A stretch of 37,151 bases of DNA, from contig JAFTKI010000015.1 of assembly GCA_017453335.1 (NCBI GenBank), positions 1 to 37,151 of the forward strand, in the 5' to 3' direction. Each line of letters opens with the position of its first letter. Within the stretch, counting starts at the first letter, position 1. This stretch comes from Clostridia bacterium. Its GTDB lineage: Bacteria; Bacillota_A; Clostridia; Oscillospirales; CAG-272. The position numbers and the translations under genes were made by a program. Of the stretch, positions 1-37,151 are shown piece after piece. The notes beneath the pieces were generated by a model. It was not told the DNA's origin, made no database searches, and saw only the letters and a list, made by a program, of their open reading frames with translations.

Positions 1-14
1 GTCGCGTGCTGTGA

Positions 15-437
15 GGCACGGCAAAGCTGTTTGGATGCGGCAAGCGTCCGATCCCGTTTTTAAAAAGACCCCGCAACGGGCGGAGTTTTGATCCCTCGTT
101 GCGTTCGGCGGCGCGCGCGGCGCATTACCGCGCGTTCAAGGATGCACACCCCACCTATCGCGGGGGCCCTGCCACCTATTCCTGGCTGGATGAGGCACGT
201 GGCGTGACTAAGACCCTGCTGAGCTCGGGTGCGCCCGAGGGGATCGCCATTCCCGTGCGGCTCTATGCCGCCGAGCACGATCGGCTCGTGCAGTCAGCAC
301 CGCAAAAGGAGTTTATCGCGCGCGTGCAACAGGGCGAATATATCCTCGTCCGCGGCGCGGAGCACGAGATCTTCGGCGCAGTCGATGCCGTGTCGCACCC
401 CTTTTTCGAGAGCGTATTGGACTTTTTTGAGGCGTGA
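15..437 (+). CDS. Alpha/beta hydrolase, lysophospholipase/monoacylglycerol lipase-like, C-terminal part (5' truncated, likely frameshifted)
   Basis: The visible frame is the C-terminal half of an alpha/beta hydrolase of the PldB/YtpA type, enzymes that cleave acyl esters of lysolipids or monoacylglycerols. The family pattern is seen in the stretch KDAHPTYRGGPATYSWL (cap region just before the core resumes), in the acidic member of the triad within AEHDRLV, and in the catalytic histidine within GAEHEIF near the end. The nucleophile Gly-x-Ser-x-Gly elbow would lie upstream of the window. The frame is open only from base 15, because a TGA lies in phase at 12-14, while a different phase is open across the first bases; this suggests a one-base frameshift or sequencing error close to the window edge. 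A strong hairpin terminator follows the stop. The family call is fairly secure; whether the gene is intact cannot be judged. Confidence 0.7.
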   Translation, partial: GTAKLFGCGKRPIPFLKRPRNGRSFDPSLRSAARAAHYRAFKDAHPTYRGGPATYSWLDEARGVTKTLLSSGAPEGIAIPVRLYAAEHDRLVQSAPQKEFIARVQQGEYILVRGAEHEIFGAVDAVSHPFFESVLDFFEA

Positions 438-460
438 AAAACCCGTCAAACGGCTATTAA

Positions 461-494
461 AGCAAAAAGCACCCCAAACGGGGTGCTTTTTGCT
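461..494 (+). terminator. Bidirectional intrinsic terminator after the hydrolase
   Basis: A perfect 15-bp inverted repeat (461-475 with 480-494) has an AAAC loop, with A-tract and T-tract forming the outer stem. It can terminate on either strand. On the minus strand it would end any transcript running through the structured element at 498-623. Confidence 0.85.
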
Positions 495-497
495 ATT

Positions 498-638
498 GGG
501 GTGAGATTTCCTAAACATTTGAAGCCACGCAATAGCGCAGCGGTTGCCGGGACCGCGCGCACCGATGTAGCTCGAAATTTGATGGAAGGCGCGCGTTTGG
601 GTTCAGAATCCCATATCTCACCCAAGAGGGGTGCTTTT
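498..638. other. Structured intergenic element of unknown identity, flanked by short direct repeats
   Basis: A 9-bp perfect pairing (GGGTGAGAT at 499-507 with ATCTCACCC at 615-623) closes about 107 bases. Inside it are a hairpin GCGGT/ACCGC, a GC-only pairing (CGCGCGC with GCGCGCG), and a TGGG/CCCA hairpin. On the plus strand the closing 3' strand can instead pair in CACCC-AAGAG-GGGTG followed by CTTTT, so two exclusive folds exist, as in an attenuator. GGGGTGCTTTT occurs on both sides (480-490 and 628-638). I recognise no riboswitch or tRNA in it. It could be an RNA element on either strand or a small dispersed repeat; the local sequence cannot decide. Confidence 0.4.
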
Positions 639-713
639 ACCATGTTAGAATTAAGCTGAACTAACAAAAATCGATCATTCCTTAACGATTCTGAGGAAAA
701 ATTCAAAAAGCCC

Positions 714-742
714 TTGTAAAACAAAGAGTTATTTGATATAAT
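714..742 (+). promoter_or_regulatory. Promoter for the membrane protein-metG-tatD run
   Basis: TTGTAA at 714-719 is followed after 17 bases by TATAAT at 737-742; a second overlapping TATAAT lies at 742-747. It is about 40 bases upstream of the TTG start of the next gene. Confidence 0.65.
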
Positions 743-785
743 ATAATGTAACGATCTGTAGTTCTCGGAAAGGAGGCACGATACC

Positions 786-1559
786 TTGAAAGTACCCGAA
801 AAATATCCGAATAGCCGAGCGCTGCGCACCGAGGCATCCGAGCTTCTTTCCATGAACGGCAATCGGCTCAAGCTGATCGAGGCATTGATCCTGTGTCTGC
901 TTTTGGTACCGCTCTATTGCAGCGTGTACAATCTTATCGCATTTGCCGCCACCGAATTTGTGATGGTTCCGTCTTTGGTTTGGACGTGGATCCGGAACGG
1001 TACAAGCTTTTTTATCACGCTTTTGCTGACGCTTCCGTTGATCTTGGGAGTGTTTGGAATGGCCGCGCGAATGCAACGCGGAGAAGATACGGTGCTGATC
1101 GATCTTTTCGCGCCGTTTACTTCCTGGTCTCGCTATATGTCTGCAGTCTGGCTTTCCTGGAAGATCCTTTGGATCCCGTCGCTTGCCGCTCTTTTGATGT
1201 GGGGGAGCGTGGGACTGTTTGATGCATTACTGATCAGCGATGCGCAGTCGGCAACAATGCTGGGATGGTTTACCGCCTCCGTTTTCGGTATTCTTGGGCT
1301 GTTTTTCATGATGCGCCGCTTTACCGCGATTGCTGCGGCAATCAACGGACAGCCGAGCGTGAGCCCAACAAAGCCGCTTTCGGGTTGGAAACGCTACAAG
1401 CACTGTGACCGCTTTTGGCGAATGTATCTTGTGCGTATCCTTTTGGGGATCCTTTCAATGGGTGTTCTGCTTTTGCTGGACGTGATCCCCGAAATGCTGA
1501 TTGCATATTTCCGCTATTACAACTATATGAATGACAATGATGTTACATCGGAGGAATAA
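786..1559 (+). CDS. Multi-spanning membrane protein, unknown function (possibly DUF975-like)
   Basis: The protein has 257 residues with a short polar N-terminus, then about five or six hydrophobic segments: roughly 30-55, 70-92, 115-140, 155-175 and 212-235, and an acidic C-terminal tail ending in DNDVTSEE. The start is the TTG at 786, chosen because AAAGGAGG at 769-776 sits nine bases upstream. The early motif LRTEASELLSMNGNRLKLIEA resembles the entry region of DUF975-type integral membrane proteins, but I cannot confirm this. Its stop lies four bases before the metG start, and GGAGG for metG lies inside its last codons, so the two genes are probably co-translated. No catalytic motif is visible and no function is proposed. 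Confidence 0.75.
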   Translation: MKVPEKYPNSRALRTEASELLSMNGNRLKLIEALILCLLLVPLYCSVYNLIAFAATEFVMVPSLVWTWIRNGTSFFITLLLTLPLILGVFGMAARMQRGEDTVLIDLFAPFTSWSRYMSAVWLSWKILWIPSLAALLMWGSVGLFDALLISDAQSATMLGWFTASVFGILGLFFMMRRFTAIAAAINGQPSVSPTKPLSGWKRYKHCDRFWRMYLVRILLGILSMGVLLLLDVIPEMLIAYFRYYNYMNDNDVTSEE

Positions 1560-1563
1560 AAAG

Positions 1564-3534
1564 ATGAGTGAAAAATTTTATATGACAACTGCGATTGCAT
1601 ACGGCTCCAAGAAACCGCACTTCGGCAACACCTATGAAGCGATCATGACCGACGCGATGGCACGCTACCGCCGAGAGATGGGCTATGATGTTTTTATGTG
1701 TACGGGTACCGACGAGCACGGACAGAAGATCGAGGAGCTGGCCCGCGAGGCAGGCATCACGCCCAAGGCATACGTTGACAACGTAGCAGGTGAGATCAGA
1801 GCACTCTGGGATCATATGAATGTCAAATACGATCATTTTATCCGTACCACCGATGATTATCATGAAACGGCTGTAAAAAAGATCTTTACGCGCTTCTACA
1901 ATCAAGGCGATATCTACAAAAGCCGCTACGAGGGCTGGTACTGCGTTCCCTGTGAGTCCTTCTTTACCGATACACAGGCTGTGGATTGCAAGTGCCCCGA
2001 CTGCGGACGTGACGTGCAAAGAGCAAGCGAGGAGGCTTATTTCTTCAATATGAAGAAGTATGCAGACCGCTTGATGGAGTATATCGAGGCACATCCCGAG
2101 TTCATTGAGCCCGAGAGCCGCAAAAAGGAGATCATCAACAACTTCCTCAAGGCAGGCTTGCAGGATCTTTGTGTTTCGCGCACCTCCTTTACTTGGGGTA
2201 TTCCCGTGGAGATCGATCCCAAGCACGTTACCTACGTTTGGCTGGATGCGTTGACCAACTATATCACAGCTTTGGGTTACGATCCCGATAAGAGCTTTGA
2301 GGAGCAGAGCGAAAAGTTCAAGAAATATTGGCCTGCCGATGTGCATATCATCGGTAAGGATATCATCCGCTTCCACACCATCTATTGGCCGATCTTCCTT
2401 ATGGCTCTTGATCTGCCTCTGCCCAAAAAGGTGTTTGCTCATCCGTGGTTTAATTTTGGCATGGATAAGATGTCCAAATCGCGCGGAAACGTGATCTATG
2501 CCGACAAGCTTGCAGAAAAATTCACGGTTGACGGCGTTCGTTACTATGCGCTTGCCGAAATGCCTTACGCAAACGATGGATCGATCACGTACGAAAATGT
2601 GATCAAGCGCTTCAACACCGATCTGGTCAATAATCTCGGCAACCTTGTCAAGCGTACTTTGGATATGCAGAAAAAGTATTTTGGCGGTGAGATCCAGGCA
2701 CCTGTTGCCAAGGACGCTCTGGACGATGAGGTCGTTGCGGCATGCGTGAAGGCATACGAACAGGTTGTTGAGAACATGAACGGCTACCGCGTAGCAGACG
2801 CATTGGAGGAGATCTTCACAATGCTCTCTCGCGCAAACAAGTATATTGATGAGACCACTCCCTGGACGCTGGCGAAGGACGAGAGTCAACGCGCACGCCT
2901 TGGTACGGTGCTTTACACGCTTCTGGAGGCAATCCGTTGGGGTGCAGTTCTCCTGGCTCCCTTCATTCCCGAAACGGCAGAGGAGATCCTTTCCGAGCTG
3001 AATGCCGATGCAACGGGATATGCGTCGATCGGTACGGCAGAAAAATTCGGTGCGTTGAGCGCAGGAGCAACCGTTAAGGATTCCAAGGTTTTGTTTGCCC
3101 GCATGGACGAAGCGAAGGTTTTGGCAGAGTTTGAAGCCGAGCGTCAAAAGCAGGTTGCGGCGGCTGAGGCTGCAGCAAAGGCGGCAGAGATCCCCGAAAA
3201 GCCCGAGGGATGCGCACTGATCGGCATCGAGGACTTCATGGGCGTAGAGCTGCGCTCCGCAAAGATTCTGGAGTGCGAAAAGGTTCCGAAGGCAAAGAAA
3301 CTGCTGAAATTGAAGGTCGATCTCGGCTACGAGCAAAGACAGGTCGTTTCGGGAATTGCCAAATGGTATGCTCCCGAGGATCTGATCGGCAAAAAGATCA
3401 TTCTTGTGGCAAATCTCAAGCCCGCAACGCTTTGCGGCATCGAATCCAACGGCATGATCCTTGCCTCGGGTGAGGAGACCGTTCGTGTGGTATTCCTTGC
3501 AGAGGATACGCCTTTGGGTGAAAGAATCAGATAA
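1564..3534 (+). CDS. metG: Methionyl-tRNA synthetase
   Basis: This class I synthetase charges tRNA-Met, including the initiator, with methionine in the cytoplasm. The HIGH signature appears as HFGN at residues 19-22 after the typical opening YMTTAIAY, and KMSKS lies at 302-306. A zinc knuckle with four cysteines (CVPC and CKCPDC) sits around 125-145. The C-terminal 105 residues form the EMAPII/Trbp111-like tRNA-binding domain (IEDFMGVELRSAKILE, then VSGIAKWY and LVANLKPATLCGIESNGMIL), which dimerises many bacterial MetRS; the total of 656 residues fits this long form. The start at 1564 has GGAGG eight bases upstream; an upstream in-frame ATG at 1531 lies inside the preceding gene and is unlikely. 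A spacer-rich Ala/Glu linker joins the anticodon domain to the Trbp111 domain. Confidence 0.97.
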   Translation: MSEKFYMTTAIAYGSKKPHFGNTYEAIMTDAMARYRREMGYDVFMCTGTDEHGQKIEELAREAGITPKAYVDNVAGEIRALWDHMNVKYDHFIRTTDDYHETAVKKIFTRFYNQGDIYKSRYEGWYCVPCESFFTDTQAVDCKCPDCGRDVQRASEEAYFFNMKKYADRLMEYIEAHPEFIEPESRKKEIINNFLKAGLQDLCVSRTSFTWGIPVEIDPKHVTYVWLDALTNYITALGYDPDKSFEEQSEKFKKYWPADVHIIGKDIIRFHTIYWPIFLMALDLPLPKKVFAHPWFNFGMDKMSKSRGNVIYADKLAEKFTVDGVRYYALAEMPYANDGSITYENVIKRFNTDLVNNLGNLVKRTLDMQKKYFGGEIQAPVAKDALDDEVVAACVKAYEQVVENMNGYRVADALEEIFTMLSRANKYIDETTPWTLAKDESQRARLGTVLYTLLEAIRWGAVLLAPFIPETAEEILSELNADATGYASIGTAEKFGALSAGATVKDSKVLFARMDEAKVLAEFEAERQKQVAAAEAAAKAAEIPEKPEGCALIGIEDFMGVELRSAKILECEKVPKAKKLLKLKVDLGYEQRQVVSGIAKWYAPEDLIGKKIILVANLKPATLCGIESNGMILASGEETVRVVFLAEDTPLGERIR

Positions 3535-3544
3535 TCTGTATAAA

Positions 3545-3584
3545 GGGAGGATCACTTTGCCAAAAGAGATCCTCCCCGATTTTT
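3545..3584 (+). terminator. Hairpin terminator or attenuator between metG and tatD
   Basis: GGGAGGATC at 3545-3553 pairs perfectly with GATCCTCCC at 3568-3576, followed by CGATTTTTA. It lies only 22 bases before the tatD start and no promoter fits between, so it probably reduces rather than abolishes tatD expression. Confidence 0.7.
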
Positions 3585-3606
3585 ATCAAACAGGGGAGAG
3601 CAAAAA

Positions 3607-4410
3607 TTGAAGATATTCGATACACACGCACATTATTATGACCGCCGTTTCGCGGAAAACAGCGCGGACGAAATCCTCGAGCAGATCATGCCCGATCCCG
3701 TTTGCGCAATTATAAATGTGGGAACAAACTGTGAAAATTCCCGCATTGCGATAGAACAGGCGGCAAAATACGAGGGAATGTACGCCGCGATCGGTATTCA
3801 TCCCGGCGATTGCCACGCGATCGAAAATGCGGATGCGGCACTTGCCATGCTGGATACCATGCTTGGCGATTGGGAAAGCCGCAAGCGCGACAAGATCGTG
3901 GCACTTGGCGAGATCGGTTTGGATTATTATTGGCAGGAATATGACGGAATTCCCATGGACAAACAAAAAGAGGCGTACTTTTTTGATGCGCAAATGGAGC
4001 TTGCCGAAAAGCATGTGATCCCCGTGCTGATCCACGACAGAGATGCCCACGGTGATTGCTTTGAAACGATCCTGCGCCACCCAAACGTCAAGGGTGTTCT
4101 GCACAGCTACAGCGGCAGTGCCGAGATGGCAAGGGAATTGGTGAGAAGAGGCTGGTATATCTCGTTTTCGGGAACCTTGACCTTCAAGAACGCCACGCGG
4201 GTTCGTGAAGCGGCACTTGCGGTTCCGCGCGACCGACTCCTGATCGAAACCGACGCTCCGTATCTGGCACCGCATCCGCACCGCGGAAAGCTCAATCACT
4301 CGGGACTTTTGGTGCATAGCCTTGAAACGCTTGCCGTTCTTTGGAATTGTACTCCCGAGGAGGCGGCGGAGCAAACTTTTGAGAACGCAGAACGGTTCTT
4401 TTTTGGTTGA
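3607..4410 (+). CDS. tatD: TatD family metal-dependent DNase/hydrolase
   Basis: TatD proteins are TIM-barrel metal hydrolases of the amidohydrolase superfamily with 3'-5' exonuclease activity, linked to repair of oxidative DNA damage. All expected metal ligands are seen: His7 and His9 in DTHAHYYD, the glutamate in LGEIGLDYYW, a histidine in PVLIHDRDAHGD, another in GVLHSYSGS, and the aspartate in ETDAPYLAPHPHRGK. Length (267 residues) is standard. The start is TTG at 3607 with AGGGGAG eight bases upstream. The gene follows metG, a very common order in Firmicutes (metS-yabD), which supports the call, although a hairpin separates the two here. Confidence 0.93.
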   Translation: MKIFDTHAHYYDRRFAENSADEILEQIMPDPVCAIINVGTNCENSRIAIEQAAKYEGMYAAIGIHPGDCHAIENADAALAMLDTMLGDWESRKRDKIVALGEIGLDYYWQEYDGIPMDKQKEAYFFDAQMELAEKHVIPVLIHDRDAHGDCFETILRHPNVKGVLHSYSGSAEMARELVRRGWYISFSGTLTFKNATRVREAALAVPRDRLLIETDAPYLAPHPHRGKLNHSGLLVHSLETLAVLWNCTPEEAAEQTFENAERFFFG

Positions 4411-4481
4411 TTTTTGTTAAAAATAAACAAAAAACTTCTTTATAATTCTACGCTCTGTATCGAAAAAGTTGAAAAAATTAC

Positions 4482-4510
4482 TTGAAAAATAATCCTTTGT
4501 ATTGTATAAT
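4482..4510 (+). promoter_or_regulatory. Promoter of the EF-G-like gene
   Basis: TTGAAA at 4482-4487, a 17-base spacer and TATAAT at 4505-4510. The transcript would have a leader of about 95 bases before the ATG at 4613. That leader contains two nested pairings: GTGGTC (4519-4524) with GACCGC (4571-4576) and GCTGTTT (4536-4542) with AAACAGC (4562-4568). Confidence 0.75.
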
Positions 4511-4612
4511 AAAAGAAAGTGGTCAAGAATTTTCGGCTGTTTCGGTTGAAAAAAAGACGGAAAACAGCAAGACCGCTTAATCGAATGAAAGGTACTCAAA
4601 AGGATTACTACA

Positions 4613-6661
4613 ATGGCTAAGATTGAAACAAAGAACATCAGAAATATTGCATTGCTCGGACATGGCGGATCGGGAAAGACCTCCTTGGCAGAGGCTATGC
4701 TGTTTATTACGGGCGAAACCGATCGCTTGGGCAACACCACCGCAGGCAACACTGTTTGCGACTATGATGCAGAGGAAAACGCAAGAAAGATTTCTATTTC
4801 TGCAGCGATTGCGCCGATGATGTGGAAGAACGTGAAGATCAACGTCATTGACACTCCCGGTTATCTCGATTTTTCGGGCGAAGTTGTGCAGGCAATGCGT
4901 GTTGCCGATAGCGCGATCATCACCATCGACGGTAAGGCGGGAATCGAGGTTGGAACCGAGCTGGCATGGGATTATGCCGAGGCTGCAGGTCTGCCCCGCG
5001 CATTCTTTATCAATAAATTTGACGACAATGAGGCTCGTTTTGCACGCGTTCTCGACTCGTTGCACCTGACCTTTGGTAAGCAGGTATGTCCCTTGACCAT
5101 TCCGATGGTTAAGAACGGCGAGGTTGTGGGTGTTATCGACCTGATCGATGAAACCGCACACGTATTTGATAACAACGGACGTCACAGCGTTGAGTTGATT
5201 CCCGAGGAATCGATGGAAGCGGTTGCAAAGTACCGCGATATGCTGATGGAGGCTGTTGCCAGCACCGATGAGGAACTGATGATGAAGTTCTTTGAGGGCG
5301 AAGAGATCACACACATGGAAGCTATCAACGCAGTTCACGAGGGTATCATCCACGGTGACCTTGTTCCCGTATTCTGCGGCGCGGCTACCAAGCTGTGGGG
5401 CGTTTGGACGATGCTGGATAAGATCACCGAATCCTTCCCGCGTCACACCGCAAAGAAGAACGAAATGCTGGCAAACGGCGACGAGATGGAGATCAATCCC
5501 GACGGTGAGCCCGCAATCTTCGTATTCAAAACGGTTGCCGACCCGTTCGTTGGTAAAATGTCCTTCTTCAAGGTTATGAACGGCACCGTTAAGCGTGATC
5601 TGACTCTGCGCAACGCAACTACGGGCGACAGCGAAAAGCTTTCACACATCTATGTGATGAAGGGCAAGAAGCAGACCGAGGTTGACGAGCTGTCTTGCGG
5701 TGATATCGGTATGGTTGCAAAGCTGTCCAACACCAACACCAACGATACCTTGACCTGGAACAATGATTTTGCATACAGCAATATTGAGTATCCCACGCCT
5801 TATCTTGTAAAGGTGATGATCCCCGTGTCCAAGGGGGACGAGGGCAAGATCTCGCAGAGTATTTCCAAGATGGCAGAAGAAGATTACACCATTCGTTTTG
5901 AGAATGATGCAGAAACCAAGCAGCTTTTGATCTACGGCTTGGGTGACGTACATCTGTCGGTTCTGTCGGCAAGATTGAAGAGCCGCTTCGGACTCAACGT
6001 TCGTTTTGATACTCCCAAGGTAGCATACCGCGAAAAGATCACCAAGTCGGTTGACGTGGAAGGTAAGCACAAGAAGCAGAACGGCGGTTCCGGTCAGTAC
6101 GGTCACGTTAAGATGCGCTTCGCTCCCGGTGAGGGCGAGGGCTTGACCTTTACCGTATCGGTAGTAGGCGGAACCGTTCCGAAGAACTTCAACCCCGCAG
6201 TTGAAAAGGGTATTCAGGATTCGATGGCAAAGGGTGCTTACGGTTATCCGATGGTTTGCCTGGCAGCAGACCTGTACGATGGCTCTTACCATGCCGTTGA
6301 CTCGGATGAATTGTCGTTCAAGACCGCCGCATCCTTGGCGTACAAGAAGGCACTTGAATTGGCAGGTCCCGTACTGCTTGAGCCTGTAGGCGATATGGCA
6401 ATCACGGTTCCCGAATCGCTGGTGGGCGACGTAATGGGCGACCTGAACAAGCGTCGCGGAAGTGTAATGGGCATGGAGCCTGCGCAGAAGAAGGGCTATA
6501 CCGTGGTTCAAGCGGTTGCTCCCAAGGCAGAGCTGATGGATTATCCGATCATTCTCCGCGCAATGACGCAGGGACGCGGCTCTTATGAGTACAAGGTAAC
6601 CGGCTACGATGTCGTTCCCGGTAATATCACCGCAAAGGTAATTGCCGAGAATAAAGAATAA
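4613..6661 (+). CDS. Elongation factor G-like translational GTPase (EF-G paralogue)
   Basis: The protein has the full five-domain EF-G architecture in 682 residues. The G domain carries GHGGSGKTS at 16-24 (P loop), DTPGYLDF (G3) and NKFD in place of the usual NKMD/NKxD of G4, followed by domain II, domains III/V and a domain IV region around HKKQNGGSGQYGHVKMRF. The N-terminal pattern KNIRNIALLGHGGSGKTSL and the divergent switch regions match the EF-G2/EF-G-like group common in Clostridia, which exists next to the canonical fusA of the str operon; canonical EF-G opens with NIGI-AHIDAGKTT. Its role may be a specialised translocase or recycling factor; this is inference. It is monocistronic with its own promoter, structured leader and terminator, and is not beside rpsL/rpsG/tuf, consistent with a paralogue. 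Confidence 0.88.
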   Translation: MAKIETKNIRNIALLGHGGSGKTSLAEAMLFITGETDRLGNTTAGNTVCDYDAEENARKISISAAIAPMMWKNVKINVIDTPGYLDFSGEVVQAMRVADSAIITIDGKAGIEVGTELAWDYAEAAGLPRAFFINKFDDNEARFARVLDSLHLTFGKQVCPLTIPMVKNGEVVGVIDLIDETAHVFDNNGRHSVELIPEESMEAVAKYRDMLMEAVASTDEELMMKFFEGEEITHMEAINAVHEGIIHGDLVPVFCGAATKLWGVWTMLDKITESFPRHTAKKNEMLANGDEMEINPDGEPAIFVFKTVADPFVGKMSFFKVMNGTVKRDLTLRNATTGDSEKLSHIYVMKGKKQTEVDELSCGDIGMVAKLSNTNTNDTLTWNNDFAYSNIEYPTPYLVKVMIPVSKGDEGKISQSISKMAEEDYTIRFENDAETKQLLIYGLGDVHLSVLSARLKSRFGLNVRFDTPKVAYREKITKSVDVEGKHKKQNGGSGQYGHVKMRFAPGEGEGLTFTVSVVGGTVPKNFNPAVEKGIQDSMAKGAYGYPMVCLAADLYDGSYHAVDSDELSFKTAASLAYKKALELAGPVLLEPVGDMAITVPESLVGDVMGDLNKRRGSVMGMEPAQKKGYTVVQAVAPKAELMDYPIILRAMTQGRGSYEYKVTGYDVVPGNITAKVIAENKE

Positions 6662-6679
6662 TTTTATATAAAACAGAAG

Positions 6680-6716
6680 GAGAGGAAGGATTTTAGGTCC
6701 TTCCTCTCTCATTTTT
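6680..6716 (+). terminator. Terminator after the EF-G-like gene
   Basis: GAGAGGAAGGA at 6680-6690 pairs perfectly over 11 bp with TCCTTCCTCTC at 6698-6708, followed by ATTTTTCC. The convergent AraC gene ends at 6709, so the hairpin may serve both. Confidence 0.85.
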
Positions 6717-7566
6717 CCTCTTCTTTTTGGCCGGCGTCGCGGATTTTCAAAATCGTGGAACGGTATTCTGCAGGGCTCATTCCGATATGGCGGCGAAAGG
6801 CGCGCGCAAAGTAGGAGGCACTTTCAAAGCCGCAACGTTTTCCGATCTCCTGGATCTCCAGTCGTTCATCGGCAAGCATTTGCTGTGCTTTTTTGCAGCG
6901 CGTCCGATTGACGTAGGCAACGAAAGGGTAGCCCGTATATCTGTGAAATTCGCGCGACAAATAGTATTTGCTGATCCCCACAAAGGCGGCAACCTCCTCC
7001 AAGGAAAAGTCTCTGTCGTAGGCAGCGCGGATGTAGTCGATGGCTTGCTTGGTATAGGCGGCACCGCGATCGTGGCGGTCATTTTGCTCCGATGGGCGGC
7101 TGTGATGCGTGCTGAGCAGCACCAATAGCTGCAATACCAGACTACGGATTGTCAGTGTTTTATAAGGCGCCTCCTCGGGCGATTCGTATGCAGAGTTCAG
7201 CTCGTTCATCAACTCCCGCACCCGCTCGTCCTCGATCTTTAGTTGATAGGTGATCTTGTTGCTGTCAAAGCCGTTGGCAAGACAGAAGGAGCGGTCAACG
7301 ATCAGATATCTGTGGAACATTCTGTTCTCGCCTCCTGCTAAGGCGTGCAGGTGGTTGGAGTTGATCATCACAATGTCGCCTGCGCAAACCGACAAAACAT
7401 GCCCGTTCACCGAGATCGAGCCGTTGCCCTCTGTGATGTGAATGATCTCGATGTTTTCGTGCCAGTTGGATGATCCGAACCGATGATTGGTCGGTCGCTC
7501 CGATCTTGACTTGAAAATAAACGGAAGCGGCGCGTCCTCTAAGTGGTGATTTTCATATTGACTCAC
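6709..7566 (-). CDS. AraC family transcriptional regulator with N-terminal cupin
   Basis: A 285-residue regulator. The N-terminal ~150 residues form a cupin-like sensor (WHENIEIIHITEGNGSI, then GDIVMINSNHLHAL), and the C-terminal ~100 residues carry two helix-turn-helix units, the first around FSLEEVAAFVGISKYYLSREF and the second ending in the AraC signature GFESASYFARAFRRHIGMSPAEYR. The GTG start at 7566 was chosen because GGAGG stands eight bases upstream; a TTG seven codons earlier lacks a site. It is divergent from an isomerase/dehydrogenase pair, and the intergenic palindrome at 7628-7646 is the obvious candidate operator. The likely ligand is a sugar or sugar derivative; this is inferred only from the neighbours. 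Confidence 0.93.
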   Translation of the reverse strand: MSQYENHHLEDAPLPFIFKSRSERPTNHRFGSSNWHENIEIIHITEGNGSISVNGHVLSVCAGDIVMINSNHLHALAGGENRMFHRYLIVDRSFCLANGFDSNKITYQLKIEDERVRELMNELNSAYESPEEAPYKTLTIRSLVLQLLVLLSTHHSRPSEQNDRHDRGAAYTKQAIDYIRAAYDRDFSLEEVAAFVGISKYYLSREFHRYTGYPFVAYVNRTRCKKAQQMLADERLEIQEIGKRCGFESASYFARAFRRHIGMSPAEYRSTILKIRDAGQKEEEK

Positions 7567-7617
7567 GGTTAAATCCTCCGTTCGCAAAAATATGGTATCA
7601 ATCGCAAGAATGTATCA

Positions 7618-7646
7618 TTGACAACCAATTATACACCCTGTATAAT
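7618..7646 (+). promoter_or_regulatory. Promoter of the isomerase-dehydrogenase pair, overlapping the regulator promoter
   Basis: A perfect consensus: TTGACA at 7618-7623, 17-base spacer, TATAAT at 7641-7646. Its -10 box forms one arm of the palindrome ATTATACA-CCC-TGTATAAT (7628-7646). Confidence 0.88.
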
Positions 7647-7657
7647 AGAATTGTCAA
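7628..7657 (-). promoter_or_regulatory. Promoter of the AraC regulator, superimposed on the divergent promoter
   Basis: On the minus strand TTGACA occupies 7657-7652 and TATAAT 7633-7628 with an 18-base spacer. The -10 boxes of the two opposing promoters are the two arms of one perfect 8-bp palindrome, and TTGACAA/TTGTCAA form an outer inverted repeat. Polymerase binding at the two promoters must be mutually exclusive. Confidence 0.8.
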
Positions 7658-7696
7658 CAAGAAATTTCAATTTTGTGTGGTTGAAGGAGAATTTTT

Positions 7697-8533
7697 ATGA
7701 ATAAGCTTGGTGTATTGATCGTGCTAACCGAAGACACGGATATTTCGGTTGAGATGAAAAAAGCAAGGGATATCGGATGCGAGTGCTGTCAGCTCAGCGT
7801 TTGGCATCCTGCGCTGTATACTGATCAAAAAGCAGAGGAGATCATTCTTGCATCGAAGGAAACCGGGATCGAGGTTTCAACGCTATGGGCAGGCTGGTCG
7901 GGACCGAAGGAATGGAATTTTACGGGAGGCCCCGTAACGCTCGGTCTTGTTCCCGAGGCATACCGCATGAAGCGTGCTGAGGAGCTTCTTGCGGGTGCGG
8001 ATTTTGCCGTGAAGATCGGATGTTCCCGTATGGCAACGCACGTTGGCTACTTGCCCGAAAACATGAACGATCCGCAGTATGGCGGTGTGGTTGCGATTCT
8101 GCGGTATATCGTGAAATACTGTCAGAAAAAGGGCGTCAACTTCCTGTTTGAAACGGGACAGGAAACTCCCGTGACCTTGCTACGCGTGATCGAGGAGCTC
8201 GGCTTTGACAACGTGGGCATCAATATGGACACCGCAAATCTGATCCTGTACGGCAAGGCAAATTCTGCCGATGCGATCACGGTGTTCGGAAAATACGTGA
8301 TGGATACCCATATAAAGGACGGCTTTTATCCCACCGATGGCAAGTGCTTGGGACGTGAGGTCGCCGTGGGAGAGGGACTTGCGAATCTTCCCGAGGTGAT
8401 CAAGCGACTGCAGGCGGTAAATTACACGGGTAACTACATCATCGAGCGCGAGATCAGCGGTGAACAGCAAACAAAGGATATTATCAAAACACTTGCATAT
8501 CTGAGAAGTATTTTAAACGGGGAAGAGGTATAA
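7697..8533 (+). CDS. Sugar phosphate isomerase/epimerase, xylose isomerase-like TIM barrel
   Basis: A 278-residue AP_endonuc_2/xylose-isomerase-like barrel, the family that contains IolE, IolI, hydroxypyruvate isomerase and D-tagatose/allulose epimerases. Candidate metal ligands at the usual strand ends are visible: glutamate in NFLFETGQETP, aspartate in GINMDTANL, histidine in VMDTHIKDG and glutamate in YIIEREISG. The metal-site spacing fits a divalent-metal sugar isomerase or epimerase; the exact substrate cannot be read. The start has AAGGAG seven to eight bases upstream. It lies four bases before the Gfo/Idh/MocA dehydrogenase gene, whose ribosome site overlaps its end, so the two act together, probably as successive steps on an inositol-like or keto sugar. 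Confidence 0.88.
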   Translation: MNKLGVLIVLTEDTDISVEMKKARDIGCECCQLSVWHPALYTDQKAEEIILASKETGIEVSTLWAGWSGPKEWNFTGGPVTLGLVPEAYRMKRAEELLAGADFAVKIGCSRMATHVGYLPENMNDPQYGGVVAILRYIVKYCQKKGVNFLFETGQETPVTLLRVIEELGFDNVGINMDTANLILYGKANSADAITVFGKYVMDTHIKDGFYPTDGKCLGREVAVGEGLANLPEVIKRLQAVNYTGNYIIEREISGEQQTKDIIKTLAYLRSILNGEEV

Positions 8534-8537
8534 AACC

Positions 8538-9554
8538 ATGTTAAAGGCGGCAATTATCGGCTTTGGCTCTATTTCAAGGGTGCATAGAAAGGCATACCTG
8601 AAGCTGGAGCAGCTTGGAAAGGTTAAGTTGACCTGTGCATATGATATTGAACCCGAGGCGTTTCGCAAAACGGTCAAGAATAATCTGGACGAATCGGCAA
8701 AGGCATTTGAAGAACAACTCAATTACTATACCGATCTTGACGAAATGCTGGCAAACGAGGAAATTGATTTCGTTGATATCTGCGCTCCCACTTATATGCA
8801 CAGCAAGCTTGCAATCGAGCTGTTGGGGCGCGGCTACCATGTTTTGTGCGAAAAGCCGATGTCGCTTTGCTATGCCGACTGCCTTCAAATGATCGATGCC
8901 GCAAAGACGGCCGAAAAGGAACTGATGATTGGGCAATGCTTGCGCTTTTATCCCGGGTTTGATTATATCAAGGGAATCATGGATGAAAAGCGTTACGGTG
9001 AGGTTTTGGGCGCATTTTTCATGCGTCTGAGTCCTCCTCCCACGTGGGGGCAGAACAACTGGTTTGCCGATCCTGCGCTCTCGGGCGGGGGAATCACCGA
9101 TTTCCATATCCACGATGTTGATATGATCCGCTATCTGTTTGGGGAACCCGAAGCTGTAACCGGCCGCGGAACCTCCTCCTTCAGCGTGTACGATACGGTT
9201 CATACCTCGCTCTTCTACGGAGACTATCCCGTTACCGCCATTGCCGATTGGACGCGCGTGGGTATCCCGTTCAGTGCAACCTGTTCGATCGATTTCGAAA
9301 AAGCAACCGTAAATTTTGACGGAACCACGCTGACGATTTATCCCAAAGACGGAAGTCCTGCCGAAACGGTGCCGCTTGAGGATCAGGGTGGCTATTACGG
9401 AGAGATCGACTATTTCTGTGATGTGGTTTCGGGGAAGACCAAAAACACGAAGAACCCCGCAACCAGTGCGGCGATGAGTCTCAGACTGATCGAGCATATC
9501 CGACAGAGCGCCGATGCAAAGGGAAAGATCGTTGCATTTTCGCCCGATCATTAA
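8538..9554 (+). CDS. Gfo/Idh/MocA family NAD(P)-dependent oxidoreductase
   Basis: 338 residues with an N-terminal Rossmann fold (AAIIGFGSISRVHRKAY, a GxGxxxxxH variant of the dinucleotide loop) and the family's conserved EKP motif in VLCEKPMSL, followed by the alpha/beta C-terminal substrate domain with the conserved GGGITDFHIHDVDMIRYL (the histidine/aspartate pair expected at the active site). Members oxidise or epimerise sugars and inositols via a keto intermediate. Co-expressed with the preceding isomerase-like protein under the AraC-divergent promoter. Substrate unknown. It is not closely similar by eye to the second Gfo/Idh/MocA protein of this window. Confidence 0.93.
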   Translation: MLKAAIIGFGSISRVHRKAYLKLEQLGKVKLTCAYDIEPEAFRKTVKNNLDESAKAFEEQLNYYTDLDEMLANEEIDFVDICAPTYMHSKLAIELLGRGYHVLCEKPMSLCYADCLQMIDAAKTAEKELMIGQCLRFYPGFDYIKGIMDEKRYGEVLGAFFMRLSPPPTWGQNNWFADPALSGGGITDFHIHDVDMIRYLFGEPEAVTGRGTSSFSVYDTVHTSLFYGDYPVTAIADWTRVGIPFSATCSIDFEKATVNFDGTTLTIYPKDGSPAETVPLEDQGGYYGEIDYFCDVVSGKTKNTKNPATSAAMSLRLIEHIRQSADAKGKIVAFSPDH

Positions 9555-9564
9555 AGGCATACAA

Positions 9565-9593
9565 AAAGCTCCAACTCACCGAGTTGGAGCTTT
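9565..9593 (+). terminator. Bidirectional terminator between convergent operons
   Basis: Perfect 13-bp stem (9565-9577 with 9581-9593) with loop ACC and A/T outer tracts. It ends the carbohydrate pair on the plus strand and the long minus-strand operon whose last gene stops at 9600. Confidence 0.85.
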
Positions 9594-9599
9594 CACATT

Positions 9600-9755
9600 T
9601 TAATAAAGCAGTGTGCTGCCGCTGTCTCCCCCGAACAGGTTGATCAGCAGGGTGATCAGGTAGATCAACGCGCCGGACGCGATCACAGCCGTCAGAATAA
9701 TGGTCAGAATGCGGACGGGCCACGAATAGGACGATTTATTTTTCTTTTGAGACAT
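9600..9755 (-). CDS. Small single-pass (or hairpin) membrane protein of 51 residues
   Basis: A short gene that is easily missed. The product starts MSQKKNKSSYSWPVRILTII, has a basic N-terminus, one long hydrophobic segment (about 15-40) and a short Gly/Ser-rich tail ending LLY. AAAGGG lies about nine bases before the ATG, and the gene follows the topoisomerase stop by 35 bases, ending immediately before a strong terminator. The architecture (basic head, aromatic W-P, membrane helix) resembles several small Firmicutes membrane proteins of unknown role; no family is recognised. Coding is supported by site, spacing and position, not by homology. Confidence 0.65.
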   Translation of the reverse strand: MSQKKNKSSYSWPVRILTIILTAVIASGALIYLITLLINLFGGDSGSTLLY

Positions 9756-9790
9756 GACAGAGAACCCTTTCTATCTATTTTCATTGAAAA

Positions 9791-11983
9791 TCAGGGAAGC
9801 TGGACGCCTGTTGCGGGAATCTTGATTTTTTTCAGGCTTTTTGCACCGTCTGGAATCGACGAAAGATCGGTTGTGGCACGTACCAATGTTTGTCCCTTTT
9901 TGAGGGACATCAAGGTGCTGCCGCCCGAGGTTCGGGTTGCCATCAAGGGGATCAGCGAGGATTTGATGACGATTGCACGGTTATCTGAGGAGACCAAAAG
10001 AATCTCCATGGGGGCTTTTTCATAGAACGCCGCTACGATGGGAGATGTTTTGGAATATGCAGAGGTCAGCTTGCGGCGATTTCCCGTAGTTTCGTAGCTT
10101 GCCGCAGAGACACGAACGCCCTTGCCGTTTGCAAAAATGAATACGAAATTCTCCTTTTCGGGATAGCTGTTCTGAATATTCATCAAAACCGGCTTTTCTT
10201 CGGTATCCATTTTCAAGGTGGCAGGCAGGAAGTCGCCCAATGCCGATGCCTTTGTGGTGCCGAAATCATCGGCTTTTGCGCGGTAAAGCTGGGATTTATC
10301 GGTGATGAAGATCAGATTGTCGGTGTTGGAGCCATCCATCAGATTGAGTCCCTCATCGCCGTCCTTGTAGGCTTGCTCATCGTTGCCGCGAAGTGATTGG
10401 AAGGTGATCTTCTTGAAATAACCCGCGCGAGAGAGAACAAAGCGAGCAGGGTAGTTTTCCACGTGTTCTTCTTCGTTATAAGTAGCAACTGTTTCGCTTT
10501 GAACGATCTGCGTACGGCGCGGCTGTGCGTATTTCTTCTTGATCTCGGTCAGTTGTGCAATGATCAGTGCCTTTTGCTTCAGTTCATCGCGCAGCGTTTC
10601 CTCGATCTCGGCAATCTCCTTTTGCAGATCGGCAATCTCGGAGATGCGGTTGAGGATATATTGGCGGTTGAGGTTGCGCAATTTGATCTCGGCAACGTAG
10701 TTTGCCTGGATCTCGGTGATCTCAAAGCCCTTCATCAGGTTGGGGATCACGTCCTCTTCCTTTTCGGTATGACGGATGATATGGATCGCCTTGTCGATAT
10801 CCAGCATGATCTTGCCAAGACCTAACAGCAGGTGCAGCTTGTCCTTCTTTTTGCCAAGATCAAAGGTCAACTCACGGCGCAGACAATCCAAACGGAATTT
10901 GATCCACTCGGAAAGAATTTCGATCACGCCCATCGTGCGCGGTGTGCTGTTGATCAGTACGTTGAAATTGCATTTAAAGCTGTCCTCGAGCGCGGTCAGC
11001 TTAAAGAGCTTCATCATCAGCTTGTCGGGATCCACACCGCGGCGGATATCGATGGTCAGCTTGAAGCCGCTCAGATCGATCTCATCACGGAAATCGGTGA
11101 TCTCCTTGAGCTTGCCCTCTTTATAAAGAGCGGTCAGCTTTGCAAGAATGATCTCGATCGTGGTGGAGTAGGGAATCTGAATGATATCGATACAGCTATG
11201 CTCCTTGTCGTAAACATAACGGGCGCGGAGCTTCACCGAGCCTTGTCCCGTGGTGTAGATCTGCTTGATCTGCTCGTAATCGTAGAGAAGCGTTGCACCG
11301 CCCGAAAAATCGGGAGCTTTGATGATCTCCATCATTTTTTCAACCGAAAGGTTGGGCTTGCGCAACAGCGCAATGGTACCGTCGCAGACTTCTCCGAGGT
11401 TAAAGGAGCAGATATCCGATGCCATACCAACGGCAATACCCTTGTTGGGCATGACCAGAATGTTGGGGAAGGTGGTGGGCAGGAGGACGGGCTCCTTCAT
11501 GGTGGCATCGTAGTTGTCCACCATATCCACCGCGTTTTTATCGATGCCCGTAAAGAACTCATGGCAGATCGTATCCAGCTTGCACTCGGTATAACGTGCG
11601 GCGGCGTACTTCATCTCGGAAGAATACTGCTTACCGAAGGATCCCTTGGAATCCACCAAAGGGTGCAAAAGCGTTGCATTTCCGCGCGTCAGACGGACCA
11701 TCGTTTCGTAGATCGAAGCGTCCCCGTGCGGATTGAGCCGCATGGTTTGACCTACGATATTTGCGCTTTTGGTTCTGGGGCCTGTCAAGAGTCCCATTTT
11801 ATACATGGTATACAACAGCTTTCTGTGTGCAGGCTTCAGTCCGTCAATTTCGGGGATCGCACGCGAAACGATAACGCTCATAACGTAGGGCATATAGTTT
11901 TTCTCTATCGTTTCGGTGATCGGCTGGTACAAAATAGGCGCGTATACAATTTCTTTCTTTTCTTTCTTTTGTTTTTTTGCCAT
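9791..11983 (-). CDS. Type IIA topoisomerase A subunit (GyrA/ParC-like, divergent Clostridia paralogue)
   Basis: 730 residues. The breakage-reunion domain shows VSRAIPEIDGLKPAHRKLLY, NPHGDASIYE (quinolone region) and the catalytic tyrosine Tyr131 in AAARYTECKL. The segment GSFGKQYSSEMKYAAARY differs from the GyrA form (GSIDGDSAAAMRYTE) and is the mark of a Clostridia-type topoisomerase IV-like paralogue. A coiled-coil region (about 440-490) and a C-terminal beta-pinwheel (about 510-715) follow; no GyrA box is visible, so negative supercoiling is unlikely and decatenation more plausible. The B subunit (ATPase/toprim) that must pair with it is not next to it, since the next gene downstream is a tiny membrane protein. 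The AGGA before the ATG is rather distant (about 14 bases), so expression may rely on coupling. Confidence 0.88.
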   Translation of the reverse strand: MAKKQKKEKKEIVYAPILYQPITETIEKNYMPYVMSVIVSRAIPEIDGLKPAHRKLLYTMYKMGLLTGPRTKSANIVGQTMRLNPHGDASIYETMVRLTRGNATLLHPLVDSKGSFGKQYSSEMKYAAARYTECKLDTICHEFFTGIDKNAVDMVDNYDATMKEPVLLPTTFPNILVMPNKGIAVGMASDICSFNLGEVCDGTIALLRKPNLSVEKMMEIIKAPDFSGGATLLYDYEQIKQIYTTGQGSVKLRARYVYDKEHSCIDIIQIPYSTTIEIILAKLTALYKEGKLKEITDFRDEIDLSGFKLTIDIRRGVDPDKLMMKLFKLTALEDSFKCNFNVLINSTPRTMGVIEILSEWIKFRLDCLRRELTFDLGKKKDKLHLLLGLGKIMLDIDKAIHIIRHTEKEEDVIPNLMKGFEITEIQANYVAEIKLRNLNRQYILNRISEIADLQKEIAEIEETLRDELKQKALIIAQLTEIKKKYAQPRRTQIVQSETVATYNEEEHVENYPARFVLSRAGYFKKITFQSLRGNDEQAYKDGDEGLNLMDGSNTDNLIFITDKSQLYRAKADDFGTTKASALGDFLPATLKMDTEEKPVLMNIQNSYPEKENFVFIFANGKGVRVSAASYETTGNRRKLTSAYSKTSPIVAAFYEKAPMEILLVSSDNRAIVIKSSLIPLMATRTSGGSTLMSLKKGQTLVRATTDLSSIPDGAKSLKKIKIPATGVQLP

Positions 11984-12012
11984 GGGAAGGTTGTTGATCC
12001 TTTCTGTGGTTT

Positions 12013-13050
12013 TTATACGATTGTTTTTACGGTGTGTGCGGCGGCGCGGATCATGCGGTTATAAAGCGCCAAGCCGATGCCGTGCATCGGCGGAAGATGT
12101 GCGTAAATGATTTCGGCATCGGTGCCGTCGGCCCTGCGCAATGCCGAAAAAAGAGTTTTTGCTTGCGTATCAAGATCGTTGCGCGCTCCAACAGGGAACA
12201 GCCCGACCGATTGCAGGTCGGAGATCTCTTCATCAAAGCAAAGAATTGCGCATTTGCGCTGTTTTTGCTCGTCCTGCAGAAATGCCAGCACACGCTCGTT
12301 CTCACCGTCCAAAAGGACTACAGGAGCCGTGGGAGCATAATGGCGGTACTTCATGCCGGGGGAGAGGGGACGCTCGTTTGCGGCAAGCTGATGGGTTACC
12401 GCATCGGCAACCGTGACCTTCTCGCACACCATACAAAGCGCATCATAGGTAATGCCGCCCGGGCGCAGCAGAATCAGCGAGTCGCCATCGATCTTTACGA
12501 TGGTCGATTCCAGACCGATCTCACAGTCGCCGCCATCCAATATCATATCGACTCTTCCGTTTAAATCCTCGGCAACGTGCGAGGCAGAGGTGGGCGAGGG
12601 CTTTCCCGAGAGATTGGCAGAGGGGGCGGCAATCGGAATTCCCGCCAGCTCGATCAGCCTGTGTGCCACGGGATGTGAGGGACAGCGAACTGCCACCGAA
12701 TCCAGTCCTCCCGTGACCGATGTAGGAATGTTGTCGCGTTTGGGAAGGATCACCGTCAAGGGCCCGGGCATAAACGCCTTTGCCAAACGGTCGTACAAAG
12801 GCGACGGATAGGCGTAAAGAGCGGCCTCTTCGGGGGTTGCAAGATGTATGATCAAGGGATTGTCTGAGGGACGTCCCTTTGCGGCATAGATTTTTTTTGC
12901 GGCGCATGCGTCGGTTCCGTTTCCACCAAGCCCATACACGGTTTCGGTGGGGAAGACCACAAGCCCGCCGCTCCGTAAGATCTCTGCCGCCTTTTCAAGC
13001 TCGGTTTCTTGCGCTTCAATGCTTTCAATTTTGATATATTCGGTTTGCAA
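12013..13050 (-). CDS. tsaC: L-threonylcarbamoyladenylate synthase (Sua5/YwlC type)
   Basis: Makes threonylcarbamoyl-AMP from threonine, bicarbonate and ATP, the first step of the t6A37 modification of ANN-decoding tRNAs. The N-terminal YrdC domain is clear: VVFPTETVYGLGGNG, KIYAAKGRPSDNPLIIH, and SANLSGKPSPTSASHV. The C-terminal ~110 residues form the Sua5 domain (SPGMKYRHYAPTAPVVLLDG linker, then a Rossmann-like segment), so this is the long form. The TTG at 13050 was preferred because GAGGTG stands six bases before it; GTG at 13059 or TTG at 13053 are alternatives. It follows prfA by about 20 bases, a common Firmicutes order (prfA-prmC-ywlC), although prmC is absent here. Confidence 0.9.
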   Translation of the reverse strand: MQTEYIKIESIEAQETELEKAAEILRSGGLVVFPTETVYGLGGNGTDACAAKKIYAAKGRPSDNPLIIHLATPEEAALYAYPSPLYDRLAKAFMPGPLTVILPKRDNIPTSVTGGLDSVAVRCPSHPVAHRLIELAGIPIAAPSANLSGKPSPTSASHVAEDLNGRVDMILDGGDCEIGLESTIVKIDGDSLILLRPGGITYDALCMVCEKVTVADAVTHQLAANERPLSPGMKYRHYAPTAPVVLLDGENERVLAFLQDEQKQRKCAILCFDEEISDLQSVGLFPVGARNDLDTQAKTLFSALRRADGTDAEIIYAHLPPMHGIGLALYNRMIRAAAHTVKTIV

Positions 13051-13070
13051 CAAAAACACCTCGCTCGGAT

Positions 13071-14135
13071 TTATTGATTCTTCAATTTCTCAGCGGTCTC
13101 TGCGGTTGCCAGCGCATTGATCATTGTGTCAAGATCGCCGTTGAGAAAAGAATCGAGAGAATACAGCGTCAGCCCGATCCGATGATCGGACACACGGTTT
13201 TCGCGGTAATTATAGGTGCGGATGCGCTCACTGCGGTCACCCGTCCCCACCTGCTGACGGCGGTCGGATGCGATCGCATCGTTCTGCTCGCGCAGCGCGC
13301 GGTCATACAAAATGGTTTTCAGCATTTTTAATGCCTTGTCCTTGTTTTTGAACTGACTGCGCTCCTCCTGACATTCCACCACGATGCCCGTCGGCTTATG
13401 CGTCAGGCGAACGGCAGATTCGGTCTTGTTGATGTGCTGACCGCCCGCACCGCTGGACTTGCAGGATTCAAACAAAAGATCGGCAGGGTTGATATCGATC
13501 GAGACCTCCTCTACCTCGGGAAGCACCGCTACCGTGGCAGTAGAGGTCTGTATCCGTCCCTGCGATTCGGTTTCGGGAACTCTTTGAACTCGGTGAACGC
13601 CGCTTTCAAATTTGAGACGGGAGTAAGCCCCCTCTCCTTCAATCTGGAATACGATCTCGCGGTAGCCGCCAAGCTCGGTGGGGTTTTGATTCAAGATTTC
13701 ACAGCGATACCCGCAGGTTGCGGCATACATGGTGTACATACGGTAAAGAACGGCGGCAAACAGCGCGGCTTCCTCACCGCCGGCACCTGCACGGATCTCC
13801 ACGATCACGTTCTTTTCATCGTTGGGATCGCGCGGGAGCAGTAAAACGGTCAATTCCTCACGCAAACGCTCCGCGCTCTCTTTGGAGTCCTTCAGCTCTT
13901 CGGAGGCAAGCTGACGAAGCTCGGAATCGCTTTCCGCATCCAGAAGCGCCAATGCTTCCTCCACGTTTTCCTGTGCCGCACGAAATGCGCGGTAGGCTTC
14001 CATAATGGGTGTCAGCGAGCGGTATTCCTTCATGACCTCCACAAAGCGAACGGGGTCGGATGCCACGGCAGGATCGGAGAGCATTGCCTCCAGGTGGTTG
14101 TATTTTTCTTCGGTTTGTTGCAGCTTTTCCAACAT
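13071..14135 (-). CDS. prfA: Peptide chain release factor 1
   Basis: RF1 reads UAA and UAG in the ribosomal A site and triggers peptidyl-tRNA hydrolysis. The stop-codon recognition PxT motif is present as PET in VQRVPETESQGRIQTS, and the catalytic GGQ in SSGAGGQHINKTESAVRLTH. With 354 residues it matches the RF1 length. The ATG at 14135 has AAAGGAGG eight bases upstream and gives the typical opening MLEKLQQTEEKYNHLE; an upstream TTG-type extension has no site. The methyltransferase gene prmC that normally follows prfA is missing from this operon, and tsaC follows directly. Confidence 0.97.
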   Translation of the reverse strand: MLEKLQQTEEKYNHLEAMLSDPAVASDPVRFVEVMKEYRSLTPIMEAYRAFRAAQENVEEALALLDAESDSELRQLASEELKDSKESAERLREELTVLLLPRDPNDEKNVIVEIRAGAGGEEAALFAAVLYRMYTMYAATCGYRCEILNQNPTELGGYREIVFQIEGEGAYSRLKFESGVHRVQRVPETESQGRIQTSTATVAVLPEVEEVSIDINPADLLFESCKSSGAGGQHINKTESAVRLTHKPTGIVVECQEERSQFKNKDKALKMLKTILYDRALREQNDAIASDRRQQVGTGDRSERIRTYNYRENRVSDHRIGLTLYSLDSFLNGDLDTMINALATAETAEKLKNQ

Positions 14136-14167
14136 AGAGGATGCCTCCTTTCTCAAAAATGTTGAAA

Positions 14168-15538
14168 TCAGAAGTTATAAAAAGCACAGAACGCGCGATA
14201 TGCCTCGTACAGATCGACCTTTGCGATCAGCTCGTACGGCGCGTGCATCGAAAGCACACCAACGCCCATATCAACGGTATCGATGTTGTGGTTTGCCATA
14301 TATTTGGCAACGGTTCCTCCGCCGCCCTCATCGACCTTGCCCAACTCACAGGTCTGCCATACCACACCTGCGCTGTTCAAGCAACGGCGCACCCATCCAA
14401 CCAGCTCGGCGCTGGCATCCGAGGTGCCGCTCTTTCCGCGGGAGCCTGTATACTTGCACATTGCAACACCGCAACCGAGCAGGGCAGAGTTGCGATGCTC
14501 GTAAACATCGGCATAATTGGGATCGTAGGTCGCGGACACATCGCTGGACAGGCACTTGGAATTTGCACGAACGGTGGCCTCATTACCGCCCAGCGCCTTT
14601 GCGATCTCGGTGATGATGTCGGTGATCAGTGCGCTCTGCATACCCGTCACGCCATCGCTTCCCGTTTCTTCCTTGTCTACCAGAATACACATCGTGGTGT
14701 GAAGCTTTTCGTCCGCATCGATCATTGCTGTGATCGAGGGGTAAGCACATACGCGGTCATCGTGACCGTATGCCGAGATCATCGAGCGGTCAAAGCCAAC
14801 GTCTCTTGCCTTTCCTGCGGGAACGATGGTCAATTCCGCCGAGAGAAGATCCTCCTCAACAATGCCGTAGGTATCGTTGAGATATTGCAGAACACCTGCT
14901 TTAACAGCGTCTTTTTCCTCGCCCTCCAAAGGACGGCTTCCCACCAGAATATTCAGCTTTTCAGCCGAGAATGCCTTTGCAAGCGGCTTATCGGCTTGGC
15001 TTGCCGCAAGGTGGGGAAGCAGATCGGTGATATACATCACGGGATCACTCTCGCTCTCCCCCACAGTAACATTCACGGTTCCGCCGTTCTCTTTGACCAC
15101 AACGCCGTGCAGAGCTAAGGGAGACGCCAGCCACTGGTATTTGCGAATGCCGCCGTAATAGTGTGTTTTGAAGAAGCACATTCCCGAATCCTCGTACAGA
15201 GGAACCTGCTTCAGGTCAAGACGGGGGGAATCAATGTGTGCGGCTGTGATGCGGATACCGTTGTTGATATCCTCCGAGCCGATCGAGAACAGATAAATGT
15301 TCTTTCCGCGGTTGTTATAGTAAAATTTATCGCCTGCCTTCATAGGCATACCGAAGGAATATGCGCGGTAGCCTGCTTTTTCTGCCATTGCAACGGCTTC
15401 GCAAACCGCCTCGCGCTCGGTCTTTGCGGCATCCAGAAAGCGAACATAGCCCTTGGCGTATTCGTAAGCCTTTTCTACGGTTTCTTTGCCTGCTTTTTCA
15501 TAAACGGTCTTTTTTGTGTATGCGAATTGATTTGCCAT
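14168..15538 (-). CDS. M18 family aminopeptidase (aspartyl aminopeptidase-like)
   Basis: A cytoplasmic dinuclear zinc aminopeptidase that removes N-terminal, often acidic, residues from peptides. Motifs for the metal site and catalysis are in order: TAAHIDSPRLDLK (His ligand), GHDDRVCAYPSITAM (bridging Asp), VDKEETGSDGVTGMQS (catalytic and ligand Glu pair), SSDVSATYDPNY (Asp), and the C-terminal VGVLSMHAPYELIAKVDLY (His). 456 residues is normal for the bacterial M18 type-1 group. The ATG at 15538 has AAAGGAG eight bases upstream. It is separated from the preceding lytic transglycosylase gene by only four bases, whose stop falls within its ribosome site region, and from prfA by 32. Confidence 0.95.
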   Translation of the reverse strand: MANQFAYTKKTVYEKAGKETVEKAYEYAKGYVRFLDAAKTEREAVCEAVAMAEKAGYRAYSFGMPMKAGDKFYYNNRGKNIYLFSIGSEDINNGIRITAAHIDSPRLDLKQVPLYEDSGMCFFKTHYYGGIRKYQWLASPLALHGVVVKENGGTVNVTVGESESDPVMYITDLLPHLAASQADKPLAKAFSAEKLNILVGSRPLEGEEKDAVKAGVLQYLNDTYGIVEEDLLSAELTIVPAGKARDVGFDRSMISAYGHDDRVCAYPSITAMIDADEKLHTTMCILVDKEETGSDGVTGMQSALITDIITEIAKALGGNEATVRANSKCLSSDVSATYDPNYADVYEHRNSALLGCGVAMCKYTGSRGKSGTSDASAELVGWVRRCLNSAGVVWQTCELGKVDEGGGGTVAKYMANHNIDTVDMGVGVLSMHAPYELIAKVDLYEAYRAFCAFYNF

Positions 15539-15542
15539 GATT

Positions 15543-16130
15543 CTATCTCCTTTGGGTTTGATAATAAAGAGCGGTGTATAATTCCACGGCATCCTTCATG
15601 TCCTCCACGTATTCTGCGGTGGAATCGTTTGGAATGTCGGTCAATATCCCTTGCTCGGACATCAGATCGGGTGTTTGAAGCCACGTGTCCACAGCATCGG
15701 TTCCCGCATGATAGGCGGCGAACACGTGATCCCATATCCCATATCTGCCGTAGAGGTACGAGAGCCACGCACTTCCCGCGCGCAGATTGGTTTCGGGATC
15801 ATAAAGCGTTCTGGGGTCGGACTCCTCATGCAAGACCGCTTGGCAGATAAAGTTGTACTGCTCGGAGGATAACTGCATCAGCCCGATGCGGCCGTCCTCG
15901 GACACGGCGTTGCTTGCAAAGTCGCTTCCTGTTTTCACGGTTGCCCAGATCACCGCTTCGGGAATACCGAATGCCGTTGCGTTTGCCTGTACCGAGGCAC
16001 TCAGTGAGTCGGGGCGCGGATGATTGCTTTCCTCGATTGCGTTTGCAATGGCATCAAAACCAAAGCCAAAGCCGATTGAAAGCGCGATCAACAGCAAAAA
16101 GGCGACCACGTGACGTAAATTGAATTTCAT
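15543..16130 (-). CDS. SLT-type lytic transglycosylase homologue lacking the catalytic glutamate
   Basis: 195 residues with an N-terminal membrane anchor or signal (about residues 8-28, LRHVVAFLLLIALSIGFGFG) and an extracellular Slt70-like lysozyme fold. The fold's second and third motifs are kept: IGLMQLSSEQY (G-L-M-Q) and FAAYHAGTDAVDTWL (A-Y-x-A-G). The first motif, normally VIxxESxF with the catalytic Glu, reads TVKTGSDF, so residue 68 is Gly (codon GGA at 15929-15927) where Glu (GAA) is expected. Active members cleave the MurNAc-GlcNAc bond and form 1,6-anhydroMurNAc; this one may be inactive, may use another residue, or carry a mutation. The ATG overlaps the coaE stop by four bases (ATGA). 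Confidence 0.85.
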   Translation of the reverse strand: MKFNLRHVVAFLLLIALSIGFGFGFDAIANAIEESNHPRPDSLSASVQANATAFGIPEAVIWATVKTGSDFASNAVSEDGRIGLMQLSSEQYNFICQAVLHEESDPRTLYDPETNLRAGSAWLSYLYGRYGIWDHVFAAYHAGTDAVDTWLQTPDLMSEQGILTDIPNDSTAEYVEDMKDAVELYTALYYQTQRR

Positions 16131-16729
16131 TTTTGCAAGACCCCCATTTCCAGAAGGATCTTATGGACAAGAGGACGAAGTCGCTCGGGGGAATCGTTGT
16201 TTTCGATCACGTAATCCGAGTGAGTACGGAAAAAACTGTCGCCGTGTTGTGCTTCCATGCGCTTTGCGGCGGCATTTTCGTCGATCCCATCGCGGCGCAT
16301 GATGCGTTCCATACGAAGCTCACGCGAAGCCAGCACCGAAACGATAATGTTGCAATCACGCTCGGCGTGCGCTTCAAATAACTGTGGGGCATCAAAAACT
16401 GCGGCAGGCGTGTTCTGCTGTCGCAAGCGTTCCAGCTCATCACGTGCTTTTTGCATCACGTGGCGGTGTGCGATCGCGTTCAGATCGGCAAGTGCCTCGG
16501 GAGAGGCAAATACGATGCTTGCCAATGCCCGTCGATCCAGCGTGTGATCGATCCGAAGGATCTGTGTTCCAAAGCGTGCCACCAGCTCGTCAAGGCAAGC
16601 CGACGGTGGGATCAGCAGATCGTGGTAGATCTTGTCGGCATTGAGGATCGGAAGCCCGAACGAAGCAAAAATATCGGCAACCGTTCCTTTGCCCGCACCT
16701 GTCGGCCCCGTAAGTCCGATTACAAGCAT
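16127..16729 (-). CDS. coaE: Dephospho-CoA kinase
   Basis: Catalyses the last step of coenzyme A synthesis, ATP-dependent phosphorylation of the ribose 3'-OH of dephospho-CoA. The P-loop GPTGAGKGT is at residues 8-16, followed by NADKIYHDLL (the conserved D-x-x-x-H/R substrate region), a DAPQLFEAH segment in place of the usual D-x-PLLFE, and the lid with RIMRRDGIDENAAAKRM. 200 residues is standard. It overlaps the upstream Gfo/Idh/MocA gene by ten bases and the downstream transglycosylase gene by four, so the three are translationally coupled. Confidence 0.94.
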   Translation of the reverse strand: MLVIGLTGPTGAGKGTVADIFASFGLPILNADKIYHDLLIPPSACLDELVARFGTQILRIDHTLDRRALASIVFASPEALADLNAIAHRHVMQKARDELERLRQQNTPAAVFDAPQLFEAHAERDCNIIVSVLASRELRMERIMRRDGIDENAAAKRMEAQHGDSFFRTHSDYVIENNDSPERLRPLVHKILLEMGVLQK

Positions 16730-17874
16730 GGGGGAACCTCCAGCATTACACTGCTGTTTTCAGCCGAGCGGTAAGCGGTTTCCATCACCGATTGCACGTA
16801 AGCACCTGTTTGAACGGACGGTTCAAAGGCACAGCCGCCGGCAACCGCCGAGAGGTAGTTGTACATACTCGACAGGTGGCTGTAGAGCCAGCCTGCAGGA
16901 GCTTTGGGAGAGGGAAAAATCAATCCGGGATAGCGTCCCACACATTCGATACGCACAAATCCGCGCTCGCCGCCCATCTCTCCGTCGGGGGCTTTTCCGT
17001 CGTAAAAGTAGAGCCAGTTCGGTTCCATCAAGGAAAAACGCAACGCACCGTGCTCACCGTAGATCTCAAATGAGAGATCATCGTTGGTACCAACCTGCAA
17101 TTTACCAACTGCAAGAGTACCGTTTGCTCCGTCCGCTGTTTTTGCCAGCATATAAAAGGATTCATCGGCGTTGGTTTCCCAGGTCTCGCCGTTCCTTCCG
17201 CGGCGGACAGGATAGGCGATCTGCGAAAGCCCGCTGACGTGTGTCAGAGGACCGCAAAGCCAGCCGATCAGGTCGATGACGTGAGAACCAAGATCAAACA
17301 GCACTCCGCCGCCGCAAACCGAGCGATCCTGCTTCCATCCTGCGGGACGGTTGATATCGGTTGCGCTGTTGTGCAGGTACGCCGCACGAAAGCTCAGCAC
17401 GCGTCCGATACGGCCTTCCTCGATCAACTGCTTGGCACGCATCACAGGGGCAAGATGCCGATAGTTGAATACCATACCGAGAATCTGGTTGGGATGCTTG
17501 CAAAGCGAGAGGATCTCCTTTGCTTGATCGCTTGACACACAAAGCGGCTTTTCGCACAGAATATGCTTTCCCGTTGCGATGGCTTTTTTCAAGGTTTCGA
17601 AGTGATAGATATTGGGGGTGCAGATATCGATCACGTTGATGTCGGGGTGATAGATCAGATCATCCTCGGACACCGTGGCAAGCGGGATCGAAAACTCTTT
17701 GGCTACCCGATCGGATTTTTCCTGTGTTGTGGTGCAAACGCCGAGGACCTTTGCAGAAAAGGGAAGCTCGCCGTAGAAAAAGGGGATATTTTGAATTGCC
17801 CAGGTGTGTGTTCTGCCCATCGAGCCAAAGCCTAACATACCGATATGAAGTTGTTTGTTTTTTGTTTCCTTCAT
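16720..17874 (-). CDS. Gfo/Idh/MocA family oxidoreductase, first gene of the coaE-prfA-topoisomerase operon
   Basis: A 384-residue NAD(P)-dependent dehydrogenase or epimerase with the Rossmann loop GMLGFGSMGRTH near residue 14, the signature EKP in ILCEKPLCV, and the C-terminal active-site pattern GGGVLFDLGSHVIDLIGWL containing the conserved GSHxxD. The ORF has two consecutive ATGs; the second (17874) is better spaced from GGAGG (seven bases). The gene sits at the head of an operon of CoA, wall, translation and topology genes, with which it has no obvious metabolic link, so its substrate cannot be deduced from context. Confidence 0.92.
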   Translation of the reverse strand: MKETKNKQLHIGMLGFGSMGRTHTWAIQNIPFFYGELPFSAKVLGVCTTTQEKSDRVAKEFSIPLATVSEDDLIYHPDINVIDICTPNIYHFETLKKAIATGKHILCEKPLCVSSDQAKEILSLCKHPNQILGMVFNYRHLAPVMRAKQLIEEGRIGRVLSFRAAYLHNSATDINRPAGWKQDRSVCGGGVLFDLGSHVIDLIGWLCGPLTHVSGLSQIAYPVRRGRNGETWETNADESFYMLAKTADGANGTLAVGKLQVGTNDDLSFEIYGEHGALRFSLMEPNWLYFYDGKAPDGEMGGERGFVRIECVGRYPGLIFPSPKAPAGWLYSHLSSMYNYLSAVAGGCAFEPSVQTGAYVQSVMETAYRSAENSSVMLEVPPCL

Positions 17875-17927
17875 CATTTCGCCTCCGTTTGCCCAATTTT
17901 CCCTTTTAAGAAAATAATATACATTTT

Positions 17928-17956
17928 ATTATACATCAAAAAATTCCTTTTTGCAA
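17928..17956 (-). promoter_or_regulatory. Promoter of the eight-gene minus-strand operon
   Basis: On the minus strand TTGCAA (17956-17951) and TATAAT (17933-17928) are separated by 17 bases, about 50 bases upstream of the first ATG. No terminator hairpin is seen until 9593-9565, consistent with one 8.3-kb transcript. Confidence 0.75.
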
Positions 17957-17996
17957 GGGGAAGTTGCTTTTTTCTTTGCTTTTTATGCGGTTTGTA

Positions 17997-18025
17997 TTGC
18001 ATTTTTGCTGTCTTCGGTGTATAAT
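17997..18025 (+). promoter_or_regulatory. Promoter of the murB-whiA-dnaE operon
   Basis: TTGCAT at 17997-18002, 17 bases, TATAAT at 18020-18025. It lies back to back with the minus-strand promoter, 40 bases away, so the two long operons are divergent. Confidence 0.7.
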
Positions 18026-18053
18026 GATAATAGAAATTTTGCGGAGGATCGAA

Positions 18054-18950
18054 ATGGAACAGCTTCGAAATGCGCTTTTGCGCCTCGGTGTGCATACCGA
18101 AACCGAATATCCCTTGTCGCGGCACAGCTCGTTTCGCATCGGGGGCAACGCCTCGCTGGCGATCTTCCCGAAAACAAGAGAAGAAATGCTTGTTTCTCTG
18201 CAAATGCTTACGGAGCGGGAAATCCCTTTTTTGACGGTCGGAAAAGCCAGCAACGTGGTATTTTCGGATGCAGGATTTTCGGGAGCGGTGCTGTTCACCA
18301 CTGCCTTTCGGGATTGCATCGTAGAAGAAAATACGATCTGCGCGGCGGCGGGGATCACCTTGTATTCCTTGGCGGTTGCCGCCGAAAAAGCATCGATCTC
18401 GGGCTTGGAATTTGCCCATGGGATTCCCGGAACACTCGGCGGTGCGGTGATGATGAATGCGGGAGCCTACGGCGGCTCGATGCAGGACGTATGTGTAAAA
18501 AGTGAGTATTTTGATACCGAGAGCGGCAAGATCGGGGAGTTTATCGGAACGGAACAGGAGTATTCTTACAGAAAAAGTATTTACAGCAGCCGTCCAAACT
18601 ATGTGATCTTGGGAGCGACCTTGCAAGGAAAGGCGGATGATCCATGCGCGATCCGCGCGCGTATGGAGGATTACAAGCAACGCCGCCGCACAACCCAGCC
18701 CTTGGAGTATCCGAGCGCGGGGAGTGTATTCAAACGTCCGCAAGGATATTTTGCGGGGAAGCTGATCGAGGATTGCGGGTTGAAGGGCTGTCGTGAGGGC
18801 GGTGCTGAGGTTTCCGAAAAACACGCAGGATTTATCGTCAATCGCGGAGGCGCCACGGCAGAGGACGTGAAGCGTTTGGTGGAGCGGATACAGCGCACCG
18901 TGTTGGAAAAAACGGGCGTTGCGCTTGAGACGGAGATTCGGTTCCTGTAA
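18054..18950 (+). CDS. murB: UDP-N-acetylenolpyruvoylglucosamine reductase
   Basis: Flavoprotein that reduces UDP-GlcNAc-enolpyruvate to UDP-MurNAc, the second committed step of peptidoglycan synthesis. The FAD-binding region shows HSSFRIGGNASLAIFP, VGKASNVVFSDAGFSG and LEFAHGIPGTLGGAVMMNAG. The active site YSYRKSIY (Tyr/Arg) and the catalytic serine in YPSAGSVFKRP are present, as is the C-terminal glutamate in ETEIRFL. 298 residues matches the short type II MurB of Firmicutes. The ATG at 18054 is chosen over the longer frame because GGAGG is six bases before it and the extra 30 residues would overlap the promoter. Confidence 0.96.
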   Translation: MEQLRNALLRLGVHTETEYPLSRHSSFRIGGNASLAIFPKTREEMLVSLQMLTEREIPFLTVGKASNVVFSDAGFSGAVLFTTAFRDCIVEENTICAAAGITLYSLAVAAEKASISGLEFAHGIPGTLGGAVMMNAGAYGGSMQDVCVKSEYFDTESGKIGEFIGTEQEYSYRKSIYSSRPNYVILGATLQGKADDPCAIRARMEDYKQRRRTTQPLEYPSAGSVFKRPQGYFAGKLIEDCGLKGCREGGAEVSEKHAGFIVNRGGATAEDVKRLVERIQRTVLEKTGVALETEIRFL

Positions 18951-18987
18951 TGCATAATGCTGATTTTTTGGAAGAGAGGTGAAGGAG

Positions 18988-19869
18988 ATGTCTTTTGCAG
19001 ATGAGGTTTGCGAGGAGCTTTGCGATCTGCCGATCAAAAAGCCATGCTGCCGTCACGCATTGACGGCGGGACTGCTCATCGGAGCGGAGGAACGACCGAA
19101 AAAAAAGGTTGCTGTGCGCTATCGCCGTGAAACGGTGGCAACGCTTGCTTCGGCAATGATCCACGCACAGTATGCAAAAGCCCCCGAATCGCAGATGACC
19201 GGTGCTTGCGGACATCGCTTTTACGATCTGGAATTCACCTCGCCGTCCGCTTCAAAGCTTTTGTGGCAAATGGCACAGAGTGCCGATACGACTCCGTTGC
19301 ATTTGCAGTGCGAGGGCTGTGCCGCGGCGTTTCTGCGCGGTACGTTTTTGTCGGTGGGAACGCTCAACGATCCCAACAAATCCTTCCACTTGGAGTTTTT
19401 GTTGCCCGATGGCAGGTGTGAAGCCTTGATGACCGCGTTTTTGAGTGAATTGGGCTATCCTCCGCGTCGCATTGCGCGTGCAAAGGGGATCGGTCTGTAT
19501 TATAAAAACAGCGGCAGTGTTGAGGATCTGATCGCCAAAACAGGCTCGCAAAGTAAGATCTTTGTGATCATCAACAATCGGATCGAGCGTGAGATCCGCA
19601 ACAATGAAAACAGAGCTACCAACTGCGTGGCAAAAAATATCGAAAAATCCATAGCTGCGGCGGCGCGTCAGATGGAAGCCATCGGTCGCTTGATCGAGCT
19701 TGGCAAATTTGAGTCTTTGCCCGAGGGGCTTCGGACAAGCGCGATGGTGCGATACCGCAACCCCGATGCAACCTTGGACGAGCTGGTGGCTCTGCACGAT
19801 CCGCCAATCTCCAAATCGGGACTCAATCACCGATTGGCAAAATTGATTGATGAGGCTGACGAACTGTAA
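18988..19869 (+). CDS. whiA: Sporulation/division transcription factor WhiA
   Basis: WhiA is a DNA-binding protein with a LAGLIDADG homing-endonuclease-like N-terminal fold that lacks the catalytic acids, and a C-terminal helix-turn-helix. The opening MSFADEVCEELCDLP, the hinge around AAFLRGTFLSVGTLNDPNKSFHLEF and the C-terminal signature DATLDELVALHDPPISKSGLNHRLAKL are diagnostic. 293 residues. The ATG at 18988 with AGAGGTG six bases upstream is preferred over a GTG at 18979. In most Firmicutes whiA follows rapZ and yvcK; here it follows murB directly (37 bases), so the two middle genes are missing from the locus. Confidence 0.95.
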   Translation: MSFADEVCEELCDLPIKKPCCRHALTAGLLIGAEERPKKKVAVRYRRETVATLASAMIHAQYAKAPESQMTGACGHRFYDLEFTSPSASKLLWQMAQSADTTPLHLQCEGCAAAFLRGTFLSVGTLNDPNKSFHLEFLLPDGRCEALMTAFLSELGYPPRRIARAKGIGLYYKNSGSVEDLIAKTGSQSKIFVIINNRIEREIRNNENRATNCVAKNIEKSIAAAARQMEAIGRLIELGKFESLPEGLRTSAMVRYRNPDATLDELVALHDPPISKSGLNHRLAKLIDEADEL

Positions 19870-19884
19870 AAAAGGAGGTACGAC

Positions 19885-22800
19885 ATGAACCGTTTTGTGC
19901 ATTTGCATTTGCACAGTGAATATAGCTTGCTTGACGGTGCCTGCCGTATCAGCGAGATCCCCGCACGTGTAAAAGAGTGTAATCAGGAAGCAGTGGCGAT
20001 CACCGATCACGGCGTGATGTACGGTGCCGTGGCTTTTTGGGAGGCTTGCCGTGCCGAGGGCATCAAGCCGATCATCGGATGCGAGGTTTACGTGGCACCC
20101 GATTCGCGCTTCGACCGCACCAACACCTCCGAGGGGTATGCCGACCACTTGGTTCTTTTGTGCCGCGATATGACGGGTTACCGAAATCTGACCGAAATGG
20201 TGTCGCGCTCCTTTACCGAGGGCTTTTATAACAAGCCGCGTGTGGACGAGGAGCTTTTACGCCGCTACGGGGAGGGCTTGATTGCACTTTCGGCTTGCCT
20301 TGGCGGCCGAATTCCGAAGCTTTTGACCAAGGGCGACTTTGACGGTGCGGAGGCTGTTGCGCGACGCTACGGAGAGCTGTTCGGAAAGGACAATTTTTAT
20401 ATTGAAATTCAGGACCACGGTCTTGCAGAGGACCGTGCCGTTCTTCCGCTTCTGGTAAATCTGGCGGAAAAATGCAATCTGCCCTTGGTGGCGACCAATG
20501 ACTGTCACTATTTGCGCAGAAAGGATGCCGAAACGCAGGCGATTCTGATGTGTATTCAAACCAATACCACGGTCGATGCGGGCAGGCCTGCCGCGTTTGC
20601 AACCGATGAGTTTTATCTCAAGGATACCAACGAGATGGAAATGCTGTTTCGCCGTTATCCCGAGGCGATCGAAAACACGGTGCGCATTGCCGAGCGTTGC
20701 AACGTTGATTTTGATTTTTCCACCACCTATCTGCCGAAATTTCCGTGTCCGCTCGGCGTCAGTGCGGAAGATCACTTGAGGAAATTGGCGTTTGACGGAT
20801 TTCGGTCGCGTGTCGAAAGAGGTCATATTCAATTCGACCGCCACACCGAAAAAGACTATACCGATCGCATGGAATACGAGCTTTCCGTGATCGATTCGAT
20901 GGGGTATGCCGACTATTTTCTGATCGTTCAGGATTACGTCAGCTTTGCAAAATCACGCGATATTCCCGTGGGACCCGGGCGTGGCTCGGGCGCGGGGAGT
21001 CTGGTCGCCTTTGCCTTGGGGATCACCGATGTGGATTCCTTGAAATTTGATCTTCTGTTTGAGCGCTTTCTCAATCCCGAGCGCGTCAGTATGCCCGATA
21101 TCGATATTGACTTTTGCTACAACCGCCGTGACGAGGTGATCGAGTACGTGTCACAAAAATACGGCAGTGACCACGTTTCCCAGATCATCACCTTCGGAAC
21201 GCTTGCCGCGCGTGCGGCGATCCGCGATGTGGGACGAGCACTGGGAATGTCTTATGCCGATGTGGATGTGGTGGCAAGAGCCGTTCCGCAGGAATTGAAT
21301 ATCACCATTTCGATGGCGTTGAAGCTGCCCGATCTGAAAAATCAATATGAAAATTCCGATCAGGTGCGCCGCTTGGTGGATACTGCAATGGCACTTGAGG
21401 GAATGCCGCGAAACGTTTCGGTTCATGCCGCGGGTGTGGTGATTACCGACCGTCCCATATCGGAGTATCTGCCGCTTTCGATGAGCAACGGAACGGTGGT
21501 TACACAGTTTGATATGGACACCGTGGCAAAGCTCGGCCTTTTGAAATTTGACTTTTTGGCACTGCGATATCTGACCATCATTCACGATGCAGAGATGCAG
21601 ATCCGTGAGAGTGAACCCGATTTTGAGATCGAAAAATTGCCTCTTGACGATGCCGCAACCTATAAGCTGATCGCGTCGGGGCGCACATCGGGAGTCTTTC
21701 AGCTTGAGTCGGGTGGCATGAAACAAATGCTGACCAACCTCTCTCCCGAGCGCTTGGACGATATCATTGCCGCGATCGCGCTGTACCGTCCGGGACCGAT
21801 GGATTCGATTCCGAAATTCATCGAATGCCGTCACAATCCCGATAAAGTAGCGTATCCGATTCCCGAATTGGAGCCGATTCTTCGCTCGACCTACGGCTGT
21901 GTGGTCTACCAGGAGCAGGTTATGAGCATTTTCCGCGAAATCGCGGGATATACCTTCGGACACGCCGATGTGGTGCGCCGCGCCATGTCCAAAAAGAAGG
22001 CGGCGGTCCTGCTTGCCGAGCGCGAATGCTTTGTAGAGGGTGCAAAAGAGAAGGGCATTGACACTGCGGCGGCAGAAAAGCTGTTTGCCGATATGGAAAG
22101 CTTTGCCAATTACGCGTTCAATAAATCACATGCGGCGGCTTATGCGCTGATCTCATATCGAACCGCATACTTGAAATGCCATTATCCGCATGCGTATTTC
22201 TCGGCACTTCTGACCAGCGTTCTCGGAAATCAGACCAAGATCGCGGAATATATCGCCGAATGCTCGGCGCGCGGGATCCGTGTACTGCCGCCAGATATCA
22301 ACGAAAGCCGAATCTATTTTTCGGTTAACGGAAAGGATATCCGCTTTGGGCTGTTGGCACTCAAAAACGTTGGAAAATCCTTTTTGCAAGCCATACTTTC
22401 GGAGCGAACGCACGGTCGGTTCGCTTCCTTTGAGGATTTTATCAACCGTATGCCCGCGGGAGAGCTTAACAAGCGCATGGTAGAGTCGCTTTTGAAGGCG
22501 GGAACCTTTGACGGACTTGGTGTTTACCGCAGCAGAATGCTCCGCGTATACGAAAGCATGATCGAGCGCGTGACCGAAAAGGGACGAAACAATCTGGACG
22601 GTCAGCTTGATATGTTCTCCATGATGGGAGCCGAGACCTCCGCACCCGCCTGTGAATATCCCGAGATCCCCGAGCTTGGTGTGCGTGAGAAGCTGTTGAT
22701 GGAAAAGGAAGCCACGGGAATGTATTTCTCGGGACAGATGCTGGACGAGTATTCCAAGCATGTCGCACTCTTGAAGCCCGATTCGATTGCCGCATTGGTG

Positions 22801-23394
22801 GGGGACGATTGTGAGCCCGCAGACAAATCTCTTGCAACGCTTGCGGGGATCGTGACCTCGGTCACTCTGAAAAATACGAAAAACGGTGACCGTATGGCGT
22901 TCTTTACCTTGGAGGATCGCATGGCAGAGATCGAGTGTATTGCCTTTGCACGCCAATACAAGGAAAACGCCCATCTGATCCACAACGACAGTGCGCTGTT
23001 CGTCAGCGGTACGGTATCGGTACGCGAGGACGAGCCTCCCAAGCTGCTTGTCAACCGCATCGAGGCTTTGGTGGAGGATCGCCGCTTCCGCCCCGAGGAG
23101 CAGACTGTGCAACCAAAGCGTGAGCCGTTACAGCAAAAGCCGAACGTTGCAGAAAAGCAAATTCACACGAATACGCAACCAAAACGCCTCTTTTTGCGTG
23201 TCCCGTCGCAGAAAAGCCGCGAATATTGCAAAGCGCTCAATCTGTTGGAGATCTTTGACGGAACTTTCCCGAGCTTTTTCTACTTTGCCGATGAAAAGCG
23301 CTATGAAACCGAGGCACGTGGAACGGCACTCTCGGACTACGTTGTGAGGGAGCTGAGAGACCTGCTTGGCGAAGAAAACGTGATCTTAAAGTAA
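19885..23394 (+). CDS. dnaE: DNA polymerase III alpha subunit (DnaE)
   Basis: C-family replicative polymerase of 1169 residues. An N-terminal PHP domain has its metal-binding histidines and acids (HLHLHSEYSLLDG, ITDHGVMYGAVAF, GCEVYV, TNDCHYL), so it may retain proofreading activity. The palm carries GPGRGSGAGSLVAF and the catalytic aspartates in MPDIDIDFCYNRR near residues 400-406. The finger, a helix-hairpin-helix tandem and an OB fold (around 970-1060, AGIVTSVTLKNTKNG) follow, then a short C-terminal region. This is the DnaE1-type layout without an inserted exonuclease, unlike PolC. The start ATG has AAGGAGG seven bases before it and lies 15 bases after whiA. Confidence 0.97.
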   Translation: MNRFVHLHLHSEYSLLDGACRISEIPARVKECNQEAVAITDHGVMYGAVAFWEACRAEGIKPIIGCEVYVAPDSRFDRTNTSEGYADHLVLLCRDMTGYRNLTEMVSRSFTEGFYNKPRVDEELLRRYGEGLIALSACLGGRIPKLLTKGDFDGAEAVARRYGELFGKDNFYIEIQDHGLAEDRAVLPLLVNLAEKCNLPLVATNDCHYLRRKDAETQAILMCIQTNTTVDAGRPAAFATDEFYLKDTNEMEMLFRRYPEAIENTVRIAERCNVDFDFSTTYLPKFPCPLGVSAEDHLRKLAFDGFRSRVERGHIQFDRHTEKDYTDRMEYELSVIDSMGYADYFLIVQDYVSFAKSRDIPVGPGRGSGAGSLVAFALGITDVDSLKFDLLFERFLNPERVSMPDIDIDFCYNRRDEVIEYVSQKYGSDHVSQIITFGTLAARAAIRDVGRALGMSYADVDVVARAVPQELNITISMALKLPDLKNQYENSDQVRRLVDTAMALEGMPRNVSVHAAGVVITDRPISEYLPLSMSNGTVVTQFDMDTVAKLGLLKFDFLALRYLTIIHDAEMQIRESEPDFEIEKLPLDDAATYKLIASGRTSGVFQLESGGMKQMLTNLSPERLDDIIAAIALYRPGPMDSIPKFIECRHNPDKVAYPIPELEPILRSTYGCVVYQEQVMSIFREIAGYTFGHADVVRRAMSKKKAAVLLAERECFVEGAKEKGIDTAAAEKLFADMESFANYAFNKSHAAAYALISYRTAYLKCHYPHAYFSALLTSVLGNQTKIAEYIAECSARGIRVLPPDINESRIYFSVNGKDIRFGLLALKNVGKSFLQAILSERTHGRFASFEDFINRMPAGELNKRMVESLLKAGTFDGLGVYRSRMLRVYESMIERVTEKGRNNLDGQLDMFSMMGAETSAPACEYPEIPELGVREKLLMEKEATGMYFSGQMLDEYSKHVALLKPDSIAALVGDDCEPADKSLATLAGIVTSVTLKNTKNGDRMAFFTLEDRMAEIECIAFARQYKENAHLIHNDSALFVSGTVSVREDEPPKLLVNRIEALVEDRRFRPEEQTVQPKREPLQQKPNVAEKQIHTNTQPKRLFLRVPSQKSREYCKALNLLEIFDGTFPSFFYFADEKRYETEARGTALSDYVVRELRDLLGEENVILK

Positions 23395-23405
23395 AGGAAA
23401 CACAC

Positions 23406-24092
23406 ATGATACAATTCGTTTTTTTGGATCTTGATGCTACTCTGTTGGATTTTTTGACCGCCGAGGCGGTTGCTCTGAAAAAGGTGCTTGACAGGGAAGG
23501 TATCGAATGCACCGACCGCATCGTTGCACGTTACAGCGAGATCAACGACTACCATTGGAAGCTGTTGGAGGCAGGCCGATTGACGCGCGATGAGGTGAAA
23601 TGCAAGCGTTTTCAGGTGTTCTTTGACGAAATGCGTGTCAAGACCGATGTGGAATCGGCGCGAAGATATTACGAGGAACAGATTGCGATCGGTCACTATT
23701 TCATGCCGGGCGCGGAGGCTTTGCTGGAGGCATTGGAGGGGAACTATCGCTTGTTCATCATGTCCAATGGCAGTATTTCCGCGCAAAAGGGACGCATCGC
23801 CAGCGCAAATATAGCTCACTATTTCGAAAAGATCTTTCTTTCCGAGGCGGTTGGATATCACAAGCCGCAAAAGGAGTTTTTTGATGCTTGCTTTGCCGAG
23901 ATCCCCGATTTTGATCCCGAGAAAGCCATTATTCTGGGCGATAGCCTGACCTCCGATATTCTCGGAGGTCAAAACGCCGGAATCAAGACCTGCTGGTTCA
24001 ATCCCTTGAACAAGCCGAGTAATCCCGCGATCATTCCCGATTATGAGATCAAGGCGCTTTCACAGTTCGTTCCGCTTTTACAATCGCTATAA
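23406..24092 (+). CDS. HAD hydrolase, YjjG-type nucleotidase-like phosphatase
   Basis: A 228-residue HAD-superfamily hydrolase. Motif I is FLDLDATLLDF (nucleophile and acid/base Asp pair), motif II is the serine in IMSNGS, motif III is the lysine in GYHKPQKEFF, and motif IV is GDSLTSDILGGQNAG. The helical cap between residues 15 and 85 and the overall pattern resemble YjjG/YfnB nucleotidases, which dephosphorylate (non-canonical) nucleoside 5'-monophosphates. The gene begins 11 bases after the dnaE stop with AAAGGA upstream, so co-expression with replication is likely; a house-cleaning role for nucleotides is plausible but inferred. Confidence 0.9.
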   Translation: MIQFVFLDLDATLLDFLTAEAVALKKVLDREGIECTDRIVARYSEINDYHWKLLEAGRLTRDEVKCKRFQVFFDEMRVKTDVESARRYYEEQIAIGHYFMPGAEALLEALEGNYRLFIMSNGSISAQKGRIASANIAHYFEKIFLSEAVGYHKPQKEFFDACFAEIPDFDPEKAIILGDSLTSDILGGQNAGIKTCWFNPLNKPSNPAIIPDYEIKALSQFVPLLQSL

Positions 24093-24117
24093 AACTACGG
24101 GTAAACGGAAGGTCACC

Positions 24118-25392
24118 ATGCACAACGATAATAACGTGATGTTAAAGGAAAAAGGAGTTTGCGGAATCGTTCCGAGATATGCGCATGATGCCGTTACGAT
24201 CAACGGTATACGCCTCTCCGATTATCGGATCGTTTATCCTGCACAGACGAGCGGCTTTGAGAAGACCGTGGCAGAGATGCTTTCGGCACGTATTTTTGAT
24301 CTGACCGAGGATTCCGTACCGTTCCTTGCAGATTGTGAGGCTACATCGGCTCATAAAATAATGTTGCATCAAGACCAATCGCTTGAGTGCGGAATGATCG
24401 TGCTTGAAGACGGTATCGAATTGTGCGGAAAGAGCGCATATCATTTGGGGATTGTTGCAAAGGAACTCTTGGATCGAATTGAGGATGTCATGATTCGCGG
24501 TGACGGCAAAATTGACGTGGCAGGGAAGACCGATGTTCCCGAAAAACGCAGTATTTCGCTGATGGCGTATAACTTTTACGGATTTCATGCGTATCAGTCC
24601 CGTATGGATAATATCTGCCGCGTGATCACCAAATATCTGCCCGATGTGCTGTCGATTCAAGAGCCCGATCTTGCGATGATGGAGCTGACGCACATCAATC
24701 TGGACGGGTACTACGAATATTACAATGGCAGACCCCGCCACGGAGAGGATGAAAACAATCTGCCCGCGGATGCAAAGGGTGCAAATTCGGTTGCTCCGAT
24801 TCTGTACAACAAGAAACGCTTCCATCTCTTATCTGCCGATACGCGATGGATGAGCGACACGCCCGAGGATCCTTCCAAGTATGAGAATTCGGTATATTAC
24901 CGTCATTACAGCTATGCGGTATTGGAGGATTTGTTTACCAAAGAACGTTTTGTTGCGGTCAACTTACACCTGCAAAGATCCGTAGCGGTGGAGCAGGTGA
25001 AGATTGTTCTGGAGCATTTGAACCGATGCTTCAACGATCTTCCGATATTCCTGATCGGTGACTTTAACAGCGAGATCGACAAGCCCGTTCTGGAAATGCT
25101 TTTGCAATCGGCAGGTTTTGCATCGACACATAACACCGCAAAGAAGATCCGTGACGGACACAACCGCATCGACTGGATCCTGTATACCAAGGATTGTGCC
25201 GAGGCAGACTTTTATCATTGCTGTACCGAAACCTACCCCGATCCCGACGATAAAAAGGGATATTATCACGGCAAAACGCCGTCCGACCATTTTGCGTACT
25301 ATGCGGAGATCACTGTGGATCATTCACGCAAGATTTTGCACGATTGGAGTGACACCTTACTCTGGGAGCCTGAACCGATTGAAGCTACATAA
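24118..25392 (+). CDS. Two-domain protein: carbohydrate-enzyme-like N-terminal domain plus endonuclease/exonuclease/phosphatase (EEP) domain
   Basis: 424 residues. The C-terminal ~280 residues carry the EEP metal and catalytic motifs: glutamate in LSIQEPDL (about residue 181), VNLHLQ (His), IGDFNSEID (Asp-x-Asn), RIDWILY and PSDHFAYY (Asp/His). The first ~130 residues, with VTINGIRLSDYRIVYPAQ and an LxxxIxxxTxDSVPFLAD pattern, resemble the N-terminal alpha/beta domain found in front of glycoside hydrolases and DUF4838-type proteins of Clostridia. No signal peptide is seen, so it is probably cytoplasmic. The ATG at 24118 has GGAAGGT just upstream; a longer frame would overlap the previous gene. 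EEP targets range from nucleic acids to phospholipids, so the substrate is open. Confidence 0.82.
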   Translation: MHNDNNVMLKEKGVCGIVPRYAHDAVTINGIRLSDYRIVYPAQTSGFEKTVAEMLSARIFDLTEDSVPFLADCEATSAHKIMLHQDQSLECGMIVLEDGIELCGKSAYHLGIVAKELLDRIEDVMIRGDGKIDVAGKTDVPEKRSISLMAYNFYGFHAYQSRMDNICRVITKYLPDVLSIQEPDLAMMELTHINLDGYYEYYNGRPRHGEDENNLPADAKGANSVAPILYNKKRFHLLSADTRWMSDTPEDPSKYENSVYYRHYSYAVLEDLFTKERFVAVNLHLQRSVAVEQVKIVLEHLNRCFNDLPIFLIGDFNSEIDKPVLEMLLQSAGFASTHNTAKKIRDGHNRIDWILYTKDCAEADFYHCCTETYPDPDDKKGYYHGKTPSDHFAYYAEITVDHSRKILHDWSDTLLWEPEPIEAT

Positions 25393-25433
25393 AGAACACG
25401 GTAACGATACTATGGATCGTTACCGTGTTCTTT
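25391..25433 (+). terminator. Terminator of the murB-dnaE operon
   Basis: An 18-bp perfect stem (25391-25408 with 25416-25433) with a seven-base loop starts inside the stop codon of the last gene. Outer A3/T3 tracts are short, so termination may be assisted. Confidence 0.8.
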
Positions 25434-25435
25434 GC

Positions 25436-25471
25436 AATAAAAACAGCGCGAGCCGTTTCGACTCACGCAAC
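25436..25471 (-). ncRNA. Very short predicted minus-strand hairpin RNA or promoter-proximal terminator
   Basis: The predicted start for the minus-strand promoter (25506-25478) is near 25471. The next bases fold as GCGTGAGTCG-AAA-CGGCTCGCGC (10 bp including two G-U wobbles) followed by TGTTTTTATT. On the plus strand the wobbles become C-A mismatches, so the hairpin belongs to the minus-strand RNA. The product would be about 35 nt, with no coding content. Confidence 0.5.
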
Positions 25472-25477
25472 ATATCT

Positions 25478-25506
25478 ATTATAACACGTTTTTTTGGCTT
25501 TGTCAA
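25478..25506 (-). promoter_or_regulatory. Perfect-consensus minus-strand promoter with no gene behind it
   Basis: TTGACA (25506-25501), 17 bases, TATAAT (25483-25478). It faces away from the RNA gene at 25616 and runs directly into the hairpin at 25468-25436 and then against the end of the EEP gene. Confidence 0.85.
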
Positions 25507-25580
25507 CGAGAAAATAACAATAATAACCAATTTCTATTTTTTATACAAAAAATAATTGTGAGGTTTTTACAAATCGCCTA

Positions 25581-25609
25581 TTGAAATACAGCAAAAAATG
25601 TGCTATACT
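25581..25609 (+). promoter_or_regulatory. Promoter of the orphan structured RNA
   Basis: TTGAAA at 25581-25586, 17 bases, TATACT at 25604-25609. Predicted start about 25616. Confidence 0.8.
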
Positions 25610-25615
25610 ATAGGC

Positions 25616-26040
25616 GTAGAGGAAAGGAGGTACAAGCCGATGTACAAATAGAATCGGGAACTTGATACAAGGGTCGGGAGAGAAGAATTAAGAAGATTTG
25701 AATCTGGAGCGAGTAAAGAGGAAGACTCGATAAAGGAGTCTTGGCAGGAGAAAACGGAGAGATCGAAAAAAGGAGAAAAACATTCAAATCGATTGGAGAT
25801 AGATAAAATCCCTTGTAAAAAGATTCCCACGGAATTCGCCTTTTGAACCGAAGCAAACAAACAACAGCAAAGTGAACTCCCGTTGGAGAAAAAGAAGATT
25901 GGTGTTAGAAGTGAGTGGCAAGAGGACAAAAGGTAGACAATAGAAAGAGAGGATAAACAAATGATGTTAGATACTAAGAGTGAACAGAAGTGACCCTTGA
26001 TCGCGGGCTTACAACCGAGATCAAGGGTCATTTCTATTTT
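25616..26040 (+). ncRNA. Candidate large structured non-coding RNA of unknown class (about 425 nt, purine-rich)
   Basis: A transcription unit with promoter and terminator but no intact reading frame. Segments far apart are complementary in nested order: GAAT-C-GGGA (25651-25659) with TCCC then ATTC (25825-25837); TACAAGGG (25666-25673) with CCCTTGTA (25810-25817); GATTTGAAT (25695-25703) with ATTCAAATC (25782-25790). Inside the innermost is AAGACTC/GAGTCTT (25722-25742). A small hairpin GTACA/TGTAC (about 25630-25645) precedes them. CGGGAG (25675-25680) can pair with CTCCCG (25877-25882), crossing the nested helices as a pseudoknot. The 3' half is A/G-rich with a hairpin CTCC/GGAG. Length and layout recall ornate RNAs (raiA, ROOL, OLE, GOLLD), but I cannot assign one; RNase P, tmRNA and 6S signatures are absent. 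Confidence 0.6.
25991..26040 (+). terminator. Terminator of the structured RNA
   Basis: TGACCCTTGATC (25991-26002) pairs perfectly with GATCAAGGGTCA (26019-26030), followed by TTTCTATTTT. Confidence 0.85.
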
Positions 26041-26048
26041 CGTTATGG

Positions 26049-26077
26049 AGCCGTTCAAGCACGGCTTTTTCTTTTTG
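26049..26077 (+). terminator. Second, back-up terminator
   Basis: AGCCGT (26049-26054) and ACGGCT (26061-26066) form a hairpin followed by TTTTCTTTTTG on the plus strand. It shields the convergent ATPase gene, which ends at 26078. Confidence 0.75.
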
Positions 26078-28759
26078 TCAAAACCCGTTTTTCTTTCCTC
26101 TGAGGCGCCAAAGAGCCTTGCGGATGATCTCGAAGGGGAAGACCGAAAGCGATAACAGAAGAGTGACGACCAACTCCTTGACCAGCAAGGGGGCGGTTCT
26201 GAGCACACTGCCGCCGAGATAAACGAAGCCGATCTGAATCACGAGGATTGCGAGCATGATCAAAAGAAAAATGCGGTTTTTGGCAAGCCCCGAGAGCAGA
26301 TTGAGGCGGTCTGTCCTTGCGTTGAAGCAGTTGAATACCGAGGAGAAAATAAACAGCGCGAAAAATGCGGTCAGCAGATACAGGTGTTGCTCGTGCGGAC
26401 GGAAAACAGCGCGGATCGTGGGCGAGAACAGAAAATACAGACACAGCGCAACGGTAAATCCGCCGAGAAGCACGATCTGGTTGACCATGTAGCGGTTCAA
26501 GATCGGTTCATCACGCCGCTTTGGTGACTCCTTCATGTAGTCGTTGCGCGGTGGCTCTCCCGCAAAAGCCAAGCCCCCAAGCGTATCCATGATGATATTG
26601 ATCCACAGCATTTGCACCACGGTCACAGGTGAATCGATCCCCAAAAAGGGGCAGAGCATGGTAACCGCAACCGCGCAGAAATTCATAGTCAATTGCAAGG
26701 TGATAAACTTTCGGATGCTTTTGAAGATGGTGCGTCCGTAAAGCACCGCACGAACGATCGATGCCAGATTGTTGTCCATGATCAGAATATCGCCCGCATC
26801 CTTGGCAACCTGCGTGCCGCTTCCCATGGAAAATCCAATATCAGCGCGGCGCAAGGCGGGAGCATCATTGATGCCGTCACCCGTCATGCCGGTTACCATT
26901 CCAAGCTCCTGCGACAGCCGTACAAGACGGCTTTTGTCGGTTGGGAGTGCGCGGGCGATCACAGCGATGTGCGGAAGCCTTTCGCGGATCTCGGCATCCG
27001 TCATGCGGGAAAGCTCGGTTCCCGTCAGAATCAGATTTTGGTGACGGTTCAGGATGCCGCACTGCTTTGCGATGGTTTCGGCGGTTTGCGGATTGTCGCC
27101 CGTCATCATCACCACTTGAACGCCCGCATCCTGCAGGGTTGCCACCGAGCTTGCCGCCTCACGGCGCACAGGATCGGTCAGACATACGGCGCCGAGAAAG
27201 GACATGGGAGCAAGCTTATCCCGATCCAGCTCGCGTGCCGAAAGAGAGCCCTTCAGAACTGCTACCGTCAACACACGCGCTCCCGTTGCGGCGATTCGCC
27301 GAAGCTCCTTTTCTGTTTTGCTTTTGGAAAAGGGAAGCGGAGAAGCGTTTTCCCCCACCGCATCAACGATATGCCCAAGCAGCTTTTCGGGTGCGCCCAT
27401 GACCAAGGTCAGCGGTTCTTTCCCCGAAAGGCTGACCGCGGAATATTTTCGTGCGCTGTCAAAGGGCAGGCGAGAGGTCACACGGTATTCTTTTTCGATC
27501 GGCAGGTGCAAAATACTTTCCAACAAAGCGCGCTCGGTGGCACTTCCGCCAAGAACACACGGTGTTCCGTCCTGTCCCACACCCTCGGTGGCGGCGTTGT
27601 TGAAGCGAAAGATCAAGGAAAACAGACAGGCACGTCTTGGGTTATTGGATAAAAACCGTTCAAACGGATGTAGCGTACCGTCTGCGGCAAGGCAGGCGGT
27701 CAGCTTCATTTTTCCTTCGGTCAGCGTTCCTGTTTTGTCGGTGAACAGAATATTCATGCTGCCTGCTGCTTCCACTCCAACGGCTTTGCGCACCAACACA
27801 CGGTCGCGCAGCATTTTGCGGATGTTGGAGGAAAGCACTACGGCAATCATCATGGGAAGCCCCTCGGGAACGGCAACCACCAGAACGGTCAAGGCAAGCG
27901 TGAAGGCATGGAAGAGATGCTCCAACAGGTACGGAATATTCCGTATTTTGAGCGCGACTACCGCCCATTGCATCCCGCTGTCCAGCACAAATACATTGAA
28001 AAGATAGGCAAACGCGACCAGCGCGGCGGCAAGATAGCCCAATCGGCTGATCTGACGCGCCAGCTTTTCAAGACGAATTTTCAAAGGGCTTTTTCGAGTG
28101 TCTTGCTGGATCTCACGCGAGATCTGACCGAGAAAGGTACGGTCACCAACCGCCGCGACCTCCATCTCACCGCCGCCTGCCGTAACGGTACAGCCGCGAA
28201 ACAGTGCCGACGGTGCGTTCGGCTCCAGAGAAGAGTCGCTTGTAGCTTGCTTTTTGACCTCTCGGTTTTCGCCTGTCATGCAGGATTGATCGGTCTTCAG
28301 CTCCCCTGTACGCAACAGCCCGTCGGCAGGGATTTGCTCCCCCGCATCCAGGAGGATCACATCTCCCACAACGACCTCGGAGATCGGGATCTCACGGATA
28401 ACGCCCGATCGCCGTACCCGACAAACACCCTTGTCATTTTCCTCGGAAAGCGCCTCAAAGGCGCGCGCCGAGCCGTATTCCGAAAGGGTGGAGATCAGCG
28501 TGGCAAGAAAGACCGCCACCCCGATCCCCAGCGTTTCGATCAGATTGCCGCCCTTTGAAAGCAGGATCAGATTGATGATCAGCGCCGCCAACAGGATACG
28601 GATCACGGGATCGTTCAGGTTTGCAAAAAAACGCCGCAAGAACCCTTTCCCGCGTGCTTTTGTTAAAATATTTGCGCCGTGTGCCGCGCGCGATGCACGT
28701 ACCTCTTCATCGCACAGCCCCATTTTTTTTCGTTGGTCTTTTGTTTGATAGTCTTTCAT
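26078..28759 (-). CDS. Calcium-type P-type ATPase (P2A/P2B)
   Basis: Membrane ion pump of 893 residues. After a cytoplasmic N-terminus, helix pair M1-M2 (about 45-95), the actuator domain (TGE loop in SCMTGENREVKKQ), and M3-M4 with VVAVPEGLPMMIAVVLSSN, whose PEGLP marks calcium or manganese pumps. The phosphorylated aspartate is Asp341 in DKTGTLTEGKMK; the nucleotide domain ends with MVTGMTGDGINDAPALRRAD. Six C-terminal helices complete the ten expected. The substrate is most likely Ca2+, exported from the cell. The ATG at 28759 has GGAGG eight bases upstream; an extension 26 codons longer lacks a site. No partner gene is near; it is flanked by the orphan RNA and a terminator. Confidence 0.93.
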   Translation of the reverse strand: MKDYQTKDQRKKMGLCDEEVRASRAAHGANILTKARGKGFLRRFFANLNDPVIRILLAALIINLILLSKGGNLIETLGIGVAVFLATLISTLSEYGSARAFEALSEENDKGVCRVRRSGVIREIPISEVVVGDVILLDAGEQIPADGLLRTGELKTDQSCMTGENREVKKQATSDSSLEPNAPSALFRGCTVTAGGGEMEVAAVGDRTFLGQISREIQQDTRKSPLKIRLEKLARQISRLGYLAAALVAFAYLFNVFVLDSGMQWAVVALKIRNIPYLLEHLFHAFTLALTVLVVAVPEGLPMMIAVVLSSNIRKMLRDRVLVRKAVGVEAAGSMNILFTDKTGTLTEGKMKLTACLAADGTLHPFERFLSNNPRRACLFSLIFRFNNAATEGVGQDGTPCVLGGSATERALLESILHLPIEKEYRVTSRLPFDSARKYSAVSLSGKEPLTLVMGAPEKLLGHIVDAVGENASPLPFSKSKTEKELRRIAATGARVLTVAVLKGSLSARELDRDKLAPMSFLGAVCLTDPVRREAASSVATLQDAGVQVVMMTGDNPQTAETIAKQCGILNRHQNLILTGTELSRMTDAEIRERLPHIAVIARALPTDKSRLVRLSQELGMVTGMTGDGINDAPALRRADIGFSMGSGTQVAKDAGDILIMDNNLASIVRAVLYGRTIFKSIRKFITLQLTMNFCAVAVTMLCPFLGIDSPVTVVQMLWINIIMDTLGGLAFAGEPPRNDYMKESPKRRDEPILNRYMVNQIVLLGGFTVALCLYFLFSPTIRAVFRPHEQHLYLLTAFFALFIFSSVFNCFNARTDRLNLLSGLAKNRIFLLIMLAILVIQIGFVYLGGSVLRTAPLLVKELVVTLLLSLSVFPFEIIRKALWRLRGKKNGF

Positions 28760-28905
28760 TCTTTCCCTCCGTTCTGTTTCTTTTTCTACTTTATGACAGG
28801 GAAGGGAAAGATATGTTTGTTTGAAGAAGGAACTCATAGGGATTTACGAATGATGCACAATTCTCAAGCTTTTTGAAATAATAAACAAAAAGTATGTTAA
28901 GAAAC

Positions 28906-28956
28906 AAAATAAGCAAGGCGTTTAAGTTTTTTGTACTTAATCGCCTTGCTTATTTT
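28906..28956 (-). terminator. Terminator of the polysaccharide deacetylase gene
   Basis: AAAATAAGCAAGGCG (28906-28920) pairs perfectly with CGCCTTGCTTATTTT (28942-28956), extended inside by TTAAGT/ACTTAA. On the minus strand it follows the deacetylase stop by about 40 bases. The rest of 28760-28905 shows no clear promoter or gene. Confidence 0.85.
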
Positions 28957-28993
28957 TATCAAATTTTATCTTTTTACCGAAAAGACTTTATGC

Positions 28994-29824
28994 TCAATAC
29001 GCCGAATGGTAAATGTGACCGGGAGCCAAGCTATCGCCCAGCAGCTCGGAAACCGTGACTACCTCGTAGCCCTCTTCATAAAGGCGTTGCATGATGATCA
29101 CGGCGGCATCATAGGTGCTTTGATAAATGTCGTGCATCAGAATGATAGAGCCGTCGCGTACCTTCGACATCACGTTTTCCACGATTGCCTCCACCTTTTG
29201 TGCCGATTCCTCGTCGGATTCATAAGGAGAATATCTGTAGTTCCAATCGTCCGAATCCACGTCCCAGTTGATGATAGAGTAGGGGGAGCTTTGGATTCGC
29301 TCCGGGGAGATCTCACCGCCGATGGGACGCATCAGACGGATGTTGTAATTGGGAAGCACCGAAAGAATTTCATCGCGCGTTTTATTGATCTCGTAATCAT
29401 AGACCTCGTCCGAGCAATCATCGTAGTAAATCCCCGAGCCGTGCGTATAGGCGTGAATTCCGATCTCGTTGCCGTTTTGCACCGCGTATGTAAGAGCCTT
29501 TCCGTTTCCGATGCGGTTCCCGATCACAAAAAAGGTGGCGTGGAAGCCGTATTTGTTCAGCTCGTCCACAAGTGCCTGCGTGTTTTTGCCCTCGTTGGCA
29601 TATTGCGGCCCGTCATCAAAGGTCAAAGCCACTCGCTTTTTGGGCGGTTCGGTCTGATCGCCGCCTCCCATCACGGGGATGCTGTCGTCGTTTTCGGGAG
29701 GAAGCTCCTCGGGAGGCCTTGAACCCTCCGTATAGCTGGAGCAACCAAAGACCAACGGCAGAACCAACAGGAGCGCACAGACTCGAAGGGTAGCAGAGAG
29801 AATATTTTTAACAGACTTTTTCAT
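28994..29824 (-). CDS. Lipoprotein polysaccharide deacetylase (NodB domain, CE4)
   Basis: 276 residues. A basic N-terminus, hydrophobic stretch and lipobox LVFGCSS indicate a lipoprotein anchored at Cys28. A Pro/Glu-rich linker precedes the NodB domain: RVALTFDDGP (catalytic Asp and metal Asp), GNEIGIHAYTHGSG (metal His pair, H-x-x-x-H), RPIGGE (arginine loop), INWDVDSDDW, and IILMHDIY (the late catalytic His region). Likely removes acetyl groups from peptidoglycan or another surface glycan, which protects against lysozyme; this is known for the family. The ATG has AAGGAG five bases upstream. Confidence 0.93.
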   Translation of the reverse strand: MKKSVKNILSATLRVCALLLVLPLVFGCSSYTEGSRPPEELPPENDDSIPVMGGGDQTEPPKKRVALTFDDGPQYANEGKNTQALVDELNKYGFHATFFVIGNRIGNGKALTYAVQNGNEIGIHAYTHGSGIYYDDCSDEVYDYEINKTRDEILSVLPNYNIRLMRPIGGEISPERIQSSPYSIINWDVDSDDWNYRYSPYESDEESAQKVEAIVENVMSKVRDGSIILMHDIYQSTYDAAVIIMQRLYEEGYEVVTVSELLGDSLAPGHIYHSAY

Positions 29825-29855
29825 GTGGGCTCCTTATCATTTTTTTGGTAATATA

Positions 29856-29884
29856 ATTATACAATAGTAAGACTTGGAAGTCAA
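29856..29884 (-). promoter_or_regulatory. Promoter of the polysaccharide deacetylase gene
   Basis: On the minus strand TTGACT (29884-29879), 17 bases, TATAAT (29861-29856), 32 bases upstream of the start codon. Confidence 0.8.
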
Positions 29885-29910
29885 TAGAGTACCGTCGAAT
29901 TTTGCAAAAA

Positions 29911-29960
29911 AATCCGTGCAGAGGCACAAGTCCGAAAGGACTTGTATGCTCTGCACGGAT
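29911..29960 (-). terminator. Terminator of the cardiolipin synthase gene
   Basis: A long hairpin: ATCCGTGCAGAG with CTCTGCACGGAT, extended by a second stem ACAAGTCC/GGACTTGT with GAAA loop. On the minus strand it is followed by seven T residues, four bases after the stop codon region. Confidence 0.9.
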
Positions 29961-29964
29961 CATG

Positions 29965-31506
29965 TTACATCAGAGGTGCGAAAATACGGCAAATACTGTG
30001 GAAAAACCGAACGAATATGTTGAATTTACAATCGTTGAGCGTGATCTCCCGACAGCGTTCAACCGTTTCCAGATAGTCGCGTTTGACATCGGCAATCGAA
30101 TCGGTGCGGTACAGGCAAGCACCGCATTCAAAATGCAGATACAGACTGCGAAAATCGAAGTTGGTGGTTCCAACGGTAGCCACCACATCATCGCAGACCA
30201 CGTTCTTGGCGTGCATAAATCCGCCCGAGAATTCGTAGACCTTCACGCCCGCCTCGATCAGTGACCGATAATAGGAGCGAGAGGTGAAGTGAACCACCTT
30301 TTTGTCGGGAATTTCGGGAGTGATGATGCGAACATCCACGCCGCAACGGGCGCTTTCCTCCAATGCCGACATCAGGTTGTCATCGGTCATCAGATAGGGA
30401 GTAGTGATATAAAGATAACGTTGCGATTGCTCGATGATGCGTAAATAAATTTGCTCTCCCACATCGCGGCTGTTCATCGGACTGTCGGAATAGGGCTGAA
30501 CCCAGCCTGTAACGCCCTGTATTTGGGAATATTCGGGCTTGTACTGCGCGAAATCCTCTTCTTGGCGGGACAGAACGCTCCACATTTGCAAAAAGATGAC
30601 CGTCAGTCCCCAGGCACCGTCCCCCTCCAGGCGGATGGCACTGTCCTTCCATTCTCCGAACTTGATCTTTTTTGCGATATACTCATCGGCAAGATTGATG
30701 CCGCCCGTATAGGCGATCTTGCCATCGATCGCGGCGATCTTGCGGTGGTCGCGGTTGTTTTGTGTACTGGTCAGAAACGGGTGAAAGGGATTGAATCGTT
30801 CGCAACGGATGCCCATTGCACGAAGCTTTTTTGCGTAGTTCGGTGGAAGCGTGGGAAGGGACCCAACGTCATCGTAGATCACGCGGACGTCAACTCCTGC
30901 CGCAACCTTTTCCTGCAGGATCGAAAGGATCGTGTCCCACATATATCCGGGGGCAATGATAAAATATTCCAAAAAGATATAGTGCTGTGCCGATTGCAGG
31001 TCACGGAGCAGAGAAGGAAACATCGCCTCTCCCGAAGCATAATACTCGGTTTTTGTGTTGTCGTAGATGGGGAAGGGGGTGTTTCTGTTCAGATAGCGCA
31101 GCTGCTTTTGTGCCTCCGGCATTTGCGCCAGCGCGGTTTGATAGGTCTTTTCGCTGCCGTCAAAAGCTGTTTCGGATGCCTTTTCTACCTTTATCAGCCG
31201 TTTCCGCAAGCCGTGTGAGTTGGTTTGGGAATGGAAGATCCAATAAAAAACGCCGCCGAATACGGGAAGCAGGAGGATCAGAAAGATCAAAGACATTTTA
31301 AAGGCGGCTTTATCCTGCCGCAATAGCAGGTGAAGTGCTGTGATCGCGCTGAAGAGCGTTAATAGATCTCTCAGCCAAGCCAGGCGGGTGTAATAAGCCA
31401 GCAACAGCGCTGTAAAGGTGATCTGCATCAGGATCAGCAGAATAATAAACACGCGGCGGTTGAACAGCTTTTGAAGAGCACTGAGCACAAACGGCTTTTT
31501 CTTCAT
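29965..31506 (-). CDS. cls: Cardiolipin synthase (phospholipase D superfamily)
   Basis: 513-residue membrane enzyme that condenses two phosphatidylglycerol molecules into cardiolipin and glycerol. Two N-terminal membrane segments (about 14-50 and 65-92) are followed by two PLD HKD motifs, the first HRKIAAIDGKIAYTGGINLAD and the second MHAKNVVCDDVVATVGTTNFD. It matches the Firmicutes ClsA length. AAAGGAGG six bases before the ATG is a strong ribosome site. The gene has its own promoter and terminator. The neighbouring gene is a divergently transcribed ribosomal protein. Confidence 0.95.
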   Translation of the reverse strand: MKKKPFVLSALQKLFNRRVFIILLILMQITFTALLLAYYTRLAWLRDLLTLFSAITALHLLLRQDKAAFKMSLIFLILLLPVFGGVFYWIFHSQTNSHGLRKRLIKVEKASETAFDGSEKTYQTALAQMPEAQKQLRYLNRNTPFPIYDNTKTEYYASGEAMFPSLLRDLQSAQHYIFLEYFIIAPGYMWDTILSILQEKVAAGVDVRVIYDDVGSLPTLPPNYAKKLRAMGIRCERFNPFHPFLTSTQNNRDHRKIAAIDGKIAYTGGINLADEYIAKKIKFGEWKDSAIRLEGDGAWGLTVIFLQMWSVLSRQEEDFAQYKPEYSQIQGVTGWVQPYSDSPMNSRDVGEQIYLRIIEQSQRYLYITTPYLMTDDNLMSALEESARCGVDVRIITPEIPDKKVVHFTSRSYYRSLIEAGVKVYEFSGGFMHAKNVVCDDVVATVGTTNFDFRSLYLHFECGACLYRTDSIADVKRDYLETVERCREITLNDCKFNIFVRFFHSICRIFAPLM

Positions 31507-31544
31507 GGGATTCCTCCTTTCCTTCTTGATGGTCGTACAAGCCT

Positions 31545-31573
31545 ATTATAGTCGATTCCGATTGAAAAATCAA
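31545..31573 (-). promoter_or_regulatory. Promoter of cardiolipin synthase
   Basis: On the minus strand TTGATT (31573-31568), 17 bases, TATAAT (31550-31545). The tract 31574-31685 between this and the rplS promoter is A/T-rich and shows no gene. Confidence 0.8.
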
Positions 31574-31686
31574 GTTTTTTTCTATTTTTTTTAAAAAGTT
31601 CATGTAGACTTAAAACAGAAAATTGCCCATAAAGAGATCAAAAAAATAAAAAGTTTCAAAGAAACCAAAAAAATTCAAAAAAAGAC

Positions 31687-31715
31687 TTGCAAAATGGAAA
31701 AAGATGTGTTATAAT
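31687..31715 (+). promoter_or_regulatory. Promoter of rplS
   Basis: TTGCAA at 31687-31692, 17 bases, TATAAT at 31710-31715. Confidence 0.85.
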
Positions 31716-31721
31716 ACCCCT

Positions 31722-31795
31722 GTTGTGCTGAGCAACGATAATTTTAGGGTGGTCCGCTGCATGCTCGCATGAACACCCGGTAGTATAGGAGGACT
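31722..31795 (+). promoter_or_regulatory. L19 leader RNA candidate (autoregulatory rplS leader)
   Basis: An 80-base leader contains GGGTG (31747-31751) pairing with CACCC (31774-31778), a short inner ATGC/GCAT hairpin, then AGGAGG at 31788-31793. Size and position fit the L19 leader family of Firmicutes, where free L19 is thought to repress its own mRNA. Assigned from position and fold, not from a search. Confidence 0.6.
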
Positions 31796-31800
31796 CAAAA

Positions 31801-32142
31801 ATGAACATGATTGAGGCTTTTACAAACGAGCAAATGAAAGCGGAGCTGCCCGTAATCCGCATCGGTGACACCATCCGTGTTCACAACCGTATCAAAGAGG
31901 GTAACAGAGAAAGAATCCAGATGTTCGAAGGCACCGTTATCGCAAAGCATGGCGGTGGAATCTCCGAAACCTTCACTGTAAGACGTATTTCTTACGGCGT
32001 AGGCGTTGAGAAGACCTTCCCGATCCACTCTCCCAACGTTGAGAAGGTAGATATCATCCGCGTTGGTAAGGTAAGACGCGCAAAGCTGTACTACCTGCGT
32101 GACAGAGTTGGTAAGGCTTCCAAGGTTAAGGAACAGATCTGA
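31801..32142 (+). CDS. rplS: 50S ribosomal protein L19
   Basis: 113 residues, the standard length. Conserved segments: [75 protein letters not shown]19 sits at the 30S-50S interface. In many bacteria it follows rpsP-rimM-trmD; here it is alone with its own promoter, leader and terminator. Confidence 0.98.
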
Positions 32143-32157
32143 TTCGATCCAACGGAT

Positions 32158-32192
32158 AAAGCACTTGTCGTTTTCGGCGAGTGCTTTTTCTC
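32158..32192 (+). terminator. Terminator of rplS
   Basis: AAAGCACTTGTCG with CGGCGAGTGCTTT around loop TTTT, followed by TTCTCTTTTT. Confidence 0.85.
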
Positions 32193-32265
32193 TTTTTCGC
32201 GGTTCTAATCGGCAAGCTTTTTTCATATCGATAAAGCAAGAATGCTTTTGAAAGGCGGAAGAGAT

Positions 32266-33567
32266 ATGAAAAAAATGGTACGTTTTTTGGTTGCGGTTTT
32301 GGTTTTTGCACTGTGCTTGCCCATGTTGGGGATTTCGGGGGCTGCACAAGCTGCGGAGCAACCTGTTCTGTCGTATGGATTGTGTGTATTGGCGGCGGGG
32401 ACCGACGTTGCCGTATCGGCGCCGATCGGGAATGATGTGCTGTTTTCGGCGGATTGCTTTGCAAGAGGACTCAACCTGCCGCGGGTGGAGTACATCACGG
32501 TAAAATCCTTGCCCGATCCTCTCAAGGGCGAATTGCTGCTGGGCTCAACGCGCGTGGCGGCGGGACAGACCGTTTCGGGAGGGAATCTTGCACTGATGAA
32601 TTTCTCGCCCGCGACCGAGGATTATACGCAGGCATCGTTTACCTTTACGGCGAACGGCGGCAGCGTGCCGATGATCTGCAACGTATACCTGACGGGAGAG
32701 ATCAATTATACTCCAACAGTGAGCATGGCGTCGGGGCTTTCGCTGAATCAGTCTACTTATGAGAATTTAGAGCTTTACGGAACGCTTTCCGGCTACGATC
32801 CCGATGGAGACACGCTGATTTTCGAGGTGGTCTCCTATCCTCGGAACGGTTCGGTTCTGCTGCTCGATCGCAATGCGGGAAAGTATGTTTACCGTCCGAG
32901 TGAGGGATATGTAGGGACCGACAGCTTTTCTTACATCGTGCGTGACCGCTACGGCAATTACAGTGCTTCGGCAACCGTTGACCTGAAGATCACGAAATCG
33001 GGCAGTACCGTAACGTATGCCGATATGCAGGGAACCCCCTCGTACCGCGCGGCACTTGCCATGACCGATGCAGGGATCATGAGCGGAACGCAGATTGGCG
33101 ATAAGTGCTATTTTTATCCCGATCGCGCTGTCAGCCGCATTGAGTTTTTGGTGATGGCAATGAACGCAATCGGAATTTACGAGGTTCCCGCTTGCGAGCA
33201 GACCGTTTTTGCGGATGACGGTGAGATCGCGGACTCAATGAAGGGGTACGTTGCTGCCGCATACGACTTGGGCTACGTCAGCGGAACGCTTGAAAACGGA
33301 ACCCTTTGCTTTCTTCCGAACAATGAGATCACACGCGCCGAGGCGGCTGTGATGCTGTCCAATTTGGTTGGTCTTTGCGAGATCCCCGTGATCCCCACCT
33401 TTTCCGATGGCTCGGATATCCCCGTGTGGGCAAGAGAATCGATCTACTCGCTCAACGCCGCAGGGATCATGGTGGAAAGCGAGGGCTGTATTTCGCCCAC
33501 GGCAACGCTTACGCGCGCAGATACCGCCGAAATGCTTTTCGCGGTGATGCAGTATGTTGAAAAATAA
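32266..33567 (+). CDS. Secreted surface protein with cadherin-like repeat and SLH domains
   Basis: 433 residues. A signal peptide (MKKMVRFLVAVLVFALCLP, cleavage likely after AQA near residue 31) is followed by an unassigned ~120-residue region, then one bacterial cadherin-like/Ig repeat with YDPDGDTLIFEVV and YRPSEGYVGTDSFSYIVRD (about 180-250). The C-terminal half contains three SLH repeats (from about 255, with RAVSRIEFLVMAMNAIG, NEITRAEAAVMLSNLVG and ATLTRADTAEMLFAVMQ), which bind pyruvylated secondary wall polymers. It is thus held non-covalently on the wall; its partner or ligand is unknown. The start at 32266 has AAAGGCGG upstream; a longer frame has no signal-like N-terminus. Confidence 0.88.
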   Translation: MKKMVRFLVAVLVFALCLPMLGISGAAQAAEQPVLSYGLCVLAAGTDVAVSAPIGNDVLFSADCFARGLNLPRVEYITVKSLPDPLKGELLLGSTRVAAGQTVSGGNLALMNFSPATEDYTQASFTFTANGGSVPMICNVYLTGEINYTPTVSMASGLSLNQSTYENLELYGTLSGYDPDGDTLIFEVVSYPRNGSVLLLDRNAGKYVYRPSEGYVGTDSFSYIVRDRYGNYSASATVDLKITKSGSTVTYADMQGTPSYRAALAMTDAGIMSGTQIGDKCYFYPDRAVSRIEFLVMAMNAIGIYEVPACEQTVFADDGEIADSMKGYVAAAYDLGYVSGTLENGTLCFLPNNEITRAEAAVMLSNLVGLCEIPVIPTFSDGSDIPVWARESIYSLNAAGIMVESEGCISPTATLTRADTAEMLFAVMQYVEK

Positions 33568-33628
33568 AATCGAATCGTAATAGAAAAATAGGAATATTCG
33601 AAAAAATACGGAATTTTTGAAAAAAGAC

Positions 33629-33657
33629 TTGCAAAACGAAAAACAATCTGTTATAAT
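33629..33657 (+). promoter_or_regulatory. Promoter of the SRP RNA gene
   Basis: TTGCAA at 33629-33634, 17 bases, TATAAT at 33652-33657; the spacer and upstream A/T context match the rplS promoter closely. The interval 33568-33628 between the SLH gene and this promoter holds no gene. Confidence 0.85.
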
Positions 33658-33663
33658 AAATAG

Positions 33664-33978
33664 AACCTCGAACCGCAAAACGAGGCCATACCAGCCGGGG
33701 ACATAGCGGAGCCCTATACCTGAAATCCGCTACAGCAGGGGTGGATCCCCTTTTTGAGGGACGATCTTTTACGAATTGAGTCGTACCCTCTGTGTTGAAG
33801 AATGGGTCTTGCGCAATTGGGAATTGTGAACCAGGTCAGGTGGGGGACCAAGCAGCCTTAAGCAGTCTACCCAATGTGCCGCAAGAGTGCCTGTTCCGAG
33901 CAGAGTGTACGAAGATCGCGTGGAAGTGACTTTCGATTCAAGGGTGTATGGTCTTGTTTTGCGGTTCGGGGTTGTTTT
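33664..33978 (+). ncRNA. ffs: Signal recognition particle RNA, large (Firmicutes) type
   Basis: The 5' segment CCTCGAACCGCAAAACGAGG and following bases (33666-33690) pair with 33947-33971 over about 25 bp with few interruptions, closing the molecule. The apical domain IV is diagnostic: GGTCAGGT-GGGGGACC-AAGCAGCC (about 33835-33860), the SRP loop with the symmetric AGG/AGCAG internal loop, where Ffh binds. The length of about 310 nt indicates that an Alu-like domain is present, as in Bacillus and Clostridia, somewhat longer than the 270-nt Bacillus form. Located before dnaX, the usual place in Firmicutes (ffs/scr-dnaX-ybaB-recR). The U-run after the helix (TTGTTTTT) acts as terminator. Confidence 0.93.
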
Positions 33979-33986
33979 TGATAGCT

Positions 33987-34016
33987 TGCCCTTTGGCGGG
34001 CTTTTTTCTTTTTTAT
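33987..34016 (+). terminator. Second terminator after the SRP RNA
   Basis: GCCC-TTTGGC-GGGC hairpin followed by TTTTTTCTTTTTT. Confidence 0.65.
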
Positions 34017-34029
34017 AGCAGTAAAGTGC

Positions 34030-34058
34030 TTGACAGAATGCGAAAATGGTTGTATAAT
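34030..34058 (+). promoter_or_regulatory. Promoter of dnaX-ybaB-recR
   Basis: Perfect consensus: TTGACA at 34030-34035, 17 bases, TATAAT at 34053-34058. Confidence 0.88.
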
Positions 34059-34096
34059 ATACTATATGTTATAAAATTAAGGAGGGAGCTTTTGCT

Positions 34097-35680
34097 ATGC
34101 ATCAGGCGTTGTACAGAAAATGGCGTCCGCAGACCTTTGACCAGGTCTATGGGCAAGAGCATATCACCTCCGTTTTGCGCTACGAGGCTGAGAATCAAGC
34201 CTTTAGCCATGCCTACCTGTTTTGCGGATCGCGGGGAACGGGAAAAACGACTTGCGCCAAGATCCTTGCAAAGGTCGTCAACTGTGAAAGCCCCGTGAAC
34301 GGTAATCCGTGCGGCGTTTGTGCGGCTTGTCAGGCAATCGACAGCGGCGCGGCAACCGATGTGCTGGAAATGGATGCCGCATCAAACAACGGTGTTGATA
34401 ACATCCGTGATATCCGTGACGAGGTGATCTATTCGCCGTCCTCGCTGAAATACCGCGTGTATATCATCGATGAGGTGCATATGCTGTCGGTCAGCGCCTT
34501 CAACGCATTGCTCAAAACGCTGGAGGAGCCGCCCGAGCACGTGGTGTTCATTCTGGCAACCACCGAGCTGCAAAAATTGCCCGCAACGATCATATCCCGT
34601 TGCCAACGGTTTGATTTTCGCCGTATTTCCACCAATGCTTTGGTGGAGCGTCTGAATTTTATTGCAAAAGAGGAATCGATCACTCTGCATCCCGATGCCG
34701 CACGTATGCTTGCCAAGCTGGCACAGGGCGGTATGCGTGATGCGATCAGTCTGCTGGAGCTTTGCGCGGGCGCGAAACGGGAGATCACTCCCGATGTGGT
34801 TGTTGATGTTGTGGGAATCACGGGACGCGACGCGATGCTGCGAACGGTCAAGGCTGTTTCCGAACGAAACTACGACGTGCTGTTCGATCAGATCGCCGAG
34901 GTCGTAAAATCCTCCAAGGATCTGTCGGTCTTCTGGCAGGATCTGATCTCCCTCTATCGTGATATGCTTGTGGTGAAAACCACAAAGAACGCGGCGGCAT
35001 ATCTGGATCTCACCGATCACGAACGCGAACAACTGGAGGCGGCGGCGGGGCTTTTCCGAAAGGAAACGCTTTTGTATCATTGCACGCTTCTTGAGGATGC
35101 ACTGTTCTCCATGCAAAAGGCGAACGCTGTCAAGCGTATCGTTGCCGAAATGACGTTGGTCAGAATGTGCGACGAGGCACTGGATACCTCGTATGAAGCA
35201 CTGGTCTCGCGTATCGCACAGCTTGAGGAGCAGATCTTAACGGGTACCGTGATCAAAAAGAGTGAGCCTGTATCGGAGGTCAAAGAAAAAGCTCCCGAGC
35301 CAAAGCCCGAAATCAAAAAAACACCTGTGGCTGTTGCAATCAAGGCTGACGATTCGTCACCCAAGCGCATCTTGAATCCGATCCGCAACTGGATGGAGAT
35401 CGTTGAGCGCATTACACGAAGCGATCCGATGGTGGCAAGCTTTGTCAAGGGTTCCCGAGGGTATACCACCGAAAACGGTGCGGTGATCGTGCGCTTTGAA
35501 AACGATTTTTCCATGCAGATGATGACGCACGACGATTCGCGTGATCGCTTGCGCATGGCGATTTCGGCGGTCCTGCGACGTGAGGTCGGCGATAAGATGC
35601 TGACGATGGAGGTTGCGGGAAAAGCGGCAGAGGCCTCTGTGATCGATGAGATCATCGATGCCACCGAGGAAGAAATTTGA
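34097..35680 (+). CDS. dnaX: DNA polymerase III subunits tau/gamma
   Basis: Clamp-loader ATPase, 527 residues. Opening MHQALYRKWRPQTFDQVYGQ, P-loop GSRGTGKTT at about 44-52, zinc module CESPVNGNPCGVCAACQAI, Walker B region VYIIDEVHMLS, sensor 1 ATTELQKLP, and sensor 2 GGMRDAISLLE. The clamp-loader lid and collar domain extend to about residue 370, followed by a Lys/Glu/Pro linker and a small C-terminal domain. In the linker an A7 run (35315-35321; codons 407-408 AAA AAA) would, after a one-base slip, give a TGA ten codons later (35347-35349). The ATG has GGAGGG about ten bases upstream. First gene of the dnaX-ybaB-recR operon. Confidence 0.96.
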   Translation: MHQALYRKWRPQTFDQVYGQEHITSVLRYEAENQAFSHAYLFCGSRGTGKTTCAKILAKVVNCESPVNGNPCGVCAACQAIDSGAATDVLEMDAASNNGVDNIRDIRDEVIYSPSSLKYRVYIIDEVHMLSVSAFNALLKTLEEPPEHVVFILATTELQKLPATIISRCQRFDFRRISTNALVERLNFIAKEESITLHPDAARMLAKLAQGGMRDAISLLELCAGAKREITPDVVVDVVGITGRDAMLRTVKAVSERNYDVLFDQIAEVVKSSKDLSVFWQDLISLYRDMLVVKTTKNAAAYLDLTDHEREQLEAAAGLFRKETLLYHCTLLEDALFSMQKANAVKRIVAEMTLVRMCDEALDTSYEALVSRIAQLEEQILTGTVIKKSEPVSEVKEKAPEPKPEIKKTPVAVAIKADDSSPKRILNPIRNWMEIVERITRSDPMVASFVKGSRGYTTENGAVIVRFENDFSMQMMTHDDSRDRLRMAISAVLRREVGDKMLTMEVAGKAAEASVIDEIIDATEEEI

Positions 35681-35719
35681 TTCAAAATTACATTAAAATA
35701 TATTAAGGAGACAGAAACG

Positions 35720-36067
35720 ATGAAAGCAAATATTCCGAAGGGTATGGGCGGCGGCCCTCAAAATATGCAGGCGATGATCCGTCAGGCACAGAAAATGCAG
35801 GAGGATATGGCGGCAAAACAGGCAGAGCTGGAGGCTTGTGAATACGATATTTCGGCAGGCGGCGGAGTTGTAAACGTAAAGATTAACGGTAAGAAGGAAA
35901 TTCTTTCGATCGATCTGGCACCCGAGATTGTAGATCCCGATGATATCGAAACGCTGTCGGATATTCTGGTTGCTGCGGTAAACGAAGCAATCAAGCGCGT
36001 TGAGGAGACCAACAACGCCGAGCTGAATAAGATCACAGGTCCGATGAACCTGCCTGGACTCTTCTGA
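35720..36067 (+). CDS. ybaB: YbaB/EbfC family nucleoid-associated protein
   Basis: 115-residue dimeric DNA-binding protein. Typical features: a Met/Gln-rich N-terminus (GMGGGPQNMQAMIRQAQKMQ), coiled region KMQEDMAAKQAELEA, and the conserved beta core VVNVKINGKKEILSIDLAPEIVDPDD, ending LPGLF. Commonly placed between dnaX and recR, as here. AAGGAG eight bases before the ATG. Confidence 0.96.
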   Translation: MKANIPKGMGGGPQNMQAMIRQAQKMQEDMAAKQAELEACEYDISAGGGVVNVKINGKKEILSIDLAPEIVDPDDIETLSDILVAAVNEAIKRVEETNNAELNKITGPMNLPGLF

Positions 36068-36071
36068 TTTC

Positions 36072-36674
36072 ATGGCAGAGTACATTGAATCGCTCCGATT
36101 GCTGGCGGAGAAATTCGGAAGGCTGGAGGGAGTCGGCAAAAAAACAGCAACCCGCATGGCGTTCTCGATCTTAGAATGGGACAGAGAGGATGCCGAGGCG
36201 TTTGCACAGGCAATTCTGGATGCCAAGGATAAGATCCACTTGTGTCCTGTTTGTCAAAACCTGACCGACCGTGAGATTTGCCCGATCTGTACCGATCCCG
36301 AGCGCGATCACGGCTTGATCTGTGTTGTAACCGATGCACGTGCAGTGATGGCGATGGAAAAGGTGCGTGAGTTCCGAGGTGTTTATCATGTTTTGCATGG
36401 CTTGATCTCTCCGATGAACGGAATTACGCCCGATCGACTTAAGATCAAGGAGCTGTTGACTCGTATTTCCGAGGATGCGGTTGACGAGGTGATCGTTGCC
36501 ACCAACCCCACTGTGGAAGGGGAGGCGACCGCCATGTATTTGTCAAAGTTGCTGCGTCCGCTTGGCGTGCGCGTAACGCGCCTTGCTTACGGTGTCCCTG
36601 TTGGCGCGGATCTGGAGTACGCGGATGAGGTCACCTTGTTTCGTGCGCTTGAGGGCAGACGTGAGGTCGATTGA
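36072..36674 (+). CDS. recR: Recombination protein RecR
   Basis: 200 residues, the standard length. An N-terminal helix-hairpin-helix (LEGVGKKTATRMAF), a Cys4 zinc finger (CPVCQNLTDREICPIC), the Toprim domain (LICVVTDARAVMAMEK), and the C-terminal Walker-like segment VIVATNPTVEGEATAMYLS followed by the typical RVTRLAYGVPVGADLEYADEVTL. Works with RecO and RecF to load RecA at gaps. It starts four bases after the ybaB stop with no clear ribosome site, so translation is probably coupled. Confidence 0.97.
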   Translation: MAEYIESLRLLAEKFGRLEGVGKKTATRMAFSILEWDREDAEAFAQAILDAKDKIHLCPVCQNLTDREICPICTDPERDHGLICVVTDARAVMAMEKVREFRGVYHVLHGLISPMNGITPDRLKIKELLTRISEDAVDEVIVATNPTVEGEATAMYLSKLLRPLGVRVTRLAYGVPVGADLEYADEVTLFRALEGRREVD

Positions 36675-36707
36675 CCTTTTTGTGCGATGCTTATATAATA
36701 AATGGTA

Positions 36708-36748
36708 GAAAGAAGGCTTTTCCAACAGGCGAAGCCTTCTTCTTTTTG
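36708..36748 (+). terminator. Terminator of dnaX-ybaB-recR
   Basis: AGAAGGCTT (36711-36719) pairs with AAGCCTTCT (36732-36740), followed by TCTTTTTGG. Confidence 0.85.
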
Positions 36749-37151
36749 GAAGAGAATGGTTGCATGCTGGATTCCTTAAATATGCATAATGCGTGGGTTT
36801 TGTAAAAAATGTCTATATTGTCATGCAAAATGTCGCACATAATCTATTCAAGCATCCAAAAAGATAAAAAATGAAAAAAATATCTTGACAAAAGAAAATG
36901 AAAATGGTAAAATATACAAGCTCACCACAATGGTGGTAGGCAGTACCGCAATCTGAATGCTGAAAAGTTTTTTTGAAAAACTTTCAAAAAAGTACTTGAC
37001 AAGCCGTGAGGAATGTGGTATAATAACAAGGTCGCCGCGCGAAAGCGAGGGGACGAATGATCCTTGAAAATTGAACAACAAGAGAGAAGTACAAAGCATA
37101 TAAGTATGTGCGAACGGATCTCGAAAATTCTTTGAATGAGAATACTACTCA
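36749..37151 (+). promoter_or_regulatory. Tandem promoters and leader, probably of an rRNA operon
   Basis: Two strong promoters in tandem: TTGACA 36885-36890 with TAAAAT 36908-36913 (spacer 17), and TTGACA 36996-37001 with TATAAT 37019-37024 (spacer 17). Between them is an A/T-rich inverted repeat (GAAAAGTTTTTTTGAAAAACTTTC, about 36962-36985). After the second comes a leader without start codon or ribosome site, containing TCCTTGAAAATTGAACAACA, typical of clostridial 16S leaders. 36749-36880 is A/T-rich and shows nothing else. No 16S sequence is yet reached at the window end. Confidence 0.65.

Follow-up and report, generated by a model that had tools for sequence, protein, structure and literature searches.

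The DNA studied here is a stretch of 37,151 nt from contig JAFTKI010000015.1 of a Clostridia bacterium, referred to as the window, and the element at positions 25616-26040 (plus strand) raises the question of what kind of RNA is encoded between its two protein-gene neighbors. Upstream lies an endonuclease/exonuclease/phosphatase-like ORF (24043-25392, plus strand) and downstream a convergent P-type-ATPase-like ORF (26078-28837, minus strand), both names having been read from the translations. An earlier description made from the sequence alone (the sequence-only reading) had called the element an orphan structured RNA without a usable reading frame. Comparison among genomes supports its membership in an RNA family of Oscillospiraceae and their relatives, the members of which appear to be stand-alone units with constant and translatable ends and a locus-specific middle. 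The sequence-only reading missed both the stronger conservation of the ends than of the middle and a divergent promoter upstream.

General Features of the Element

The 124 elements that were parsed have a common design, consisting of one to four 5' units of a Shine-Dalgarno (SD) sequence and a short ORF, a structured middle, an interrupted SD followed by a second ORF (ORF2), and a covarying terminator. The predicted transcript length of the family is about 236-554 nt with a median of 385 nt, as calculated from -10 boxes picked in 98 elements. Features of the window are as follows, with the basis of each assignment in parentheses.

25438-25471, minus strand: predicted divergent tiny RNA of about 34 nt (positions of its promoter and terminator)
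25446-25468, minus strand: terminator of the divergent tiny RNA, a 10-pair stem and then TGTTTTTATT (terminator scan)
25478-25506, minus strand: divergent promoter TTGACA-N17-TATAAT, -10 box preceded by TG, 12/12 consensus (promoter scan)
25529-25586, plus strand: conserved AT-rich spacer between both promoters, operator-like by eye (consensus of 105 upstream regions)
25581-25609, plus strand: main-RNA promoter TTGAAA-N17-TATACT, -10 box preceded by TG (promoter scan)
25620-25630, plus strand: long SD AGGAAAGGAGG of the 5' unit (sequence, conserved in the family)
25640-25651, plus strand: 5' mini-ORF ATGTACAAATAG, ATG TAC AAA TAG, M-Y-K-stop (stop-position statistics of family sites)
25652-25942, plus strand: structured middle (kept in the G001 orthologue, elsewhere often unrelated between same-genome paralogues)
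25666-25673 with 25810-25817, plus strand: helix TACAAGGG / CCCTTGTA (exact; altered and still pairable in L001)
25695-25703 with 25782-25790, plus strand: helix GATTTGAAT / ATTCAAATC (exact; kept in L001)
25722-25742, plus strand: 7-bp hairpin AAGACTC/GAGTCTT (exact; two double changes in L001)
25838-25845 with 25927-25934, plus strand: long-range helix GCCUUUUG / CAAAAGGU (89.4% of cells paired in alignment A2, both sides changed in 4 of 8 pairs)
25877-25888, plus strand: hairpin CTCC-CGTT-GGAG, the local form of the UUCUCNUUAGAGAA hairpin (alignment A2: 88.9% of cells paired; register shifted in the window)
25943-25952, plus strand: interrupted SD of ORF2, GAAAG[A]GAGG (form conserved in the family)
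25964-25993, plus strand: ORF2, MLDTKSEQK-stop, its stop codon in the 5' arm of the terminator stem (stop conservation)
25987-26034, plus strand: terminator hairpin GAAGTGACCCTTGATC / GATCAAGGGTCATTTC (all 15 consensus pairs with double changes, 56 homologues)

The folding z of the full RNA in the window is -4.4. A discrete structured RNA unit of this size with a promoter and a terminator of its own, as predicted by the sequence-only reading, is supported. Judged by its sequence, the element carries the promoter and terminator of its own by which a dual-function small RNA is recognized as a stand-alone unit. A 201-codon frame on the minus strand (25603-26208) was rejected as a gene; the homologue's minus strand has no frame open for more than 95 codons. 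In the window, which was the only sequence scanned with ARAGORN, no tmRNA (tRNA-like domain plus tag ORF) was found. The bacterial large SRP RNA was found elsewhere in the window, at 33686-33951 (plus strand, 162 bits).

Search of Known RNA Families and Distribution

Apart from this SRP RNA, nothing in the window matched Rfam 15 at gathering score and nothing was found on the element; by that test it is therefore none of raiA, ROOL, OLE, and GOLLD, nor 6S RNA or a T-box. The sequence-only reading had taken it either for a known class unnameable by eye or for an undescribed one. For 20 homologous loci, the same search gave nothing on the elements, the matches obtained being eight tRNAs and one T-box, which lies on the minus strand at L104:810-1058 and does not overlap the element of that locus. 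Sub-threshold matches were far below their cut-offs, e.g., Pox_AX_element on the minus strand with 34.6 bits against 60, and have been taken as chance. No description of the element was found in the literature searched, including the consulted portions of PMC8040213 and PMC11109978, and it may be an unnamed entry among the 3161 candidates in the supplement of PMC8040213. The family is thus apparently undescribed and absent from Rfam.

The nearest relative compared is an Oscillospiraceae MAG, SIG676 (genome G001, locus L001), whose DnaE is 85% identical to that of the window and which carries the RNA at the same place with 75% identity over 436 aligned positions. When 295 genomes of the same order were searched at the DNA level with the G001 element, 93 gave a match at E <= 0.1, many of them weak and taken as chance hits to the purine-rich middle; strong matches beyond G001 covered the 3' end of the query only. 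A strict pattern of the 3' module was found in 40 of 394 order genomes at 48 places (one being a long ORF, L153), and a control with the pattern read backward gave one place. Covariance model R1 detected the element in 58 of the 196 host-family genomes, so that it is no orphan; in 24 of 391 genomes of the class, four of them weak (E 1e-4 to 1e-3); and in one of 299 genomes of the phylum, this being G001 itself. These three runs used stricter filters, by which weak matches are lost, and the model (alignment A1) was built from 56 of 58 sequences, with L247 and L246 omitted and the second L203 copy skipped earlier.

The 124 distinct elements, the window included, come from 107 genomes or records with up to four per genome; three matches of an earlier pass and L279 and L274, which have GTG starts, were left unparsed. 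Carriers include a species recorded from a human source and a sheep-colon genome (L003/G003). A named carrier is Vescimonas fastidiosa MM35 (NZ_AP023416.1), in which the element is unannotated between a TetR-family gene and spoVAC. In L298/L309 (G773:C45), three copies stand in tandem about 590 nt apart. A diverged second copy is present at L203:4616 (plus strand), 1.6 kb downstream of the first, with MIEPNNEER behind AGAACAGGAGG and a similar start of the terminator.

A phage or plasmid origin was also considered and rejected: a distant blastn search gave chance-level matches in four Sulfolobus-virus records, and the sole record with a true homologue was the plasmid-labelled 861-kb replicon of Vescimonas fastidiosa. 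The strict pattern matched 23 stretches in IMG/VR, none of which reads as the element, their frames being open over the approximately 50 codons examined.

Promoters and Terminator

The promoter that the sequence-only reading had assigned to the RNA is present at 25581-25609. Since the scan which reports it found 2 promoter-like sites in the region and 1.5 are expected by chance, conservation rather than the match itself is the evidence for it. A -10 box with at least 4/6 consensus letters was picked, without a control, in 98 elements, its median distance to the ATG being 28 nt. For the divergent promoter, a reverse-strand site scoring at least 11 of 13 occurs upstream of 93 of 105 elements and in 2 of 105 mononucleotide shuffles, and a terminator lies within 90 nt of it in 65 of the 98 elements whose reverse promoter scores at least 9. 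From this promoter and the terminator facing it, an RNA of about 34 nt is predicted. An arrangement like this divergent promoter and tiny RNA sits upstream of most family members, and the intergenic region holding the spacer is 78% identical between the window and L001 over 129 nt.

The terminator named by the sequence-only reading was confirmed as a long stem (25987-26002 with 26019-26034) that covaries in the family. With a 16-nt loop in the window, it is beyond the limits of the terminator scan and therefore missing from its results. Many terminator loops in the family (L223, L232, L219, L227, and others) resemble GGGTGAAAGACAT or TGTAAAGAAACA, a likeness exceeding what a terminator needs.

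Short ORFs at Both Ends

Both ends have a short ORF behind a strong SD, ATGTACAAATAG at the 5' end and MLDTKSEQK-stop at the 3' end, and both are conserved, which contradicts the statement that no usable reading frame exists. The 5' sites were collected with the expression GG-N3-5-[CTA]CC-[AGC]-ATG at up to 460 nt upstream of ORF2, and it matched 116 sites in 98 of the 124 elements. The expression was shaped on the elements themselves with ORF length alone left free, and in these sites, not chosen by ORF length, a stop stands at codon 4 in 94 and at codon 3 in 13, i.e., in 107 of 116, whereas the expression matched 70 sites in flanking DNA and 4 of these stop by codon 4. The commonest of these ORFs are ATG TAC AAG TAA and ATG TAC AGG TAA. 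A looser expression requiring a short ORF found a unit in 112 of 124 elements, some of the matched units being weak and probably due to chance, and none in the other 12. A single unit is present in 86 elements and, by our own reading, tandem arrays of two to four units, spaced about 45-110 nt, in 18. This statistic strongly favors selection on, and translation of, two- or three-codon ORFs at the 5' end.

Pairing of the SDs to the 16S rRNA tail was calculated as a median of -16.4 kcal/mol for the 5' unit (best unit, 112 elements) and -13.0 kcal/mol for ORF2 (124 elements), against -10.2 kcal/mol when the best start within the initial quarter of each long flanking ORF (n = 286) was taken, with 22 nt having been used for the 5' units and 25 nt for the gene controls. 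The tail, GGATCACCTCCTTTCT, was taken from one genome (L307; G334), this being the one real tail among 30 genomes asked, and a second match, L306, is coding by our own reading. The SD of ORF2 is an extended complement of this tail broken by one base: the form GAAAG[N]GAGG is found in 112 of 124 elements, GAAA[N]GGAGG in 4, other forms in 8, and the uninterrupted GAAAGGAGG in none.

ORF2 reads MLD[I/T/N]K... in most elements. An in-frame stop giving 7-10 codons exists in 121 of 124 elements (9 codons in 106, 10 in 10, 8 in 4, and 7 in 1), so that the differences are by whole codons, and the stop has been lost in three (L225, L247, and one L215 copy). The stop position has TGA in 78, TAA in 35, TAG in 8, and TGG in 1; this under-use of TGG inside a covarying stem has a Fisher p of 0.001, which kinship inflates. 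Codon use in the 106 nine-codon ORF2s is nearly uniform, with GAT for Asp in 105, TTA for Leu in 102, and AAG for the first Lys in 95. Residues 4 and 6-9 vary, and codons 2, 3, and 5 rarely use synonyms. Because the search seeds held the same ORF2 letters, this codon count is inflated and represents an upper bound; the seeds and models contain GAGG, ATGTTAGATA, and AAG, which accounts for part of the conservation seen in these letters. The near-frozen synonymous sites suggest that the RNA sequence is constrained too. A search for consistent pairing between the ORF2 core and other parts of the RNA gave no more than shuffled sequence does. Overall, the comparative evidence strongly favors translation of ORF2.

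The TTAGATAC of the ORF2 core (25967-25975) is part of a GGATTAGATACCC stretch in the 16S rRNA gene of L307, which we take to be the 790 loop; this likeness was noted post hoc and is possibly due to chance. ORF2 begins MLD[I/T/N]K as seryl-tRNA synthetase does, and among 26 genomes in which serS was sought, 25 had a match above the cut-off and all 24 starts shown read MLDIK or MLDIR. Mimicry of this enzyme by ORF2 was rejected, as the ribosome-binding site and codon choice of serS are, by eye, unlike those of the module.

Structured Middle

The sequence-only reading had proposed three nested helices with a hairpin inside, of which the second, the third, and the hairpin are exact, whereas the first (25651-25659) is interrupted and falls outside the exact helices. 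By our own reading, TACAAGGG/CCCTTGTA becomes TACGAAGGC/GCCTTTGTA with one G-U in L001, and the counterpart of the hairpin in this syntenic homologue is GAGATTC/GAATCTC. The claim of pairing beyond chance holds for the window, where the nested chain of exact helices of at least 7 bp amounts to 24 bp against 7.1 +/- 4.7 and is reached by 0 of 200 dinucleotide shuffles, but not for L001, where the same test gives 14 bp and is equalled by 18.5% of shuffles. The folding z of the middle alone is modest (-2.0 in the window, -0.4 in the homologue, and a median of -1.9 in the family); since upstream control segments hold terminators and fold better (median -2.6 against -1.9), this test is uninformative for structure of the middle.

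In alignment A2, composed of 27 of the 30 sequences of the subfamily nearest the window (L208, L081, and L266 were left out), the long-range helix and the UUCUCNUUAGAGAA hairpin are kept: 89% of their cells are paired and 7 of 13 pairs have double changes, against 38-58% of cells in slid controls, the 13 pairs having been drawn after viewing the alignment and the shuffle measure "further pair types" being not unusual (56/500). RNAalifold unaided gave 5 pairs on A2. A crossing pair (25675-25680 with 25877-25882), for which a pseudoknot had been suggested, is unsupported: it has no visible partner in L001 and competes with the CTCC-CGTT-GGAG hairpin. A different pseudoknot appears in other members. 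The motif ACAC-G[G/A]CG-GUGU...ACG[C/U] occurs in 39 of 124 elements, and its loop base and downstream base are G with C in 26 and A with T in 8, with 5 exceptions, a pattern expected of an H-type pseudoknot; among the motif matches listed, the window is absent.

Among ten scored pairs of same-genome paralogues, seven have similar ends and an unrelated middle: the 5' ends are 0.81-0.93 and the 3' ends 0.64-0.88 identical, and the middle is at most 0.11 above shuffled identity or below it. The middle is related in the other three, and two copies in G265, outside the scored pairs, are alike across 385 nt. The scored pairs came from 8 of 12 multi-copy genomes (the G773b pair gave no unit, and G114, G271, G265, and G207 were left out). 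For the orthologous pair of the window and G001, the middle identity is 0.70. A match covering at least 60% was found for 20 of 105 middles, and 17 of those matches are in another genome. No long antisense complementarity to the middle of the G001 RNA was found in the G001 genome, the ten scored candidates being the middle itself and nine matches of 14-19 nt with E of at least 1.6, in a search of this one genome to which short seeds are invisible.

Neighboring Genes

Crude ORF calling (at least 90 codons) at the first 59 elements gave a downstream ORF in 55 cases, 29 of them on the same strand and 26 on the opposite one. The 113 neighbor proteins gave ten similarity clusters, seven of which are within one locus or between the window and G001; the remaining three each link two unrelated loci, upstream with upstream twice and downstream with upstream once, and no downstream protein family recurs between unrelated loci. 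Since the neighbors are random, the RNA should act in trans.

Possible Function

We consider that the element belongs to a family of trans-acting RNAs, in which ribosomes on mini-ORFs cap both ends and the middle is the effector, and we give this reading an even chance of being right. Transcription would begin a few nucleotides before an SD far stronger than those of ordinary genes; a first ribosome would initiate there, read two or three codons, and stop within the first 45 nt or so. A second ribosome would initiate at the interrupted SD beside the terminator, read 7-10 codons, and stop at the base of the hairpin. We infer that ribosomes cycling on these ORFs at both ends stabilize the RNA: the short-cycling ribosomes would serve as caps, keeping RNase J-type exonucleases away from the 5' end and protecting the 3' end, and the ribosome-free middle between the capped ends would stay stable and act as an effector that differs among paralogues. 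The divergent near-consensus promoter and the conserved spacer would set expression of the element. A further reading, which we put forward tentatively and regard as less likely than not, is that the family represents a natural RNA chassis. This would be a self-contained cassette spanning about 600 bp (terminator, divergent promoter and tiny RNA, spacer, promoter, constant ends, and terminator) with exchangeable effector middles, which has multiplied in Oscillospiraceae-related genomes, each copy giving a different ribosome-protected RNA.

Several observations could also be read otherwise. The SD energies stronger than those of ordinary genes, the arrays of up to four 5' units per element, and the three tandem or four dispersed gene copies reached in a genome are what would be expected if strong SDs and idle translation of mini-ORFs titrated 30S subunits or ribosomes and so damped global initiation in some condition; tandem units fit such a sponge as well as they fit caps. 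However, the single 5' unit of most elements leaves few sites per molecule, which fits the cap better, and a pure sponge would need neither the stop at codon 4 nor a locus-specific middle, so that we regard this sponge as unlikely. Of the coding units, ORF2 is conserved best, and it varies in length by whole codons, as would be expected if the product were a peptide of 7-10 residues (MLD[I/T/N]K...) with a signal or effector role, expressed behind a long regulated leader with upstream mini-ORFs. Against this stand the varying residues 4 and 6-9 beside codons 2, 3, and 5 that are nearly without synonyms (subject to the seed caveat above), a length too short for a signal sequence, and a structured middle kept between orthologues that a peptide gene would not need; a peptide product therefore seems to us improbable.

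The helices and the pseudoknot with matching base changes would suit a purely non-coding large structured RNA like OLE or ROOL, in which purine-rich binding sites give rise to the mini-ORFs incidentally, but the ORF statistics at both ends speak against it and we give it little credence. An ORF whose stop lies inside a terminator stem, as that of ORF2 does, is similar to the anatomy of an attenuator; a leader of the downstream gene with ORF2 as its leader peptide over the terminator is nevertheless scarcely believable, as the gene downstream is oppositely oriented in 26 of 55 elements and also in the window, and no downstream family is recurrent. The reading with ribosome-capped ends and an effector middle, which we prefer, leaves the frozen synonymous sites of ORF2 unexplained. 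Also speaking against it are the three elements that have lost the ORF2 stop, the 12 in which no 5' unit was found, the related middles of three scored paralogue pairs and of the two G265 copies, and the modest folding of the middle.

If this preferred reading is true, Rfam lacks an RNA family of anaerobes with strongly selected ORFs of two or three codons. It would then become testable whether bacteria cap regulatory RNAs with idle ribosomes and why an SD keeps a conserved interruption of one nucleotide, and the function of minimal ORFs could be studied in a defined system.

Comparison with Known Systems

To our knowledge, no known RNA class is defined by constant ribosome-engaging ends around exchangeable middles, although each ingredient of the element has a precedent. 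RNAIII and SR1 are dual-function small RNAs, i.e., structured regulatory RNAs of a few hundred nucleotides which also encode a short peptide, and they resemble the element in size, structure, and the probable coding of a short peptide; the element differs in that both of its ends carry ORFs of 2-10 codons, its 5' units are repeated, and its middle is variable. The large RNAs raiA, ROOL, OLE, and GOLLD are alike in scale, in Firmicutes hosts, and in being stand-alone units, whereas the element is defined by mini-ORFs and constant ends and has no Rfam match. RNAs of the CsrB/RsmZ type are sponges titrating CsrA, and the likeness is that the element contains GGA and may titrate a binder. A CsrA sponge is disfavored, CsrA having been found in 3 of 196 family genomes and in none of the 58 with the element, some of which may be incomplete, and titration of CsrA in these hosts is unlikely.

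The closest precedent for the proposed caps is at the 5' end of mRNAs, where strong SDs, stalled ribosomes, and the ribosome-binding site of a mini-ORF are recorded as RNA stabilizers in the consulted portion of PMC3997798. The examples given there (STAB-SD, the aprE and hbs leaders, and the mini-ORF ribosome-binding site in T3SS mRNA) share with the element a strong 5' SD or mini-ORF at which a bound ribosome protects the downstream RNA. In contrast to these cis leaders of protein genes, the RNA described here would be a stand-alone unit with SD-ORFs at both ends and no protein gene.
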